DNA of 64,000 nucleotides from Gemmatimonas aurantiaca T-27 (GTDB lineage: Bacteria > Gemmatimonadota > Gemmatimonadetes > Gemmatimonadales > Gemmatimonadaceae): assembly GCF_000010305.1 (NCBI RefSeq), contig NC_012489.1:310001-374000 (forward strand), written 5' to 3'. This document shows, one piece after another, positions 1 through 64,000 of this stretch; the first letter of the stretch is position 1, and each line of letters opens with the position of its first letter. The translations under genes and the position numbers were made by a program. The notes under the pieces were generated by a model. The model worked only from the letters and a program-made list of their open reading frames with translations, did no database searches and was not told the DNA's origin.

Positions 1-272
1 CTGAACCGTCCATCCGCTCCGGCGCGTGCCTGGGAGCGCTGCTTCAACACGCCGGTGTTACATGCTCCTTCGTACAGTTCGCCGGTGACCACGGCGTAGG
101 CCGCCGCCGAGCTGGTCGCGGCGGTGACCGTGCCTTCCACGCGAAACTCGTATCCGGGATCGAACGTGGTGTTGCCGCACCCGGTGATGCCCGCTCCTGC
201 GGTCACACCCAGGATGATCCCATAGACGGTGCGCCAGCGGCGCCCGTCGAGGCCTGTCTGTCCTGCTGCCAT
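1..272 (-). CDS. Predicted secreted lipoprotein, N-terminal part (runs off the window)
   Basis: About 90 residues are visible; the 3' end lies outside the window. The ATG at 272 has a strong Shine-Dalgarno (GGAGG) just upstream. The product starts with a short basic region, then a hydrophobic stretch that ends in a lipobox-like ITGC, with the lipidation Cys at residue 32. The following segment (EFRVEGTVTAA ... GADGRF) resembles the opening strands of a carboxypeptidase-regulatory-like beta-sandwich, but too little is visible to be sure. The next gene on the same strand ends about 117 bases upstream, so the two may be co-transcribed. Function unknown. Confidence 0.6.
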   Translation of the reverse strand, partial: MAAGQTGLDGRRWRTVYGIILGVTAGAGITGCGNTTFDPGYEFRVEGTVTAATSSAAAYAVVTGELYEGACNTGVLKQRSQARAGADGRF

Positions 273-388
273 CGTTCCTCCGGTTGGTCGACTGCGATCC
301 TTTCAATCCTAGTCGGCGGGTGGGAACGATGGCATCGTCGGCGCAGGCGGGACCTGTCACGCGACACACCGCGTGCCGCGTCTTCTGC

Positions 389-3300
389 TCAGCGCCCGGC
401 GCTTCGTGTGATCGAACCCACCGGCACGCCGTATACGACGAGTCCGTTCTGTCCCACCGCCATGGCCCGATTGCCCACATACGAGGCGTCGTTCACGAGC
501 TCCGGCGTGGTGCCCACCGACACCCACTGGTTGTTCTGCAGCGTGTAGATGCCGCGCGTGCCAGTAAATGCGTAATACTCGCCTCCCGCGCGTCCCGTCA
601 TCGCCTGGATGACATACCCGAGCTGCGGCAGCGGCTGCCACCGTGTGCCGTTCCAGCGCAGAATACCGGACTCTCCATAGAGCAGCGCCTCTGTGGGCGA
701 CAACACTACGATGCGATCATATCGGCCGGTGGTGGCGGCTGTATCGACTGTGAAAGTCGAGCCATTCCAGCGCAGTACGCGGTTGGCGTTGGTGGAATTG
801 GTGACGGCCATGACATTGTCTGCGGCGGTGCCGTGCAGGTCATTGAACGACCAGCCCGTGGCGATGGCCGGCACGTTCGCGTTCACCCAGGTGCCACCCA
901 CCATGCGCATGAGTCCCTGTCGTCCCGCGGAAGACGACGCAGCGCCGGCACCCCACAGACCGTCGCTCGATGCACCCCAGGTCCGTATGAGGTCGGCGGG
1001 CAGGGTGGTCCATTGCAGGGTGCCGCTGCTGTATCGCGCCGCCACGCTGGCCAGCGTGAAGTAAGCACCGCCGGCGGCATCGGCATTCACGGTGCCATTG
1101 GCAAAACCGATGGTCGAGGTACGACCGAGGAACAGGGGTGTCCATCGCTGACCATCGTAACGCAGTGCCGACTCGGCGCCGCGTGCGACGGTCCACGCCG
1201 CGCCGGTGGGCGAGAGCGACAGCACGGCATTGTTGGTGAGATACGCTGTGGCGGAGATTGTCGAACTGGTGATACGCCACAGCGCGCCGCCGGCGGTGCC
1301 GCTGTAGGTACGCACGGTGCGATCTTGCGCGCTGCGGCAGGCCTGCAGCCCGCCGGCGTTGCGTGATCCGTCCGGCATCGTGATGGCGGTGAGTGAGCCG
1401 CTGTAGCGGAGGATCTCTCCGAGACCTCCGCTCACCAGCACATCGCCGTTTGCGCACAGCACCGGCGTGGCGCTGTTGTTGGTGGTTTGTGTGGACGAGG
1501 TCGCGACGCGCTGCCACGCACCGCCGGCATTGCGCGCGACGTACCAGTTGAACCCGTTGTTTTCCGATCCCCCGACCAGCAGCTCATCCGTCGGAAGCAT
1601 GATCAGTGCAACGGCGGCCGATGTACCACCGGCGAGTGAAGAGCGGGGCAGTGCCGACCAGGCGTTGGTGTTGAACTGGAGGACGTCTGCATTGGGCCAC
1701 GATCCGCCAGGGGTCCAGAGCATGTAGAAGCGACGGCCGGTGGGCGCGATCACGAGATCGCGCGACGTGGAGGGAGCGCCGGGCATGCCGGCATCACTCA
1801 GCACGTCCCAGGTGGTGTCGCGTCGCTCGAGGATGAGGCCACCGTCACCACTCGCAAAGCCGGCCCCGTCGGCGCGCATGGTGATGAAACGCAGATGCCG
1901 TGTCGTGTTGGTGATTTCGCGCGCCCAACCACTGGCGGTGCGCCGCAGAATGCGGCCGCTGTCGCCTACCACCCAGGTTCCCGCGCTGGTGGAGGCAACG
2001 TCGCGCAACGTGGGCCCATCGGGCACGTCGACGGCGCGCCATACACCGGCCGCCGACTCCTCCCACGCGCGTCCGCGTCCCGCTGCGGTGCCTCCCACGC
2101 CAAGCACGGTGTTGTTGCCGACAACCGATTGCAGGCTGGTGAGTTGGTTGACGATGTCGCCTTCGCCAATGCGGGCGTCATACGTGGAAGTCCATCGAGT
2201 CGCAAACGCGGGGGCGCGCACGGTGATGGGTGTGGATGCTGACACCGTAGGAGTGCCGACGCTGCTCACGGCAATGGTGGTGCTGCCGGCGGCGATGGCA
2301 GTGACCCGTCCGGTGGCACTGACGGTGGCGACAGCCGGAGCGGCGCTCACATAGGTGAGGCGGGTGTCGGCACCGCTGTCGGCGTTCACGGTGACCACCA
2401 GTTGTGCCGCGTCGCCCACTTCGAGTGCAGCCACCTGCGCCACGGTGATACTGCGGACCGCAGGCGCGCGTACGACCAGTGTGGCCGTACCGCGCACCGT
2501 GGTGTCGGCGGTGGCGATGGCGGTGATGGTGGTCGTGCCGGAAGCGATCGTGGTCACACGGCCATCTATGGCAACTGTTACCACTGTGTTATTGCCAGAG
2601 CGCCACGTGACCGTGCGTGCCAAGCCGCTGTCGGCCGTGACGGTGGCCGCCAGCGTGCGCGACTGGCCCACCAGCAGCGTGTCGGCGGTGGGAGCGACGG
2701 TCACACTGCGCACGCGCGGTACGGCGCTCACGGTGATGGTGCTGGTGTCGAGCAGAGCGGCAGCGGTGCGATCGGTGGCGCGGCTGGTGGCGATCATGAG
2801 CGCGGTGCCGGGTGACACGGCGGTCACGGTGCCTGTGCTGTCGATGGTGGCCACGGCCGCGGTGTTGCTGCGCCAGCTCACCCGCGTGTCGATACCGGCA
2901 TCACCTGCCACGGTGGCCGAGAGCGTCCGTGTCTGACCCACCTGCAACGACACGATGGACGGTTGCACATCGATGCTGCGGGCTACGGGTCGCACGGTCA
3001 CTGTCAGTCGAGCTTCTGCGCGCAGGCTGCCGTTGGTTGCTTCGGCCACCACGATCGCCGTGCCGGGCGTTACTGCGGTGATGGTTGCCGTGGCGCCGGA
3101 GCCGCTGACGGTGGCCACGGCCGGTGTTTCACTACGCCAGCTCGTAGTGGCGGATGTCGGTGAAACCGTTGCCGATACCGTGGCGCTGGCGCCGGCTCCG
3201 GCCAGTTCGGTGGCAGACGTGGACAGCGTGATGGTCGGGGCAACCGGGGTTGGCGGGGGAGTGACACCGCCGCCACCACCACCATCATCTCCACCACCTC

Positions 3301-3400
3301 CGCCGCAGGCAGAGAGGATGACGGCGCCGAGAAGGGCAGCGACCACCGAAGGCAACCGCAGGAGTGCAGGCACGACAGGCTCCGTGAGAGAGGAAGACAT
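389..3400 (-). CDS. Secreted lipoprotein with four Ig-like (BIG2) domains and a C-terminal beta-propeller-like region
   Basis: 1003 residues from ATG 3400. A longer frame opens at 3520, but the product from 3400 begins with a clean lipoprotein signal: hydrophobic AALLGAVILS, then Ala-Cys with Cys32. A Gly/Asp-rich spacer follows. Residues about 50-395 hold four tandem bacterial Ig-like repeats, recognisable by recurring VGQ.(R/A)TL..TV, (V/T)(S/T)WRS...VA(T/S)(V/I) and G.VTA(V/I)..GT patterns. The remaining 600 residues carry repeating W/G-rich blade-like units (WVVGDSGRI, GFASGDGGLI, ALLYGESGIL), suggesting a propeller or kelch-like fold. It probably sits on the cell surface and could bind carbohydrate or protein; the ligand is unknown. 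Divergent from paaX, with 174 bases between the two starts. Confidence 0.8.
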   Translation of the reverse strand: MSSSLTEPVVPALLRLPSVVAALLGAVILSACGGGGGDDGGGGGGVTPPPTPVAPTITLSTSATELAGAGASATVSATVSPTSATTSWRSETPAVATVSGSGATATITAVTPGTAIVVAEATNGSLRAEARLTVTVRPVARSIDVQPSIVSLQVGQTRTLSATVAGDAGIDTRVSWRSNTAAVATIDSTGTVTAVSPGTALMIATSRATDRTAAALLDTSTITVSAVPRVRSVTVAPTADTLLVGQSRTLAATVTADSGLARTVTWRSGNNTVVTVAIDGRVTTIASGTTTITAIATADTTVRGTATLVVRAPAVRSITVAQVAALEVGDAAQLVVTVNADSGADTRLTYVSAAPAVATVSATGRVTAIAAGSTTIAVSSVGTPTVSASTPITVRAPAFATRWTSTYDARIGEGDIVNQLTSLQSVVGNNTVLGVGGTAAGRGRAWEESAAGVWRAVDVPDGPTLRDVASTSAGTWVVGDSGRILRRTASGWAREITNTTRHLRFITMRADGAGFASGDGGLILERRDTTWDVLSDAGMPGAPSTSRDLVIAPTGRRFYMLWTPGGSWPNADVLQFNTNAWSALPRSSLAGGTSAAVALIMLPTDELLVGGSENNGFNWYVARNAGGAWQRVATSSTQTTNNSATPVLCANGDVLVSGGLGEILRYSGSLTAITMPDGSRNAGGLQACRSAQDRTVRTYSGTAGGALWRITSSTISATAYLTNNAVLSLSPTGAAWTVARGAESALRYDGQRWTPLFLGRTSTIGFANGTVNADAAGGAYFTLASVAARYSSGTLQWTTLPADLIRTWGASSDGLWGAGAASSSAGRQGLMRMVGGTWVNANVPAIATGWSFNDLHGTAADNVMAVTNSTNANRVLRWNGSTFTVDTAATTGRYDRIVVLSPTEALLYGESGILRWNGTRWQPLPQLGYVIQAMTGRAGGEYYAFTGTRGIYTLQNNQWVSVGTTPELVNDASYVGNRAMAVGQNGLVVYGVPVGSITRSAGR

Positions 3401-3574
3401 CTGCTCACGCGCAATCGTGGCCGGGAATTGCTCACGGGCTGAGGTGGTCGGATTTGGGGAGTGCGGCGATGGTGGTGCGTGGCATAACGGCGGCGACCGA
3501 GTAAACTGCGCGAAGTGCATCGCGCAGAACCCACCTCACTCCCTGGCACTGTGGAAGGTTCGGCCACGAATTCG

Positions 3575-4477
3575 ATGATCACGCGGTGGGCCCGTCAGTT
3601 CCTCCGCGACGAGCCTCCGCGTGCGACGTCGCTGGTGGTGACGGTGTTCGGCGATGCCATCGCGCCGCACGGCGGCTCGGCGTGGCTGCGCACGCTCATC
3701 GACTTGATGGACACGTTCGGCATCAACGAGCGGGCGGTGCGTACCAGTGTGTATCGCCTGGCAGAGGACGCGTGGCTGGAGGCGCAGCGGCAGGGTCGGC
3801 AGAGTCGCTACGCACTGACGGAATCCGGCGTGCGCCGCTTCATGTTGGCGTCGCGGCGCATCTATCACCCGGGCCTTCCCACCTGGGATGGGCAATGGAT
3901 TCTGGTGCTGATTCCGCGCGGGGCGGAGGTGATGGCGTCGCGCACGGACCTCCGGCGTGAGCTGGCCTGGGAGGGATTTGCGACCGTCACGCCGGGATTG
4001 TTGGCCCATCCTCAGGGCGACACTACCCGGTTGCGTGAGCTGCTCGACGAACTGGGGGTGCGCGACGACGCCTTCGTGGTGCGGGCACAGGATCTGCCCG
4101 GCGTGGCGGCACGGGAGCTGTCGCAGTTGGCGAGCTATTGGCCGCTCGAGTCTGTGGCGACGCAGTACCGCGATTTTCTGGCACGCTTCGAGCCAATCGC
4201 GGAGGTGGCTGGGAAGGCCGATGCCTGTTCGCCGCGGCAGGCGTTTCTCATCCGGACACTGTTGGTGCACGCCTATCGCCGAGTGGTGTTGCACGATCCG
4301 CGTCTCCCGGCGGCGATGCTCCCCGCGGACTGGCCTGGCCGGACGGCGTACGCCCTGAGCCGGCGTCTCTATCTGGCGGTGACGCCAGGTGCTGAAGCCT
4401 ATCTGATAGATGCGCTGGGCGAGGATGGCGGGTTGGTGAATGCGGAGTTCCGGGATCGTTTTACGCAAACGTGGTGA
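3575..4477 (+). CDS. paaX: PaaX-family transcriptional repressor of phenylacetate degradation
   Basis: 300 residues from ATG 3575; a GTG at 3515 is in frame, but homologues begin near the chosen ATG. The N-terminal winged helix-turn-helix includes the family hallmark SLVVTVFGDAIAPHGG near residue 20 and RAVRTSVYRLAEDAWLE, followed by the central and C-terminal PaaX domains (FLIRTLLVHAYRRVVLHDPRLP). In characterised bacteria PaaX represses paa genes and is released by phenylacetyl-CoA. It lies directly upstream of paaABCDE on the same strand, but with its own transcription unit, since 567 bases separate it from paaA. The likely target is the inverted repeat around the paaA promoter at 4935-4990. 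Confidence 0.9.
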   Translation: MITRWARQFLRDEPPRATSLVVTVFGDAIAPHGGSAWLRTLIDLMDTFGINERAVRTSVYRLAEDAWLEAQRQGRQSRYALTESGVRRFMLASRRIYHPGLPTWDGQWILVLIPRGAEVMASRTDLRRELAWEGFATVTPGLLAHPQGDTTRLRELLDELGVRDDAFVVRAQDLPGVAARELSQLASYWPLESVATQYRDFLARFEPIAEVAGKADACSPRQAFLIRTLLVHAYRRVVLHDPRLPAAMLPADWPGRTAYALSRRLYLAVTPGAEAYLIDALGEDGGLVNAEFRDRFTQTW

Positions 4478-4596
4478 TCTGAACAAATGATCTTTTTGTG
4501 ATTCTATAGTGGTTTGTAAGTGTCGCGATGATCGTGAGGGAAACCGGATTGTCTGGTGCGCGGAACGGGGTTTGGGGTGTTGGTCGAGCTTTGGGT

Positions 4597-4649
4597 GGGC
4601 CGCCTGCGGCGGCGATACCTGCAGGATCAACGGCCGGATAGGCGAGCCG
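4597..4649 (+). repeat. Left arm of a long inverted repeat; carries a 31-bp dispersed intergenic core
   Basis: These 53 bases match the reverse complement of 4807-4859 at 50 positions. The first 31 bases (4597-4627, opening GGGCCGCCTGCGGCGGCGAT) are a core that recurs at 46447-46477 with one substitution. All copies are intergenic. The core itself contains a small GC-rich palindrome (GCCGCCTGCGGCGGC), so it could fold. Possibly a REP-like element; a terminator role for paaX is an alternative. Confidence 0.75.
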
Positions 4650-4806
4650 TGAGTTCGACAGGCGTTCGTGTGGGATCGGCCAAATGAGATTTTTTGAGTG
4701 AACTGCGGTTGGGTTGTGTGGTGGCCACGGGGAAGCGCGTCGTCGGCACCAGCCTCAACCCCAAAAGAAATGGCTGCTGAACCCGCGGAGGCGTTCGTCG
4801 CCGGAT

Positions 4807-4859
4807 CGGCTCGCTAATCCGGCTGTTGATCCTGCAGGTATCGCCGCCGCAGGCGGCCC
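4807..4859 (-). repeat. Right arm of the long inverted repeat between paaX and paaA
   Basis: Inverted copy of 4597-4649, 157 bases away (50 of 53 positions match). The 31-bp core occupies 4829-4859. Between the arms there is also a direct repeat of the pattern AGGCGTTCGT-N4-GATCGGC at 4660-4680 and 4789-4810. No open reading frame with a credible start was seen in 4478-5044. The rest of that gap holds an AT-rich stretch just after paaX (about 4485-4520) and the paaA promoter region. Confidence 0.7.
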
Positions 4860-4934
4860 CTCCAGCCGGCCGCCCACTCCCAATCCAGTGCCAAGCACCC
4901 AACAGGCAACCTCGCCCCGCAGAAATCTCAATGT

Positions 4935-4990
4935 GATACGAAAAGTTGACGTCACAGCAAAAATGTGTATCATTAAGGACGGTTCGTATC
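4935..4990 (+). promoter_or_regulatory. paaA promoter flanked by a candidate PaaX operator
   Basis: A sigma-70-type promoter is visible: TTGACG at 4946-4951, 16 bases, TATCAT at 4968-4973, with a start expected near 4980. It is flanked by a perfect 8-bp inverted repeat, GATACGAA at 4935-4942 and TTCGTATC at 4983-4990. A third half-site GTATCA lies at 4967-4972, overlapping the -10. The -35 also sits in the palindrome TGACGTCA (4947-4954). Repressor binding here would block polymerase, which fits PaaX, encoded directly upstream. The assignment to PaaX is inferred from position and the general form of the site. Confidence 0.65.
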
Positions 4991-5044
4991 CTGCCCGTCG
5001 TCCGCACGCGGTCGACGTTCCCACCACGCCCAGCTCCCGGTCGC

Positions 5045-6069
<1,025 letters not shown>

Positions 6070-6070
<1 letters not shown>

Positions 6071-6351
6071 TGAAAGAGTGGCCGTTGTTCGAGATCTTCA
6101 TCCGCAGCTCACACGGGCTCGCGCATCGTCATGTGGGCAGCCTGCACGCCGCGGATGAAAACATGGCGTTGCAGGCCGCACGCGACGTGTACACGCGCCG
6201 CGGGGAAGGCACGAGCATGTGGGTGGTGCGTTCGTCGCACATCGTTGCCAGCGCTCCCGAAGACAAGGAGCTGAACTTCGACGCGGCGGACACCAAGCCG
6301 TATCGGCACCCGACGTTCTTCGACGTGCCGGAAGAAGTGGGGCACATGTGA
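6070..6351 (+). CDS. paaB: Phenylacetyl-CoA epoxidase subunit PaaB
   Basis: 93 residues, the usual size for the family. PaaB is a small structural subunit needed for full activity of the PaaABCE complex. Visible family features are the start MKEWPLFEIFIR, the HRHVGSLHAADENMALQAARD block and the VVRSSHIVAS segment. It is translationally coupled on both sides: it starts on the last base of paaA and its stop overlaps the GTG of paaC. The codon and base use match the neighbours, so the whole module appears native to this genome. Confidence 0.95.
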
Positions 6352-7100
6352 GCGTGGTGGTCGAGAGTCTCCTGCGGTTGGGCGACAACGGCTTGATCCT
6401 GTCGCATCGACTGTCGGAAGTCGTGGGCAAGCAGCCCATCCTCGAAGAAGAGCTGGCGTCGGCCAACGTGGCCCTCGACCTGCTCGGGCAGTCACGGTTG
6501 TGGCTCGCTCTCGCCGGTGAGATCGAAGGCGAAGGGCGTGACGCCGACGCGTTGGCGTTCTTCCGCGACGTACGTGCGTTCCGCAATGCGTTGCTGGTGG
6601 AACAGCCCAACGGCGATTTTGCGTTTCAGGTGGCACGGCAGTTTTTCTTTGACGCTTGGCATCATCTGGTGCTGCGTGGCCTGACGCGTGTGACCGACCA
6701 TCGGGTGCGCGACATCGCCACCAAGGCGTCCAAGGAAGTGGCGTACCATGTGCGCCGCAGTGGCGACTGGGTGGTGCGTCTGGGTGATGGCACCGACGAA
6801 AGCCATCAGCGCATGCAGACGGCCGTGAACGAACTGTGGCCGTACGTCGACGAGCTGTTCATGGACGACGAAACGGATGTCGCCGCGCACGCCGCCGGTG
6901 TGGGTGTGCTGCACGCTCCGCTCAAGGCCGCATGGGACACGCTCGTGCAGGACACGCTGGCCGCCGCCACGCTCACCGTGCCGCCCGCATCCAAGTGGCC
7001 GCAGCGTGGTGGCAAGCAGGGACGGCATGGTGAACATCTCGGGTATGTGCTCGCGGATCTGCAGTATCTGCAGCGCGCGTACCCCGGGCAGTCCTGGTAA
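6348..7100 (+). CDS. paaC: Phenylacetyl-CoA epoxidase, structural ferritin-like subunit PaaC
   Basis: 250 residues from GTG 6348, which overlaps the paaB stop (GTGA) and gives the usual PaaC length; the frame is open further upstream without a family-like N-terminus. PaaC has a ferritin-like fold and pairs with PaaA but has no catalytic iron. Recognisable blocks are LGDNGLILSHRLSE, ANVALDLLGQSR, DALAFFRDVRAFRNALLVEQPN, ASKEVAYHVRRSGDWVVRLGDGTDESH and the C-terminal GKQGRHGEHLGYVLADLQYL. Separated from paaD by 17 bases that hold a GAGGAG ribosome site. Confidence 0.95.
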   Translation: MSVVVESLLRLGDNGLILSHRLSEVVGKQPILEEELASANVALDLLGQSRLWLALAGEIEGEGRDADALAFFRDVRAFRNALLVEQPNGDFAFQVARQFFFDAWHHLVLRGLTRVTDHRVRDIATKASKEVAYHVRRSGDWVVRLGDGTDESHQRMQTAVNELWPYVDELFMDDETDVAAHAAGVGVLHAPLKAAWDTLVQDTLAAATLTVPPASKWPQRGGKQGRHGEHLGYVLADLQYLQRAYPGQSW

Positions 7101-7117
7101 GAGGAGCACACCGGACC

Positions 7118-7705
7118 ATGGTGTCCTTGCCGCCGCGCGATGGAGGCACATCCACTGGCATCACGTCTGATGTCACATCGGATGCCACGTCGTCCGCACG
7201 CCCGTCGATCGAACAGGTGTGGGCGTGGTTGGGGGAAGTGCCCGATCCGGAGATCCCGGTGATCTCCCTCGTGGATCTTGGCATCGTGCGGGGCGTGGAA
7301 TGGACAGGTGATGGGGATGAGGCCACGCTGGTGGTACGCATCACGCCCACCTATTCGGGATGCCCGGCCACGCAGGTGATCGCCGGTGACGTGAAGGACG
7401 CGATGGCGGCGCATGGCATACCCCGCGTGGTCATCGAGACGAGCCTGTCGCCGGCATGGACCACGGACTGGTTGTCGGACGTGGGCCGAGAGCGCCTGCG
7501 GGACTACGGCATTGCGCCGCCAGGCGCGCGAGAAGACGTGCTGGTGTCGCTCACGCGGCGCGGGGCACCTGTGGCAACGATTGCGTGCCCGCGCTGCGGG
7601 TCGTCGCGCACCCGGCTGGTGAGTGAGTTCGGTTCCACGCCGTGCAAGGCGCATCATGCCTGCCTCGAGTGTCTGGAACCGTTCGACTACTTCAAGCCGA
7701 TCTGA
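7118..7705 (+). CDS. paaD: PaaD, iron-sulfur/cluster maturation factor of the epoxidase
   Basis: 195 residues from ATG 7118, preceded by GAGGAG. Residues 30-115 form a MIP18/DUF59 domain (GEVPDPEIPVISLVDLGIVR, TYSGCPAT with its Cys). The C-terminus is a four-Cys zinc-ribbon-like module: CPRCG, later a Cys in STPCKAHH, and CLEC. This domain order is characteristic of PaaD (PaaJ), required for assembly of a functional PaaABCE oxygenase, probably by helping Fe-S or di-iron cofactor insertion. The N-terminal 25 residues are Ser/Thr-rich and variable. Its stop is 30 bases before the paaE start. Confidence 0.93.
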   Translation: MVSLPPRDGGTSTGITSDVTSDATSSARPSIEQVWAWLGEVPDPEIPVISLVDLGIVRGVEWTGDGDEATLVVRITPTYSGCPATQVIAGDVKDAMAAHGIPRVVIETSLSPAWTTDWLSDVGRERLRDYGIAPPGAREDVLVSLTRRGAPVATIACPRCGSSRTRLVSEFGSTPCKAHHACLECLEPFDYFKPI

Positions 7706-7734
7706 TTTTTTCTTTGTCGAGAGCCATAGGCGAG

Positions 7735-8814
7735 ATGCGGGATTTTCATCGACTGCAGGTCCGTGATGTTCAGCACGACACCCGCGAATCCGTGGTGGTG
7801 TCGCTGGACGTGCCGGAAGAGATGCGCGAAGCGTTCCAGTTCCAGCCCGGTCAATACCTCACGTTCCGTCAGACGCTCGACGGCGAAGAGTGCCGACGCT
7901 CGTACTCGATCTGCTCGGCGTTGCAGGACGGCGCCCTGCGCGTGTCGGTGAAGCGCGTGCCGCAGGGGTTGTTCTCCACCTGGGCCAATCAGACACTCGA
8001 AGCCGGTGTCGAACTCGACGTGATGCGCCCCACGGGTCGCTTCACGGTGGCCATCGACCCCACGGCGTCGCATCACTATCTGGGGATCGCGAGCGGCAGC
8101 GGTATCACGCCGGTGCTGAGCATTCTCAAGTCGGTGCTGCTGGGTGAGCCGAACAGCCACTTCACGCTGATCTACGGCAATCGGGCGACCGGCTCGATCA
8201 TGTTCCGCGAAGAGCTGCACGATCTCAAGGACCGCTTCCCCGAGCGATTCAGCATCGTGCACCTGCTCACGCGCGAGACACAGGATATCGATCTGTTCAA
8301 CGGCCGTATCGACGGCGAAAAGCTCGAGCAGCTCTTCGGGAGCTGGGTCAACATCAAGCGCATCGACGGGGCGTTTGTGTGTGGCCCCGAGTCGATGACC
8401 GTGAGCACGGTGGCGGCGCTCAAGAACGCCGGACTCACGTCGGAGCAGATCAAGTTCGAACTGTTCACCACCGACGACAGCACGCCACGCCGCGCACGGT
8501 CCGCGGAAGCGATTGCCGCCAATGCTGCTGACGCCCATTGCGAGACCACCATCACGCTCGATGGCCGTCAGCAGACGTTCGATATGCCGCGTGCCGGCGA
8601 AACGGTGCTCGAGGCCGGCCGTCGCGCCGGCGCCGATCTGCCATATTCGTGCAAGGCCGGTGTGTGCTCAACGTGCCGCGCCAAGGTCATCGAAGGTGAA
8701 GTGGAGATGGACCGCTGCTATGGCCTCGAAGACTATGAGGTGGCACGCGGGTACATCCTCACCTGCCAGAGCTATCCGCTCACCGATCGTCTGGTGGTCG
8801 ATTTCGATCAATAG
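7735..8814 (+). CDS. paaE: Phenylacetyl-CoA epoxidase reductase PaaE
   Basis: 359 residues from ATG 7735; an in-frame start at 7642 overlaps paaD and lacks homologous sequence. PaaE passes electrons from NAD(P)H through FAD and a 2Fe-2S centre to the PaaAC oxygenase. The FAD domain shows the RRSYSICSA motif (Arg-x-Tyr-Ser), the nucleotide domain shows YLGIASGSGITPVLSILK, and the C-terminal plant-type ferredoxin domain shows CKAGVCSTCRAKV with the fourth ligand in LTCQS. It closes the paaABCDE operon. No beta-oxidation genes (paaF-K) are in the window, so the rest of the pathway must be encoded elsewhere. Confidence 0.95.
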   Translation: MRDFHRLQVRDVQHDTRESVVVSLDVPEEMREAFQFQPGQYLTFRQTLDGEECRRSYSICSALQDGALRVSVKRVPQGLFSTWANQTLEAGVELDVMRPTGRFTVAIDPTASHHYLGIASGSGITPVLSILKSVLLGEPNSHFTLIYGNRATGSIMFREELHDLKDRFPERFSIVHLLTRETQDIDLFNGRIDGEKLEQLFGSWVNIKRIDGAFVCGPESMTVSTVAALKNAGLTSEQIKFELFTTDDSTPRRARSAEAIAANAADAHCETTITLDGRQQTFDMPRAGETVLEAGRRAGADLPYSCKAGVCSTCRAKVIEGEVEMDRCYGLEDYEVARGYILTCQSYPLTDRLVVDFDQ

Positions 8815-8899
8815 CTGATGCTGGCCGTTGTGCACCTGCCCGGTACATCCGGGTAGGTGCCCCTCGCCGGCCGGGGCTCGCGTGGCATACATTGCCCGG

Positions 8900-9847
8900 A
8901 TGTCCTCGCCCCTGATCGACGCGCGCGCGCTCAGTCGCCGCTATGGCGCCGTGTTGGCGCTCGATCGATTCACCGTGTCCATCGCGCCGGGTATCACGGG
9001 GCTCGTGGGCGCCAATGGCGCCGGCAAGAGTACGTTCATTCGCATTCTGCTGGGCCTGGTGACGCCGAGTGCGGGTGAGGTGAGTGTGTTGGGGCACGAC
9101 GTGCGATCGGCGCGCGCGAACATCCGCGCGCTCGTGGGCTACATGCCCGAGCACGATTGCCTGCCGCCTGACATGAGTGCGGCGGAGTTCACCACCTTCA
9201 TGGGGCGTCTGAGCGGTCTGCCGGCCCATGCCGCGCGCGAGCGCAGCGCCGAGGTGCTGCGGCATGTGGGGTTGTTCGAGGAACGCTACCGCCCCATCGG
9301 CAGCTACTCCACCGGCATGGCGCAGCGCGTGAAGCTCGCGCAGGCGCTGGTGCACGATCCGCGTGTGCTCATTCTGGACGAACCCACCAATGGTCTCGAT
9401 CCCGCCGGGCGCGAGGAGATGCTGGCGTTGATCCGCCGCACGGGCCGGGAGTTCGGCATATCGGTGTTGCTGTCGTCACACCTGCTGGGTGAACTCGAAC
9501 GCATTTGCGATGGCATCGTGCAAATGGATGGCGGGCGTCTTGTGCGTGCCGAATCGATCGACGAACTGACCGGTGAAACGGGCGACCTGCTGGTGGATGT
9601 GGATGGTGATCTCGCGCGGTTTGCGGCAGCGCTGCGGACGCGCGTGCATACCGCGGCCGATGTGGTCGTGCAGCGGCATCAGGTGCAGGTTCGCCCGTTG
9701 GCCGGTGCCTCGTTCGATCACATTGCCGATGCCGTGCGTGACGCGGCGGTGGAGTCGGACGTAGGATTGCTGCGGATGGAGCGCGCCCGCGCACGACTCG
9801 ACGACTTGTTTCGTGATGCCACGGACCAGCCGAGCGTCGCGTCGTGA
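8900..9847 (+). CDS. ABC transporter ATP-binding protein
   Basis: 315 residues from ATG 8900. It has a complete nucleotide-binding domain: Walker A GANGAGKST near residue 43, signature YSTGMAQRVKLAQAL, Walker B VLILDEPTNGLDPAG and the switch His (SSHLL). The C-terminal 100 residues form the extra domain typical of ABC-2 exporters. First gene of a four-gene operon (8900-12424) of two ATPases and two permeases, each joined by 4-bp start/stop overlaps. The substrate is not predictable; multi-subunit ABC-2 exporters of this layout are often linked to drug or lipid export or to membrane-protein traffic. Confidence 0.88.
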   Translation: MSSPLIDARALSRRYGAVLALDRFTVSIAPGITGLVGANGAGKSTFIRILLGLVTPSAGEVSVLGHDVRSARANIRALVGYMPEHDCLPPDMSAAEFTTFMGRLSGLPAHAARERSAEVLRHVGLFEERYRPIGSYSTGMAQRVKLAQALVHDPRVLILDEPTNGLDPAGREEMLALIRRTGREFGISVLLSSHLLGELERICDGIVQMDGGRLVRAESIDELTGETGDLLVDVDGDLARFAAALRTRVHTAADVVVQRHQVQVRPLAGASFDHIADAVRDAAVESDVGLLRMERARARLDDLFRDATDQPSVAS

Positions 9848-10707
9848 GTACCTCCACCATTCACGACCTCGGCTATCGTCGGTACGACGGCACGCGTGAA
9901 GGATGGACAGGGGCCTGGTCGGCGCTGTTCTGGCAGGGATTCCGCGGCATGTTCGGCATTGGACGCTCGTTGCGGGCGAAAGGCATTCCGGTGTTTGTGA
10001 TCGTGATGGCGTTGCTGCCCTGTCTGGCCACGGTGGCGGCTGCGGCGGTGTCGAATGGACAGGCCGCGATTCCGTACGGACTGCTGATCGGCTCGCAGTT
10101 GCTGCTGTTTGTGCTGTTCACGGCGGCGCAGGTACCGGAAGTGTTGTGCCGTGATCGACAGCATGGGGTGTTGCCGTTGTTGCTCACCCGGGCTCTCTCG
10201 CCACGTCAGTATGCGCTGGCGCGACTGGCGGCGGTGTGGATGGCCGTGTGGATCGTGGCAACCGCGCCATTGCTGGTGTTGTATGTGGGAGAGCTTTCGA
10301 TTGCGGCCGATCCGGCGGCACGATTTGCCGAAATTGGCGGGCGTCTGTGGCCCGTGTTGCTCTGCGGCACCATGAGCGCGTGGGTGATCGGCTCGTTGGC
10401 AGCGATGATGGCGAGCCTCACGGCACGACGTGGATATGCGTCGATGCTGGTGGTGGGGTTCTTCCTCGCGGTGGCGGCTGTGGCGATGGGCGCTGAAGAT
10501 CTTGCGGCGCTGCCGGATGTCGTGCGCGAATTCCTCGATCCGCTGCGCGCACTGCGTACGATGGCCATGCTGTTGTTTGGTGAAACGACGCGGGCCATGG
10601 AGCTCAATCCGCCGCCATCGGTGCCCGTGTTTGTGCTGGTGTTCATCGTGGTCGGTGCGTTGGCGTCGCTGGTGGCCATGCGTCGTCTCGAACGGGTGGA
10701 TGCATGA
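9844..10707 (+). CDS. ABC-2 type permease
   Basis: 287 residues from GTG 9844, overlapping the upstream stop (GTGA). After a soluble N-terminus (HDLGYRRYDGTREG) there are about six hydrophobic segments: PVFVIVMALLPCLATVAAAA, LLIGSQLLLFVLF, LAAVWMAVWIVATAPLLVLY, WPVLLCGTMSAWVIGSLAAM, MLVVGFFLAVAAVAM and VFVLVFIVVGALASLV. The motif GVLPLLLTRALSPRQYALARL between segments 2 and 3 is typical of ABC-2 membrane subunits. It probably pairs with the ATPase encoded upstream. Substrate unknown. Confidence 0.82.
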   Translation: MSTSTIHDLGYRRYDGTREGWTGAWSALFWQGFRGMFGIGRSLRAKGIPVFVIVMALLPCLATVAAAAVSNGQAAIPYGLLIGSQLLLFVLFTAAQVPEVLCRDRQHGVLPLLLTRALSPRQYALARLAAVWMAVWIVATAPLLVLYVGELSIAADPAARFAEIGGRLWPVLLCGTMSAWVIGSLAAMMASLTARRGYASMLVVGFFLAVAAVAMGAEDLAALPDVVREFLDPLRALRTMAMLLFGETTRAMELNPPPSVPVFVLVFIVVGALASLVAMRRLERVDA

Positions 10708-11630
10708 GCGCCGCGAGCATCGCGCCACTGGTGTTCGAGGGTGTTTCACATTGGTACGGCGATGTAGTGGCCGTGAACGATGTGTCCGCCGTGGTGGAGC
10801 CGGGTATCACGGGACTGTTGGGCCCCAATGGTGCCGGCAAGAGCACACTGCTGCAGCTCGCCGCCGGTGTGCAGGCACCATCGTCGGGCCGGGTGAAGGT
10901 GTTTGGTGAGTCGCCGATGGGGCGCCCGTCGGTGTTTGCGCGCCTTGGCATTGTGCCGGAGCGCGAGGCACTCCCGCCGACGTTGAGTGCGCGGGCCTTC
11001 GTGGAGGCACGTGCCACGTTGTTGGGTATGCATGACGTGCGCGCTGCGGCTGCAACTGCACTGGCCACCGTGGAGCTCGATGAGGTGGCGGATCGGGCGG
11101 TGGAAGGGTTCAGCAAGGGCATGCGACAGCGGGTGAAGCTGGCGGCGGCCATGGTCCATGAACCCGATGTGTTGTTGCTCGACGAGCCATTCAATGGGCT
11201 CGATCCACGGCAGCGTGCTCACATGATGCAGTTGCTGGAGCACCGTGCGGCGGCTGGTACGACGATCCTGCTGTCCAGTCACATTCTCGAAGAGATCGAG
11301 GGGGTGGCGTCTCGCATGCTGGTGATGGTGGCCGGGCGATTGGCGGCGAGTGGAGATCACCGCACGTTGCGTCGTCTCATGACGGATCGGCCGCATACGG
11401 TGCGGATACGGGCCAGTGATCCCCGGATGCTCGCGTCGGTGCTGGTGACGTTGCCGGACGTGATCGGTGTGGAGATTCATGGTACGCAGGTTCTGGTGCG
11501 GACGGCGGATCATGCGGTGTTGGCACGACAGCTCGTGCGTGCCGCCCAGGTGTGCAATGTGACGTTGCATGCGGTGCAGCCGGCCGACGAGTCGCTCGAG
11601 CACGTCTTCGCCTATCTGGTGAACCGATGA
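10704..11630 (+). CDS. ABC transporter ATP-binding protein
   Basis: 308 residues from ATG 10704 (ATGA overlap with the permease). Walker A is GPNGAGKST, the signature region is FSKGMRQRVKLAAAM, Walker B is VLLLDEPFNGLDPRQR, and the switch is SSHILEEIE. It resembles the first ATPase of the operon (MPEHDCLPP there, VPEREALPP here), suggesting that the two ATPase/permease pairs arose by duplication. The C-terminal extension contains a regulatory-like alpha/beta region (LPDVIGVEIHGTQVLVRTAD). It likely energises the last permease, or the two halves form one heteromeric exporter. Confidence 0.88.
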   Translation: MSAASIAPLVFEGVSHWYGDVVAVNDVSAVVEPGITGLLGPNGAGKSTLLQLAAGVQAPSSGRVKVFGESPMGRPSVFARLGIVPEREALPPTLSARAFVEARATLLGMHDVRAAAATALATVELDEVADRAVEGFSKGMRQRVKLAAAMVHEPDVLLLDEPFNGLDPRQRAHMMQLLEHRAAAGTTILLSSHILEEIEGVASRMLVMVAGRLAASGDHRTLRRLMTDRPHTVRIRASDPRMLASVLVTLPDVIGVEIHGTQVLVRTADHAVLARQLVRAAQVCNVTLHAVQPADESLEHVFAYLVNR

Positions 11631-12424
11631 ACAACACGGCGCGTCGCGTATCGCTGGGGGCTCCGTCGTGGCTTGGCACGATGGGTGTGCTGTCTCGCCT
11701 GGCATGGGCGCGTACGATGTCGCCGGGTGTGATCATGGCGCTGGCGGCGGTGCTGGCGCTGCCGGTGATTTTTGCGCTCGCCTTGAGATCCACGGTGGGC
11801 GATATCGGGGTGGAAGACGCGACGCGCTTTTTGTTGCAGCGCTACGGGTCGCTGGTGAGTGGCTTTGCCACACCGATCATCGCCTTGTTGCTGGGCACGA
11901 GTGCCTTCAGCGCAGAATCCGAAGACGGCACGCTGCTCTATCTCGTGACGAGCACGACCCCACGCTGGTGGATTGTGACGGCGCGGGTGTTGTTCGCGAG
12001 TGTGGTCACGGCGTTGCTGTCGAGTGTGGCGGTCCTGGCCACTGGCTGGATCGTACTTGGCGCCGCCGATTCCGGTGGTGTGGTGCCGGCGTTCACGGCC
12101 GCGATATGTGTGGGCAGCACGGTGTACGCGGCGCTCTTCACACTGCTCGCGCTGCGCACGCGGCGTGCCCTGATGGTGGGCCTGCTGTACGTGATCGTCT
12201 GGGAAGGTGTGTTGTCCTCCACCTTTCAGGCGCTGCGCTATCTGTCGGTGCGGCAATGGATCGTGACGGTGGCGGGCTCGCTCACCGATGCCACGGTCGC
12301 CCCCGCCGATGGTGGTGTTCCCATCGGCTTCGTATTGCCCGCCGCGCTCACCGTGCTGGTGGCCACCGTGGTGGTTGGTGCGCGGCTGCTGGATCACCCG
12401 CGGTTGTCGCGTGTTGGAGGGTGA
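11627..12424 (+). CDS. ABC-2 type permease
   Basis: 265 residues from ATG 11627, chosen because it overlaps the ATPase stop (ATGA). About six membrane segments are visible, beginning with GVIMALAAVLALPVIFALAL and ending with FVLPAALTVLVATVVVGARL. The loop LLLGTSAFSAESEDGTLLYLVTSTTPRWW is the typical ABC-2 motif in which Glu/Asp-rich residues precede (T)LLYLVT. Last gene of the operon; it is followed by a long imperfect inverted repeat at 12441-12622 that could end transcription. Substrate unknown. Confidence 0.82.
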   Translation: MNNTARRVSLGAPSWLGTMGVLSRLAWARTMSPGVIMALAAVLALPVIFALALRSTVGDIGVEDATRFLLQRYGSLVSGFATPIIALLLGTSAFSAESEDGTLLYLVTSTTPRWWIVTARVLFASVVTALLSSVAVLATGWIVLGAADSGGVVPAFTAAICVGSTVYAALFTLLALRTRRALMVGLLYVIVWEGVLSSTFQALRYLSVRQWIVTVAGSLTDATVAPADGGVPIGFVLPAALTVLVATVVVGARLLDHPRLSRVGG

Positions 12425-12440
12425 TCGGCGGCGCTAACTG

Positions 12441-12622
12441 GGTACAGCGGGGGGAACACAGACAGCGCAGAAACGGAACAGAAAACACCGATACAACATC
12501 AAAGAAACACGGTACTACCGATCCGATCCTTTCTCAGTTGGTGTTTCTTTTTTCGTTTTGTTGTTGCAGTCTCTGTGCTGTCTGCTCCGCTTCTGCGCCG
12601 TCTGTGTTCCCCCCGCTGTACC
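12441..12622. repeat. Long imperfect inverted repeat between convergent genes
   Basis: Arms 12441-12477 and 12586-12622 are complementary at 35 of 37 positions, with 108 bases between them. Looser complementarity continues inward (A-rich left side, T-rich right side, including GAAACAC and GTGTTTC). It fills nearly all of the gap between the ABC operon and the nitroreductase gene, which face each other. It could work as a two-way terminator. Its length, and a purine-rich strand style unlike the neighbouring genes, also suggest a small palindromic repeat element or an RNA. Confidence 0.6.
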
Positions 12623-12632
12623 AAAGCGACGA

Positions 12633-13283
12633 TCACCGGAACGACGCGACGCGATCGACGGTGTGGCGATGAGACACGAAGCCATCTTCCGCGCCTCGGC
12701 CGAGTGCGATGAGCGCGGTGATGGTCGCATGCGCGGGCACACCAAGCTGCGCTTTCACGGCCTCGGGGTCGAAACCGAGCATGGGTGAGGTGTCGAGTCC
12801 TTCGCTGCGGGCGATGAGCAGCAGGTAGCCGAGGGCGATGTTGGCCTGGGCATTGGCCCACTGCCCGCGGGCTTCGAGTGTCATGCGGCCAAACCGGGTG
12901 CGCAGCCCTTCGATGGTGGCGTCGCGCTTTTCTGGCGGCAGGCCGGGATGCACGACCTCATGGAGTGAGGCCAAGGTGTCTTCCATGTCGGCGTACATGG
13001 CGATGACCACCGGAGCGGACGCCACCTGTTTCTGATTGAAGGCCGCAGCGCTCAGTTGGTTTTTCTGCTGCTGCTCGCGCACCACGACAAATCGCCACGG
13101 CTGCAGGTTGTGCGCCGACGGCGCCCGTCCAGTCAGTTCGAGCAGGCGGCGGACTTCGTCGTCGGTCACGGGGACATCGCGATATGCCCGGACCGAACGG
13201 CGAGAAACAGCGGCTTCGGCGGCAGAGAGGGCGGCCGGCGTCCGTGTGTCGACGAATGTGGTGGTGAGGTCTGCGGCGATCAT
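12633..13283 (-). CDS. Nitroreductase-family FMN oxidoreductase
   Basis: 216 residues from ATG 13283; an upstream in-frame start at 13337 would add an unrelated 18 residues. The family pattern is clear: SRRSVRAYRDVPVTDDEVRRLLELTGRAPSAHNLQPWRF near the N-terminus (FMN phosphate contacts), a central NAQANIALGYLLLIARSEGLDTSPMLGFD helix pair, and the closing LGRGAEDGF.SHR. These cytoplasmic enzymes reduce nitro groups or quinones with NAD(P)H. It lies 85 bases downstream of the marR gene on the same strand, so the regulator probably controls it. Confidence 0.9.
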   Translation of the reverse strand: MIAADLTTTFVDTRTPAALSAAEAAVSRRSVRAYRDVPVTDDEVRRLLELTGRAPSAHNLQPWRFVVVREQQQKNQLSAAAFNQKQVASAPVVIAMYADMEDTLASLHEVVHPGLPPEKRDATIEGLRTRFGRMTLEARGQWANAQANIALGYLLLIARSEGLDTSPMLGFDPEAVKAQLGVPAHATITALIALGRGAEDGFVSHRHTVDRVASFR

Positions 13284-13342
13284 CTCAGTGTTTTCCTGTT
13301 GGTGTGACGTTAGTCGTGAAAACAGATAAGTGAGCACAAGCA

Positions 13343-13359
13343 GACCGGCGATGCCGGTC
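13343..13359 (-). terminator. Short hairpin after marR
   Basis: GACCGGC-GAT-GCCGGTC, a perfect 7-bp stem with a 3-base loop, 10 bases past the marR stop. There is no clear T-tract on the minus strand, so it may only attenuate read-through into the nitroreductase gene. Confidence 0.35.
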
Positions 13360-13368
13360 CGTACAGGT

Positions 13369-13845
13369 TCAATCGATTGGGCAGTTCTGACGGATACGAC
13401 GAAGGAGCACGGTGAGCTGCATGCGCTCCGATTCCGTCAGTCCGGCGAAGATCAGTTGTTCGGCCTCTGCGGCAGCGGGGGCCACCGTTTCCAGCAATTC
13501 GACCGCTTTGTCGGTGAGCGCCGTGTGCACAACTCGGCGATCATTCGTATCTCTCTGACGCGACACCAATCCGGCAGTATCGAGCCTGTCGAGCATTCTG
13601 GTGATATCCGGCCCCGGTGCAGCCAAATGTTTCCCGAGCTCGCTGCAGCCGCCGCCCCGCCCGACGCGCACCTGGATTACCTGCAGCAGCTCATACTGAG
13701 AGGCGGTAATGCCAAACGGCTCGAGCGCTCGCGCCATGGTGCGCTCCATCTGTGCCGTCGCGGCACGAAGCGCATGAACCGAAGCGGCAGCAGAGCTGCA
13801 CGGTTCGGTCTCGGAGGCGGCTGGAAGCGGAAGTGTCTGAGTCAT
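13369..13845 (-). CDS. MarR-family transcriptional regulator
   Basis: 158 residues from ATG 13845; the frame opens upstream but through the promoter palindromes. The winged-helix core is recognisable: PFGITASQYELLQVIQVR, CSELGKHLAAPGPDITRMLDRLDTAGLVSRQRDTNDRRVVHTALTDKA, followed by the C-terminal dimerisation helices. MarR proteins repress their own and neighbouring genes until a phenolic or oxidising ligand binds, often beside reductase genes as here. Its promoter lies within two palindromes (13867-13902), which suggests autoregulation. Confidence 0.9.
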   Translation of the reverse strand: MTQTLPLPAASETEPCSSAAASVHALRAATAQMERTMARALEPFGITASQYELLQVIQVRVGRGGGCSELGKHLAAPGPDITRMLDRLDTAGLVSRQRDTNDRRVVHTALTDKAVELLETVAPAAAEAEQLIFAGLTESERMQLTVLLRRIRQNCPID

Positions 13846-13866
13846 GGTTGTGAATCTATGTGGTGT

Positions 13867-13902
13867 AATATTTCCGTTGCAACAAATATTGTCAAGACAA
13901 TA
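13867..13902 (-). promoter_or_regulatory. marR promoter overlapped by two palindromic operators
   Basis: Read on the minus strand, TTGACA (complement of 13890-13895), 17 bases, then AATATT (13867-13872) make a near-consensus promoter ending about 15 bases before the ATG. Two palindromes cover it: TATTGTC-AA-GACAATA at 13887-13902, over the -35, and AATATTT-CC-GTTGCAAC-AAATATT at 13867-13890, over spacer and -10. This is the usual arrangement for a self-repressing MarR protein. AT content here is far above the surroundings. Confidence 0.65.
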
Positions 13903-14041
13903 CCCGTTCTCACGCACGGGCCGTCACACGCTGTGGGCCGGCACGATGGGAAAAATCCCGTCACGGCGCAGTTTCGCCAGCGGGAGGTGGTGGGTACATT
14001 GCCCACTCCGCACCGAGTGCAGAACATCGGTTGCGGACATC

Positions 14042-14112
14042 GGCGCCGTGGCCAAGTGGTAAGGCAGGAGACTGCAAATCTCCCACCGTCGGTTCGATTC
14101 CGACCGGCGCCT
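14042..14112 (+). tRNA. tRNA-Cys (anticodon GCA)
   Basis: A complete 71-base cloverleaf is visible. The acceptor GGCGCCG (14042-14048) pairs with CGGCGCC (14105-14111), followed by the discriminator U expected for Cys. The anticodon stem-loop contains ACTGCAAAT, giving anticodon GCA. The T-arm is GTCGG-TTCGATT-CCGAC. CCA is not encoded. It stands alone between the divergent marR gene and a convergent secreted-protein gene. Confidence 0.95.
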
Positions 14113-14150
14113 CTCCGAACCTGCAGGGTGGGTTCGAGGCTTGGAGTAAA

Positions 14151-14194
14151 GACAAAAGGCCGAGGCGATCTTCACGATCGCCCCGGCCTTTGTC
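14151..14194. terminator. Two-way hairpin terminator between tRNA-Cys and the convergent gene
   Basis: The arms GACAAAAGGCCGAGGCGATC and GATCGCCCCGGCCTTTGTC pair around the loop TTCAC, leaving one bulged A and one mismatch. On the minus strand the stem is followed by TTTTGTCTTTA, a reasonable U-tract for the secreted-protein gene ending at 14208. On the plus strand GTCGTTTG follows. Confidence 0.75.
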
Positions 14195-14207
14195 GTTTGT
14201 GGATGGT

Positions 14208-15053
14208 CTACCAGTAGATGTTCAGGTCGTACAGCGACGCCCCGCCCCGGGGGTCGTTGATGCGGATGACGGCCGTGTAGTTGTTCCAGGCCGCTGGCTG
14301 CTGCACCACATCCACGCTGCCACGACCGACCTGGGTTTCGGTCCGCACGGTGACGCTACGCGACGGCAAGCCGTTGCCGCGCAGGTTGCTCGAGACCTCC
14401 CGCACCGGCTGGCCACTGCGGGCAATGGCCTCGACCCGACGACCCGAGATCCGGAGCTCGACGACATCGTCCACCTGGCCGCTCCAGCGCAGGAAGCCAG
14501 ACTCGTTGTTTCCACGATTGTCGTAGCCCCCGTTTCGGTCACCGCCACGGTCATCGCGCCGACGATCGTCGTTTCGATCGTCCCGGCGGTCATCCCGTCG
14601 ATCGTCGCGACGATCGTCCCGACGGTCCCATGGGTCGTTCCCGCGGTTGTCGTTGCGGTTGTCATAGCGGTCATCACCCTGCCAATAGACCGTCACCCGG
14701 TAGTTGTCGGCGCCACCCCGCGGGTCGCGCACCCGGATGGTCGTGGTGTAGCCGTTCCGGACCGAAGGCTGCTCCACGACATCGACGTCTCCGCGTCCAT
14801 CATTGACGCGCAGATACACGTCGCCGCGGCCACGCGGGAGCGCCGTACTCACCCGGGCCCGATTGGCCATCCGGGCGTCGGTGCCGCTCACGCGGACGTC
14901 GTTGCCCCGCATGGTGAGGTACACCTCCCGATCGACGCGACCTGTCCAGGTGAACAGCGTACGATTGACGGTGGTCGCCTGCGCCGATCCAGCCACGGTG
15001 GTGGTGAGCAGTGCGGCGGTGAGTGAGCGATTGATCAGACGCAGCAGGGTCAT
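14208..15053 (-). CDS. Secreted protein with an internal domain duplication joined by an Asp/Arg-rich linker
   Basis: 281 residues from ATG 15053; this start gives a clean signal peptide (LLRLINRSLTAALLTTTVAGSAQA). Two related 90-residue domains follow. Each begins with (F/L).W(T/S)G.VD..V.L, runs through VDVV(E/Q)QP...N.YT..IR(V/I).DPRGGA, and ends in a Y..(T/N)(V/I)YW pattern. Between them lies about 50 residues of DDRR/DNR repeats, visible in DNA as repeated GATCGTC at about 14560-14640. I do not recognise the family; the domain looks beta-rich. The acidic/basic linker is probably disordered. Export to the periplasm or outside is likely; function unknown. Confidence 0.8.
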   Translation of the reverse strand: MTLLRLINRSLTAALLTTTVAGSAQATTVNRTLFTWTGRVDREVYLTMRGNDVRVSGTDARMANRARVSTALPRGRGDVYLRVNDGRGDVDVVEQPSVRNGYTTTIRVRDPRGGADNYRVTVYWQGDDRYDNRNDNRGNDPWDRRDDRRDDRRDDRRDDRNDDRRRDDRGGDRNGGYDNRGNNESGFLRWSGQVDDVVELRISGRRVEAIARSGQPVREVSSNLRGNGLPSRSVTVRTETQVGRGSVDVVQQPAAWNNYTAVIRINDPRGGASLYDLNIYW

Positions 15054-15314
15054 GGTACGATCTCCGAAGTGGGTTGCCCCTCCAGTACGCATCGGTGATG
15101 CCAGAGCATGGCCCCTAGGTCGTAGACCGTGAGAGGTATGCACCACCCGGTCCTCGCCAACTGTGCAAGTCATTGTCAAATCAATGCTTCCCGACGCCTG
15201 TCGAAATCAGGGCCACGAACCTATCGTGGGATGAGGCGCTCTCTGAACGCCATAGGTAGCCGGGTGGCTGTCACCGATTTCGGACAGTGCCTGTGAACAT
15301 CAGCGGACGGTGGC

Positions 15315-16697
15315 ATGACGACACCTCTCATTTTGATTCTGGTGGCGGCGCTGGCCTTTTTGGCCACGCATGTCGCGTACGAGTGGTTGGCCAAGCGCCT
15401 GCTGATCGTGTCGGGTGCCGAGTATCTGGTACTGGGGGTGTTGCTCGGCCCGCAGGTGACCGGACTGCTCACCCCGTCTGCGATCGAGGCATTCCAGCCG
15501 ATCGTGATTCTGGGCATTGGCTGGATGGGCATCACCAGTGCCATGCCGCTGCGTCTCCAGCGGCTCGTGCGGGTGCCTTCGATGCACTACCGATTGGCGG
15601 TGGTGGAGGCCCTGACCACACTCGGACTGGTGACACTGGGCGCGATGTCGGCGCTGCATGTGGCCTTCGAAGTGGACTACGCCACCGCGCTCGCGCCGGC
15701 GCTGTGTCTGGGCGCCATTGCCGTGGCTTCGACGCCGGCCGGCCTCGACGTCGCGTACGGTGGTCAGCGTCGACGGGCGCCGGTGCTGCAACAGATCGAA
15801 GTGGCCAACGGCATGGATGCGTTCGTGAGTGTGCTCGCCTTCGGCATCATGATCGCGGTGATGCATGTGTCGGCGCCGGTGACCATGCGCGCGTTGACCA
15901 CCACCGAATGGGTGGTCATCACGTTGGGTATCGGCGTGGCAGGTGGCACACTGTTTCACCTGTTCCTGGGTGACGAACAAAGCCCCGATCGTCTGTTCAT
16001 CTCGCTCGGCGGCGCCGTGATTCTGACCGCAGGAGCGGCCGCGTACCTCAACCTCTCGCCCTCGCTCGCGGCCTTTGTCATGGGCGTGATCCTCGTGAAT
16101 TCGCTCCGGCAGCCGGGCGCCGTGGTCGATGTGCTGCGCAGCGGCGAGCGGCCTCTGTACTACGTGCTGTTGTTGCTTGCGGGGGCGTCATGGTCACCCA
16201 CATCGAATGTGGTGTGGTGGTTGGTGATCATTCACTACGTGGTGTTGCGTACGATCGCGAAGCTCTGGGGCACCGGCATCGTCACCTGGATCAATCGGGC
16301 GACGTCGCAGGTGGGTCTCGACTGGGGGCGTGCCCTCATCGGGCAGGGACGGCTCACCATTGCATTGGCACTCGACTATTCGCGCCGCGGCTTGCCGTAC
16401 GGCGACGTGATCTTCACCTGTGCGGCGGTGTCGGTGTTGTTCACGGAGTTTTTTGCGGCGCGGTTTGTACGCTCGGCGGCAGCCCCGTTGCTGGCGCCGC
16501 TCGAAACACTTTCTGCGACCACGGAAGCGGTGGTGGACACAGTCACGGAAACCGTCACGCAGGTCATTCCCGGATTTTTGCGTCCGCAGGGCGCCGCGGG
16601 TGATCACACCGGTACGAGTGCTCCGGGAAAGAGTGCCTCCGGAACGAAGGCACCAGCGCGCGATGATGCCGACACATCGCACCGCGGAGGTCACTGA
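15315..16697 (+). CDS. Cation:proton antiporter (CPA2-like membrane protein)
   Basis: 460 residues with about 12 hydrophobic segments, and a hydrophilic Ser/Thr/Ala-rich tail from about residue 400. The N-terminal region LLIVSGAEYLVLGVLLGPQVTGLL and the duplicated later block LSPSLAAFVMGVILVNS are characteristic of sodium/proton exchangers. The usual central aspartates are represented by a weaker GMDAFVSVLAFG region. It is translationally coupled to the next antiporter (TGATG overlap), so the two may form a hetero-oligomer. The transported ion cannot be told from sequence. The 261 bases upstream hold no gene; a small inverted repeat CATTG-N6-CAATG is at 15171-15186. Confidence 0.8.
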   Translation: MTTPLILILVAALAFLATHVAYEWLAKRLLIVSGAEYLVLGVLLGPQVTGLLTPSAIEAFQPIVILGIGWMGITSAMPLRLQRLVRVPSMHYRLAVVEALTTLGLVTLGAMSALHVAFEVDYATALAPALCLGAIAVASTPAGLDVAYGGQRRRAPVLQQIEVANGMDAFVSVLAFGIMIAVMHVSAPVTMRALTTTEWVVITLGIGVAGGTLFHLFLGDEQSPDRLFISLGGAVILTAGAAAYLNLSPSLAAFVMGVILVNSLRQPGAVVDVLRSGERPLYYVLLLLAGASWSPTSNVVWWLVIIHYVVLRTIAKLWGTGIVTWINRATSQVGLDWGRALIGQGRLTIALALDYSRRGLPYGDVIFTCAAVSVLFTEFFAARFVRSAAAPLLAPLETLSATTEAVVDTVTETVTQVIPGFLRPQGAAGDHTGTSAPGKSASGTKAPARDDADTSHRGGH

Positions 16698-18019
16698 TGC
16701 GTCGTATCGTGATTCTGCTGATCCTCTACGCCGTGATGGGTGGGATCTTTGTGTTGGGTGGTGCGGACGCCGGAGCGCCGACCCTGATGTTGTTCGGCTT
16801 CCTGATTCTCGGAGCGTACAGCGTCGGTGAACTGGTCAAGCCGTTTGGCATCCCCAAGATCGTGGGGTATCTGCTGGCCGGTATTCTCTTCGGGCCGCCG
16901 GGATTGGGTTATGTATCGAAGCCGGTGCTGGCCGAACTCAATCCGGTCAGCAATCTCGCCATCGCATTGATTGCGTTCCTGGCGGGCGCCGAGCTGCAGA
17001 TGGAAGAGATCAAGGCGCGCGGGGCCGCGATCCTGAAGATGGTATCCGTGGAGCTGGTGTTGTCGTTCGTGTCCGTCACGGCGGTGGTGCTGGTGTTGCG
17101 CGAGCAGTTGCCGTTCATGGCCACGGCGCCATTGCCGGAAGCGGCGGCGTTTTCGATGCTGTTTGCCGCCGTGGCGGTGGTGCACTCACCTGCCGTCACC
17201 ATGGCGCTGCTCACGGAAACACGGGCCAGTGGGCCGGTGGCGCGCTACACGCTGGGTGTGGTGCTGGTGATGGACGTTGCGGTGGTGCTGATCTTCTCGC
17301 TGGTGCTGGCGGCGGCGCGTTCGATGGCACCACCGGCCGGTGACAGTGGCGGTGTGCAACTCGGCGCCGTGGTGTGGGAGATCGGCGGATCGGTCATCGT
17401 GGGCGCCGTGCTTGGTGTGGGCATCGCGGCGTATCTGCGATTCATCAGCCGGGAGCTGTTCATCTTCGGCTTGCTGGTGGCGCTGCTCGGTGCAGAAGTG
17501 GCGCGCATCCTGCACGTGGAAACGCTGCTGACGCTGCTCGTGGCAGGATTCGTGGCCGAGAATGCGGGAGGCGGTCGTGGTGCCGAATTGCGTCATGCGC
17601 TCGAGCGCGCAGCAGCGCCGGTCTTCGTGGTGTTCTTTGCACTGTCGGGTGCCAAGATCGATCCCCGCACGGTGTTGCCGTTGTGGATGATCGTGATTCC
17701 GGTGGTACTGGTGCGCATGGGCGGCATCTGGGCCGGTATGCAGCTCGGTGGCCGTTGGGCGCGGCTCGATCCGCTCATTCCGCAGCGCGCCTGGCTTGGA
17801 CTGGTGTCGCAGGCCGGTGTGGCGATCGGCCTCGCCACGGTGGTGGCCGATGTGTATCCCACGCGCGGCGGGCAGCTCCGTGATCTGCTGCTGGCCACCA
17901 TTGCCATCAATGAAACCATTGGCCCGATTCTCTTCCGGCTGGGCCTCAAGCGAGCCGGCGAGTTGGACGCCTCAGATCCTTCAGGCGTCCACGCTCTGCC
18001 GGAGCCCAAGCACGCATAG
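16697..18019 (+). CDS. Cation:proton antiporter, CPA2 family
   Basis: 440 residues. Typical blocks are PFGIPKIVGYLLAGILFGPPGLGYV near the N-terminus, LIAFLAGAELQMEEIKARG, VVHSPAVTMALLTETRASGPVARYTLGVVLVMDVAVVLIFSLVLA (with the conserved Asp), and PVFVVFFALSGAKIDPRTVLP. It is a KefB/NhaP-like exchanger without a TrkA-N domain. Its ATG shares one base with the preceding stop, and the pair is most likely one operon handling Na+ or K+/H+ exchange. A short tandem repeat of CGCTATGCGGTTG (three units, the last imperfect) follows at 18031-18069. Confidence 0.85.
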   Translation: MRRIVILLILYAVMGGIFVLGGADAGAPTLMLFGFLILGAYSVGELVKPFGIPKIVGYLLAGILFGPPGLGYVSKPVLAELNPVSNLAIALIAFLAGAELQMEEIKARGAAILKMVSVELVLSFVSVTAVVLVLREQLPFMATAPLPEAAAFSMLFAAVAVVHSPAVTMALLTETRASGPVARYTLGVVLVMDVAVVLIFSLVLAAARSMAPPAGDSGGVQLGAVVWEIGGSVIVGAVLGVGIAAYLRFISRELFIFGLLVALLGAEVARILHVETLLTLLVAGFVAENAGGGRGAELRHALERAAAPVFVVFFALSGAKIDPRTVLPLWMIVIPVVLVRMGGIWAGMQLGGRWARLDPLIPQRAWLGLVSQAGVAIGLATVVADVYPTRGGQLRDLLLATIAINETIGPILFRLGLKRAGELDASDPSGVHALPEPKHA

Positions 18020-18030
18020 CACAAGGTATG

Positions 18031-18069
18031 CGCTATGCGGTTGCGCTATGCGGTTGCGCTATGCGTGTG
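18031..18069 (+). repeat. Three-unit 13-bp tandem repeat
   Basis: CGCTATGCGGTTG occurs twice in tandem (18031-18056), followed by a third unit CGCTATGCGTGTG. It lies between the antiporter stop and the convergent glycosyltransferase stop. Two or three copies only; no function seen. Confidence 0.6.
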
Positions 18070-18074
18070 GGTGT

Positions 18075-19157
18075 TCAGTGCGCGACGGTGCGGCGGCCAA
18101 GGACCGCGCGCCCGATGCGGCGCAACCAACCCGTTTGCACCAATGGTGCCGGCGGCGGGACTTCACCCAACACGCCGCGATACTTGCCGATCTCTTCGTC
18201 GGCGTAGGCCAACACACGCCCCACGTCGTCTGGGGACAGTGGCTCGAACGGCTTGAACTGGAACGGATGGCGCCGCGCCTCGTCGGCAAAGGCGTGAATG
18301 GCCGGGAACTCACGCGAGAGTTTGGGCATGAGTTCGAGCACACTGGCGAGCAGTTGTTTGGAGCTGGGTTGTTCGCCGAACGAATAGGCGAGGTACCGAT
18401 CCTGTGCGAGCCGCCAGAAGGCGTCGGTGGCTTCGTTGATGCTCACCGCATCGTATTCGAGTGCGATGCACATGAGACCCCACAGCACATGTTTCTCCCG
18501 TCCCGACATGTTGCGGGTGGGCGATTCGGGTGCCTTGTGCCAATGGCGCAGAAAACCCCGATCGAGGATGTAGCCCGTGGGGAATCCATGACGCCACATC
18601 CGGAGGTTGAACTCTGTCCATTCACCCCAGAACTGCCGACGCGGATTGAAGCCGCCGATATCGGCAAACAGGCGACGATACCCGGCCACCAGCATGCCCT
18701 GGACCGGCATGTAGCGAATGCGATCCACATCGACATAGGGCGTGGATTCCCGCGGCTTGAACCGTACGTCGGTGTCTTCTTCGTAAGACGGCAGACCCAC
18801 GATGCCCAACGGATGGGCGCGCAGCGTTTCTTCGATGCTGGAGAGCACATCGCCGTGCAGCGTGAGGTCGTCATCCACGAATGCGACCAGCGGTGTGCGG
18901 CACACGGCCAGTTGCACACGACGTCCACCACCGATGGTGGCATCCGTGGAATTCACGTACACGCGCACGGGCAACGTGGGAGCCAGCGCACGGATGCGTG
19001 CTTCGATCGCCAGCGGTTCTTCTTCCGAGGCGGCATTGTGCACGACAATCACTTCGAACGCCGGTGTTGCCGGCAGGGATGCCAGCGACTGCAGCAGACG
19101 TTCGAGGAATTCGATGCGTGACGGAATCGTGAGGATCGAGAAGGTCCAGCGTGGCAC
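18075..19157 (-). CDS. Family 2 glycosyltransferase
   Basis: 360 residues from GTG 19157, chosen because an AAGGA ribosome site lies 7 bases before it and the GT-A fold starts at once (PRWTFSILTIPSR). A longer form from ATG 19238 would overlap the upstream gene by 43 bases. The nucleotide-sugar site is visible: LVAFVDDDLTLHGD (DDD, metal binding), then GIVGLPSY and GGFNPRRQFWGEWTEFNLRMWRHGF, with an acceptor-side Glu-x-x-Glu region. Probably cytoplasmic or membrane-associated, using a nucleotide-diphosphate sugar; the acceptor is unknown. Downstream of a sugar-phosphatase-like gene in the nhaA group. Confidence 0.82.
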   Translation of the reverse strand: MPRWTFSILTIPSRIEFLERLLQSLASLPATPAFEVIVVHNAASEEEPLAIEARIRALAPTLPVRVYVNSTDATIGGGRRVQLAVCRTPLVAFVDDDLTLHGDVLSSIEETLRAHPLGIVGLPSYEEDTDVRFKPRESTPYVDVDRIRYMPVQGMLVAGYRRLFADIGGFNPRRQFWGEWTEFNLRMWRHGFPTGYILDRGFLRHWHKAPESPTRNMSGREKHVLWGLMCIALEYDAVSINEATDAFWRLAQDRYLAYSFGEQPSSKQLLASVLELMPKLSREFPAIHAFADEARRHPFQFKPFEPLSPDDVGRVLAYADEEIGKYRGVLGEVPPPAPLVQTGWLRRIGRAVLGRRTVAH

Positions 19158-19195
19158 TTCCAGTTCCTTGCGCGATGAGGCGCGCGCGGACTGCG

Positions 19196-20179
19196 TCACG
19201 TGGCGACCAAGTGCAAGCGATTCAGCATGTCGATCCATCCTCCAGGGCCTTCGGGACTGAGTACTACGGCGCCAGGCAGTGACGCGAGCGACTCATGCGG
19301 GCCTCTGTGCGGGTTACGTATCACGAAGCGCAGGTCCGCTTCAGCGAGCAACGAGATGTCGTTCTCCTCGTTGCCAACAGCGACAATCAGGGGTGGTACA
19401 CCATCCAGTCGGGCATTGTGCCGCAGCGCACGAAGCGCAGCACCTTTTCCGGAAGCGGCCGTGAGCGTGAGCCAGCGTCCACCGCGGCGCAGTTGCAGAG
19501 CCTGTCGCGCCGTGAAGTCATGTAGCGTGTTCAGCGCGTCCACGTCAAGGACTTCCGGATCGAGCAGAATGCTGTGATGACGCGCCGCGAGTGCACGACG
19601 CACGGATGCAGGTGTCCGGAATCCAAGCGATTTCCACTCGGCGGCGCCGAGGCGGCGCACATCCGCGTGCTGGAAAGCGCTGCAATCATTCATCATACGA
19701 TCCAATGCCGCGCTATCGACTGCAAATGATTGCAGAGCAAGTGTGCGACGCCCTGCGTTCGTGATTGCAGTCCACGCAGGATCATCCGTGACGTCGATGT
19801 GATCGTGTTGTTCCACACCAAACGGCACCGCGCCACGTCGTCCCACATCGACACCAAGCAAGGCACCGTCTTCGGCGATACACGGTCCGTATAGTCCCAG
19901 CGCACGCTGTAGCACGGTGAGCTCACGCATCGTACGACTCGAGGCCAGCGCAACGAGTACCGGAGCGCCGCGTGCGGCGGCGAGTGCGGCGAGCAGTGCC
20001 CGCAGTGCGACGGGCGTGCAAGGCAGTTGTCCACGCTCGTCGATGAGCGTGCCATCGACATCGCTCACAATGAGCAGCGGGGCTCGCGATGTGTGCGGTG
20101 ATGTGTGCGGTGATGCGGGTGATTGTGCGTGTGTGGACGGTGTGTGAGGTGGTGGCATGGTGGTCGGTGCTGGGGTCAT
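19196..20179 (-). CDS. HAD-superfamily (Cof/MPGP-like, class IIB) phosphatase
   Basis: 327 residues from ATG 20179, overlapping the nhaA stop (ATGA). HAD motifs are present: motif I SDVDGTLID (nucleophile Asp), motif II region LVALASSR, a Lys in TAASGKGAALRAL, and motif IV GNEENDISLLAEADLRFVI. The arrangement and the mid-protein cap fit class IIB enzymes such as mannosyl-3-phosphoglycerate phosphatase. With the following glycosyltransferase it could form a two-step synthase/phosphatase route to a glycosylated solute, but that is speculation. The first 33 residues are Pro/Thr/His-rich and look disordered. Confidence 0.78.
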   Translation of the reverse strand: MTPAPTTMPPPHTPSTHAQSPASPHTSPHTSRAPLLIVSDVDGTLIDERGQLPCTPVALRALLAALAAARGAPVLVALASSRTMRELTVLQRALGLYGPCIAEDGALLGVDVGRRGAVPFGVEQHDHIDVTDDPAWTAITNAGRRTLALQSFAVDSAALDRMMNDCSAFQHADVRRLGAAEWKSLGFRTPASVRRALAARHHSILLDPEVLDVDALNTLHDFTARQALQLRRGGRWLTLTAASGKGAALRALRHNARLDGVPPLIVAVGNEENDISLLAEADLRFVIRNPHRGPHESLASLPGAVVLSPEGPGGWIDMLNRLHLVAT

Positions 20180-21348
20180 GTGAACTCGGGTGTGGTCGGG
20201 CGTGCTGGGGGCCGCGCGCCCAGTATCAGTAGGGCGGCGCCGAGTGCGCCTGCGCACAGTGATCCGCTCAACACGCCGAGCTTGGCCGCATCGAGGTGTG
20301 CGCTGGTGCCGAAGGCCAGGGCGGCCACGAACAGGGACATCGTGAAGCCAATGCCGCCGAGCAGTGATACCCCGATGAGCCCCAACCAGGTCGCCCCTGT
20401 GGGTAGTGAGGCCCATCGCATGCGCACCGCGATCCATGCGGCGCCGGCGATGCCAATCGGCTTGCCGATGAGCAGTCCGGCAGCGGTTGCCACAGCCGCC
20501 GTGCTGGCCATGAGTGCCCCCAGATCGTGCGGCAGGGCCACACCGGCGTTGGCCAGCGCGAAGAGGGGCACCACGCCGTAACTCACCGGGAACTGCAGGG
20601 CGTGTTCGAGCGTCTGCTCCACGCTGCTGTTGCCCCGTGCGGGAATGGTGAAGGCCAGCAACACACCGGCGATACTGGCGTGCACACCCGACTTGTACAC
20701 CGCGACCCACAGGAGCAGGCCCAATGCGATGTAGGGCCACGGGCTGCGTACACCGCGTTTGTTGCAGACGAGCAGAAGCCCCACGAGAGCCAGGACGGCC
20801 GCGAGGGCGCCTATCGCGATGTGCGAGGTGTAAAACAGGCCGATGACGAGCACCGCACCGATATCGTCGGCGATGGCGAGTGCGGCGAGAAAAATGCGCA
20901 GTCCGGCGGGCACACGATCGCCGAGCAGGGCCATGACACCGAGCGCAAACGCGATGTCGGTGGCCATGGGGATGCCCCATCCGCGCGCGGCGGGCGACCC
21001 GACAGCGATCGCGGTGTAGATCGCCGCCGGTACCAGCATGCCACCGATCGCGCCCACGATCGGCAGGGCGGCCTGTCGGACAGACGCCAGTGCACCGTCC
21101 TGCAACTCGTGTTTGATCTCGAGGCCGACCATGAGAAAAAACAGCGCCATCAACGCGTCGTTGATGACGTGATGCAGCGACATGCCCCCGATGGGCAGTT
21201 CCCAGAGCGCGTGATAGGAGTCACGCGCATCCGAGTTGGCCCAGATCATGGCCACGATGGTGGCGGCGAGCAGGAGCAGGCCGCTCAGGGACTGGCTGGG
21301 CTTGAGCGGTGCGGCCGAGATCAGCCCGTCGTGTGAGTCTGCGTTCAT
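20176..21348 (-). CDS. nhaA: Na+/H+ antiporter NhaA
   Basis: 390 residues from ATG 21348; an upstream frame reaches 21567 but is the untranslated leader. NhaA exports Na+ or Li+ in exchange for protons at the inner membrane. Family hallmarks are seen: HHVINDALMALFFLMVGLEIKHE, GGMLVPAAIYTAI, WGIPMATDIAFALGVMALLGDRVP with the catalytic double-Asp region FLAALAIADDIGAVLVI, and VPLFALANAGV. Eleven or twelve membrane segments can be traced. It heads a minus-strand group with a phosphatase and a glycosyltransferase. A structured leader at 21373-21484 suggests control by a cation-sensing RNA. Confidence 0.95.
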   Translation of the reverse strand: MNADSHDGLISAAPLKPSQSLSGLLLLAATIVAMIWANSDARDSYHALWELPIGGMSLHHVINDALMALFFLMVGLEIKHELQDGALASVRQAALPIVGAIGGMLVPAAIYTAIAVGSPAARGWGIPMATDIAFALGVMALLGDRVPAGLRIFLAALAIADDIGAVLVIGLFYTSHIAIGALAAVLALVGLLLVCNKRGVRSPWPYIALGLLLWVAVYKSGVHASIAGVLLAFTIPARGNSSVEQTLEHALQFPVSYGVVPLFALANAGVALPHDLGALMASTAAVATAAGLLIGKPIGIAGAAWIAVRMRWASLPTGATWLGLIGVSLLGGIGFTMSLFVAALAFGTSAHLDAAKLGVLSGSLCAGALGAALLILGARPPARPTTPEFT

Positions 21349-21359
21349 CGCTGTGGTCG

Positions 21360-21490
21360 TCGTCCGATCGGTGTTACACTCACGGCCACGGCCGCGAGGC
21401 CGTGGCGAGATTCCCTGCGGGGCGCCACTATGAAGCCCCACCATCGCAAGGTAACGTGAGGCTCGCAGGCCGTCCCGCACGGACCCCCGA
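21360..21490 (-). ncRNA. Structured leader RNA upstream of nhaA; candidate cation (Li+/Na+) riboswitch
   Basis: On the minus strand several nested stems can be drawn. P1 is CCTGCG (21464-21469) with CGCAGG (21414-21419). Inside it P2 is GCCTCAC (21456-21462) with GTGGGGC (21435-21441), closing a 14-base loop. P3 is a near-perfect GC hairpin with a TCGC loop at 21385-21406. The P2 loop (GTTAC, 21451-21455) can pair with GTAAC at 21373-21377, about 25 bases before the start codon, forming a pseudoknot. A small hairpin precedes at 21472-21484. NhaA genes in several phyla carry Li+-sensing leaders (the nhaA-I/nhaA-II motifs). I cannot confirm the consensus match here. Confidence 0.5.
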
Positions 21491-21566
21491 TTCCCGGATG
21501 TGGTACGATAGAGACAGCCATCGTGTTGTCCTGCTGTCGTTTCCGCCTGTATCGCCCCAGTCAGCA

Positions 21567-23114
21567 ATGCCTCTTTCGCTCCGATCCCGTCGTCTCTGGA
21601 TCATCCCGCTGATTGCGGGGGGATTGGCTGCGGCGTTTGTCGGTGGTGTGTGGTTCGAGCAGAAGCGGGCCGCGGCCCGGGATGAGTGGTCCGAAGCACG
21701 TCTGCTGTCGCAAGCCATCGACTCGGTGCGCGTGAATGCCCTCGATTCCCTGCCCAGTGATGAACTGATCCGGCGCGCGGTGGCGGGCATGCTGCGGGAG
21801 TTGCACGACCCGTACGCCGCGCTGCTGCGGGGGGACGGTGTGCAGCGGTATCGGGGCACCTTGCAGGGCGAGGTGCGTGGACTGGGTCTGTCGCTGCGTG
21901 GGCAGAAGGACGGTGCCAGCGTGGTGCGCGTGGCGCGTGGATCGCCGGCTCACGCCGCCGGGCTCCGTGCCGGCGATCGCATCCTGATGGTGGACAGCGT
22001 GCCGGTGCGTGATGGGTGGGGCAAGCAGCGCGACAGCACGGAAGATGCGCCGTCCAGTCATGTGTTGACGGTGTGGCGTGCACCGATGGGAGACACCTCC
22101 ACCGTCACCGTGCAGCGCACCACGTGGCATATGTCGGCGGTGGCCGAACAGGGCTTGCTGGCGGATTCGGTGGGATATGTGCGGGTGTCCACGATGACCG
22201 CGCGATCGGCCGCAGAGCTCGAGGACGCGGTGGAATCGCTGGTGTCACGCGGCGCGAAGTCCCTGGTGCTGGACCTGCGGGGCAATGGTGGCGGCTTGTT
22301 CGAAGAAGGGGTGAAGGCGGCGGGACTGTTTCTGCCACGCGGGGCGGTGGTGTCATCGTTGGCCGGTCGTGGTGGCACGGAGCCGCAGCCCCATCGGGCC
22401 CCCACGTCGCGCTGGCCCACGATGCCGCTCACCGTGTTGGTGGATGCGGGGACGGCGAGCGCGGCCGAAGTCACGGCGGCAGCGCTGCGTGACTACGGTC
22501 GGGCGCTGCTGATCGGTGCGCCCACCTACGGGAAGGGCGTCGTGCAGCGCGTGGTCACGCTGTCGAAAGAGCTGTCGCTGCGACTCACCACCGCACGCTG
22601 GCTCACGCCCAACGGAGAAGCGCTGGTGCGGCGGGAAGGCACCGGTGCGGCCGCGCGCGGTGGCATCGAGCCCGATGTGCTGCTCGATGACGCGGTGCGT
22701 CGTGACTGGTCGGCGGCGCCTCCCGGGTGGACGGCGGCATCGTCGGCGCTCGTGAACCGCCTCGCCGATTCGTTGGCCATGCACGCCTTGCGCGAATCGT
22801 GGGCGATTTCGCCGCTGGCGGTGCTCGAGGCGCGCATGCGGGTCTCGCTGGCGCAGATGGTGCCGCGCGAAGTCTCCGATCCGATCGCCCGCACGGAATG
22901 GGTGACGGTGGGGACACGCATGGCGGTGCTGCGCGTGTTCGAAGTGGAGCAGGCCGACGAACAGATGCTGCGCTATGCAGTGCGGAGTGATGCGGCGCTG
23001 CGTGCCGGACTCGATGTGCTGACACCGGGCGTGGAAGTCTCGCACGTGGTGCCGGCCCTGTTGCCGGTCACACTGCCGTCGGTGCTGGGACGGCGTGTCA
23101 TCGAGGTCCCGTGA
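21567..23114 (+). CDS. S41-family carboxyl-terminal processing protease with PDZ domain
   Basis: 515 residues from ATG 21567; an upstream frame runs through the divergent nhaA leader. A single N-terminal membrane anchor (LWIIPLIAGGLAAAFVGGVWF) places the rest in the periplasm. Residues about 95-180 form the PDZ domain (VRGLGLSLRG ... GLRAGDRILMVDSVPV). The protease core follows: VGYVRVSTM, KSLVLDLRGNGGGLFEEGV, the catalytic Ser in DAGTASAAEV and the Lys in PTYGKGVVQ. Such enzymes trim periplasmic proteins from the C-terminus. First gene of a plus-strand run; it overlaps the next gene by four bases. Confidence 0.9.
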   Translation: MPLSLRSRRLWIIPLIAGGLAAAFVGGVWFEQKRAAARDEWSEARLLSQAIDSVRVNALDSLPSDELIRRAVAGMLRELHDPYAALLRGDGVQRYRGTLQGEVRGLGLSLRGQKDGASVVRVARGSPAHAAGLRAGDRILMVDSVPVRDGWGKQRDSTEDAPSSHVLTVWRAPMGDTSTVTVQRTTWHMSAVAEQGLLADSVGYVRVSTMTARSAAELEDAVESLVSRGAKSLVLDLRGNGGGLFEEGVKAAGLFLPRGAVVSSLAGRGGTEPQPHRAPTSRWPTMPLTVLVDAGTASAAEVTAAALRDYGRALLIGAPTYGKGVVQRVVTLSKELSLRLTTARWLTPNGEALVRREGTGAAARGGIEPDVLLDDAVRRDWSAAPPGWTAASSALVNRLADSLAMHALRESWAISPLAVLEARMRVSLAQMVPREVSDPIARTEWVTVGTRMAVLRVFEVEQADEQMLRYAVRSDAALRAGLDVLTPGVEVSHVVPALLPVTLPSVLGRRVIEVP

Positions 23115-23707
23115 GACGTCGCCGATGCCCCGTGGTGACACGGGCGCTCCCGTTGCTGCTGCTCGGCGTGGTGCGCCCGATCAGCGCGCAGACGGTGCGT
23201 ACGACCCCTGCCGCGAGTTCCACGGCAACTCCGGTTGCCGTTCCCGCCGTGCAGCGAACCAGGCCGGTCGTGGCGACCGTGGACCCGCTGGATGCGTGGG
23301 TGGTGACGCGCTTCCGAGGGGCGCACTTGTTGGTGGACAGTGCGGTCACGTTGACGTCGCTGGCTTCTCTGGCGTCCAATGGTCCGCTGCCACGCGTGGA
23401 GAGTGCACGGGCCGGTCGTGACAGCGATACGCTGCTGGCCGTGCACTTCAGCGCACGACGGGATGCGCCGATGATGCAGATCCTGTCGCGGGCGCGCCTG
23501 GTGGGTGCCAACGGCACCATCGTGCCGGTCACCGTGCGGGTGCTGCAGCGCCGTCTCTTCCGTGCGCCCCGCGTACCGGCCGCCAAAGTGGATGTGGAGA
23601 GCCAATGGCGATACGGATGGGCCTATCTTGTGGTCCTGCCCCACGACAACGATCGACCGGCTGGGCGCTATCGCAGTTGGCTGCTGCTGCCCACCACATC
23701 ACCCTGA
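23111..23707 (+). CDS. Hypothetical exported protein
   Basis: 198 residues from GTG 23111 (GTGA overlap with the protease stop). A signal peptide is likely (ALPLLLLGVVRPISAQ), with mature protein starting near residue 27. The rest is Arg/Val-rich with predicted beta strands (HLLVDSAVTLTSLASLAS, GTIVPVTVRVLQRRLF, WAYLVVLPHD) and no known motif. Coupling to the protease suggests a shared periplasmic role, for example as partner or substrate. No family recognised. Confidence 0.65.
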   Translation: MRRRRCPVVTRALPLLLLGVVRPISAQTVRTTPAASSTATPVAVPAVQRTRPVVATVDPLDAWVVTRFRGAHLLVDSAVTLTSLASLASNGPLPRVESARAGRDSDTLLAVHFSARRDAPMMQILSRARLVGANGTIVPVTVRVLQRRLFRAPRVPAAKVDVESQWRYGWAYLVVLPHDNDRPAGRYRSWLLLPTTSP

Positions 23708-23756
23708 ATCCGCGTTCGCCGAGTCCTTCGGTCCTGTGAATTCCTTTCCCTCGAGC

Positions 23757-25895
23757 ATGCGCCGCGCCGCTGTGCTGCTGTGTAGTGTGGTCTTGTCGCT
23801 GTCCACACGGCCCGTGTCGGCGCAACCGAATACCGGTGCGTGGCGCAATGCATCGGCTGATTCGCTGGTGGAGCGGGCCATCGCGCGCCGTGGTCTGCAG
23901 TTGGCCGACAGCACACTGCTGTCATACCAGGCGGACGCCCATGGTTTCCTCGCCTTCCTGGCGCAACTGGGCGAAGGCACGATCATCCCTCCCAAGGTGG
24001 TGCAGAGCGAAGAGCTGGCGCTCACTATCGCCTGGTGGCAGCCGGGCCGTAGCGCGCAGCGTCTCGTAGGGCGCCGCGATACCACGCTGCTGCCGGCCCG
24101 CGTTGGCTACTATCGCGATCGCTACGGCGTCGTGCTCGACAATCTGCCCGATCGCATCCGTCTCGGTGACGGACAGGATGTGCGCGATGTGCCACACCCA
24201 CTCGGCGCCAGTGCTCTTTCGCAGTACGAATATGCCATGGGCGATCCGTTGCGCATCCGCATTCCGGGGCGCGAGATCCTGGTCGACGAAGTGAAGTTTC
24301 GTCCACGTGACGCTGCCACACCGGCGGCGATCGGATCGGTGTATCTCGATCGCGAGACCGCCGCGGTGGTGCGGTTGTCGATGACATTCACGCGTGCCGC
24401 GATCATCGACAAACGCATCGAGACCTTGGTGGTGACGCTCGAAAATGGGCTGGTACGCGAGCGCTACTGGTTGCCACGCAAGCAGGAGGTGGAGGTGTCG
24501 CGCGGCAGTACCTGGTTCGATATCCCGGCGCGTGGCATCGTGCGTGGCCGATGGCAGATCTCGAACTACACCGTGAACGAGCAGATCTCGGCACCGACGA
24601 TGGCGTTGCCGCGCTGGAGTTCGGTGTCGCGTGACAGTCTCAAGGCCCATCCGTTCGAGGATCGTGTCATCGATGCGCTGCCGCCGGAGATCCAGATCGC
24701 GAGCAGTGAGGATGTGGTACGCGCCCGTGTGCAGGCGGAAGCGGCGGTGCGGTCGGCGATGCTGGCACGGCCAGCCACGGCATCGGTGACGGGGCGCGGT
24801 GTGAGTGATCTGGCGCGGTTCAATCGTGCGGAAGGTTTGGCGTTGGGTTTGGGTGGCGCGCATCGCACGGGCAATGGTGTGCAGTTGGGCGCACGCGCGC
24901 GGTATGGTTTCTCCGATCGGGAGGTGAAGGGGCACGTTTCCATCGGACCGGCGCCGGCGTTTGGGCGCACGCCCACTTTCCAACTGTTCGTGGAGCGCGA
25001 CTACCGCGATCTCGCGTTCGCCGAACGGGCCGGTGTCACCAACTCGCTGGCGTCGTTGCTGTTTGGCAGCGACTACACGCAGCCGGTGGACACACGCGCG
25101 GCCGGCATCATCTGGCGGCGTGCGCCAAACAGTGCGTTCAGTTGGCGCCTTGCCGCGGAGCAGGATCGGCCGACGACGGTACGCGCCACAGCGGTGTCCC
25201 GGGAGTTCGCGCCAACGCTTGGTGCGTGGCGCTTGAATGGTGCACGTGCCGAAGTGCAGGGCACCGGCGGGTGGGTGCCCTCGGAGCCGGGAGCCACACG
25301 CGGCCTGTGGATGCTGTCGGCCAGCGCTGGCGCGTACGAAGGTCGGATCAGCGTACTCGACGGCATCGCGGTGCGGCCGGAGTCGCTCATTCTCCTCGCA
25401 TCGGAAACCCGCCGCGTGACGCCGGTCGTGGCCCGCGCGCAGGGATTGTTGCAGCTCACGCGCGGCATCGGTGGCGATCGTTCGCTGTTTCTGCAGACCT
25501 ATGGTGGCGTGGCCGGTGGCCACGACCTGCCGCCGCAGTGGTTGGTGTTTGCCGGTGGTCCGTGGACAGGGCCGGGGTATGACGCGCAGCAGTTCGGTGC
25601 ACGGGCGCTGGTGTCGCAGCGTGTGGAGTTTCGGACACCGGTACCGGCACCGGGCATCCCGCTGGGACGCTTCGGCAAGTCTCCTTCGCACGTCACACTG
25701 GCCCCGTTCGTGCAGGTGCTGGCCACGGCATCGGGCACGGCACAGCGTCGCACCGTGTCGGGGCTGTATCCGTCGGCCGGTGTGGGCATGCTGTTCTTCT
25801 ACGATCTGCTGCGCGCCGATGTCGGACGTGGGCTGCGTGATGGGCATTGGCGCTTCTCGATCGATATCGATCGGAGCTTCTGGGGCATCCTGTAG
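23757..25895 (+). CDS. Outer-membrane protein: LolA/outer-membrane-like N-domain with C-terminal beta-barrel
   Basis: 712 residues from ATG 23757 with a clear signal peptide (AVLLCSVVLSLSTRPVSAQ). GTG 23736 is an in-frame alternative. Residues 30-330 look like a soluble lipoprotein-carrier or sigmaE-regulatory-like domain (LSYQADAHGFLAFL, VDEVKFRPRD, YWLPRKQEVEVSRG). From about residue 370 alternating polar/hydrophobic strands dominate (LGLGGAHRTGNGVQLGARARYGF), and the protein ends in the barrel-like FSIDIDRSFWGIL. Probably inserted in the outer membrane; role unknown. Its stop overlaps the GTG of the methyltransferase by one base. Confidence 0.7.
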   Translation: MRRAAVLLCSVVLSLSTRPVSAQPNTGAWRNASADSLVERAIARRGLQLADSTLLSYQADAHGFLAFLAQLGEGTIIPPKVVQSEELALTIAWWQPGRSAQRLVGRRDTTLLPARVGYYRDRYGVVLDNLPDRIRLGDGQDVRDVPHPLGASALSQYEYAMGDPLRIRIPGREILVDEVKFRPRDAATPAAIGSVYLDRETAAVVRLSMTFTRAAIIDKRIETLVVTLENGLVRERYWLPRKQEVEVSRGSTWFDIPARGIVRGRWQISNYTVNEQISAPTMALPRWSSVSRDSLKAHPFEDRVIDALPPEIQIASSEDVVRARVQAEAAVRSAMLARPATASVTGRGVSDLARFNRAEGLALGLGGAHRTGNGVQLGARARYGFSDREVKGHVSIGPAPAFGRTPTFQLFVERDYRDLAFAERAGVTNSLASLLFGSDYTQPVDTRAAGIIWRRAPNSAFSWRLAAEQDRPTTVRATAVSREFAPTLGAWRLNGARAEVQGTGGWVPSEPGATRGLWMLSASAGAYEGRISVLDGIAVRPESLILLASETRRVTPVVARAQGLLQLTRGIGGDRSLFLQTYGGVAGGHDLPPQWLVFAGGPWTGPGYDAQQFGARALVSQRVEFRTPVPAPGIPLGRFGKSPSHVTLAPFVQVLATASGTAQRRTVSGLYPSAGVGMLFFYDLLRADVGRGLRDGHWRFSIDIDRSFWGIL

Positions 25896-26497
25896 TGGAC
25901 GAAGCCAAGCGCTACGATCAGGCGTACTTCGACAAGTGGTACCGCCATCCCAAGCATCGCGTGAAATCGCCGGCCGAGTTGGCACGCCAGGTGGCGTTTG
26001 TGCTGGGCACGGCGGAATTCGTGTTGGGTCGACCGGTGCGGTCGGTGCTCGATGTGGGATGTGGGGAGGGGCAGTGGCGTGCCGCACTGCGTGCGCATCG
26101 TCCGCGGTTGCACTATGACGGGGTCGATCCGAGCGCCTATGCCGTCGAACGGTACGGCGCGCGCCGCAACCTGCATCTTGGCGGCATCGAATCGTTGGAT
26201 GGTCTCGCCCTGCGCGATCAGTACGATCTGGTGGTATGCTGTGGCATGCTCAACTACCTCTCCACCGCACAGCTCACCGATGGGCTGTCGCAAGTGGCAC
26301 GGCGAGTGGGTGGTGTGGCGTATCTCGAGTTGTTCACGCGCGAAGATCGTTTTGAAGGGGACACCGAATGGCCCACGCCGAAACCCGCGCGGTGGTATCG
26401 CGATGCCATGCAGGCGGCTGGGCTGACGGCGATCGGGATGCAGTGTTATGTGTTGACACGGGATGTCGATCGTGTGTCGTTGCTCGAGCGGTCGTGA
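25895..26497 (+). CDS. SAM-dependent class I methyltransferase
   Basis: 200 residues from GTG 25895, which shares the last base of the upstream stop. The SAM-binding glycine-rich motif I is SVLDVGCGEGQW (residues about 48-60), the acidic loop is YDGVDPSAYAVERY, and motif IV is YDLVVCCGMLNYL. The C-terminal EWPTPKPARWYRDAMQAAGL helix follows. Small-molecule methyltransferases have this layout; the substrate is not evident. Part of the tightly spaced plus-strand run. Confidence 0.85.
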   Translation: MDEAKRYDQAYFDKWYRHPKHRVKSPAELARQVAFVLGTAEFVLGRPVRSVLDVGCGEGQWRAALRAHRPRLHYDGVDPSAYAVERYGARRNLHLGGIESLDGLALRDQYDLVVCCGMLNYLSTAQLTDGLSQVARRVGGVAYLELFTREDRFEGDTEWPTPKPARWYRDAMQAAGLTAIGMQCYVLTRDVDRVSLLERS

Positions 26498-26501
26498 TTC
26501 C

Positions 26502-27413
26502 GTGATTCACTCTCTTCCTCACGCCATAACGTCGGATGTATCTGTGAGCGCACCGGCAGCACTCTCCAATTGGCGCGACTTTCTGGTGAGTCTGCGTGAA
26601 GAACGCACTCGATGTGATGCACCGCGGCCGTTGCGGGCGATGGCCGAGGAGTTTGCGTTGCGGGCGCTGGCGTTGCTGTTCCCGCAGTTTGCCCACCCGT
26701 CGCGATTGGGAGCCGATGGGGTGGACGACGAGGCTTCACACCTCGAGGCCTTGCTGCGGGCGGCGATCACCCCGCTGATGCCCGATGCGGAGTCGGTGGT
26801 GGCGGAGATTCTCGATCGGTTGCCGGCCGTGCATGCCATGCTCATGGAGGATGCGCGCACCATCACCGCCGGCGACCCGGCAGCCGGCAGTATCGAGGAA
26901 GTGATCATCTCGTATCCAGGTTTCCTGGCGACGGCGGTACATCGCCTGTCACACGAGTTGTATCTGCGCGACGTGCCGCTGTTTCCGCGGGTGTTATCGG
27001 AGTGGGCGCATCGCGAGACCGGTATCGACATCCATCCGGGTGCCCGAATCGGCGCCGCGTTTGCCATCGATCATGGTACCGGTGTGGTGATTGGTGAAAC
27101 GAGCGAGATCGGTGATCGGGTGCGTATCTATCAGGGCGTGACGCTGGGGGCGCTGGCGGTCAGCAAGAAGCTGCAGAATCGCAAGCGACACCCCACCATC
27201 GGCAACGATGTCGTGATCTACGCCAACGCCACCATCCTGGGCGGCACCACACATGTGGGGGATCATTCGGTGATCGGCGGCAACGTGTGGCTCACGTCGT
27301 CGGTGCCGGAGCGTTCGGTGGTGCAGTTCACGAGTCGGGTGGAGCCGCGTCCGGCACCGGATGCCGACGGCAACGACGACGGCAACGACGACGGCATCGA
27401 GTTTCACATTTAG
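26502..27413 (+). CDS. cysE: Serine O-acetyltransferase (EpsC/CysE type)
   Basis: About 303 residues from GTG 26502; GTG 26544 is also possible and the start is uncertain. It acetylates L-serine, the first step of cysteine synthesis, and is followed by cysteine synthase. The alpha-helical N-domain ends in [18 protein letters not shown]. The left-handed hexapeptide-repeat domain then carries [46 protein letters not shown] (acetyl-CoA site) and [19 protein letters not shown]. The C-terminus has a short Asp/Asn/Gly repeat ([10 protein letters not shown]). It is of the longer EpsC type rather than the E. coli CysE length. Confidence 0.88.
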
Positions 27414-27480
27414 CAGTTCACGCTGGAACTGGTTGGGTGCGATGTGCCCAGTCGGACTCTTGTCACCGCGCACTTCACGC

Positions 27481-28398
27481 ATGCGAGTCGCCAACATCCT
27501 CGAAACCATCGGTCGCACGCCTCATGTGCGGCTGCAGCGTCTGTTTCCTGCACCGGCAGAGGTCTGGCTCAAGCTGGAGCGTGCGAATCCCGGTGGCAGC
27601 ATCAAGGATCGCATTGCACTGGCGATGATCGAGGATGCCGAACGCGCGGGCGTGCTGCAACCTGGCAGCGTGATCGTGGAACCCACCTCGGGGAACACCG
27701 GCATCGGGCTCGCCATGGTGGCTGCGGTGAAAGGCTATCGGCTGGTGCTCGTGATGCCCGAGTCGATGTCCATCGAGCGGCGGCGTATCATGGCTGCCTA
27801 CGGGGCGACCTTCGATCTGACACCGCGCGAACTCGGGATGAAGGGCGCGATTGCCCGGGCGCAGGAACTGGTCGCCTCCACGCCCCACGCCTGGATGCCG
27901 CAGCAGTTCGACAATGCGGCCAATGTCCGTATGCATGCCGATACCACCGCACGGGAAATCCTCGACGATTTTCCGGAAGGCATCGACTATCTCATCACCG
28001 GTGTCGGTACGGGTGGTCATATCACCGGTGTGAGCGAAATGCTCAAGCAGCAGTGGCCGGCCATGAAAACGCTGGCCGTGGAGCCGGCGAAGTCGGCGGT
28101 GATCGGCGGTGGCGCGCCGAGTCCCCATCGAATTCAGGGCATTGGCGCGGGATTCATTCCGGCCAATCTGCACGTGGACACACTCGATGGCACAGTGAAT
28201 GTGACCGAAGAAGCGTCGTATCGTTTTGCACAACGCGCGGCGCGTGAAGAGGGCATCTTCGTGGGGATCTCCAGTGGCGCTGCACTGGCGGCGGTGGACC
28301 AGTCGCTGGCGACGCTGCCAAGTGGCGCGCGTGTGCTGACGTTCTGCTACGACACGGGTGAACGCTACCTGTCGATCGACGGGCTCTTCCCCGTCTGA
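27481..28398 (+). CDS. cysK: Cysteine synthase (O-acetylserine sulfhydrylase)
   Basis: 305 residues from ATG 27481; no strong ribosome site is visible. It converts O-acetylserine and sulfide to cysteine with PLP. The PLP lysine lies in [15 protein letters not shown], the phosphate/substrate loop is [13 protein letters not shown], and [15 protein letters not shown] binds the cofactor phosphate. The C-terminal [10 protein letters not shown] and [11 protein letters not shown] are also conserved. Adjacent to the serine acetyltransferase gene, with which it forms a short cysteine pathway. Its stop overlaps the rmuC ATG. Confidence 0.94.
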
Positions 28399-29612
28399 TG
28401 CAGGAGATCGCGGGCACCGCTGATGCTTCGCCACTCGCCATGGTGATGTGGCTGGCCGCAGGCGCTGTCTTCGGTGGTGTGATCACCTGGCTGGTGGCGC
28501 GCCGCATCGCTCACGCCGACGTGGCCCGCGCCCGCAGTGATGCCATGAACGACGCCGATGCACGGGCTCGTGCCACCGAGGTGGCGCTACGGGAGCAACT
28601 GGCGCGACATGAAGCAGAAGCATCGCTCACGGAACGGCATGGCAGTGTGTCCGAGTTGTTGGTGCCGATCCGGGAGACGCTGTCGCGCTACGACGCCGCG
28701 CTGGGAGAACTCGGGCGAGCGCAGGCCCGTGTGGCAGGTCAGATCACCGAGCGTCTCGACGCCGTGACACTGGCCGGTGAAACACTGCGTCATGAAACGC
28801 AGCAGCTCTCGCAGGCTTTGCGGGCCCCCAGTGTGCGTGGGCAATGGGGCGAATTGCAGTTGCGGCGGGTGTGTGAACTGGCCGGCATGCTGGCCTACTG
28901 TGACTTCGAACCACAGGTGACGGTGCGCGGCGAGTCGGGTGTGCAACGACCTGACCTGATCGTGCGATTGCCTGGTGATCGCCGGATCGTGGTGGACGCC
29001 AAGGCGCCGCTGTCCGCGTATCTCGAAGCGATGGCTGCCGGTGACGAACGCACCCGAACCGCTCGGCTGGCGGCTCATGCCGCGCAGGTGCGTGCGCATG
29101 TGCAGCAATTGGCGGCCAAGCGGTATTGGGCCCAGTTCGACGACGCGCCGGACTTTGTGGTGCTGTTCCTGCCGGGTGAAGCGTTTTTTGCGGCAGCACT
29201 CGACGCCGATCCCAGTTTGCTGGAGGCCGCACTGGAGGATCGTGTGTTGCTGGCCACTCCCACCACGCTTATCGCCTTGCTCAAGGCCGCAGCGTATGGC
29301 TGGCGGCAAGAACGTGTGGCCGATGAAGCCGCGCAGGTCGCAGCGTTGGGTCGCGAACTGCATGAACGGTTGTCGGTGTTCGACGAGCAGCTCGTGGAGC
29401 TGGGACGTGGTCTCCAGCGCGCCGTGCTGTCGTACAATCGTGCCATTGGGAGTCTCGAGCGACGGGTGCTGGTGAGCGCGCGAAAACTGGGCACGCTCAG
29501 TGGTGTGGCTGCGGTCGATGGGTCACTCACTTCGCCGTCGTTGCTGGATGTTCAGGTGCGCGGCAGCGAGGGGTATGACAGCGAAGGCACCGAACCGGAA
29601 CGTGTTCCGTGA
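28398..29612 (+). CDS. rmuC: DNA recombination protein RmuC
   Basis: 404 residues from ATG 28398. One N-terminal membrane segment (MWLAAGAVFGGVITWLVA) precedes a long coiled coil (residues about 45-130, rich in Ala, Glu, Arg). Then comes the RmuC nuclease-like domain: SVRGQWGELQLRRVCELAGM, RPDLIVRLPGDRRIVVDAKAPLSAYLEA, DFVVLFLPGEAFFAAAL and LLATPTTLIALLKAAAYGW. RmuC is thought to limit recombination at inverted repeats. The Asp-(x)n-Asp-Ala-Lys region resembles PD-(D/E)XK nucleases. Confidence 0.93.
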   Translation: MQEIAGTADASPLAMVMWLAAGAVFGGVITWLVARRIAHADVARARSDAMNDADARARATEVALREQLARHEAEASLTERHGSVSELLVPIRETLSRYDAALGELGRAQARVAGQITERLDAVTLAGETLRHETQQLSQALRAPSVRGQWGELQLRRVCELAGMLAYCDFEPQVTVRGESGVQRPDLIVRLPGDRRIVVDAKAPLSAYLEAMAAGDERTRTARLAAHAAQVRAHVQQLAAKRYWAQFDDAPDFVVLFLPGEAFFAAALDADPSLLEAALEDRVLLATPTTLIALLKAAAYGWRQERVADEAAQVAALGRELHERLSVFDEQLVELGRGLQRAVLSYNRAIGSLERRVLVSARKLGTLSGVAAVDGSLTSPSLLDVQVRGSEGYDSEGTEPERVP

Positions 29613-29630
29613 ACGTCAGGTGATCGCCGC

Positions 29631-30398
29631 ATGAGTCTCGACCACACGCTCGTCACGCGGGTGCACAGACGGGAGCGCAAAGGCTCGTCGTCGCCGGTGG
29701 TGGCAGAGACCACCGACGGCATGCGCTTCGTGAAGTTGCATGGCGCATCGCAGGGGGCGGCGCCGCTGGTGGCCGAGATCATCGTGGGCGCACTGGGTGA
29801 TGCGCTGGGATTGTCGGTTCCGGCGCGGGCCGTGGTGCAGTTGCCGCGTGATGTGCCCAGTGATGATCAGAACGACGAGCTGCGCGATCTGCTCGAGGCG
29901 AGCGTGGGCATGAATCTGGGTTTCGAATGGCTCGAAGGCGCGCGTGACCTGGGAGCCAGCGAATTTGCGACAGCCAATCTTGTGGTGGCGTCACGGGTGT
30001 TGTGGCTGGATATGCTGGTGCAGAACCTCGATCGCACGCCGCGCAACGCCAATCTCATGATGCGGCGTGGCACGATCTGGCTCATTGACCACGGCGCCTG
30101 TCTGCCGTTCCAGCACGACTGGTCGAACGTGACCGAATCTCACCCATCACGGGCCTACGACGTGGCCGGCCATGTGTTCGGCTGGGCCGCGCCGGTGTTG
30201 CCGGATGTACACGCCCACTGTGCCCCACTGATCACCCGTGAAGTGCTGCGGGCTGCGGTGCAGCCGGTGCCTGACGCATGGATAGGCGGTGACGCCGCGC
30301 GTCGGCGGGAAGGGGTGGTGGCGTACCTGTGGAAACGGCTGGCGGCCATGCCGAAGCTGCTGGCAACGCTGCCAGCTCAGTCGCAGTCGACGTCCTGA
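29631..30398 (+). CDS. HipA-like kinase-fold protein
   Basis: 255 residues from ATG 29631. The fold is related to the HipA/PI3K-like family: an N-terminal TTDGMRFVKLHG with a nucleotide-phase Lys, a central SRVLWLDMLVQNLDRTPRNANLMM (catalytic-loop-like Asp and Asn) and IWLIDHGACLPF (metal-binding Asp). It is a stand-alone kinase domain without the HipB antitoxin partner seen in HipBA toxin systems. It could act in protein phosphorylation or be a degenerate relative. The 3' end overlaps the convergent hxlR gene by 22 bases. Confidence 0.75.
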   Translation: MSLDHTLVTRVHRRERKGSSSPVVAETTDGMRFVKLHGASQGAAPLVAEIIVGALGDALGLSVPARAVVQLPRDVPSDDQNDELRDLLEASVGMNLGFEWLEGARDLGASEFATANLVVASRVLWLDMLVQNLDRTPRNANLMMRRGTIWLIDHGACLPFQHDWSNVTESHPSRAYDVAGHVFGWAAPVLPDVHAHCAPLITREVLRAAVQPVPDAWIGGDAARRREGVVAYLWKRLAAMPKLLATLPAQSQSTS

Positions 30399-30772
30399 GC
30401 GGTCTCGCGTGGGTCGCTGGTCGCGTTTCGGGCCTGCGCGACGGCCTCAGCGTGTTCATCCACCCAGTTCCAGATCGCACAGGCCGCCTCGCCCAGCGAG
30501 GCACCACGTGGGGTGAGCTGGTAGTCCACATGCGGTGGCACCACCGGGTGCACCCGCCGCGTGACCAGGCCATCGCGTTCCAGTTGTCGGAGAGTCTTGG
30601 TGAGCATCTTTTGGCTCACTTCGCCGACCTGTTCCTGCAAGCGCGTAAAGCGTTTTGGTGCACCATCTTCCAGCGCTTCGATGACGAGCAGTGTCCACTT
30701 GTCAGCAATGCGGGTCAGCAGTTCGCGGGCTAAACGATCACGCTCGCTGGTGGCATCGAAGACAGTATCCAT
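30377..30772 (-). CDS. HxlR-family transcriptional regulator
   Basis: 131 residues from ATG 30772. The winged helix is standard: ARELLTRIADKWTLLVIEALEDG, RFTRLQEQVGEVSQKMLTKTLRQLERDGLVTRRVHPVVPPHVDYQLTPRG. HxlR/YodB-type proteins often control a divergent oxidoreductase gene in response to reactive electrophiles, as the arrangement with the SDR gene suggests. The Cys used by redox-sensing members near the N-terminus is not visible here. Its own start codon lies inside one arm of a 13-bp inverted repeat. Confidence 0.9.
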   Translation of the reverse strand: MDTVFDATSERDRLARELLTRIADKWTLLVIEALEDGAPKRFTRLQEQVGEVSQKMLTKTLRQLERDGLVTRRVHPVVPPHVDYQLTPRGASLGEAACAIWNWVDEHAEAVAQARNATSDPRETAQDVDCD

Positions 30773-30819
30773 TGAGATAGTATAGCACTTCTGGGTGCCT
30801 TGTTGCCAATGGATACTGT
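30762..30819. promoter_or_regulatory. Shared operator and promoter region between hxlR and the SDR gene
   Basis: ACAGTATCCATTG at 30762-30774 is repeated, perfectly inverted, at 30807-30819, with 32 bases between. On the minus strand TGCTATACT (complement of 30779-30787) is an extended -10 placed 6 bases from the hxlR ATG. This puts the predicted start at or next to the ATG, so the hxlR transcript may be leaderless. The right arm covers a GATACT -10-like box of the SDR gene (30812-30817). The HxlR protein is the obvious candidate to bind here. Confidence 0.7.
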
Positions 30820-30837
30820 GAGAATCAGCGTTCAGGC

Positions 30838-31590
30838 ATGACATCTCCCATCAATTCCGGCTTGTCCCGCGTGGCGCTCGTCACCGGCGGATCCCGTGGC
30901 ATCGGGCGGGCCATCGCTCTGCAACTCGCGGCCGACGGCATGGCCGTGGTGGTCAACTACGCCGGTGATGCCGACAGCGCCGCCGAGACGGTGGCCACCA
31001 TCACATCGGCCGGTGGGCGCGCGACAGCCGTGCAGGCCGATATCAGCGATGCGCCCAGTGTGCGCAGGCTCTTTGCCGATTCCCTCACTGCGTTTGGCCG
31101 CCTCGATGTGGTCGTGAACAGCGCCGGCGTCATGCCCATGGCGCGCATCACCAGCGATCAGGTGGATGCGTTCGACAAGGTGATCGCGACCAACCTGCGC
31201 GGCGCGTTTCTCGTGCTGGCGGAAGCGGCGCAGCATGTGGCTGCGGGCGGGCGCATCATCGCCCTGTCGACCAGCGTGATTGCATTGTCACTCCCGGCCT
31301 ACGGTCCGTACATCGCGTCGAAGGCGGGCGTTGAAGGGCTGGTGCGCGTGCTCGCCAACGAACTGCGTGGACGTGAGATCACGGTGAACGCTGTTGCGCC
31401 CGGACCGGTGGGCACGGAGTTGTTCTTCCACGGCAAGACCGAAGCACAGGTGGCGCACATCGCCAAGCTGGCGCCGCTCGAACGACTCGGCACGCCCGAG
31501 GAGATCGCACGTGCGGTGTCGTTCCTGGCCGGTCCGGACGGTGGTTGGGTGAACGCGCAGGTATTGCGCGTGAACGGCGGCTACGCCTGA
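30838..31590 (+). CDS. Short-chain dehydrogenase/reductase
   Basis: 250 residues from ATG 30838. Classical SDR features are all visible: the cofactor motif TGGSRGIGRAIA (residues 17-28), NSAGVMP, the catalytic Ser in ALSTSVIAL, and the catalytic YGPYIASKAG (Tyr-x-x-x-Lys). The C-terminal GGWVNAQVLRVNGGYA is typical of 3-oxoacyl reductase-like members. Likely NADP-dependent and cytoplasmic; the substrate is unknown. Divergent from hxlR and probably under its control. Confidence 0.9.
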   Translation: MTSPINSGLSRVALVTGGSRGIGRAIALQLAADGMAVVVNYAGDADSAAETVATITSAGGRATAVQADISDAPSVRRLFADSLTAFGRLDVVVNSAGVMPMARITSDQVDAFDKVIATNLRGAFLVLAEAAQHVAAGGRIIALSTSVIALSLPAYGPYIASKAGVEGLVRVLANELRGREITVNAVAPGPVGTELFFHGKTEAQVAHIAKLAPLERLGTPEEIARAVSFLAGPDGGWVNAQVLRVNGGYA

Positions 31591-31618
31591 TGTCGGGCAG
31601 GCGCGCCTGACGATCTGC

Positions 31619-32233
31619 TCAGAGTGATCCGAGCAGATCGTCGATGGCCTTGCGATCCGCGTCTTCGAGTGGTTCAGCGCCGTGAATGATGCGCTGCAGA
31701 ATGTCGACCGCTTCCTCGGCGAGTTCTTCCGGGTGACGACGGTCCTTTTCGAAGCGCACGATGTGCCCAAGCAGGATGGTCTCGAACGGTGACTCTTCGT
31801 CATCGTCGTCCTCATCCTCATCGTCTTCATCGTCCACGTCGTTGTTGCCGAGCGTGGATTCGTAGCTGGGCACACTGGCCTTCCACGGTTCGGCGGCATG
31901 CGCGCCCGCTTCGAGGAGTGTGCGGGGGACGAGGGCAAAGAGCCGGCATTGCAGGCCAGGCGCTTCTTCGTACGCAAAAAGTCCCAGCGATACCGGTTCA
32001 TCGAACAGGTGCAGCTCGACCAGGCGCTGGATGGCTTCCGGCGGCATGGCCGAACGCGCGACGAGTCGCCCATCGATGTAGGCCGCGAGCGCCGATGAAT
32101 CGGGCGCGCGCGGATCATCGAGACGGTCGATGGTGACCGTCACGGGTTCCCGTGTGGTCACGAACACCGCGGGCCGGTGTTCATCGCCATCGGGGGTGTC
32201 GTCGTCTGGGATCTCGAATTCGTCGGCGGACAT
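31619..32233 (-). CDS. Hypothetical acidic protein
   Basis: 204 residues from ATG 32233. No known motif was recognised. The N-terminus (FEIPDDDTPDGDEH) is acidic, and a run of Asp/Glu occurs around residues 133-148 (VDDEDDEDEDDDDEE), which is likely disordered. A short C-terminal helical part (HPEELAEEAVDILQRII) follows. No signal peptide, so cytoplasmic. It stands between the SDR gene (convergent) and the ABC exporter gene (same strand, 64 bases away). Confidence 0.65.
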   Translation of the reverse strand: MSADEFEIPDDDTPDGDEHRPAVFVTTREPVTVTIDRLDDPRAPDSSALAAYIDGRLVARSAMPPEAIQRLVELHLFDEPVSLGLFAYEEAPGLQCRLFALVPRTLLEAGAHAAEPWKASVPSYESTLGNNDVDDEDDEDEDDDDEESPFETILLGHIVRFEKDRRHPEELAEEAVDILQRIIHGAEPLEDADRKAIDDLLGSL

Positions 32234-32297
32234 CGGATATCTGAACGAAAAGGTGGCTTCGGCAGGTTAGGCAACCGCGCGCCATGCGGAAAGGGCT

Positions 32298-34061
32298 TCA
32301 GGTCGACCCGGTGACTTCGTTCACATCGGTGCGCTCAAAAACCGATCCCAGCCAGTGCAGTACGGGGAAGAGCTCGGCGATGATCAGCAGGCAACCGAGT
32401 GCGGTTGCGCCGAGGACCGTCCATCCATTCCAGTCATCGGCCAACCATACCACCAATACCCCGAGACCGACCGGAAAGACCAGTGCCACCGCGGCTACGA
32501 TGGTCGTGAGCCCGGTCGTGAGCAAGTTCTGTCCCATGGTCTCGAAGCCGCGCGATTCGGTGCCGAGGCGGACCCATGCAGGAAAGAGCAGCGCCGTGCC
32601 GTTCTGAATGGTGAACATCAGCGCGTTGAAGATGGGCACCGCTACGACAATGGACACCAACAGCGGGATCGTGGCGCCGCTTTCGAGCAGCATGGACGGA
32701 TCCTGCAGAAACATCACCAATGGCACAATCATCAGCGACCATACGGTGATGGAGTGCAGCAGGGTGACCGCCGCAATCTCCGCCATCACGATGCGCCAGC
32801 CGGGCAGGGGCATCGTCTTGAGCATGGCGAGGCGCGGCAGATCGAGGCGCAGGTCGAAGCGCATCCACAGCGGCCCGATGAAGAGCAGCATGGCGCCCCA
32901 GCCGATGGTGATGCCGACAAACGCGTCCCCGATGCGTGTCGACGCGGTGCGTGTGGCGACGGCCAGTGCGGCCAGACCGATGGTGAACATCACGAGCTGT
33001 GTGCGCCAGGCGCCACCACGCAGCGCGGCCGCGATGTTCTTCCAGGCGATGGCCACTTCCGGCGCACCGGTGAGTGACAGCGTGGGAATGCGCGCGATCT
33101 TGCCGGCCCGGGAGCGCGCTTGGCCCATCTGCGAAGAACGGAAACGCTGCAGGCGTTCGGCGCGATGTTGTGTGGCTTCGAGTGCGGCCTCTTCGAACGC
33201 GCCGTCGAGACGCAGCAGCCAGAGGTAGTGCAGCAGCAGGATACCAGCGGCCCACGCTACCGCCACCGGCCATCCCGTGCTATTGGCCGTGCTGATGGGG
33301 GCGAGCAATGTGCGTACGGGCCAGAGGGCCATGGAAGGCACTGGTCCGTTGAGCGCACTCACGAATACTTCGAAGGCGGCCCGAAAGCCGTTCAGGCTCG
33401 CCGCGCGCAACATGGGCCAACTGTCGACGATGCCATAGAGCACCGCGCCGAGCAGCAAGCCAAAGACGATCATGGGAATGACACCACGACGGCGTCCGGC
33501 GGTGCCATGCTCGAGCACACTGGCCCGCACGATGCCGGCGGCGAGGCGATGGAAGGCGAGCGTGGTGAACAACATCCACAGGGCAAATCCGCGTTCCCAC
33601 GCCGCCAGCGAGCCCGCGTTGCCGCGCAGGATCACCGTGAAGATCAGTGTGTTGATCAGAATGGCGAGCTGCATACGCAGCAGCTTGGCATGCACCAACC
33701 CACGTCGCGTGATCGGGGCAGGGAACAGGAACTGGACTTCTGCCGCTGTGAAGGCGAGTGCGCCGCGGTCGCTGCCGAAGAGCCACCAGCGTGCACTGGA
33801 CAGCAACAGGAACGCGCTGCCCAGCACGATGGTCACATCGCTGGTGAGCAGGCGGTGTACCGAGAGTTCGTTGGTGGTGGTGTTGCGGAACAGCGCCCAC
33901 CAGAGGTAAAAGGCGCCGATGCAAACGGCGGCGAGATACCGTGGACTGCGCACCCGTGCGATCTGCCGTCGCAGGCGGTTGACGAAGGTGCGCGCATACA
34001 GAAAACGCAGCGCCGACGCGGCGCGCAGGGTGGAATGAGCGCCGGTGGGCGTTTCCGTCAC
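32298..34061 (-). CDS. ABC exporter membrane protein
   Basis: 587 residues with many hydrophobic segments in two halves (first near residues 35-270, second near 345-570) and a soluble loop between (LEATQHRAERLQRFRSSQ). This fits the putative ABC exporter family of two-half membrane proteins. Near its N-terminus FAFTAAEVQFLFPAPITRRGLVHAKLLR is a typical ABC-2-type element. The gene follows the ATPase gene by 3 bases, so the two form one transporter. Substrate unknown. Confidence 0.8.
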   Translation of the reverse strand: MTETPTGAHSTLRAASALRFLYARTFVNRLRRQIARVRSPRYLAAVCIGAFYLWWALFRNTTTNELSVHRLLTSDVTIVLGSAFLLLSSARWWLFGSDRGALAFTAAEVQFLFPAPITRRGLVHAKLLRMQLAILINTLIFTVILRGNAGSLAAWERGFALWMLFTTLAFHRLAAGIVRASVLEHGTAGRRRGVIPMIVFGLLLGAVLYGIVDSWPMLRAASLNGFRAAFEVFVSALNGPVPSMALWPVRTLLAPISTANSTGWPVAVAWAAGILLLHYLWLLRLDGAFEEAALEATQHRAERLQRFRSSQMGQARSRAGKIARIPTLSLTGAPEVAIAWKNIAAALRGGAWRTQLVMFTIGLAALAVATRTASTRIGDAFVGITIGWGAMLLFIGPLWMRFDLRLDLPRLAMLKTMPLPGWRIVMAEIAAVTLLHSITVWSLMIVPLVMFLQDPSMLLESGATIPLLVSIVVAVPIFNALMFTIQNGTALLFPAWVRLGTESRGFETMGQNLLTTGLTTIVAAVALVFPVGLGVLVVWLADDWNGWTVLGATALGCLLIIAELFPVLHWLGSVFERTDVNEVTGST

Positions 34062-34064
34062 CGG

Positions 34065-34784
34065 TCAGCCCCCGGTGAGTGCAATGAAGATGGCTTCGAG
34101 CGAGTGTCCCGCGAGTTCCGGTCGTGCTGCCACAATCTCGTCGATCGTGCCGAAGGCCACGGCCTGCCCCTGCCGGATGACCAGCAGCCGGGTGCACAGC
34201 TCTTCCACGAGATGCAGCAGGTGTGAACTGAGAATCACCGCCGACCCATCGCGCGCGCGGGCACTGATGGTCTCCTTCATGCGCCGGATGCCCACCGGAT
34301 CGAGTCCGGTGAGCGGTTCGTCGAGCAGCAGCGCCCTGGGTTCGTGCAGCAGCCCGCAGGCAATGGCGAGTTTCTGCTTCATGCCCCGCGACAGCTCACT
34401 GGGCAGCGCATCACGCTTGGCCGTGAGTTCCAGTTCTTCGAGCAACAGGGGAATGCGCGGCGCCGCATCGGTGACCCCGTACAGGCGCGCCACAAACTGC
34501 AGATGTTCGGCAACGGTGAGGTATTCGAAGAGCTGCGGCTCGTCCGGAATGAATGCCAGCTTGGCTTTGGCAGCCACCGGGTCGGCCTGCAAATCGATAC
34601 CGGCGATGCGGATGGCCCCGGCCGATGGCTGCAGGATGCCGGCCAGTGCGCGTAGTGTGGTGGTCTTGCCCGCTCCATTGGGACCTACCAGTCCCAGCAC
34701 GTCACCCGGCGCGACATGGAAGGACAGTGACTGCACGGCGACGGTGTCGCCGTAGAGCTTGGAATAGCCGACGACGTCGATCAC
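34065..34784 (-). CDS. ABC transporter ATP-binding protein
   Basis: 239 residues from GTG 34784 (IDVVGYSKLYGDTVAV follows); the frame upstream overlaps the preceding gene and is not homologous. Walker A GPNGAGKTT, signature LSRGMKQKLAIACG, Walker B ALLLDEPLTGLDPVG and switch SSHLL are intact. It forms the engine of the exporter whose permease gene lies downstream. The start is 11 bases after the stop of the glycine-zipper lipoprotein gene, suggesting a three-gene operon. Confidence 0.88.
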   Translation of the reverse strand: MIDVVGYSKLYGDTVAVQSLSFHVAPGDVLGLVGPNGAGKTTTLRALAGILQPSAGAIRIAGIDLQADPVAAKAKLAFIPDEPQLFEYLTVAEHLQFVARLYGVTDAAPRIPLLLEELELTAKRDALPSELSRGMKQKLAIACGLLHEPRALLLDEPLTGLDPVGIRRMKETISARARDGSAVILSSHLLHLVEELCTRLLVIRQGQAVAFGTIDEIVAARPELAGHSLEAIFIALTGG

Positions 34785-34794
34785 GAAGCGGACA

Positions 34795-35715
34795 TCAGTT
34801 GGGGAGCAGCATCGTCGACGACAGCGTGGCGGTGAGTGTGGTGCCCGCAGGGAGACAGCGTTCCTTCGTGGTGTTGCGGGCCGCGGCCACCGTACCGGCG
34901 GCGGCGCCACCGGCCGCGCCAATCACCGCGCCTTTGGTGCTGCCCCCCAACACCCGGCCGAGGATGGCGCCGGCGATCGCTCCCGTAATGACCTTGCCTT
35001 TGTCGCCGCCCTTGGAGATGCTGCGCTCGGTGACGGTGGCGTCGGCCACCTGCACGCCACCTTCTGCGGCAATGAACTCGCCGTTGAGCTGGACACCCTT
35101 CAAACGGAAGGCAAACTCGCCGTTGGGGCCGGGCTGGCCCAGTTCGACCAGCACCGGCGTGCCGGCGGGCAGCGTGGCGCCATCAGGACCTGATACCGTC
35201 TGGGCCAACGAGACGACAAACCGGTCGCCCGGGCGATTGGCCAGCGTGCAGATCTCCGCGTTGGTGGCGCCGGCGAGTACCATGCCTGCCCCGAGCCCCC
35301 GTCGCCGTCCGGCAGCTTCTGCCGAGGCCGAGGGTTCTGTGGCTGGCACGGATGGTGACGTCGTGGCGGCGGTCGCCGGTGCTGGTGACGTGCCCTGTGT
35401 CGAACTCGGTGACGGGGCTGGTGGGAGCGGCGTCGTGGAAGGAACGGGTGCGGGGCGATCCGTCCGGCGCGGTGTGGGGCGTGGACGTTCCGCGCTCGCC
35501 ACAGTGGTCGGTGGCGCCGCAGACGGTCGCGGTGAGGCGGGGGCACTGGGGGCGATGGCCGTATCACCGATCGCGACCGCAGACGAGGCCGATGAGGCCA
35601 GCGTCAGGTCACGGGCGAGTGCGGAATCGACGGTGGCCGTCTTCGTGTCTCGACCACAGGCACCCATCAGTATCGCACCGGCCAACAGCGCCGTGCCCGA
35701 TATGACCCGACGCAT
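34795..35715 (-). CDS. Lipoprotein with Pro/Ala-rich stalk and glycine-zipper segment
   Basis: 306 residues from ATG 35715, giving a good lipoprotein signal (ISGTALLAGAILMGAC, Cys19). A long low-complexity Pro/Ser/Ala/Thr stalk (residues about 60-140) follows, then a beta-rich part (GDRFVVSLAQTV, GTPVLVELGQPGPNG). Near residue 240 comes a glycine zipper (ITGAIAGAILGRVLGG, KGAVIGAAGGAAAGT) of the kind found in outer-membrane lipoproteins. The protein is probably in the outer membrane or periplasm. It is the first gene of a likely operon with the exporter. Confidence 0.7.
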   Translation of the reverse strand: MRRVISGTALLAGAILMGACGRDTKTATVDSALARDLTLASSASSAVAIGDTAIAPSAPASPRPSAAPPTTVASAERPRPTPRRTDRPAPVPSTTPLPPAPSPSSTQGTSPAPATAATTSPSVPATEPSASAEAAGRRRGLGAGMVLAGATNAEICTLANRPGDRFVVSLAQTVSGPDGATLPAGTPVLVELGQPGPNGEFAFRLKGVQLNGEFIAAEGGVQVADATVTERSISKGGDKGKVITGAIAGAILGRVLGGSTKGAVIGAAGGAAAGTVAAARNTTKERCLPAGTTLTATLSSTMLLPN

Positions 35716-35887
35716 CGGGCGTCCGTGCCATCGTGTCGCAGAATCGAACGGATCCTGATCAAGTTGCCACATATGCAGGACGATAATCTGAAGTCGAGCG
35801 ACGCTGCCACCATTGGCCTTCGAGCCGATGGCCTTCCGTTGAGTACGCCATGGGCCGCACTGCGTTCCCCGTCCTGATCCAGTCGAA

Positions 35888-37174
35888 ATGTCCGCCCGCA
35901 TGCCTGTCCATGATGTCGATGTGACGCCGCCACCCACGGCGCAGCACGTCTTTATTGCCCGTCAACCGATCTTTGATCGGGCGCCGGATCGTGTGGCGTA
36001 CGAGTTGTTGTATCGCGCATCGCGTGAAGCGACGGCCGCGACGACCGACATGTCTCCCACGTTCATGTGCGGAGACACCGCCCTGCATGCGCTGCTGTCC
36101 ATCGGACTGGAACGGTTGACGGCCGGCACGAAGGCCTTCGTGAACATCACCGAAGATCACCTTCTGGGCGAACTCTACAAGATCTTCGATGCGCAGGCGG
36201 TCGTGCTGGAGCCGCTGGAGACCATCGACGGGTCGCCGGCCGTGGTGGACGCTTGCAAGCGGGCGGTGGCTGATGGCTACACGCTGGCGCTCGACGACTA
36301 CGATGGGCGCGTGTCCCTGGATCCGCTGCTGCCGCTGGCCACGATCGTGAAAGTGGATGTGCTGCCGCATACCAAGGCGGGAACACTCGAGCAGCTCGTT
36401 CCCCTCGTGGCTCGACTGAAGGGCATGGGACTCACGGTCCTGGCCGAACGGGTAGAGACGGCCGCGGAATTGGCGGCCTGTCGAGCGATGGGCTTCGATC
36501 TGTTCCAGGGATATGTGTTCAGTCGCCCTGAAACGCTCGACGGCCGGGCGGCCAATGTGCATCAGGCAGCGGTGTTCCAGATCGTGTCGATGCTGAATGA
36601 GCCACGGGTCACCGAATGGGATCTCGAGAACGCGTTCCGCGGTCATCCGTCGTTGTCGTTCACCCTGCTGCGCATCGTGAACTCGGCGTCATTCGGTGGG
36701 CGCAGTGTGGATTCCATTCCGCACGCCATCCGGTTGGTGGGTCGCGAGGCTCTGTCGCGTTGGATGATCATCATGCTGGTGGCATCGGTGGGTGCACAAA
36801 GTGCCGTGGCGCATGAAGCGGTGATGACGGCGCTGGTGCGTGGTCGTTTCTGCGAAGCGGTGAGTGCACATGCGGGGCACTCGGATCCGGCCGCGCGGTT
36901 CCTGGTGGGACTCCTGTCCCGCATGGACGTGCTGCTCGGTTTGCCCATGGACCAGGTGCTGGACCGGTTGCCCGTGAGCAAGGACGTGCGTGATGCGCTG
37001 CTGCGGGGCATCGGACCACATGCCGATGTGCTGCGTCTGGCCGATGCCTATGAACGGGCCGATTGGGAACAGGTGGAACAGGAAGTGCCGGGCATGCGGG
37101 CCGCATTCACCGAGTTGTACACGGAGTCGGTGATCTGGTCGGGGGATCGACTGGCGAGTGCTGCGCCACAGTAG
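35888..37174 (+). CDS. EAL-HDOD signalling protein
   Basis: 428 residues from ATG 35888. The N-terminal EAL-like domain opens with HVFIARQPIFDRAPDRVAYELLYR, where the catalytic Glu-Ala-Leu is replaced by Glu-Leu-Leu; LALDDYDGRVSLDPLLP, VKVDVLPHTK and VLAERVETAAELAACRAMGFDLFQGYVFSRP follow. The C-terminal HDOD domain has the conserved SLSFTLLRIVNSASFG and IRLVGREALSRW. Proteins of this CdgJ/YuxH type usually sense rather than cleave c-di-GMP and often affect motility. It sits next to the flagellar region, ended by a strong terminator. Confidence 0.9.
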   Translation: MSARMPVHDVDVTPPPTAQHVFIARQPIFDRAPDRVAYELLYRASREATAATTDMSPTFMCGDTALHALLSIGLERLTAGTKAFVNITEDHLLGELYKIFDAQAVVLEPLETIDGSPAVVDACKRAVADGYTLALDDYDGRVSLDPLLPLATIVKVDVLPHTKAGTLEQLVPLVARLKGMGLTVLAERVETAAELAACRAMGFDLFQGYVFSRPETLDGRAANVHQAAVFQIVSMLNEPRVTEWDLENAFRGHPSLSFTLLRIVNSASFGGRSVDSIPHAIRLVGREALSRWMIIMLVASVGAQSAVAHEAVMTALVRGRFCEAVSAHAGHSDPAARFLVGLLSRMDVLLGLPMDQVLDRLPVSKDVRDALLRGIGPHADVLRLADAYERADWEQVEQEVPGMRAAFTELYTESVIWSGDRLASAAPQ

Positions 37175-37234
37175 CAGGAGCGGCACAGCAACACGGCGAC
37201 GCCCGGAAGGAGACGTTGCCGTTGGCCACAAGAG

Positions 37235-37269
37235 AAAACGCCGTCGCGCTCACAGCACGACGGCGTTTT
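37235..37269. terminator. Two-way terminator between the EAL-HDOD gene and motB
   Basis: Perfect 12-bp stem AAAACGCCGTCG (37235-37246) / CGACGGCGTTTT (37258-37269) with an 11-base loop. The stem itself gives A/T runs on both sides, so it serves the plus-strand EAL-HDOD gene and the minus-strand motB. Confidence 0.9.
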
Positions 37270-37290
37270 GCATCGATACCCGTTGTTCGT

Positions 37291-38160
37291 TCAGTACGTC
37301 TTCTTGATCGGTTCGACGATGCTGTTCACGATGGAATCCCGCTTGCCGTTCGCCAGAGCTTCGGCACTGCCGGCACTCTCCGGTACCACGGTGAACGGAA
37401 TCAGCACGGAAATCCGACGATTGGCCGGCGCCTTCGGGTCATTGATCACCCGTGGCTTGGTGTCGGCATAGCCACGCACTTCGCTGATGCGCTTGGGGTC
37501 GATGCCGGCCGCCTGCAACACGCGACGGGCGGCGTTGGCGCGGTCGGCCGACAATTCCCAGTTCGTGTACGACGCATCCCGACCAAATGGCGCCGCATCG
37601 GTGTGCCCTTCGATGATGAGCGACTGCGCGATGGGCGAGAGTTCCTGACCGATGAGCTGCAGTGTCAGCACCGTGGCGCTGTTCATCTGCGACGAACCGA
37701 TCGGGAAATACACATCGCCCCGCTCCGACTCCACCAGCTCGATGCGCAGTCCTTCCTGCGTCACCTGCACATCCACCTGGGCGTTCAGTCGCTTGAGTGA
37801 ATCGCTGGTGGCGAGTTTGTCGAGAATGGCCTGCCGCATCTGCTCGAACGTGCGCTGCTCCGTAGAACGCACGATCATGCGCATCGGCGAGCGCTGGAGC
37901 GCGTTGACGGCGGACCCGGTGCCCAACGGGCTCGAGCCGGCGCCATATCCCTTCTTGTAACCCACCGGATTGGCGAAGTAGCCCTCGATGGCCTGCTTGG
38001 TCTTGTCGTCCATGCCGAGGATCCACATCACCATGAAGAAGGCCATCATGGCGGTCACGAAGTCGGCGTAGGCCACCTTCCATGAGCCGCCGTGGTGTCC
38101 ACCACCTCCGGCGACCTTCTTCTTGACGATGACGATCTTCTTTCCACCACGAGCGGCCAT
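37291..38160 (-). CDS. motB: Flagellar motor stator protein MotB
   Basis: 289 residues. A basic cytoplasmic start (GKKIVIVKKK) is followed by the single membrane helix with the proton-carrying Asp, VAYADFVTAMMAFFMVMWIL. After a plug-like region, the OmpA-type peptidoglycan-binding domain shows LIIEGHTDAAP, NWELSADRANAARRVL and RISEVRGYADTKP. MotB anchors the stator to the cell wall. It follows motA by 3 bases. Confidence 0.96.
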   Translation of the reverse strand: MAARGGKKIVIVKKKVAGGGGHHGGSWKVAYADFVTAMMAFFMVMWILGMDDKTKQAIEGYFANPVGYKKGYGAGSSPLGTGSAVNALQRSPMRMIVRSTEQRTFEQMRQAILDKLATSDSLKRLNAQVDVQVTQEGLRIELVESERGDVYFPIGSSQMNSATVLTLQLIGQELSPIAQSLIIEGHTDAAPFGRDASYTNWELSADRANAARRVLQAAGIDPKRISEVRGYADTKPRVINDPKAPANRRISVLIPFTVVPESAGSAEALANGKRDSIVNSIVEPIKKTY

Positions 38161-38163
38161 GAC

Positions 38164-39021
38164 TTACGCCGCCTTCTTGCGGGTGAGTTCTTCCAGCTCG
38201 GTGAAGCTCGGGCGCTCGTGCGGCTCGATGTTGCGGCGCGAGAATTCCACGGCGGTCATCGGGGCATCACCACGGGCGAAGGACAGCAGCGCCGTACGAA
38301 TGCACAGCATGTAGTCATGCTCGGCGTGCAGACGGTTTTCCATGGCCTTGGCGACCGGGCCGAACACGCCGTACGCGAGCAGAATGCCGACGAACGTTCC
38401 GACGAGCGCGGCGGCCACCTTTTCGCCGATTTCGGACGCCGCGCCACCGATCGAGCCCATCGTGATGATAACGCCGAGCACGGCGGCCACGATGCCGAAG
38501 CCCGGCATGGCGTCACCGACGGTGGTGATGGCGTGCGGGGCCAGCATGCCCTCGTGGTGGTGCTTCTCGAGGTCGACGTCGAGGATTTCGGCGAGATTGT
38601 GGTCTTCCACCGTGCCCGTGAGCAGCACCTTGAGCGTGTCACACAGCAGCGACACGGCATGGTGATTGTTCGTGAACGACGGATACTTCTGGAAGATGTC
38701 GCTGCTTTCCGGCGCTTCGATGTGCGCTTCGAGGCCGACGAGACCGTCCTTGCGGGCCTTCTGGAACACTTCGTAGAGTACCTGCAGCAATTCGGCATAG
38801 GCCGACGCACCGTACGGATTGGGCTTGAGCAGGCCGAGCGTCTGAGCCACGCAGGCCTTGAGCACCGCCGGTGGGTTGGCGATGATCAGCGTGCCCAGAC
38901 CGGCGCCGCCGATGATGATGAATTCGTTGATCTGAAACAGCACCGCGATTTGGCCATGGTGCATGACATAGCCACCGATGACGGAACCGAAGACAACAAC
39001 CAGGCCAATGATGACAAACAC
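38164..39021 (-). CDS. motA: Flagellar motor stator protein MotA
   Basis: 285 residues from GTG 39021. Four membrane segments are visible: VIIGLVVVFGSVIGGYVM, EFIIIGGAGLGTLIIA, PGFGIVAAVLGVIITMGSIG and VGTFVGILLAYGVFGPVA. Conserved parts include the loop (EGMLAPHAITTVGDAMPGFGIVAA) and the C-terminal cytoplasmic tail. MotA forms the proton channel with MotB. Its upstream region is only 36 bases before a divergent gene, and no sigma-54 or sigma-28 box was recognised there. Confidence 0.96.
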   Translation of the reverse strand: MFVIIGLVVVFGSVIGGYVMHHGQIAVLFQINEFIIIGGAGLGTLIIANPPAVLKACVAQTLGLLKPNPYGASAYAELLQVLYEVFQKARKDGLVGLEAHIEAPESSDIFQKYPSFTNNHHAVSLLCDTLKVLLTGTVEDHNLAEILDVDLEKHHHEGMLAPHAITTVGDAMPGFGIVAAVLGVIITMGSIGGAASEIGEKVAAALVGTFVGILLAYGVFGPVAKAMENRLHAEHDYMLCIRTALLSFARGDAPMTAVEFSRRNIEPHERPSFTELEELTRKKAA

Positions 39022-39057
39022 GCGAGCGGTTCCCGGGTGCGAGTGGAGAGATCAGCG

Positions 39058-39735
39058 ATGACCGACGCGCGTGGACACCTGACCCCGGGAGGGGCAGCCG
39101 CTGGAGAGGCGGCTGGTATCGCGCGATGGCTCACCGTACATGACGATTTGCTGCGTGGCCTGGCACATGCGGTGAGCAACCGTCTGGCGACGGTGTCCGC
39201 GATGGCTGGCATGCTGGAGGGCGGCGGCGCCCTGGACCCACGATTCGTGCGCGGGCTGCAGGGCGATGCCGAGCAGCTCGAGGGGTTGCTGCAGACGCTG
39301 CGCATGCTGCCGCGCCGCGAGGAGTCGGGTGTCGAGCCGATGCTGGTGAGCGATGCGGCCGATGCGGCGCGTCGCCTGGTGGAGCATCATCCCGCCCTGC
39401 GCGACGTGACCATCCAAGTGGAGGCGCTGAATGACGTGATGCCGGTGCTGGCCGATGCCACGGCGCTGGCCCACGCCATCGCGGTGAGTCTGCTGGGCGC
39501 TGCCCGCCGCATGGGGACGACGCGCGCCCTCACCGTCACCCTCGCCACAGCGGGCGACGATGTGCAGATCCGGACCCAGGCCACCGACGCGTTGTCCGGT
39601 GATGACGCCGACGATGCCATCGATCGTGCCGCCATCGACTGGCTGCTGGCCAGGAGTCATGGTCGCGCCGACACGAGTGCCCCGGGGTGCGGCATCAGCG
39701 TGACCACCCTCCAGGCATCGCGTCGCCGTACCTGA
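39058..39735 (+). CDS. ChpT-like histidine phosphotransferase / degenerate histidine kinase
   Basis: 225 residues from ATG 39058. An HxxxN-type helix is present (LLRGLAHAVSNRLATVSAMAGML) with a candidate phospho-His, followed by a second helix (AEQLEGLLQTLRML) as in a four-helix dimerisation domain. The second half looks like an ATPase (Bergerat) fold (VLADATALAHAIAVSLLGAARR, ALTVTLATAGDDVQIRT) but the glycine boxes for ATP are not visible. This is the architecture of ChpT. The gene runs plus-strand between motA (divergent) and csrA (convergent, two-base gap), suggesting a link to flagellar or chemotaxis signalling. Confidence 0.65.
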   Translation: MTDARGHLTPGGAAAGEAAGIARWLTVHDDLLRGLAHAVSNRLATVSAMAGMLEGGGALDPRFVRGLQGDAEQLEGLLQTLRMLPRREESGVEPMLVSDAADAARRLVEHHPALRDVTIQVEALNDVMPVLADATALAHAIAVSLLGAARRMGTTRALTVTLATAGDDVQIRTQATDALSGDDADDAIDRAAIDWLLARSHGRADTSAPGCGISVTTLQASRRRT

Positions 39736-39737
39736 CA

Positions 39738-40040
39738 TCAGGCCGTCTCGGTGGATGCCGAGGCGTCGGCCGAGGGGGCAACAGGAGCGGACACGGCCGC
39801 CGGGGTCGCCGCTGGTGCCACCGGAGCGCCGAGCGTCGCGAGCCAGGAGGCATCGGTCGGCGCGGCAGCCCGCTGGTTTTCCTGAGCGACCTGCTGCGCG
39901 ATCTCGCCACGCAGAATCTTGACGGTGCTCGGCGCTTCAATGCCGATACGCACGCCACCACGGTCGCAGGATACGACGACGATACGGATACCGCCGTCGA
40001 TGATGATCGAGTCGCCTTCGCGACGTCCAAGAATTAGCAT
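39738..40040 (-). CDS. csrA: Carbon storage regulator CsrA with C-terminal extension
   Basis: 100 residues, longer than the usual 55-65. The CsrA core is complete: MLILGRREGDSIIIDGGIRIVVV and RIGIEAPSTVKILRGEI with the RNA-contact Arg. The last 45 residues are Ala/Pro-rich and look disordered. CsrA binds GGA sites in mRNA leaders and, in many flagellated bacteria, controls flagellin translation together with FliW. No fliW gene is visible here. It is the last gene of the flgF-flgK operon, 5 bases after flgK. Confidence 0.93.
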   Translation of the reverse strand: MLILGRREGDSIIIDGGIRIVVVSCDRGGVRIGIEAPSTVKILRGEIAQQVAQENQRAAAPTDASWLATLGAPVAPAATPAAVSAPVAPSADASASTETA

Positions 40041-40045
40041 CGCCG

Positions 40046-41494
40046 TCAGACGAGGTTGATCAGTGTCTTGAGCATCTCGTCCGCGGCGGTGATCATCTTC
40101 GCGGCAGCCTGATACGACTGCTGCACGCGCAGCATGTTCACCAGTTCTTCATCGGTGTTCACTCCACTCACCGACTGCCGACGGATTTCGGCTTGCTGGA
40201 CGAGATTCTCCGCCACCGCGGCGGAGTCATTGGCCGAAGCCGTATCCACGCCGAGGCGTGTGACAAGGCCACGAAAGAAGCCGACGAAAGAACCGGATTC
40301 CGTGGTGCCGTTGGGGGCGGTCCACGTCACGGTGCCATCGGCGATGCGCAGCGCGGCGAGTGCCTGGGCCGTGCCATTGCTGGTCGGTCCGTTGGCGTCG
40401 TTGCTGGCTGCGATCTTGCCCGGGTCGGCCGAGATGGCGTTGTCGAGCTTGATGTTGGAAGCGCGCACCGGGTTGGTGACCGTGCCCGCTTCGAAAAAGT
40501 TGCCAGCGGCGGTGCCTGGCACCGTGTTGCCGCTGAACACGTAACCAGCGGTGTGCGCGGTGTTGACCGCCGTCACGATCTGGCTGGCCATCGCGTCGAG
40601 ACGACCGCGCGTGGCCGGGATGTCTTCGTTGAGCACCTTCACGATGGCCGATAGCTGACCATCGAGCGGTGCGAGTCGGTCCGGAGAATCACCGAGGCGG
40701 ATCTTCACCGGCACATCGGTGAGCGGCACCGCCGGCGTCGGCACCGGCGGCTCCAACTGCGCCGACACCTTGTTCCAGGTATCCCCTTCCACGAGCGTCG
40801 AATTGCCGATGACCACGGTCACCGTGCCATTCGGCTGGTTCACCACCCGGGTGCCGGCCACGTTCGCGAGTTCGTCGAGCCGCAGATCGCGCATGTCGCG
40901 CAGGTCATTGGCCACATGGCCATTGCCTTCGCTGGCGAGAATGCGCGTGTTCAGTTCCGCGACCTGCGACGCCAGCGCGTTGATGCGACCGACGGTGTTG
41001 TCGAGCAGTTCGAGGTTTGACGTGCGCTGCTGCGTGAGCTGCGTGTCGTAGTCGTTGAACAACTGTCCGAGCTGACGACCGCGCTGCTGTACCACGGCAC
41101 GCGCCGCGAGACTGTTGGGCTGCGCGGAGAGGTCGCTCCAGGAATTCCAGAACTGATCGAGGGCATTGGACATGCCCGTTTCACTCGGCTCACCGAAGAC
41201 GTCTTCCACCTTCTGCATGAGATCGCGGCGCATGGTCGAGTTGCCCGCGAGCACATTGGCCGAGCGATAATTGTCGTCGAGCAACAGATCGCGCTTGCGC
41301 TGGATCGTTGCCACGTGCACACCCGTACCGACGTTGCCGTTGTAGAGGCGGACGGGGGTGTTGGCCGCCAGCACGGCCTCCTGCCGCGAAAAGCCCGGCG
41401 TTTCCGCGTTCGCCACATTGTGCGAAATCGTCTGGAGCGCCGTCTGATGCGACAGCAGGGCGCTGCGCGCGATGCTGAACAGGCCTGATCCCAT
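40046..41494 (-). CDS. flgK: Flagellar hook-associated protein 1 (FlgK)
   Basis: 482 residues. The N-terminal rod/hook motif is FSIARSALLSHQTALQTISHNVANAETPGFSRQEAVL and the C-terminal coiled segment is SGVNTDEELVNMLRVQQSYQAAAKMITAADEMLKTLI, both diagnostic for the axial protein family. It forms the junction between hook and filament. The usual partner flgL is not adjacent; csrA follows instead. Confidence 0.95.
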   Translation of the reverse strand: MGSGLFSIARSALLSHQTALQTISHNVANAETPGFSRQEAVLAANTPVRLYNGNVGTGVHVATIQRKRDLLLDDNYRSANVLAGNSTMRRDLMQKVEDVFGEPSETGMSNALDQFWNSWSDLSAQPNSLAARAVVQQRGRQLGQLFNDYDTQLTQQRTSNLELLDNTVGRINALASQVAELNTRILASEGNGHVANDLRDMRDLRLDELANVAGTRVVNQPNGTVTVVIGNSTLVEGDTWNKVSAQLEPPVPTPAVPLTDVPVKIRLGDSPDRLAPLDGQLSAIVKVLNEDIPATRGRLDAMASQIVTAVNTAHTAGYVFSGNTVPGTAAGNFFEAGTVTNPVRASNIKLDNAISADPGKIAASNDANGPTSNGTAQALAALRIADGTVTWTAPNGTTESGSFVGFFRGLVTRLGVDTASANDSAAVAENLVQQAEIRRQSVSGVNTDEELVNMLRVQQSYQAAAKMITAADEMLKTLINLV

Positions 41495-41495
41495 C

Positions 41496-42041
41496 TTACA
41501 CCGTCCGGTTCACGAGCACACCGCGCGAGCCGGCGGGTGTCGTGGGGAGAACGCCTTCGGATGCGTACGTGGCCGACATGGCCGCGCCTCCGGACAGCGT
41601 GCGTACATGCTGATTGGTGTTGCTGAGCGCTTCGCGCAGGAGCTTGCGGTTCATGCCCACTTCGCGCGTGAGCACGTCGGCCGCCTGCTGCAGACGCAGA
41701 CGCGCGTCACGCAGGCGCTCATCGACACGATCGCCGAGCAGTTCTTCGAGTTCCCGCAGGGTGCATTCTTCGGAGCCGCCGAGCAGCACGTTGAGCTGGC
41801 GACGGCGCTGGCGCGCCTGGCCCAGGGTGGCCAGGATGCGATGCGTGGCGAAGGTGCTTTCGTCGACGCTATCGATATCGTCGGCCCCGACGGCCGTGCG
41901 CTGGCGACGCATCTGCGCGATGAGATCATCGAGCAGACGCCGTTCGCTGAACAGCGCGTCGTAAAGCGCTTCGAGCATCGCGGGCGAAACGCTCACGGCG
42001 CGAGAAGCGGTATCAGATGCGAGCAGAGTCGTCGGCGACAT
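41496..42041 (-). CDS. flgN: Flagellar export chaperone FlgN
   Basis: 181 residues, mostly alpha-helical. It has the FlgN-type features: LEALYDALFSERRLLDDLIAQM, RQRRRQLNVLLGGSEECTLRELEELLGDRVDERLRDARLRLQQAADVLTREV, and NRKLLREALSNTNQHV. FlgN escorts hook-filament junction proteins to the export gate. It sits between flgJ and flgK, which it likely chaperones. Start ATG shares one base with the flgJ stop. Confidence 0.85.
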   Translation of the reverse strand: MSPTTLLASDTASRAVSVSPAMLEALYDALFSERRLLDDLIAQMRRQRTAVGADDIDSVDESTFATHRILATLGQARQRRRQLNVLLGGSEECTLRELEELLGDRVDERLRDARLRLQQAADVLTREVGMNRKLLREALSNTNQHVRTLSGGAAMSATYASEGVLPTTPAGSRGVLVNRTV

Positions 42042-42406
42042 CAGTTCGTGGGTGAAACGGTGTTCATGGATGCGACATCGGAAGAGCGGTCTGCAGGGCT
42101 GGCGGGAAGAAAGCCGCGCAACTGACGGTACAACGCCTCGGAAAGACCGCTTCCCAATTGATTAGGAGTTTCGGCAGCAAGGTGCTCGTCCATCAGTCCG
42201 GTGAACATGTCTTCACCGGCACCGCCTGAAACGAAGCCTTCCTGCTGCGGAACGGTCTGTCGCATGACTTTGAAGAGCTGTTGGACGAAGAGGCCTTCGA
42301 GCTGCTTCGCCGTCTCACGCAGCTTGGTGTCAGCATCAGCGGAACGGGGAGGGGTGCCGGAGGTACTTGTGACACCCATTGCGCGCGACGTAACGGAGTC
42401 GATCAT
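42041..42406 (-). CDS. flgJ: Rod-binding protein FlgJ (short form, no muramidase domain)
   Basis: 121 residues. The FlgJ N-domain is recognisable: ADTKLRETAKQLEGLFVQQLFKVMRQTVP, EDMFTGLMDEHLAAE and GLSEALYRQLR. The C-terminal peptidoglycan hydrolase domain of enterobacterial FlgJ is absent, as in many non-enteric bacteria. It helps the distal rod assemble. The ATG overlaps the flgI stop (ATGA). Confidence 0.9.
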   Translation of the reverse strand: MIDSVTSRAMGVTSTSGTPPRSADADTKLRETAKQLEGLFVQQLFKVMRQTVPQQEGFVSGGAGEDMFTGLMDEHLAAETPNQLGSGLSEALYRQLRGFLPASPADRSSDVASMNTVSPTN

Positions 42407-43458
42407 CTGACGATCACCTCGGCGGTGATGGCACCAACTTCACGGAGCGCCGCAAAGATCGCCGCGATCTCGTTCACCGGTGTTTGCACGGCGTGCAGGG
42501 CGGTGGCCACCCGTTGCACCGGGATGCCGGCCGGGAGACGCACGCTGCCGGGAATGGCGGCGGTGTCGTTGTCGGCCACCTTGCCGATGGCCAGGGTAAT
42601 GGCGCCGTGGCTCACCGTGGCGGAACCCACCACCATGTCGCCACCAGCGACCACCGTACCGTCACGACCATCGATCACCAGGCGGGGACGCGATTCCGGC
42701 GCGATGGCCAGTTCGCGGATCTTCGCCATGGCCAGCGGCTTGGAGCCGGAGTCGGCGAGTGTGATGATCACCGCGCCTTCGTCTTCCACCAGTGCGGTCT
42801 TTTCGCCCATCGAGCCATTGATGGCGGCCGCAATCTTGGTGGCCATGCCGAGATCTGGTTCACGCAGCAGCAGACGCGACACCGCGGCAATGGCCGGACG
42901 CGGCAGGTCCGCTTCGAGCACACCACCGCTCGGAATGCGCGCGGTGGTTTCGTGGGTCGGCGTATAGCGCTGGACGGCACCACCATCACTCACCAGCAGC
43001 GCGCCCTGCGCCGAGGCCAGTGCGGGACCGTTGGCGTCCGCCACCAGCGGCGTCATGTACAGCACGCCACCACGCAGCGAGCGGGCGTCACCCATGCTCG
43101 ACACGTGAATCTCGAAACGACCACCCGCGCGCAGGAACGGCGAGACTTCAGCCGTGACCAGCACGGCGGCCACGTTGCGCATGCGGATCAGATCCGCCGG
43201 CACTTCGATGTTGAAACGGCGGAGCGTGTTGATCACGCCCTGCACGGTGGGACCGGCGGTCTGGCCACCGATCGCACGATCACCCGTGCCATCGAGACCA
43301 ACCGCGAGTCCGTATCCCACGAGGCGAACCGGCATCGCGCCTTCCTGCGCGGTGAGGTCGCGAATCTTGATGTCGTTCTGGGCCAGCACCGCGGACGGGG
43401 CGACCACCACCAGCGCGAGTGCCACTGCGCCAAGGATACGAGCGTTGATGTGGATCAC
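42403..43458 (-). CDS. flgI: Flagellar P-ring protein FlgI
   Basis: 351 residues from GTG 43458 (GTGA overlap with flgH), followed by a signal peptide (ARILGAVALALVVVAPSAVLAQ). Typical features are IKIRDLTAQEGAMPVRLVGYGLAVGLDGTGD, FLRAGGRFEIHVSSMGDARSLRGGVLYMTPL, and INGSMGEKTALVEDEGAVIITL; the closing segment is FAALREVGAITAEVIVR. FlgI forms the periplasmic P ring of the basal body and is usually folded with FlgA help. Confidence 0.95.
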   Translation of the reverse strand: MIHINARILGAVALALVVVAPSAVLAQNDIKIRDLTAQEGAMPVRLVGYGLAVGLDGTGDRAIGGQTAGPTVQGVINTLRRFNIEVPADLIRMRNVAAVLVTAEVSPFLRAGGRFEIHVSSMGDARSLRGGVLYMTPLVADANGPALASAQGALLVSDGGAVQRYTPTHETTARIPSGGVLEADLPRPAIAAVSRLLLREPDLGMATKIAAAINGSMGEKTALVEDEGAVIITLADSGSKPLAMAKIRELAIAPESRPRLVIDGRDGTVVAGGDMVVGSATVSHGAITLAIGKVADNDTAAIPGSVRLPAGIPVQRVATALHAVQTPVNEIAAIFAALREVGAITAEVIVR

Positions 43459-44162
43459 GGCCAGAGTGCTCCCAGCACCTTGGTGAGGATACCCTGCTTG
43501 GGCTTGCCGAGCGGGCCGGGCGACGCATAGCCGATCTGCAGATCCGCGACGCGGCTGGATTCCACGAGATTGGCCACCGAGATGTCCTGCGCTCGCACCC
43601 ACCCGGTGAAGACGATGTCCTGCTTGGACTTGTCGACGTCGATGATCTTCGAACCCTTCACTTGCAGCAGGCCGTTCTGCCCCACGGCGACCACGCGCAC
43701 GCTGAGTTCATTCTGGAAGCGATTTTCGCGGCGCGCCTGGCCACGCTGTGTCTGGTCGGCGGCGTTGCGTGAATCGATGCCGACGCTCTTGGAGCTTTCG
43801 GGCATGCGGGCATTCACCGACAGGCCACGCGTGCGCGTATCCGACGAGACGTTTTCCTTCACGGCCGTGGTGATCGTGTAGTCATCCACCAGCACCGTGA
43901 TGATGTCACCCACTGCGAAGGCTCGGCGGTCCGCCGTCCACGAGGTGCGTGGCACGATGGTTGGCGCGGGTGGGACACCCGGCGCGGCATTGGCGGCAGC
44001 CGGTGCTGCACCGGTGGCTGCGGCACCAGCCGTCTGGCCAGCAGCCTGCCCGGTCGGTGGGGCCTGGGCGATAAGCTGCTTGGGGGTGCCGAGCACGATC
44101 GCACCGGCAGCACCGAGTGTGGCAATGGTCTGCAGCAGCCGTGAACGCAGAAGTTCGGTCAT
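43455..44162 (-). CDS. flgH: Flagellar L-ring protein FlgH, without a visible lipobox
   Basis: 235 residues from ATG 44162. A hydrophobic start (LLQTIATLGAAGAIVLGTPKQLIAQA) looks like a signal peptidase I substrate. No Cys follows, and I see no Cys in the whole protein, although FlgH is normally a lipoprotein. The core is convincing: SWTADRRAFAVGDIITVLVDDYTITT, VVAVGQNGLLQVKGSKIIDVDKSKQDIVFTGWVRAQDIS and NLVESSRVADLQIGY. It forms the outer-membrane L ring. Confidence 0.93.
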   Translation of the reverse strand: MTELLRSRLLQTIATLGAAGAIVLGTPKQLIAQAPPTGQAAGQTAGAAATGAAPAAANAAPGVPPAPTIVPRTSWTADRRAFAVGDIITVLVDDYTITTAVKENVSSDTRTRGLSVNARMPESSKSVGIDSRNAADQTQRGQARRENRFQNELSVRVVAVGQNGLLQVKGSKIIDVDKSKQDIVFTGWVRAQDISVANLVESSRVADLQIGYASPGPLGKPKQGILTKVLGALWP

Positions 44163-44172
44163 GGCAAAGTTC

Positions 44173-44718
44173 TCAGCGAAGGCGAACAGTATTCGGCGCG
44201 ATGGCGATGCCATCGAGTCGACGATTGCGGTCGATGCGCACACTGACCGGTGCGCCAACCGCTGCTGTGTTGGTGGCCACGCCCGCAAGGACGAGGCGAA
44301 GCGGTCCATCCTGCCAGATGGCCGTCACAGCGGCCCCACTGGTTACGACCGGTGGCGCCATCACGGCCGGTGCGCGCAGCACTTCGCCAGCGGCGATGGC
44401 ACGACGCGTCACCCAACCCGCCGACGGACGCGTGGTGTCCGGATCGATCGAGCTCCACCGCCACACGATCGTGGTATCCACGAGGGTGATGTCTTCGGCC
44501 TGCAACGTCTCACCACGCACCATCGCGCGCGCCGCCACGGCGAGCGTGATCTGACGCTGATCGCGACGCAGTTGCGGCGCCGCCGACGGCGTGGCTGAGG
44601 ATGCCGAGGACACCTGCGTGATCGACGCCGACACGTTGCCGGTCTGCGCGCGCAGTGCACATGCCGCGCCGAGCGACATGGCGACGACCACGAGGATGCG
44701 GGAGAGCCAAAGAGGCAT
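44173..44718 (-). CDS. flgA: Flagellar P-ring assembly chaperone FlgA
   Basis: 181 residues with an N-terminal signal peptide (ILVVVAMSLGAACALRAQ). The SAF-like domain is visible: LAVAARAMVRGETLQAEDITLVDT, WVTRRAIAAGEVLRAPAVMAPPVVTSGAAVTAIW and APVSVRIDRNRRLDGIAIAPNTVRLR. Periplasmic chaperone that helps FlgI polymerise around the rod. It precedes flgH by 10 bases. Confidence 0.92.
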   Translation of the reverse strand: MPLWLSRILVVVAMSLGAACALRAQTGNVSASITQVSSASSATPSAAPQLRRDQRQITLAVAARAMVRGETLQAEDITLVDTTIVWRWSSIDPDTTRPSAGWVTRRAIAAGEVLRAPAVMAPPVVTSGAAVTAIWQDGPLRLVLAGVATNTAAVGAPVSVRIDRNRRLDGIAIAPNTVRLR

Positions 44719-44727
44719 GGTGCTGAC

Positions 44728-45516
44728 TTACCGCGCGATGTTGTTGGCGATCTGACCCATCTCGTCGGCCGTCTTGATGGCCTTGGAGTTGATCTCGTAT
44801 GCCCGCATCGCGGCGATCATTTCGACCATTTCCTGCACGATCTCGACGTTCGAGCCTTCGAGGCTGTTCTGCTGCAGGCGGCCCATGCCGGCGTCGTTCG
44901 GATAGCCGACCACCGGCTGGCCCGAGGCGGCGGTGGGTGCGAGCAGGTTCTGGCCGAGCGAGAGCAAGCCGGACGGATTCGCAAAGCGCGCGAGTTCGAT
45001 GCGGCCGATTTCGGTGGGCTGGATATCGTTGCCGCGACGTACACTCACCACGCCCGTCGCGGACACGGTGAATTCCGATGCGTCATCGGGAATGCGCACC
45101 GGCGGCTGCAGCGCGTAGCCTGCGCTCGTCACGAGCACACCCTGATCGGAGATCTGCAGACTGCCGTCGCGCGAGTAGGCGGTTTCTCCCGAGGGAAGCT
45201 GAATCTGGAAGAAGCCTTCGCCTTCGATGGCGATATCGAGATTGCGCCCCGTTTCTTCGATGGGGCCCTGTTCATGCAGGCGCTGTACACCGGCCAGGCG
45301 CGTGCCGCGTCCGACCTGAATGGCGGGCGTGATCTGCGTATCGTTTTCGCCCAGCACCTGCTGACCCTGCACGGTTTGATAGAGCAGGTCTTCGAAGTGT
45401 GCACGGCTCCGCTTGAAGCCGGGCGTGTTCACGTTGGCGAGGTTGTGGGCGATGACTTCGGTGCGTGTCTGCTGCGCCATCATGCCGGTAGCGGCGGCGC
45501 GAAGTGCCGGATCCAT
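44728..45516 (-). CDS. flgG: Distal rod protein FlgG
   Basis: 262 residues, the normal size. The axial-protein start ALRAAATGMMAQQTRTEVIAHNLANVNTPGFKRSRAHFEDLLYQ and the C-terminal LEGSNVEIVQEMVEMIAAMRAYEINSKAIKTADEM are diagnostic. FlgG makes the distal rod of the basal body. Between flgF and flgA in the operon, with 9-base gaps. Confidence 0.96.
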   Translation of the reverse strand: MDPALRAAATGMMAQQTRTEVIAHNLANVNTPGFKRSRAHFEDLLYQTVQGQQVLGENDTQITPAIQVGRGTRLAGVQRLHEQGPIEETGRNLDIAIEGEGFFQIQLPSGETAYSRDGSLQISDQGVLVTSAGYALQPPVRIPDDASEFTVSATGVVSVRRGNDIQPTEIGRIELARFANPSGLLSLGQNLLAPTAASGQPVVGYPNDAGMGRLQQNSLEGSNVEIVQEMVEMIAAMRAYEINSKAIKTADEMGQIANNIAR

Positions 45517-45525
45517 ACGTACTCC

Positions 45526-46230
45526 TTAGACGGGCTTGGCGAGGTCGGTCACGGCGATCCCGCGTACCGCATCGATGGTGGACAAGGTCTGCTGCGCGGC
45601 GCCGTAGCGATGCAGCACGGTCAGCATCTCGGTCATCGCCGACATCGGATTCACGTTCGATTCTTCAAGGAACCCCTGCTTCACCGTGCGTTCGGTGGGC
45701 GGGATGACCTGGCGTGAGGCGTCGGGAATGAAGCGGGTGCCACCTTCGTGCTCGAGATCGGTGCCGGATGCGACGCGTTCCACGCGAAGCCGCTGCTGGG
45801 GCTTCCCGTTCACGGTGATCAGGCCGGTGGCGTCGACTTCGATGGTTCCCTGCGGGAGGGAGATGGCGCCGTTTTCGCCGAGAACAGGGTTGCCCTGTTC
45901 GTCGGTGAGATGGCGGTTGGCATCGAGTCGGAAGTTGCCGTTGCGGACGAACCGCTCCCCGGCGGGCGTATCCACCACGAAGAACCCGTCCCCTTCGAGC
46001 GCGAGGTCGAGGGAGTTGTGGGTTTCGGTGAGGGTGCCGGGGGTGAGGTCGATGGCAGTGTCGGCCTTGGCCAGCTGGTTGCCCATCATGCGTGCGAACG
46101 TCGTCTCCGCCTTGAAGCCGCGGGTGGACGCGTTGGCGAGGTTGTTGGCGAGCACCTGCTGCTTCCGCTCCAGCATCTGGAGCGCGGAAGCGGCGCTGGA
46201 CAACCCATTGTTCTGAACGGGACCTGGCAT
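45526..46230 (-). CDS. flgF: Proximal rod protein FlgF
   Basis: 234 residues from ATG 46230. The rod-protein N-terminus (LQMLERKQQVLANNLANASTRGFKAETTF) and C-terminus (FLEESNVNPMSAMTEMLTVLHRYGAAQQTLSTID) are clear. The shorter middle fits FlgF rather than FlgG. First gene of the flgF-flgG-flgA-flgH-flgI-flgJ-flgN-flgK-csrA operon. It has a sigma-54-like promoter 43 bases upstream and a palindrome further upstream. Confidence 0.94.
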   Translation of the reverse strand: MPGPVQNNGLSSAASALQMLERKQQVLANNLANASTRGFKAETTFARMMGNQLAKADTAIDLTPGTLTETHNSLDLALEGDGFFVVDTPAGERFVRNGNFRLDANRHLTDEQGNPVLGENGAISLPQGTIEVDATGLITVNGKPQQRLRVERVASGTDLEHEGGTRFIPDASRQVIPPTERTVKQGFLEESNVNPMSAMTEMLTVLHRYGAAQQTLSTIDAVRGIAVTDLAKPV

Positions 46231-46272
46231 GTCGTGATCGGGATAGGGTGCACGAACTCACCAGGTGAGAAA

Positions 46273-46287
46273 GCAATGGGCGGGCCA
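46273..46287 (-). promoter_or_regulatory. Candidate sigma-54 (-24/-12) promoter of the flgF operon
   Basis: Read on the minus strand: TGGCCC-N5-TTGCT followed by TTC. The invariant GG and GC are exactly 10 bases apart, as the sigma-54 consensus TGGCAC-N5-TTGCW requires; one base of TGGCAC differs. The predicted start is about 46262, giving a leader of about 32 bases. The same layout is found before fliQ and fliL. Confidence 0.7.
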
Positions 46288-46349
46288 CGGTCGCTTGGTG
46301 GCGGGAGAATGTCTTAAGTCATTGCATTGCAACGCATTGTGCTGATATG

Positions 46350-46401
46350 CGGAAAATCGTGCCGCTGGGTTTTGGGGCCGGACATGCGGCAATTCGTGCC
46401 G
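46350..46401 (-). promoter_or_regulatory. Candidate enhancer (UAS) of the flgF operon: CGGCA-N5-TGCCG
   Basis: A perfect copy of CGGCA-N5-TGCCG lies at 46387-46401. A partner with one changed half (CGGAA-N5-TGCCG) is at 46350-46364, 37 bases away. Both are within a region about 90-140 bases upstream of the predicted start, the usual place for sigma-54 enhancer-binding proteins. The same palindrome is present at 57391 and 62836. Confidence 0.65.
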
Positions 46402-46446
46402 GATGGGGGGTGTGGCGGCGGGAGTTGCCGGAGGGAGCGGGGCTGG

Positions 46447-46477
46447 GGGCCGCCTGCGGCGGCGATACCCGCAGGAT
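46447..46477 (+). repeat. Third copy of the 31-bp dispersed intergenic core
   Basis: GGGCCGCCTGCGGCGGCGAT and the following 11 bases match 4597-4627 with one substitution (T to C at base 24). It lies in the 544-base gap between flgF and the importer gene. The gap also holds the flgF control region (46273-46401) and an AT-rich patch (about 46540-46610, possible plus-strand promoter with TATTAT). No other gene was seen there. Confidence 0.75.
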
Positions 46478-46702
46478 TTTCTGGAGATAAGGGGCAGGAT
46501 CAAGCCAATGAAACACGGAGTAATCGAAAGTCGCATTCAAAATCGAGCTGAATGATATCGCTGGTGCTATTATGTCATTATATTGGCTTGTTGTAGGCGT
46601 AAATTTCTGCTGCAATTACCTTCAGTATCGAATGGATAGCCGCTGCGGCGCGGACACTGTTCGCGGTTGGGGAGACCGAAGATGGGTATTCCATGTATGA
46701 GC

Positions 46703-46775
46703 CGCGGTGGTAGGGTCCGTTAAGTTCAGGTCCACAGGCTCTCCCAGACACCCTCTGTCCTTGCTGCCCACCGCG
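46703..46775 (+). promoter_or_regulatory. Possible start-sequestering inverted repeat before the importer operon
   Basis: CGCGGTGG at 46703-46710 is perfectly complementary to CCACCGCG at 46768-46775, whose last base is the G of the GTG start codon. A fold joining them would hide the translation start of the binding-protein gene. No known riboswitch consensus (cobalamin, for example) was found in this leader. Confidence 0.3.
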
Positions 46776-47857
46776 TGAAACGATCGGCCTGGCTTTCCCT
46801 CACCTGCTGCGCGCTGATGACGGCCCTCGGCACCGGTGCCGCTTGGCAGGCGCGCAGGGTGGTCGATCAACGGGGCAAGACCCACGAGTTCCGCAGTCCC
46901 GCCGAACGGGTCGTCACGATCGCCATTCCATTGTATTGGCACTTTCTGACCGTCGATGGCAGCGAGAAGCGTGTCGTGGGCGCCAATGCTGTGGCGGTGG
47001 AACAGATGCGCGAGGGGATCGTGTCACGGGTGTTTCCCAACGCATCCGCGGTTCCCACCGCGATTACCCGTGGGGGCACCTTCACCCCCAACGTGGAAGC
47101 GTTGCTGGCCCTCAGGCCGGACGCGGTTTTTCAGTGGGCGGATCGTGGCAATGCGTTGGTGGACGTGCTCGACGAGGTCGGGCTGCGCACGCTGGGTGTC
47201 AAGAATACCAACGCCGAATCGGACATCGACGCCTGGATCCGCATGAGCGGTGCGGCGTCAGGCAAGGTCGCACGTGCGGACTCGATCATTCGGTACATGC
47301 GCAACGGCAACAACCGGTTCGATGCCATCGCGGCAAAAATTCCCGCCACCCAGCGGCCACGCGTGCTGATGCTGACCGAGTACTCGCGCCAGATCACACC
47401 CAACGGGCCGGTGTCGTACGGCAATCTCATCATACGCCGTGCGGGCGGCATCAACGCCGCGACCACCGATGGCATTGTGAGCATCGAGCAGGTGCTCGCG
47501 TGGAATCCCGAGGTGATCCTGCTCACGCCCTTCGAGCGCAAGACACCGGCGGATCTCATGCAGGACCCGTTGTGGTCGCGCACCCCAGCGGCCCGTATGC
47601 GACGCGTTTACAAATTGCCATTCGGCCTGACCCGCTGGGGTGGCTATGGACCTGAGTCACCCATGTTTCTGGCCTGGCTGACCACGTTGCTGCACCCCGA
47701 GTTGCCGGGGATCGCGTTGCGTGACGAGATGCGCTCGGCGTATCGCTCGTTATATCGGTTCAGCGCCACGGACGCCGATCTCGATCAGGTGCTGCAGATG
47801 CACGTGAATCGTGAATCGGCCGGGTATTCGCGTTTCCAGTCGACTGCACGCCCATGA
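46775..47857 (+). CDS. FecB/BtuF-type periplasmic binding protein of an ABC importer
   Basis: 360 residues from GTG 46775, with a signal peptide (LSLTCCALMTALGTGAAWQA). The family start VVDQRGKTHEFRSPAERVVTI is typical of metal-chelate binding proteins, as are FTPNVEALLALRPDAVFQW and IRRAGGINAAT. The ligand could be an iron chelate, heme or cobalamin; the sequence does not settle it. It is the first gene of a three-gene operon with a FecCD permease and ATPase. It overlaps the permease ATG by four bases. Confidence 0.85.
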   Translation: MKRSAWLSLTCCALMTALGTGAAWQARRVVDQRGKTHEFRSPAERVVTIAIPLYWHFLTVDGSEKRVVGANAVAVEQMREGIVSRVFPNASAVPTAITRGGTFTPNVEALLALRPDAVFQWADRGNALVDVLDEVGLRTLGVKNTNAESDIDAWIRMSGAASGKVARADSIIRYMRNGNNRFDAIAAKIPATQRPRVLMLTEYSRQITPNGPVSYGNLIIRRAGGINAATTDGIVSIEQVLAWNPEVILLTPFERKTPADLMQDPLWSRTPAARMRRVYKLPFGLTRWGGYGPESPMFLAWLTTLLHPELPGIALRDEMRSAYRSLYRFSATDADLDQVLQMHVNRESAGYSRFQSTARP

Positions 47858-48912
47858 ACGTCCAGGCAACGGTGCACACTCAGCAGCACTATCGTGTCCG
47901 AATCGTCCTGCTGGTGTTGAGTGTCCTGCTCGCGGCGTTGATGCTGTTGTCATTGTGTCTCGGTCGGTATCCGGTCTCCCCACATACGGCGCTGCAGATT
48001 CTGTGGAGTGGCATGACGGGGCTCGTGCCCAGCGTTCCCACGTGGACCGGCACCGATGTGCTGGTGGTGAACACGGTGCGACTGCCACGGGTTGTGGTCG
48101 CGTCGCTTGCGGGCGCCGCACTCGGATTGAGTGGTGCTACGCTGCAGGGATTGTTTCGCAATCCGTTGGTGGGGCCTCAGGTGGTCGGCATCTCCAACGG
48201 CGCAGCATGGGGCGGGGTGGTCGCCATTCTGCTGGGCGCGAGCTCTGTAGGATCTCTCGCGTGGACCTTCGGCTTTGCCATGCTCGCCCTCGTGGCCGTG
48301 TTCAGCCTGAGTCGACTCAGCGGCAATGCCAGCATCATGTCCGTTGTGCTGGCCGGCATCATCGTGAGTGCGTTTTTCACCGCGTTGGTGGGGCTCGCCG
48401 AATTTCTGGCCGATGCGGAGCGTCAGTTGCCGGGCATCGTGTACTGGCTGCTGGGCAGCTTTGCCACGGTCACGCGCACCTCGTTGTGGGTGATTGGCCT
48501 GCCTGTACTGATCGCGGGCATCCCTTTGCTGCTCATGCGGTGGCATATCAACGTGCTTTCACTCGGCGACGAAACCGCGACCGCACTGGGGCTGCGGGCT
48601 CCCCAGTTGCGCTGGCTGGTGCTGTGTCTCGTCACCTTGCTGGTGACGGCGCAGGTGTCGGTGAGTGGCGCGGTCGGCTGGGTTGGGCTGGTGGTGCCAC
48701 ATATTGCGCGACGCCTGGTGGGACCCAACCATCAGGCGTTGCTGCCGGCGTCCACGTTGCTGGGTGCGCTCTACCTGCTGGGCATGGACGACATCGCACG
48801 CACGATGGCCGAGCAGGAGTTGCCGATCGGTGTGCTGACGGCACTGATGGGTGCGCCCGTGTTTGCGGTGGTGTTCTGGCGATCGCAGGCGAGGGGGTGG
48901 GTGCGTGAGTGA
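47854..48912 (+). CDS. FecCD-family ABC importer permease
   Basis: 352 residues, with about ten membrane segments. The BtuC/FecCD hallmarks are TVRLPRVVVASLAGAALGLSGATLQGLFRNPLVGPQVVGISNGAAWG, VLAGIIVSAFFTAL, and the C-terminal GAVGWVGLVVPHIARRLVGPNHQALLPAS (the last one contacts the ATPase). It forms the membrane channel for the substrate delivered by the binding protein. Overlaps both neighbours. Confidence 0.94.
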   Translation: MNVQATVHTQQHYRVRIVLLVLSVLLAALMLLSLCLGRYPVSPHTALQILWSGMTGLVPSVPTWTGTDVLVVNTVRLPRVVVASLAGAALGLSGATLQGLFRNPLVGPQVVGISNGAAWGGVVAILLGASSVGSLAWTFGFAMLALVAVFSLSRLSGNASIMSVVLAGIIVSAFFTALVGLAEFLADAERQLPGIVYWLLGSFATVTRTSLWVIGLPVLIAGIPLLLMRWHINVLSLGDETATALGLRAPQLRWLVLCLVTLLVTAQVSVSGAVGWVGLVVPHIARRLVGPNHQALLPASTLLGALYLLGMDDIARTMAEQELPIGVLTALMGAPVFAVVFWRSQARGWVRE

Positions 48913-49687
48913 CGAATCGACACCCGTGGCCGTGAACACCGACGCGATCGTGTTGCGCGATGTGTCGTTTGCCTATCGCGCGGGCACACCGGTCATTGCG
49001 CACTGCTCGTTGCGCGCGCCGCGTGGTCGTATCCTGGCGCTGCTGGGTCCCAATGGCAGCGGAAAGACCACACTGCTCAAGTTGATTGCCGGCGCACTTG
49101 CACCAGAGCACGGCGTGGTGGAGCGAAGCGGCCTGGTTGGGTATGTGCCCCAACTGCTGCACCTCAACTTCGCGTACTCGGTGCTGGACGTGGTGCTGAT
49201 GGGTCGGGCGCGACAGATCGGATTGTTTGCCACACCATCACGCCGGGATGTCGATGCAGCGATGACCGCGCTGGGCCGGGTGGGCATGCGAGGGTTCGCC
49301 GAACGTTCCTTCGATGAGTTGTCGGGCGGTGAACGGCAGTTGGTCGCACTGGCGCGGGCGTTGGCGGCGCATGCGGAGATACTCGTGCTCGATGAGCCCA
49401 CATCGGCGCTGGACCTGCGCCACCAGGAGATGGTGCTGCAATGGATGCAGGCGTTGGTGCGTGAGGATGGCCTGACGGTGGTGTTCAGCACGCACCAGCC
49501 ACAGCACGCCGATGCTGTAGCGCACGAGGTGGCGCTGGTGCAGGGCCCCGGTCATGTGGATGTGGGGCCGGCGGCGCGCATGCTGGATGCCGATGTGGTG
49601 GGCCGGTTGTTCGGCGTCGAGATACAGCGGGTGAGGGTGGACACCCTCGACGTGCTCACGCCGCGGTGGAAGCTGCGTCGCGGTTGA
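48905..49687 (+). CDS. FecE/BtuD-type ABC importer ATPase
   Basis: 260 residues from GTG 48905, overlapping the permease stop by 8 bases. Walker A is GPNGSGKTT, the signature is ELSGGERQLVALARAL, Walker B is EILVLDEPTSALDLRHQ, and the switch is FSTHQPQHA. The region YVPQLLHLNFAYSVLDVVLMGRARQIG is typical of siderophore/cobalamin importers. Energises the uptake system. Followed by a hairpin at 49749-49783. Confidence 0.93.
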   Translation: MSDESTPVAVNTDAIVLRDVSFAYRAGTPVIAHCSLRAPRGRILALLGPNGSGKTTLLKLIAGALAPEHGVVERSGLVGYVPQLLHLNFAYSVLDVVLMGRARQIGLFATPSRRDVDAAMTALGRVGMRGFAERSFDELSGGERQLVALARALAAHAEILVLDEPTSALDLRHQEMVLQWMQALVREDGLTVVFSTHQPQHADAVAHEVALVQGPGHVDVGPAARMLDADVVGRLFGVEIQRVRVDTLDVLTPRWKLRRG

Positions 49688-49748
49688 GCTCTGCGGGAAC
49701 CGCGCGTCTTCCTGATTGATGGGCACGTTTTGGGGGCGCCAATGCAAA

Positions 49749-49783
49749 TGAGGTCGTCGCGATCTCTCTCATCGCAACGACCT
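49749..49783. terminator. Hairpin between the importer operon and the fliQ operon end
   Basis: GAGGTCGTCGCGAT and ATCGCAACGACCTC pair (one mismatch) around CTCTCTC. It lies between convergent transcription units. No T-tract follows, so strength is uncertain. Confidence 0.6.
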
Positions 49784-49810
49784 CTATGGCACTTCCCCTG
49801 CGTTGATACG

Positions 49811-50308
49811 TTACCGGGCTACAACTGCCGGTCCCGAGATCTGCAGCAGCATCGCGACGGCGTCCACTGGCAGTCCCATCTTTCGTGCAATCTCGGTGGG
49901 CGCGGCGCCTGCCGCTGCCAATGCCTGCACGGTGTGCGGGGTTTTCGACTTGCCGGCACCCCGCATGTTCATCGATGGCATGGCCGTCGCGCGCGTGCTG
50001 CGCAGGCGACGCTGGCGCAGGGCGTCGCGTGTCCACGCCACCACACGCATCACACCGTAGCCGAGTGCCACGAGCAGCGCGAACGCCGTCAGACCCATCG
50101 CGCCCATGATGCGCTGTTCCTTGCTCACGGCCGGTGACATGATGAGTGCGCCGGCCACCAGGCCCACGCCGGTCACCACGACCAACAACACCAGCAGCTT
50201 GAGCGTCTGTGCGATGCTCCGCCACACCGAGCGACGCGGGGTACGATCGGGAATAGCGCGCATGTTGCCCGCCGAACGGGTGGCCATCGTCTGCGTCGCC
50301 ATTGTCAC
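49811..50308 (-). CDS. Hypothetical membrane protein with C-terminal HTH-like segment, last gene of the fliQ operon
   Basis: 165 residues from GTG 50308 (GTGA overlap with the fliA stop; ATG 50302 is also possible). Two membrane segments (LKLLVLLVVVTGVGLVAGALIM, MGLTAFALLVALGYGVMRVV) are followed by a basic linker and a helix-turn-helix-like end (HTVQALAAAGAAPTEIARKMGLPVDAVAMLL). Such short membrane proteins with a DNA-binding-like tail next to fliA occur in several flagellar clusters, but I do not recognise a named family. Confidence 0.7.
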   Translation of the reverse strand: MTMATQTMATRSAGNMRAIPDRTPRRSVWRSIAQTLKLLVLLVVVTGVGLVAGALIMSPAVSKEQRIMGAMGLTAFALLVALGYGVMRVVAWTRDALRQRRLRSTRATAMPSMNMRGAGKSKTPHTVQALAAAGAAPTEIARKMGLPVDAVAMLLQISGPAVVAR

Positions 50309-51060
50309 GCCACCTGATCGCGCAGCGGCTTGAGCTCCACACGCAGCTTGCTCAGCGCCTTGCTGCGGATCTGCGAGACACGCGACTCGGTCAGTTCGAG
50401 CACCTTGGCAATTTCGTGCAGCTTGAGCTCTTCGAAGTAGTACAGCGACAGCACGATGCGCTCCTGTTCCTTGAGTCGCAGGATCGCATCCTTGAGGTGT
50501 GACACTTCCTGTTCGTGCGTGAGGCTGTCTTCCACACCACTTTCTTCACCCGACGTCAGGACTTCGGCTGGCACGGGCGTGGTGTTTTCGCGTTCGCCCG
50601 GCGCGCGGTCGAGCGGAATATGATGGGCACCTTCCACATCGGCCTGCCAGCGCCACAGCGTCTCGAGATCGACGTTCAGTTGTTCGGCGAGCTCCCGGTC
50701 TTCCGGGGCACGGCCACTGGCCCGCTGGAACGCTTCGCGCGCCGCCGTGATCTCACGGGTCTTGCGACGGATGGAACGGGGCACGTGGTCCTGCTTGCGC
50801 AGCTCGTCGAGGATCGCGCCACGAATGCGGGGCGCCGCGAAGGTGCTGAACGCCAGGCCGCGCGAGGCGTCGAATCCCTCGAGCGCGGTCATGAGGCCAA
50901 TGGTTCCGGCGCTCACCAGTTCGTCGAAGTCGGCGCGAACCGCCAACGTGCGCGACACCTGGCGAGCGACATGGTGCACGAGGCCAAGATGCTCTTCGAG
51001 CAGACGGTCACGGGCAGACGGATTGCCTGCCTGATACGACTGCCAGAGCTTGTTGTTCAT
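50305..51060 (-). CDS. fliA: Flagellar sigma factor FliA (sigma-28)
   Basis: 251 residues from ATG 51060; a TTG at 51099 is in frame but overlaps flhG. Sigma-70-family regions are visible: NPSARDRLLEEHLGLVHHVARQV, DFDELVSAGTIGLMTALEGFD, AFSTFAAPRIRGAILDELRKQDHVPRSIRRK (region 2), and IVLSLYYFEELKLHEIAKVLELTESRVSQIRSKAL (region 4). It directs late flagellar genes. Being in the fliQ operon, it would itself come under the sigma-54-like promoter at 57288. Confidence 0.96.
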   Translation of the reverse strand: MNNKLWQSYQAGNPSARDRLLEEHLGLVHHVARQVSRTLAVRADFDELVSAGTIGLMTALEGFDASRGLAFSTFAAPRIRGAILDELRKQDHVPRSIRRKTREITAAREAFQRASGRAPEDRELAEQLNVDLETLWRWQADVEGAHHIPLDRAPGERENTTPVPAEVLTSGEESGVEDSLTHEQEVSHLKDAILRLKEQERIVLSLYYFEELKLHEIAKVLELTESRVSQIRSKALSKLRVELKPLRDQVA

Positions 51061-51095
51061 GGCGACGGATCCCTGGGAGAGAGCGAGGGGCACGA

Positions 51096-51989
51096 TCAAA
51101 CACCGGAGCGAGAAAGGGGGCGGACAGTCAACGCGCGCGTCACGACATCGTGGGCGGCGACCGCTGCTGGCGACCCTGCTGCTGCATCTGCAAAGGTCAT
51201 GCCTTTGCGAAGTGCCGCATCAAGCGTCGGATCAGCAGGAATTGCGCCAGCGAGACGCAACGAAAGACCGAGGAACTGGCGGGCACCGGCGTCGATGGCG
51301 TCGAAGCAACGCGCTGCTTCGCTCCCTTCCAGTCGATTGACGAGCAGCTCCACCGGAAGGGCACCGTGTCGAGTGGCCACCGCCTTGCAGAGCGCGTACG
51401 TCGAAGCAAGACCAACAGGGTCAGCGCCGGAGGCAATCGCCACCAACCGCTCACCCGAGTGTGGTGTGATGGCCGCCAGCACCGACTCGAGTCGGGCACC
51501 GCAGTCAATCACGACCAAATCCATCCCTTCAGAGAGTGCACTGAGTCGACGCAGGCAGGCCTTTCGTTCCGCACTGGTCAACTGTGGCGCTCCTTCACCG
51601 GCAAGACGTGCCGCACCGCCTGCCACCAGGGTGAGCGTGGTGCTCACCGGGGTGGCCACATCGGCCGGCGATACACGACCGCCACGCAAGTCCTGCCAAC
51701 TGGCACGAGGTGTCACACCGAGGGTCATCGCCAGCGGTCCGACAAAATCGTCCGCGTCGATGAGCAGCACCCGATGCCCTTCACCGGCCGCCGCCACGGC
51801 AAGCAATGCCGAGATGAGTGTGGTGCCCGAACCGCCACGACCACTCGCGCAGAGCAGCGTGGTGGGGCCGATGGCATCACCGCTTCCCGTACGACGCGCC
51901 GCATACGCGGCTCCGCCGGCCAGCGCGTCGGCCTGCGAGCGATTCGACGAAGCGGACGACATGAGCGGAAGACTCATGCGGGCATCCAA
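51096..51989 (-). CDS. flhG: FlhG/MinD-like ATPase with altered P-loop
   Basis: 297 residues from ATG 51989 (overlaps the flhF stop). MinD-family context and sequence are clear: LLIDADDFVGPLAMTLGV (Walker A-prime Asp), MDLVVIDCGARLESVLAAITPHSGERLVAI and LLVNRLEGSEAARCFDAI. The deviant Walker A, normally KGGxGK(S/T), reads GRGGSGTT at residues 50-57, so both lysines are missing. FlhG works with FlhF in setting flagellar number. The loss suggests a protein that no longer hydrolyses ATP. Confidence 0.88.
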   Translation of the reverse strand: MDARMSLPLMSSASSNRSQADALAGGAAYAARRTGSGDAIGPTTLLCASGRGGSGTTLISALLAVAAAGEGHRVLLIDADDFVGPLAMTLGVTPRASWQDLRGGRVSPADVATPVSTTLTLVAGGAARLAGEGAPQLTSAERKACLRRLSALSEGMDLVVIDCGARLESVLAAITPHSGERLVAIASGADPVGLASTYALCKAVATRHGALPVELLVNRLEGSEAARCFDAIDAGARQFLGLSLRLAGAIPADPTLDAALRKGMTFADAAAGSPAAVAAHDVVTRALTVRPLSRSGV

Positions 51990-52852
51990 TCCGGCTCGGC
52001 ATCGGCGCTCAGGCCGAGGTTGCGCAGCAGTCGCGCGACGCCGGGCTTGAGATCGGCCGGGACATCCTGGCCATCGGCAATCCAGCGTGTCGGCATTTCC
52101 AGCGACAGCGCCAGATCGGTCACACCGGTTTCGCGCGGCACTTCATCGAGCTTCGACAACAACAGATGGGTCGTGCCGCAGTGTGCGCGCGTGCCCCGAT
52201 AGGCTCGGCCAATATCCACGGCGAGATCCGCACGCAACGTCGCCGGGATCACGAGATGCACTTCATCGGGCGCAATCGTGTCGAGCAGGGAACGCCACCG
52301 TTCGGTGAGTTCGGCGCTCGCGGGGCTGCGGCCCGGTGTGTCCACGATGACGATGTCGCACGTCTGCGAGAGACGCTTCATCGCCGCATCCACTTCCTTC
52401 TCATCGTACACCACTTCGAACGGCACATCGGCCAGCTCGGCGTACGTGGCCAACTGTTCCATGCCACCCACACGATACGTGTCGATGGTGAGCAGCCCCG
52501 GGCGCGCGGCGCCGAACATGCCACGACGTACGGCAAGCTTGGCGGCAGTCGTCGTCTTGCCGGCGCCGGTGGGACCCACCAGCGCGATGCAGTACGGACG
52601 ACCATCCACCTTGCGCAGCTTGGGCGGCAACGGCGCGGGCTCGAGACGTGCACGCACCCGATCGATGGTCGAACCGGCCGCGGCGAGCACTTCCACCATC
52701 GGCACGCCTTCGTCACGGACCGTGCGGGTGTGCATGATCATCACGTCATCGCCGAGCAGGCGACGGGCGCGCTCGGAGACACGGGACAGATCGGCGCCGC
52801 GGAAACGCTCCATCGGCGTGTGATACGTGGTCGTCGACGGCTGGTTAGCCAT
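51974..52852 (-). CDS. flhF: SRP-like GTPase FlhF
   Basis: 292 residues. A short N-terminal basic region is followed by the SRP-type GTPase: ALVGPTGAGKTTTAAKLA (P-loop), LLTIDTYRVGGMEQLATYAELADVPFEVV, DIVIVDTPGRS and LLLSKLDEV. FlhF marks the site where the polar flagellum is built. It lacks the long B-domain of some members. Overlaps flhA by 8 bases. Confidence 0.94.
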   Translation of the reverse strand: MANQPSTTTYHTPMERFRGADLSRVSERARRLLGDDVMIMHTRTVRDEGVPMVEVLAAAGSTIDRVRARLEPAPLPPKLRKVDGRPYCIALVGPTGAGKTTTAAKLAVRRGMFGAARPGLLTIDTYRVGGMEQLATYAELADVPFEVVYDEKEVDAAMKRLSQTCDIVIVDTPGRSPASAELTERWRSLLDTIAPDEVHLVIPATLRADLAVDIGRAYRGTRAHCGTTHLLLSKLDEVPRETGVTDLALSLEMPTRWIADGQDVPADLKPGVARLLRNLGLSADAEPDWMPA

Positions 52853-54932
52853 TGGACATCTCCCAGGTGGTCACGCTGCTGAGCGTGATTTGCGCGGGCA
52901 GTTCCGCGAGTGAAATCACCGGCAGGCTCGGGAGCACAGGTTCGATGAGGCGCCGCACGCCCACGCGCAACGACGGCGGGGTGATGAGCGGCAACGGACG
53001 GCCATCCACGGCGTACGTGGTGGCGAGATGATTGAGGTCGCGCAGCATGGCAGCCAACGATTCCGGCGTGAGCATCGGTGCGTTCGGCTGCGACGAGCGC
53101 GGCGAGAACAATCCGACGAGTGCCGATTCGAGACGACCACCGATGGTGATGCCACGCACCGTACCGGTCTGGTCGGCGAACAACCGCGCAATGACGTTGG
53201 TGAGGGCCCGGCGCGCCACTTCGGTGAGCGCTTCGGGATCGCGCGTGGACTCCGCACCGTCGCCCAACGCTTCGAGGATCGTGACGAGATCGCGAATGGG
53301 CACACGCTCGCGCAGCAGACGCTGCAACACACGGTGCAACACACTGAGCGACACCTTGCCCGGGATGATTTCTTCCACGAGTGCGGGGTGCGACTTCTTG
53401 AGCGTCTCGACCATCTCCTGCACTTCCTGACGACCGAGCAGTTCGGAGGCGCTGAGCTTGAGCGTTTCGAGCAGATGCGTGGCGACCACCGTGGTGGGTT
53501 CCACCACCACGTAGCCAAGGGCCTCCGCTTCCGTGCGGCGGGCCGACGCCACCCAGCGCGCGGGCATCCCAAATGACGGATCCACGGTCTCCATCCCGTC
53601 GATCTCAGCCACCACACTGCCGGTGTTGAGCGCCATCAGAAAGCGCGGCAGCACTTCGGCGCGCGCCACTTCGGAGCCACGCAGCTTGATGACGTATTCG
53701 TTGGCCGGCAGCCGGATGTCGTCGCGAATGCGGATGGCCGGGATGAGAATGCCGAGTTCGAGTGCGGCCTGCTTGCGCAGCAGCGAGATGCGTTCGAGCA
53801 GGTCGCCGCCCTGGCCTTCGTCGATGAGCGGGATGAGCGCGTAACCCACTTCGAGTTCGATGGGATCGATCTGCAGCAGATCGCGCATCGGATCGGGCGG
53901 TGGCGGCAATTCTTCCATTTCCACCGGTGCGCTGATCGTCGCCAGTTCCAGGCGACGCGTCTCGGCCTTGGTCGCGGTGCGCGCCAGCAGCGCGGCACCG
54001 GCAGCCATGGCCAGGAACGGAAACATCGGCAAGCCGGGGATGAGCGCGAACGAACCGAGCACGCCGGCAGCGACCCACATCGCGCGCGGGTGATTGCCGA
54101 GCTGTTTGCTCAGCACCGCGCCCATCTTGTCGTTGTTGGTGGCGGCCGTGACCATGAGGCCGGCCGCGGTGCTGATGATCAGTGCCGGCACCTGCGTGAC
54201 GAGGCCGTCACCCACCGTGAGGATGGTGTAGGTGCTCGCGGCCTTGCCGATCTCCATGCCACGCTGGATGACACCGATGAAGATGCCGCCCACAATGTTG
54301 ACGATGACGACGAGAATGCCGAGGATCGCGTCGCCCTTCACGTACTTGGAGGCGCCGTCCATGGCGCCGTAGAAGTCGGCGGTGCGCGCGATTTCGTCGC
54401 GGCGCGTGCGAGCTTCCTTTTCGTCGATCAGGCCGGCCGACAGATCGGCGTCGATCGCCATCTGCTTGCCGGGCATCGCATCGAGGGTGAAGCGCGCGGC
54501 CACTTCCGCGATGCGCCCGGCACCCTTGGTGATGACGATGAAATTGATGCCGGTCAGGATCAGGAAGATGACAATACCGACCGCATAGTTGCCGCCGATG
54601 ACGAACTGACCGAAGGCTTCAATGACCTTGCCGGCGTGCGCCTCGGAGAGAATCAGACGTGTCGACGACACGCTGAGCCCCATGCGGAAGAGCGTCAGCA
54701 GGAGCAGCAGCGCCGGAAAACTGCTGAAATCGAGCGGGTTGGTGGTCTGCAACGAGACCAGCAGTACCACCAGCGACAGTCCGATGCTCGCCGCGAGGCA
54801 GAGATCGAGCAGCACCGGCGGCAGGGGTACCACGATAAGGGCGATGAACAGCACCACCACCAGGGCAATGGCGATTTCCGCCTTCTTTGCCCCGGCAGAA
54901 TTTGCCGGAATCGGGAGCGCAGCGCTGGTCAT
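52845..54932 (-). CDS. flhA: Flagellar export gate protein FlhA
   Basis: 695 residues. About eight membrane segments in the N-terminal half carry the FHIPEP-family signature (GINFIVITKGAGRIAEVAARFTLDAMPGKQMAIDADLSAGLIDE). The C-terminal cytoplasmic half docks chaperone-substrate complexes (VEPTTVVATHLLETLKLSASELLGRQEVQEMVETLKKSHPALVEE). Core of the type III export gate; downstream of flhB in the fliQ operon. Confidence 0.97.
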   Translation of the reverse strand: MTSAALPIPANSAGAKKAEIAIALVVVLFIALIVVPLPPVLLDLCLAASIGLSLVVLLVSLQTTNPLDFSSFPALLLLLTLFRMGLSVSSTRLILSEAHAGKVIEAFGQFVIGGNYAVGIVIFLILTGINFIVITKGAGRIAEVAARFTLDAMPGKQMAIDADLSAGLIDEKEARTRRDEIARTADFYGAMDGASKYVKGDAILGILVVIVNIVGGIFIGVIQRGMEIGKAASTYTILTVGDGLVTQVPALIISTAAGLMVTAATNNDKMGAVLSKQLGNHPRAMWVAAGVLGSFALIPGLPMFPFLAMAAGAALLARTATKAETRRLELATISAPVEMEELPPPPDPMRDLLQIDPIELEVGYALIPLIDEGQGGDLLERISLLRKQAALELGILIPAIRIRDDIRLPANEYVIKLRGSEVARAEVLPRFLMALNTGSVVAEIDGMETVDPSFGMPARWVASARRTEAEALGYVVVEPTTVVATHLLETLKLSASELLGRQEVQEMVETLKKSHPALVEEIIPGKVSLSVLHRVLQRLLRERVPIRDLVTILEALGDGAESTRDPEALTEVARRALTNVIARLFADQTGTVRGITIGGRLESALVGLFSPRSSQPNAPMLTPESLAAMLRDLNHLATTYAVDGRPLPLITPPSLRVGVRRLIEPVLPSLPVISLAELPAQITLSSVTTWEMSNG

Positions 54933-54942
54933 ATATCACTCA

Positions 54943-56043
54943 CTATGCAGCGACCGTGCCACGCCATTTGGCGCCGTACCGTTCGCGCTGGCGCATGACA
55001 AAGGCGAGCACTTCCGCCACCGCCAGGTACATCTCCACCGGAATGACCGTGCCCACCTTGGCGACCTTGATCAGGGCCCGGGCCAGCGGCTTGTTCTCGA
55101 TGACCGGCACGCCGTGCTGGAAGGCCAGCTCCTTGATGCGCTGGGCGATCTTGCGCTCGCCGAGGGCCACGACGTACGGGGCCGGGGCGACATTTGGGTC
55201 GTACTTGATGGCAATGGCGATGTGCACCGGGTTCACGATGATCACGTCGGCCTTGGGTACCGCGGCAAACATCTGCCGGCGGATGCGCTCGCGGGCGATC
55301 GCCCGGCGGCGTCCCTTCACTTCCGGATTGCCTTCCTGCGACTTGTGCTCTTCCTTGACCTCTTGCTTGGTCATCTTGAGGTCTTCCATGGTCTTCCAGC
55401 GCTGGTAGCCGTAGTCGGCCATCGCGAGGACCAGGAACATCATGCCGGCATTCTTGATCAGGGCGAAGCCGTACTTCTGCACGACCTCGAGCAGTGCCAT
55501 CGGTGAGGCATTGAGTGCCAGCGCCTGCAGATCGGGCCAGGCATCGGACACCGTCATGTACACGGCGTATCCGACGATCATCATCTTGAGCAGCGCTTTG
55601 GCGAGCTCGACAATGGACTGCTTGCCGAGGATGCGCCCGGCGTTGCTCATCGGATTGAGACGCTCGAACTTGGGCGCGAGGGTCTTGGTGGTGAGCAGAC
55701 CACCGGTCTGCGCGGCCTGCACCGCCACGGCCACGACCGCCATGGCCGCGACGGCGCCGAGCATGGCGACGATGGTACGGAAGCTGATGACCTGCATCCA
55801 GGGGATGAGTCCCGCGCCCATGTGTTCGCTATCGCCGGCGGTGGCCAGCGAGGTGCCCATGGTATCCAGCAGAAAGCGCCAGAGCTGGGGGCCCGTGAAC
55901 GAGAAGACGAGGAGAAATCCGAGGAGGAAGGCGGCGGTGGCAAACTCGGGGCTTTTGGCGATCTGCCCCTTCTCGCGCGCTTCCTCCAGTCGTTTGCCAG
56001 AGGCTTCTTCTGTCTTCTCTCCGCCGGATTCGCTTTCAGCCAT
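54943..56043 (-). CDS. flhB: Flagellar export switch protein FlhB with an NPVH cleavage-site variant
   Basis: 366 residues: four membrane segments, then a cytoplasmic domain. The start (EKTEEASGKRLEEAREKGQIAKSPE) and the SMLEDLKMTKQEVKEE-like block (KTMEDLKMTKQEVKEEHK) are typical. The self-cleavage motif, usually Asn-Pro-Thr-His, reads VNPVHIAIAIKYD at residue 271. FlhB changes export specificity from hook to filament after cleaving itself at Asn-Pro. The Thr-to-Val change may slow or alter it. Confidence 0.95.
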   Translation of the reverse strand: MAESESGGEKTEEASGKRLEEAREKGQIAKSPEFATAAFLLGFLLVFSFTGPQLWRFLLDTMGTSLATAGDSEHMGAGLIPWMQVISFRTIVAMLGAVAAMAVVAVAVQAAQTGGLLTTKTLAPKFERLNPMSNAGRILGKQSIVELAKALLKMMIVGYAVYMTVSDAWPDLQALALNASPMALLEVVQKYGFALIKNAGMMFLVLAMADYGYQRWKTMEDLKMTKQEVKEEHKSQEGNPEVKGRRRAIARERIRRQMFAAVPKADVIIVNPVHIAIAIKYDPNVAPAPYVVALGERKIAQRIKELAFQHGVPVIENKPLARALIKVAKVGTVIPVEMYLAVAEVLAFVMRQRERYGAKWRGTVAA

Positions 56044-56049
56044 GGACGG

Positions 56050-56955
56050 TCAACGCCCCTCGGCGGAAGGGGCAACGGCAGCCCCTTGGCTCATGGCCGG
56101 CAGACGTGGGGCCGTCTGGACGCTCGTCGTCTGGACCGTCGCCACACGGGCTCCCCGCACAAATGCATCAATGGTCTTGCCGTAGGGCGTCGTCCATTCA
56201 CCGAGTGCGTGCACGATGAGTCCGACGGAACCGGCGAAGGTGAGCAGGCCAATGCCGATCTGCAGCGGGAAGGCCAGGCTCATGATCTGAAGCTGCGGCG
56301 CTGCACGGCCGAGGATGGCCAGCGCGATGTTCGTAACGAGAATGGCCGCGATGACCGGAGCGGCGAATTGCAGACCGGTGGCGAAGATGGTGCCGCCAGC
56401 CTTGGTCAGGGCCAGAAAGCCGGCCTGCATGTCGATGGGTGCGCCCAGCGGCAGCACGGAAAAGCTCTTGGCGATGGCCTCGATCATGACGATGTGGCCG
56501 CCGGTGATCAGCAGGAGCGTGAGCGCCATGAGCTGCATGAAGGAGCCGAAGATGGCGCCCTGGGTGTTGTTGACCGGGTCGAAGATGGCCGCGCCGGAGA
56601 GGCCGATCGTGGTGGTCATCAGTTCGCCAGCGAACTCTGCGCCGGCAATTACCAGTGCGGCCGCAAAACCGAACGCGAATCCGATAGCGGTCTCAGCCAG
56701 AAAAGTGGCCGGTGTGATCGCGAGCGTAGCGCGGTCGGTGGTGGCCAGTGCCGTGGGGAGCAACAGGACGGCAAAGAGCACGAGCATCGCGGTGCGCAGC
56801 TTCATCGGCACACTCTTGGCCGACCAGGCAGGGGCGATGAGCAGCAGGCCGCCAATACGGAGCGCGGTCAGCACGAGGGCTGTCGCGACGCCAGGGGCGG
56901 AGAAATCGGGGAGTCCGAAGATCAGATCGGCGCCCATGGGGCTGCTCGGATTCAC
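56050..56955 (-). CDS. fliR: Flagellar export gate protein FliR
   Basis: 301 residues from GTG 56955 (ATG 56937 is possible). Six membrane segments are visible, with GGLLLIAPAWSAKSVPMKLRTAMLVLFAVLL, FAFGFAAALVIAGAEFAGELMTTTIGLS and the C-terminal SLAFPLQIGIGLLTFAGSV typical of FliR. It forms part of the FliPQR channel. The last 40 residues are a charged tail. Follows fliQ by 13 bases. Confidence 0.94.
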   Translation of the reverse strand: MNPSSPMGADLIFGLPDFSAPGVATALVLTALRIGGLLLIAPAWSAKSVPMKLRTAMLVLFAVLLLPTALATTDRATLAITPATFLAETAIGFAFGFAAALVIAGAEFAGELMTTTIGLSGAAIFDPVNNTQGAIFGSFMQLMALTLLLITGGHIVMIEAIAKSFSVLPLGAPIDMQAGFLALTKAGGTIFATGLQFAAPVIAAILVTNIALAILGRAAPQLQIMSLAFPLQIGIGLLTFAGSVGLIVHALGEWTTPYGKTIDAFVRGARVATVQTTSVQTAPRLPAMSQGAAVAPSAEGR

Positions 56956-56968
56956 CGGGGGCTGGTGG

Positions 56969-57238
56969 TCAGCCGACCATCGCGGGAATGCCGCGAATGA
57001 TCTGGGTGGTGAACTTGATCATGATCTGCATCAGCCAGGGCAGGCCGACGATGAAGGCACCGCCGACCAAGATGAGCTTGGGCACAAAGACCAGCGTCTG
57101 CTCCTGGATCTGAGTGACCGACTGGATGATCGCGATGATGAGACCGACCCCGAGCGCCAGCAGGAGCAGCGGCGCCGAGACCATGAGGGCGGTCATGATG
57201 GCGTCGCGGGTCAGGTCGATGACGATCTGGTGTGACAA
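56969..57238 (-). CDS. fliQ: Flagellar export gate protein FliQ
   Basis: 89 residues from TTG 57238, the standard FliQ length; longer frames upstream have no homologous sequence. Two membrane helices are visible in LTRDAIMTALMVSAPLLLLALGVGLIIAIIQSVTQIQEQTLVFVPKLILVGGAFIVGLPW. Part of the FliPQR export channel. First gene of the eight-gene operon that ends in fliA and a hypothetical. The 362 bases upstream, up to the divergent gene at 57601, contain only control elements. Confidence 0.93.
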   Translation of the reverse strand: MSHQIVIDLTRDAIMTALMVSAPLLLLALGVGLIIAIIQSVTQIQEQTLVFVPKLILVGGAFIVGLPWLMQIMIKFTTQIIRGIPAMVG

Positions 57239-57287
57239 GGCGGTGGCCTGGGTTCGGGGACGTACGCGATTGGCGATGTAGGTGAAA

Positions 57288-57302
57288 GCAAGGGAGGGGC
57301 CA
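57288..57302 (-). promoter_or_regulatory. Candidate sigma-54 (-24/-12) promoter of the fliQ operon
   Basis: Minus strand: TGGCCC-N5-TTGCT followed by TTC. GG and GC are exactly 10 bases apart. Predicted start near 57277, leader about 39 bases. It is nearly the same sequence as the flgF element (TGGCCC-N5-TTGCTTTC in both), although the genes are unrelated. Confidence 0.7.
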
Positions 57303-57390
57303 GTGAATCGGATTGTGTAAATGCGATCGTAAGTTGTTTGTGGAAAACAGGTTACGATGTTCTTGGTTCCTGCGGTCGATACCCCAAACA

Positions 57391-57405
57391 CGGCAAAAAA
57401 TGCCG
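57391..57405 (-). promoter_or_regulatory. Candidate enhancer (UAS) of the fliQ operon: CGGCA-N5-TGCCG
   Basis: Perfect inverted repeat CGGCA-AAAAA-TGCCG, about 115-128 bases upstream of the predicted start. It matches the palindromes before flgF and fliL in sequence and spacer length. Confidence 0.65.
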
Positions 57406-57600
57406 AGTGCCTTGAGCGTCGATGAAGACGGCATGGCACCCGGCAGGAATTGCACGGTTGGCATGCGTGCGCTTCAGGTCGTGCCCGGCGTATTGCTCTC
57501 GTTGGCACCTTGGTCGCGCATCGACGCCGATTGACACCGCCGGCCCGGGGCGGAGAATTGGGGTATTGCTGGTGGGACTCTTTTGCCCGGGACAGAAGCA

Positions 57601-58467
57601 ATGGTCGGAAGCATTGGTGCCTGGTCGCGAGGCCGGCTTTTGCTGGGAACGCTGGTCATCGTGCTCGCGATGTTGTCCGGGCCGGCGCATGCCGTCGGCG
57701 GGCTGATGGACGCTCAGGAATCCCCGGCCGGGTCACCGGCGCCGGCGGGCGATGCCAAGCTCGGAGCATTGGTGCTTCACATCGTGAATGCAGCCGGTGC
57801 GCCGGTGGCGTCGGCCGAAGTCACGCTACGTGGTGAGAAGAAGCAGGATTTTGTACAGCGCACCGATACGGCCGGCCGTGCCGTCTTTGCCGATCTCGCG
57901 CCGGGTTTCTGGGTCGCGGGTGTTCGGCGACTCGGCCTCAAGCCGGTCAGTGGAAGTCTGCGCGTGGGTGCCGGGCAAAACGCCTACACCATGCGAGTCG
58001 AAGACGAGGCGATGACCCTTGTGGGTGTGCGGGTCATGGGCGGCCGCGACTACTCGCCGCGTCTCTACGATTTCGAGCGACGACGGTTGGCCGGATTGCC
58101 CAGTGCCGTGGTCACGCAGGAGCAGATCGATCGGCTTGGACCGGTCCACATCTCACGCATGCTGCGTGGCATGTCAGGGCTGCGCATTGGTGACTCGTCA
58201 GGCGTGACGGTGGCCATTTCGACGCGGGGCATGAAACCATCGCGGCCGCTGCGAGGGGCGGCGCCGTTCGGTCTGGTGCAGTGTGTGATGCGGGTGTCGG
58301 TCGACGGGATCATCCTGCCGGCGCTCACCAACATCGACCAGATCGTGCCGAAGGATGTACATGGCATCGAGGTGTACTACGGACCGGCGCGCATGCCGCC
58401 GGAGCTCGAGGGGATGCGCACGGACAATTGGTGCGGATTGATTGCGATCTGGACGCGGGATCGGTAG
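57601..58467 (+). CDS. Exported protein with carboxypeptidase-regulatory-like and TonB plug domains
   Basis: 288 residues from ATG 57601 (TTG 57583 upstream is in frame), with a signal peptide (LLLGTLVIVLAMLSGPAHA). Residues 50-130 form a CarboxypepD_reg-like beta-sandwich (LHIVNAAGAPVASAEVTLRGE ... LAPGFWVAGVRRLG). Residues 175-285 resemble a TonB-receptor plug (RLGPVHISRMLRGMSGLRIGDSSGV, VDGIILP, IVPKDVHGIEVYYGPARMPPELEG). The beta-barrel that normally follows is absent. It stands alone, divergent from fliQ. Confidence 0.78.
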   Translation: MVGSIGAWSRGRLLLGTLVIVLAMLSGPAHAVGGLMDAQESPAGSPAPAGDAKLGALVLHIVNAAGAPVASAEVTLRGEKKQDFVQRTDTAGRAVFADLAPGFWVAGVRRLGLKPVSGSLRVGAGQNAYTMRVEDEAMTLVGVRVMGGRDYSPRLYDFERRRLAGLPSAVVTQEQIDRLGPVHISRMLRGMSGLRIGDSSGVTVAISTRGMKPSRPLRGAAPFGLVQCVMRVSVDGIILPALTNIDQIVPKDVHGIEVYYGPARMPPELEGMRTDNWCGLIAIWTRDR

Positions 58468-58482
58468 GCAGACACTGCCTAC
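58464..58482 (+). terminator. Short hairpin at the end of the plug-domain gene
   Basis: GTAGGCA-GACAC-TGCCTAC, a perfect 7-bp stem overlapping the stop codon at 58465-58467. GTGTTTG follows closely. The outer frame looks like the flagellar palindrome (GGCA-N5-TGCC), but the location points to a terminator. Confidence 0.4.
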
Positions 58483-58524
58483 GGTGTTTGTCGCGACGCG
58501 CATTCGGCAGATGGTTGTAGGGAT

Positions 58525-58645
58525 CCGGGTGGTAGGCGGTGTGCTGTAGGTAGTAAGGAGCTCGCTGCCTCGTCGGCACCAATGCTGGCCGCTCCCTACC
58601 ACCTATCACCTACCACCTAGTACCAAGCCCCCTATTACCACCTAC
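58525..58645. repeat. ACCACCTA-type short repeats with partly inverted copies
   Basis: The 203-base gap before fliOP contains several CTACCACCTA / TCACCTACCACCTA units (about 58590-58648) and inverted forms (GGTGGTAGG, GTAGGTAGTAAGGAGC) at 58527-58562. The halves can pair around GGAGC/GCTCC. It could form a loose hairpin that ends transcription of fliOP; no gene is present. Confidence 0.45.
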
Positions 58646-58670
58646 TCAAGAATTCCCCGTATCACCGCTC

Positions 58671-60524
58671 TTACTTGAAGCTCTGCACCAAACTGGTAAT
58701 GGTGAGACTCCATCCATCCACCAGCACAAACAGCAGCAATTTGAATGGCAAGGAAATCATGGCCGGTGGCAACATGAACATACCCATGCTCATGAGCACC
58801 GACGCCACCACCGCATCGATGATGATGAACGGCAGATAGATCGCAAAACCGATCTGAAACGCCGTCCGCAGTTCGCTCGCGACAAACGCCGACATGAGCA
58901 CGTGCAGTGGCACATCATCCACGGTGTTCGGCTGCGGCATGCGGCTCAACTTCACAAACGTTTCCACATCCGACTGGCGCGTCTGCTTCAGCATGAACGT
59001 GCGCAACGGCTGCACACCCGTCTTCATCATTTCCACCTGAGTGATCTGGCCATCGAGCCAGGGCGTGATCGCGGTGCGATTCACTTCACTCAATGTCGGG
59101 CCCATGACAAAGCCCGTGAGCAACAGAGCCATGCCGGCCAGCAAGGCTCCCGGCGGTGCGCTCTGGGTACCCATGGCCTGCTTGAGGAACTGCAGCACGA
59201 TGAGGATACGGGTGAAACCCGTCATCATCAGCATCAGCGTGGGCAGGAGCGTGAGCAGCCCCATCATGACCACGATGCCCACGGTGCCGTTCAGGCGCAG
59301 ACCGCCGTCTTCGCCACTGCCGCCCAGTTGCACATCCATCTGCGGCATCATGCGCATGATGGCGTCGTCGGCGGCGATGGGTGCCGGACTGGCCGCAGCG
59401 GCCTTGTTGTTCGGTTCCTGCACCGGTGTCGTGATCATCTGCGACATCGGACGTGGCGCGGAGGTGCCACGATTGGTCGTGGCCGCGCCGTTGCCTTCAC
59501 GCGGCGGCTGTGCGGCGGCCGTGGATGACTGGGCTTTTGCCGTGGCGTTCGTGATGCCGCCACGCGCGCTCGACGAAGCGCGCGTGTTGCGACGATCGGC
59601 CGGCACCAGTGGCGGCGCATCCAGCGTGCGGGGGGCCACCGGCGGCTGCAGCGATGGCGTCGCGGCCGCAGCGGCCGGGCGAGCGGTCTGTGTGGCTGCT
59701 CCGGCCCCGGCCGGCGCCACGGTAGGAGCCACCGGCGCCGCAGGCGGCTGTACAACCGGCCGCTGAGCACCCTGTTGCGCCCCTTGCTGTGCACCCTGGC
59801 TGGCTGCCTGTGCGTGCAACACTGGCGCGGCCATGGTAATCATTGCCACAGCGAACACCACCAGGCGCGTGGCACCGCTCAACGACACACCGAGCATGCT
59901 CCGGAAATCGCGGTCGGCAGAGACGCTGGCCATGGCGACATTGGCCATCGTGGCCCGCGGACCATACGTGTTGATCGCGCCCGTGCTGGTCGTGGCCGGT
60001 GCCGTGAGAAAACGTGGCACCTCCACCGGCTCAGCCATGGAGAACGGCTTCGGTGCCGATACCGCCGGCGTCACGGATGCGATGACCGGCGCCTCGGCCA
60101 CCGGCGCCACAATGGGCGCCATCAACGGCTGCTGCTTGATCGCGCGTCCCAGCATGGTGCCAAATGTGCTGGCCATGCTCGCCGGCGTTGCCGGAGCAAA
60201 GGCCGCCGTGGCTTCCGCGCTCGAAATCTGCAGTTGTGGCACGGTGCTCGTGGCGATCACTCGCTGGCGATCCGCCTCATCGAGTTCGAACAACTGGCGT
60301 ACACCACCTTCACCGACGCTGAGTGCCATCACCTTCTCACCCACGCGCACCACGGCGAGCCCAGTCTTGGGACCAAGCTGCACACGCTGCACCACCTCCA
60401 CCGGCACCCGTGAACGCGGACGGAGCGCACCCGTGCCCCAGCGCTTGAGCGCATAGACGCACAGCGCGCCCAGGCCCAGCACGAAAGCAAGTGCGGCAAC
60501 AATGCCCATTCCGGCGATCAGCAT
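58671..60524 (-). CDS. fliP: FliO-FliP fusion protein of the flagellar export gate
   Basis: 617 residues in one uninterrupted frame. Residues 1-100 are FliO-like: one membrane segment (GIVAALAFVLGLGALCVYALK), then VPVEVVQRVQLGPKTGLAVVRVGEKVMALSVGEGGVRQL. Residues 219-240 form a signal-peptide-like segment with an Ala-x-Ala end (LVVFAVAMITMAAPVLHAQA). A Pro/Ala/Gln linker runs to about 385. FliP follows, with TGFTRILIVLQFLKQAMGTQSAPPGALLAGMALLLTGFVM and ELRTAFQIGFAIYLPFIIIDAVVASVLMSMGMFMLPP. ATG 59897 could start FliP alone with its signal peptide. FliP forms the export channel with FliQ and FliR. Confidence 0.9.
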   Translation of the reverse strand: MLIAGMGIVAALAFVLGLGALCVYALKRWGTGALRPRSRVPVEVVQRVQLGPKTGLAVVRVGEKVMALSVGEGGVRQLFELDEADRQRVIATSTVPQLQISSAEATAAFAPATPASMASTFGTMLGRAIKQQPLMAPIVAPVAEAPVIASVTPAVSAPKPFSMAEPVEVPRFLTAPATTSTGAINTYGPRATMANVAMASVSADRDFRSMLGVSLSGATRLVVFAVAMITMAAPVLHAQAASQGAQQGAQQGAQRPVVQPPAAPVAPTVAPAGAGAATQTARPAAAAATPSLQPPVAPRTLDAPPLVPADRRNTRASSSARGGITNATAKAQSSTAAAQPPREGNGAATTNRGTSAPRPMSQMITTPVQEPNNKAAAASPAPIAADDAIMRMMPQMDVQLGGSGEDGGLRLNGTVGIVVMMGLLTLLPTLMLMMTGFTRILIVLQFLKQAMGTQSAPPGALLAGMALLLTGFVMGPTLSEVNRTAITPWLDGQITQVEMMKTGVQPLRTFMLKQTRQSDVETFVKLSRMPQPNTVDDVPLHVLMSAFVASELRTAFQIGFAIYLPFIIIDAVVASVLMSMGMFMLPPAMISLPFKLLLFVLVDGWSLTITSLVQSFK

Positions 60525-60622
60525 CGGTGTGGTTGGCGGTCAGTGAGAGAGACGCGGAAACTCAGGTGGTCGGCGGAACGGTATCGGTCATCATCATGTC
60601 GATCATCATCGCTTCCAGCCGC

Positions 60623-61048
60623 TTATGCGGCGTTGACGGCGGCGGAGGCCGTCGGGTTGGCCAGCACGCGCGTGATGCGCACGCCGAAGTGTTCGCCCAG
60701 CACCACCACTTCGCCTTCCGCGAAGCGACGGTCGCCGACGTAGATGTCGATCGGTTCACCCGCGAGGCGGTCGAGCTGAATCACCGAGCCACGACCGAGG
60801 CGCAGAATTTCCTGCACCGTCATGCTGGTGCGACCGAGTTCGATCGACACGGGCAAGGTGAGATCGAGCAGCATGCCGATCGGCACTTCGGTGGTGCCGA
60901 GCATCGTCTGCTCGAAGTCGGTGAGCTGCGGCGCCCGAGCCTGCGGCGCGGCGGCGACCGTCTCTTCCTTGAGCGACGAGATCGGTTGCCCGGCAGCCTT
61001 GGCCGCCTGGGCGCTGGCGACGAGCGCGTCGATTTCGGCGGGATTCAT
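60623..61048 (-). CDS. fliN: Flagellar switch protein FliN
   Basis: 141 residues. The C-terminal SpoA/FliN domain is clear: MLLDLTLPVSIELGRTSMTVQEILRLGRGSVIQLDRLAGEPIDIYVGDRRFAEGEVVVLGEHFGVRITRVL. The N-terminal half is Ala-rich and flexible. FliN forms the lower C ring and binds CheY. ATG overlaps the fliM stop (ATGA). Confidence 0.95.
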   Translation of the reverse strand: MNPAEIDALVASAQAAKAAGQPISSLKEETVAAAPQARAPQLTDFEQTMLGTTEVPIGMLLDLTLPVSIELGRTSMTVQEILRLGRGSVIQLDRLAGEPIDIYVGDRRFAEGEVVVLGEHFGVRITRVLANPTASAAVNAA

Positions 61049-62040
61049 GCGGAGGTCCGGGAGTCAGGGGTCGAAACAGAGGGCAGCGCATCGACGATGC
61101 GCACCGCGAGATTGCCGTTCACACGACCGGCATGGCCGATGAACCGTTCCTGCGTGCCGGCGCGGATGAGCACGCGGGCGTCCTTCGGGATAGCCGTCGG
61201 GATGACACTCCCTTCGGTGATCTGCGCGAGATCGCGCATCGAGAGCTGAAAGTCGGGCAGGCGCGCGGTGAGCGGCACCTTCGTAGCGCGCAGGGCGGCT
61301 TCACTGCGCTGCCGGGTCGCTTCGCGTTCCTGTTCGTTCGTGTTGAGCAACGCGAGGCGTTGCTGACCATTCGACGTGAAGAACTTGTCGAGCACCGAGA
61401 ACGGAAGGCACAGCAACAACAGGCTGCTCACGCTCCCGGTGTTCACTTCGACGTTCGCCACCAGTACCGGGTCTTCGCGATTCACGACCTGCAGAATTTC
61501 CGGTGACGATTCGAAGCCGGTGATATTGAGATCCATCGCGACATGATCCTGCCAGATCTCCTGGAGGAGGCCCGTGATCTTGTCCGCGACGTTGCGTACC
61601 GCCATGCGTTCGATCGGCGTGAGGGCGCGCGTGAGCGCCGAGCCCGTGCCTTCGCCGCCGAACAGACGGTCGACGATGTAGGTGCTGAATTCGGGGCCGA
61701 CATCGATCACGCCCTTCTGACCCGTGCCGGCGATATCGAAGATGTACGACGAGCAAGGCATCGGCAGCGACAGCGTGAATTCGCCGAACGAAAACTGCTC
61801 GACGCTCTGCAGGCGCACTTCGATCTGGCCGCGCACGCGCGAGATGAGCCACGCTTCGAATCCCTTCACGAGACGTTCGTACATCGCTTCCAGCGTACGC
61901 AGGCGCTCCTTGGAGACGCGGTGCGGACGACGGAAGTCGTACACCTGCACATCGAGCCCCGCGGATGCGGCCGCGTTGCCGCGGCTGGCGCCGCCAAGCA
62001 GGCGATCGATGTCGGTTTGACTGAGCGTTTCCGAAGTCAT
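61045..62040 (-). CDS. fliM: Flagellar switch protein FliM
   Basis: 331 residues. The N-terminal CheY-P docking motif LSQTDIDRLLGG is present, followed by YDFRRPHRVSKERLRTLEAMYERL. The middle domain includes SYIFDIAGTGQKGVIDVGPEFSTYIVDRLFGGEGTG. The C-terminal SpoA-like domain ends with VLIRAGTQERFIGHAGRVNGNLAVRIVD. The switch complex sets the direction of rotation. Between fliL and fliN. Confidence 0.96.
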   Translation of the reverse strand: MTSETLSQTDIDRLLGGASRGNAAASAGLDVQVYDFRRPHRVSKERLRTLEAMYERLVKGFEAWLISRVRGQIEVRLQSVEQFSFGEFTLSLPMPCSSYIFDIAGTGQKGVIDVGPEFSTYIVDRLFGGEGTGSALTRALTPIERMAVRNVADKITGLLQEIWQDHVAMDLNITGFESSPEILQVVNREDPVLVANVEVNTGSVSSLLLLCLPFSVLDKFFTSNGQQRLALLNTNEQEREATRQRSEAALRATKVPLTARLPDFQLSMRDLAQITEGSVIPTAIPKDARVLIRAGTQERFIGHAGRVNGNLAVRIVDALPSVSTPDSRTSA

Positions 62041-62080
62041 GAGCGGGAGCGAGCGTGAGCGAAGAAGGCGGTCGTGCGGA

Positions 62081-62650
62081 TTACTGCACGACGAACTGCG
62101 GGAAGTAGAGGCGCTTCACGGTCTGTTTGCCGAAGCGGCCATCCACCGCGGCCTGCAACTCTGTCTTGAAGATTTCGCGCTTCGAGATGTCCGTGAGCTC
62201 GTCCACCGTCTTGGTGCCCAATGCGGTCAGGATGATGTCGCGCAACTCGGCGTCGCGGGCCTTGAACTGCTCGAGCGCCGTAGCCTTGCCGGCCTCGATG
62301 GCGACGGACAGCAGGAGGAAGCGGCTGCCACCGCTACCCGCCGGATTGAGGACCAGGTTCTCCAGAAGCAGCACCGAAGCCGCTGCGCCTGCTTCCTTGC
62401 CTTCCGCGCCACCGTGTTCGCCACCAGCGGCTGCCTCTCCATGCTCGCCCTCGGCGCCTTCTGCGCCGCTGTCGGCGTGGGCGGCCGCGACGATGGGCGT
62501 GGTCTTGCCCATCTTCTTGGCGACCATCGGACCGAGGAGGGCGGCACCCGTGCCGCCACCAACAGCGAGGCCGACCGCCACCATGCCGATCAGGATCGGC
62601 AACTTGGGCTTGGACGGGGCGGCTTCGGCTTGGGGCTGTTCGCTGGACAT
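62081..62650 (-). CDS. fliL: Flagellar basal-body-associated protein FliL
   Basis: 189 residues from ATG 62650; an in-frame ATG at 62740 would read through the sigma-54-like element and is less likely. One membrane segment (LPILIGMVAVGLAVGGGTGAALL), then a Gly/Glu/His-rich spacer (EGAEGEHGEAAAGGEHGG), then the FliL periplasmic domain (VLLLENLVLNPAGSGGSRFLLLSVAIEA, LRDIILTALGTKTVDELTD, VKRLYFPQFVVQ). FliL stabilises the stators around the motor. First gene of the fliL-fliM-fliN-fliOP operon. Confidence 0.92.
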   Translation of the reverse strand: MSSEQPQAEAAPSKPKLPILIGMVAVGLAVGGGTGAALLGPMVAKKMGKTTPIVAAAHADSGAEGAEGEHGEAAAGGEHGGAEGKEAGAAASVLLLENLVLNPAGSGGSRFLLLSVAIEAGKATALEQFKARDAELRDIILTALGTKTVDELTDISKREIFKTELQAAVDGRFGKQTVKRLYFPQFVVQ

Positions 62651-62690
62651 AGAGAAGGCGGAAGAAGTGAATTCGACGCCATAGGGAAAA

Positions 62691-62705
62691 GCACTCCTCA
62701 TGCCA
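62691..62705 (-). promoter_or_regulatory. Candidate sigma-54 (-24/-12) promoter of the fliL operon
   Basis: Minus strand: TGGCAT-N5-GTGCT followed by TTT. GG and GC are 10 bases apart; two positions differ from the consensus, so it is the weakest of the three. Predicted start near 62680, leader about 30 bases. An inverted repeat AAACACC (62735-62741) / GGTGTTT (62760-62766) lies just upstream. Confidence 0.6.
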
Positions 62706-62806
62706 CGACGAGGGGTTCCGGGGTAATTCTCCGTAAACACCTGTGAGTAAACAGCTTACGGTGTTTGTGGATCGACTGGAGGGAGCCTGGGCTTCGACCT
62801 CACGAC

Positions 62807-62850
62807 CGGCAAATACTGGCAGAACCGGCAATTTCCGGCAGAAAGTGCCG
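62807..62850 (-). promoter_or_regulatory. Candidate enhancer (UAS) cluster of the fliL operon
   Basis: CGGCA half-sites at 62807, 62817 (as TGGCA), 62826 and 62836 are spaced 10, 9 and 10 bases apart. The last pairs with TGCCG at 62846-62850 to give the perfect palindrome CGGCA-N5-TGCCG. The spacing equals about one turn of DNA, so the sites lie on one face. The whole cluster is about 127-170 bases upstream of the predicted start. Confidence 0.65.
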
Positions 62851-62886
62851 GGACATTCGTAGCGAACTCTTCAATTTCGAGCGGTA

Positions 62887-62916
62887 CCGCCGACCCCGGC
62901 AATACGGGGTCGGCGG
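62887..62916 (-). terminator. Hairpin terminator after flgE
   Basis: Perfect 12-bp stem CCGCCGACCCCG / CGGGGTCGGCGG with loop GCAATA, 25 bases past the flgE stop. No strong U-tract, but stem stability is high. It separates flgE from the fliL promoter. Confidence 0.75.
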
Positions 62917-62940
62917 CCTCCACTCAGCCCATCAGCGCGA

Positions 62941-64000
62941 CTAGCGCTTGATCGTCATCAGTTCCTGCAGCATCTCGTCCGAGGTGCTGACCACCTTGCC
63001 GTTGGCCTGGAAACCGCGCTGGGCCACGATCATGTTCGTGAATTCCTGCGCCAGATCGACGTTGGACATTTCCAGCGCGCCGCTGGTCATCTGCGACTGA
63101 GAACCTTCCAGGGCGAAGCCGAGCACGGCACCGCCGGAGTTCGCCGACTCCTGGTACATGTTGTCGCCGATACGGAGCAGACCGCTCGGGTTGTTGAAGT
63201 CGGCGAGCACGATGCGGGCGAGCGGCGACGTCGTGCCGTTCGTGAAGAAACCCGTGATGAGGCCGAACCGGTCGATCGAGAAGTTCTGCAGCGTGCCGGC
63301 CGTGTAGCCGTTCTGGTCGCGCAGCACGGCCGTCGACGACGTCGACGCGAACTGCGTCAGGCCGTTCACGCCGCCACCGAGCGTCAGGTCGATGCGCACC
63401 GGGTTGGCACCCGGCACCGCGAAGTTCAGCGACGCGCTGATGTTCGTGTTGAGCAGGCCGGCGTTGTCGAACGTGAACGTGCCGCTGTTCTCGCTCGGCG
63501 TGGCCGAATCGGGGCTCATGAAGTAGCCGATCTTGATCTGCGAGTTCACCGGCATGTTGGCCGTGAACTGCACCGCCGGCGGCGGGCCAGCCGAGAACGA
63601 GTAGTCGGCCGGGTTGTTGTACTCCACGCCCGTGGCGCTGTACACACGCACGTTGTCCGGCAGCACTTCGTAGCCGGCGGGCGGCGTCGGCAGCGGGATA
63701 TCACTCGGCGGCGAGTTGCCGTCGGTCTCCACTTCGAACGTCTGCGCCGACGCAATGGGATCGATACGCCAATCCCACGAGTTCGGGCCGGTCTTCCACA
63801 TCTGCAGCTTCACGTCGTGCTTCGTACCCTGTGAATCGAACACACCGATCTGCGTTTCCGTCCACGCCTTCTCGTTGATCGGCAGCGCGCGATCCATCGG
63901 ATCGTTGAAGTCACCCTGGAACACCGGGGCCGACGCGTTCAGGTTGCCGGCAAGCTTCATGTCGGTGGTCGGGTTGGCCGACACCTTCTGACCGAACGGC
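62941..64000 (-). CDS. flgE: Flagellar hook protein FlgE, C-terminal part (5' end outside the window)
   Basis: About 353 residues are visible; the frame continues past 64000. The hook-protein middle (TETQIGVFDSQGTKHDVKLQMWKT, TQFASTSSTAVLRDQNGYTAGTLQNFSIDRFGLITGFFTNG, ARIVLADFNNPSGLLRIGDNMYQES) and the C-terminal axial motif (SNVDLAQEFTNMIVAQRGFQANGKVVSTSDEMLQELMTIKR) are diagnostic. FlgE forms the flexible hook. It is followed by a terminator, so it belongs to an operon mostly outside the window. Confidence 0.95.
   Translation of the reverse strand, partial: PFGQKVSANPTTDMKLAGNLNASAPVFQGDFNDPMDRALPINEKAWTETQIGVFDSQGTKHDVKLQMWKTGPNSWDWRIDPIASAQTFEVETDGNSPPSDIPLPTPPAGYEVLPDNVRVYSATGVEYNNPADYSFSAGPPPAVQFTANMPVNSQIKIGYFMSPDSATPSENSGTFTFDNAGLLNTNISASLNFAVPGANPVRIDLTLGGGVNGLTQFASTSSTAVLRDQNGYTAGTLQNFSIDRFGLITGFFTNGTTSPLARIVLADFNNPSGLLRIGDNMYQESANSGGAVLGFALEGSQSQMTSGALEMSNVDLAQEFTNMIVAQRGFQANGKVVSTSDEMLQELMTIKR

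Follow-up and report, generated by a model that had tools for sequence, protein, structure and literature searches.

A predicted FlbD-type enhancer site upstream of flagellar operons in Gemmatimonas aurantiaca T-27

We examined the palindrome CGGCA-N5-TGCCG, which lies upstream of several flagellar operons in Gemmatimonas aurantiaca T-27, and we are highly confident in the prediction that it serves a FlbD-family sigma54 activator as its upstream enhancer (ftr-type site), the activator gene being part of the same flagellar cluster. In this member of the Gemmatimonadota, it very probably acts as the DNA switch for FlbD-type activation of flagellar operons. The site is already known from Caulobacter; comparative genomics identifies it here in a distant phylum. 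A sequence-only reading had attributed the palindrome to an enhancer-binding activator of the FlbD/FlrC kind, and this attribution is supported by a cluster-encoded activator with an FlbD-like recognition helix, an rpoN gene, sigma54 elements, conservation in relatives, and agreement with the Caulobacter core.

Palindrome copies and sigma54 promoters

The window is the whole stretch of DNA that was analyzed (64 kb, C1:310001-374000), and genome-wide counts refer to the single 4,636,964-bp contig, C1. We detected nine exact copies of the palindrome in the window, compared to a mean of 0.42 and a maximum of 3 in dinucleotide shuffles; the earlier estimate of approximately 0.2 chance copies per 64 kb was of the right order. 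The sequence-only reading had named three copies (46387-46401, 57391-57405, and 62836-62850), all of which are perfect, but its list was incomplete: six more, at window positions 10316, 27352, 35310, 51599, 51797, and 54893, are within coding sequence or next to it. The three named copies are intergenic and are the window copies that have both a sigma54 promoter and conservation in relatives. Their claimed distance of 153 to 186 bases from the first start codon was borne out, with 156 bases for flgF (start at 46230), 152 for fliQ (57238), and 185 for fliL (62650). We set the fliL start at 62650 because the promoter lies just upstream. Genes in the cluster were named from translations read by eye and gene order, with Pfam for tested genes. 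The three promoter regions contain the following features, in window coordinates:

46416..46430, minus strand: third flgF-promoter site, one mismatch
46387..46401, minus strand: predicted ftr/FlbD-type site before flgF, exact; centre 108.5 bp upstream of the -24 GG
46350..46364, minus strand: second flgF-promoter site, one mismatch
46272..46287, minus strand: sigma54 -24/-12 element TGGCCCGCCCATTGCT, predicted promoter of flgF-flgG-flgA-flgH-flgI
45526..46230, minus strand: flgF, first gene of its operon (Pfam FlgE/F/G and rod-protein domains)
57391..57405, minus strand: predicted ftr/FlbD-type site before fliQ, exact
57287..57302, minus strand: sigma54 -24/-12 element TGGCCCCTCCCTTGCT, predicted promoter of fliQ-fliR-flhB-flhA-flhF-flhG-fliA
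56969..57238, minus strand: fliQ (89 aa), first gene of its operon, by gene call and translation; followed by fliR, flhB, and flhA
62836..62850, minus strand: predicted ftr/FlbD-type site before fliL, exact
62690..62705, minus strand: sigma54 -24/-12 element TGGCATGAGGAGTGCT, predicted promoter of fliL-fliM-fliN-fliOP
62081..62650, minus strand: fliL, first gene of its operon (Pfam FliL, E 1.5e-14)

A gene at 57640-58467 (plus strand), encoding a small protein with carboxypeptidase-regulatory and TonB plug domains, is divergent from fliQ and has a common upstream region with it.

At flgF, fliQ, and fliL, the site lies 98 to 140 bp upstream of a sigma54 -24/-12 element that faces the flagellar operon. 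Six intergenic exact copies lie 80 to 205 bp upstream of a sigma54 element, namely those before flgF, fliQ, fliL, flgB, and two glycosylation-type operons, which ties the site to the sigma54 promoters of flagellar genes, as for ftr elements. Measured from the centre of a site to the -24 GG, the spacing ranges from 71 to 203 bp. The flgB element is a 16-mer identical to that of flgF, and two more of the six key-site promoters are these:

C1:394557: sigma54 element TGGCTCGGTTTTTGCT
C1:402395: sigma54 element TGGCACAGTTAATGCT

We scored sigma54 elements against the consensus with hand-set weights. The six key elements score 19.2 to 20.2; random 450-base stretches give best scores with a 95th percentile of 18.7 and a 99th of 19.7. 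The key elements are among the strongest in the region, and each is located between its site and its gene. Compared to the strict sequence TGGCAC-N5-TTGCA, the T-27 promoters differ at one to three places.

The palindrome signal is local, not genome-wide. The proposed search of the whole genome gave little signal, with 41 exact copies versus 30 for the reversed control pattern, but a local excess in the flagellar region did hold: C1:345000-409000 (64 kb) contains 12 exact copies, and 389 control palindromes (permuted arms and other spacers) average 0.49 there, with a maximum of 3. The 27 of the 41 copies that lie outside the flagellar region are at background level, and none of them is intergenic with a sigma54 promoter in the right arrangement. 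We therefore claim no wider regulon of distant targets. Counting the bare palindrome over whole genomes was uninformative as a test of enrichment, the count being near or below control both in T-27 and across 297 Gemmatimonadota genomes.

Five exact copies are found inside flagellar genes (flhG twice, flhA, fliK, and fliH), compared to approximately 0.4 expected in the region (Poisson P 7e-5). Two features of the window are relevant here:

51096..51989, minus strand: flhG, with two exact copies (51599 and 51797) 500 to 700 bp upstream of fliA
54893..54907, minus strand: exact copy within the start of flhA

The copies inside fliK and fliH are at C1:376133-376165 and 380716, the in-gene set being exact apart from one with one mismatch. 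Sigma54-like elements occur at C1:361189, upstream of fliA, and at C1:364946, beside the flhA copy. As conserved internal enhancers, the in-gene copies were rejected, given that they are not kept in relatives of the same genus; they may be strain-specific auxiliary sites, or they may have drifted in.

The cluster-encoded activator

The earlier observation that the window contains no activator gene is correct; the flagellar cluster continues past the window end, and the gene is found 12 kb beyond it:

C1:385631-387094: FlbD/FlrC-type activator gene (flbD homologue), between flgB and flgL in the same flagellar cluster
Cluster operons: flgB-flgC-fliE-fliF-fliG-fliH-fliI-fliJ-fliK-flgD-flgE; fliL-fliM-fliN-fliOP; fliQ-fliR-flhB-flhA-flhF-flhG-fliA; flgF-flgG-flgA-flgH-flgI

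In Pfam, the FlbD homologue has a receiver, a sigma54-interaction domain, a lid, and a Fis-type helix-turn-helix, and its sigma54-interaction AAA+ domain contains the GAFTGA loop, consistent with NtrC-like architecture. Its location within the flagellar cluster is that of a FlbD/FlrC-type activator, and the placement between flgB and flgL is kept in most relatives. The genome has one rpoN gene and approximately eleven further genes with a good match to the sigma54-activator domain; in this cluster, we saw no second flagellar activator gene. Between flbD and flgL there is a site with one mismatch, which suggests that the activator controls flgL and also its own gene. Searching for sigma28 promoters before fliC, cheA, flgL, and others returned weak matches only.

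The published Caulobacter FlbD site is CCCGGCA-N5-TGCCGGG, attributed to Wu et al. 1995 in PMC3333781. CGGCA-N5-TGCCG is the core of the Caulobacter site with an identical spacer; the outer CC/GG is weakly kept in Gemmatimonadota sites. We scanned 84,980 genomes for the site followed after 70 to 100 bases by TGGCMC-N5-TTGCW, resulting in at least 120 loci. The matches listed (at least 120) are mostly from Alphaproteobacteria (Caulobacter, Asticcacaulis, Brevundimonas, Bradyrhizobium, Paramagnetospirillum, and others), and also include some from Accumulibacter and Thiobacillus and several from Gemmatimonadota. By a hand count for this pattern alone, approximately 63 of the 120 matches listed are followed downstream by a correctly oriented flagellar structural gene.

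The recognition helix of the T-27 activator reads SVRTLRNKL, compared to SIRTLRNKL in FlbD of Brevundimonas, Asticcacaulis, and Paramagnetospirillum, and this helix is absent from the other activators found in the T-27 genome. In our tree, the sister group of Gemmatimonadota FlbD consists of alphaproteobacterial FlbD together with two FlrC-like proteins from Betaproteobacteria, a relationship with only moderate support (92/76). The other T-27 activators that we placed fall apart from the FlbD group, one of them (L052), which has a long branch, next to it.

We propose that an activator dimer would bind each palindrome via its Fis-type helix-turn-helix, and that the frequent occurrence of sites in twos or threes may aid ring assembly of the AAA+ domains. 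The DNA would then loop so that the activator ring touches sigma54-RNA polymerase at a -24/-12 promoter approximately 70 to 200 bp downstream, where ATP hydrolysis would open the promoter. We predict as targets the operons that begin with flgB, fliL, fliQ, and flgF and the two glycosylation-type operons; the fliQ operon ends in fliA, the sigma28 gene, which would be reached through it. In this model, the direction of control and its dependence on phosphorylation are, like binding, looping, and activation, predictions from sequence.

Three other parts of the flagellar and chemotaxis gene content deserve mention. A 224-aa histidine kinase (C1:416586-417260, minus strand; HisKA and HATPase_c, without a sensor domain) adjoins chemotaxis genes and is a possible partner for the FlbD receiver. 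Adjoining motAB is a gene for an EAL-HDOD protein (window 35888-37174, plus strand), and a similar-looking protein is encoded at C1:302175-303413. Beyond the window, a glycosylation-type block (C1:389100-404056) within the flagellar cluster encodes a family-41 glycosyltransferase, a TPR-GT9 protein, a GFO/IDH oxidoreductase, a DegT-like protein, and relatives of LuxC and LuxE. Because two operons of this block have an FlbD-type site and a sigma54 promoter, the arrangement suggests flagellin modification under flagellar control.

Conservation in relatives and alternative explanations

An flbD orthologue (E <= 1e-150) is present in 88 of 297 Gemmatimonadota genomes. We analyzed regions from 43 loci of relatives and scored a gene as having a site when one occurred, with no more than one mismatch, in the 400 bases before it. 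Sites were detected upstream of fliL in 21/22, flgB in 28/35, flgF in 15/20, and fliQ in 9/20, and, among further genes, upstream of flgL in 13/34 and fliA in 7/25. Control genes almost never have one (flgE 0/22, fliD 0/21, flgK 1/20, motA 1/16, flhB 1/20, flgG 2/20, and flhF 1/15). When 329 control palindromes were applied to the fliL, flgB, flgF, and fliQ upstream sets, they occurred in a mean of 0.6 to 1.1 genomes, with a maximum of 8. The comparison with related genomes thus favored the earlier proposal, with sites at the same place before flagellar operons.

In eight relatives, an exact site lies at -161 to -181 from fliQ, and all eight also have a strong sigma54 element in front of fliQ; almost every relative without the fliQ site is also without such an element. 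This paired absence fits a fliQ that does not head an operon in those relatives. Across 101 sites, whose collection at no more than one mismatch biases the set towards the pattern, the arms hardly vary at their inner positions, TTCCG is a common right-arm variant, and the spacer is free, leaning to A at its start and to T or C at its end. Some relatives (L105 and L109-L112) have an flbD-like gene directly before fliA, with a site approximately 60 to 220 bases upstream of fliA; in one genome, this gene is a second copy.

GC-rich palindromes or hairpins, such as terminators and repeats, might simply occur by chance near flagellar operons, and the modest genome-wide count (41 versus 30), together with many relatives that have fewer copies genome-wide than control, would be consistent with this. 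We consider this explanation practically negligible given the strong local excess, the conservation at specific positions before four operons, seen in several families of the phylum and with spacers that vary, the few sites before control genes, and the coupling to sigma54 elements; in addition, the arms of the three sites are not followed by a T-run. A genuine operator could instead belong to a different regulator, either a repressor or one of the approximately eleven other sigma54-activator-domain genes, and not to the FlbD homologue. This is very unlikely, considering that the site matches the Caulobacter FlbD core as given in PMC3333781, that the cluster-encoded protein is the only T-27 activator found with the FlbD recognition helix, and that the sites go together with sigma54 promoters and do so only in the flagellar region.

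It is also conceivable that FlbD binds these sites but mainly represses the early operons while another factor activates them, for which there is a precedent in Caulobacter, where FlbD represses at ftr4 before fliF (PMC3930126). We regard this as extremely unlikely here: the sites are mostly 70 to 200 bp upstream of the sigma54 element, an activating geometry, and do not overlap it; every target has a sigma54 promoter, which is unable to fire without an activator; and the cluster showed no other gene for a flagellar activator. Activation by FlbD from upstream enhancers is our preferred reading.

Comparison with known flagellar regulators

FlbD of Gemmatimonadota and the FlbD/ftr system of Caulobacter crescentus are alike in the site core, sigma54 promoters, basal-body targets, and an almost identical recognition helix. 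The two differ in signal input. The receiver of Gemmatimonadota FlbD is canonical, retaining the acidic pair, D52, T, and K, whereas the alphaproteobacterial FlbD proteins examined have lost the pair, T, and K. FliX (PF10768) was not found in the T-27 genome with a search that detected the Caulobacter control, and it was rejected as a partner of FlbD; of FliX and the degenerate receiver, both features of the Caulobacter system, T-27 has neither. The presence of fliA, the sigma28 gene, is a further difference.

FlrC, FleR, and FlgR likewise combine a receiver, AAA+ domain, and Fis-type helix-turn-helix and are sigma54 activators of basal-body and hook genes, but T-27 flbD does not have an adjoining partner kinase gene. 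In their own cascades, FlrC and FleR are subordinate to FlrA and FleQ, whereas the T-27 cluster has no second flagellar activator that we could see. The FlbD homologue DVU1063 of Desulfovibrio vulgaris is also a flagellar sigma54 regulator and has related half-sites, GGCA/TGCC, in its site GGCA-N4-TGCC (PMC3333781); it differs in spacing (N4 versus N5 here) and in its atypical receiver, compared to the intact receiver here.

Early flagellar genes of Caulobacter are activated by CtrA (PMC3930126), whereas the early operons here (flgB to fliK, fliL, and fliQ) have sites and sigma54 promoters. From this difference, we infer that FlbD probably heads the flagellar cascade here and that fliA, as part of the fliQ operon, comes below it. 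A fuller version, which we put forward tentatively and with some doubt, is that a phosphorylation-competent FlbD would be the top-tier activator of the MS-ring/C-ring, export, and rod operons, and of fliA via the fliQ operon, using the Caulobacter site without FliX and without CtrA-like or FleQ-like control above it. If this is true, an older two-component flagellar switch would have given rise to the Caulobacter FlbD/FliX system, with its degenerate receiver, as a derived form.

In the literature that we searched, no flagellar transcription regulator is described for Gemmatimonadota. The regulon of approximately six operons proposed here, with a named activator, sites, and promoters, is testable. 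Our comparison points to an FlbD site that has hardly changed between Gemmatimonadota and Alphaproteobacteria and to a difference in the signal-input part of the activator, and the origin of the unusual FliX-controlled Caulobacter system is now open to comparative tests.
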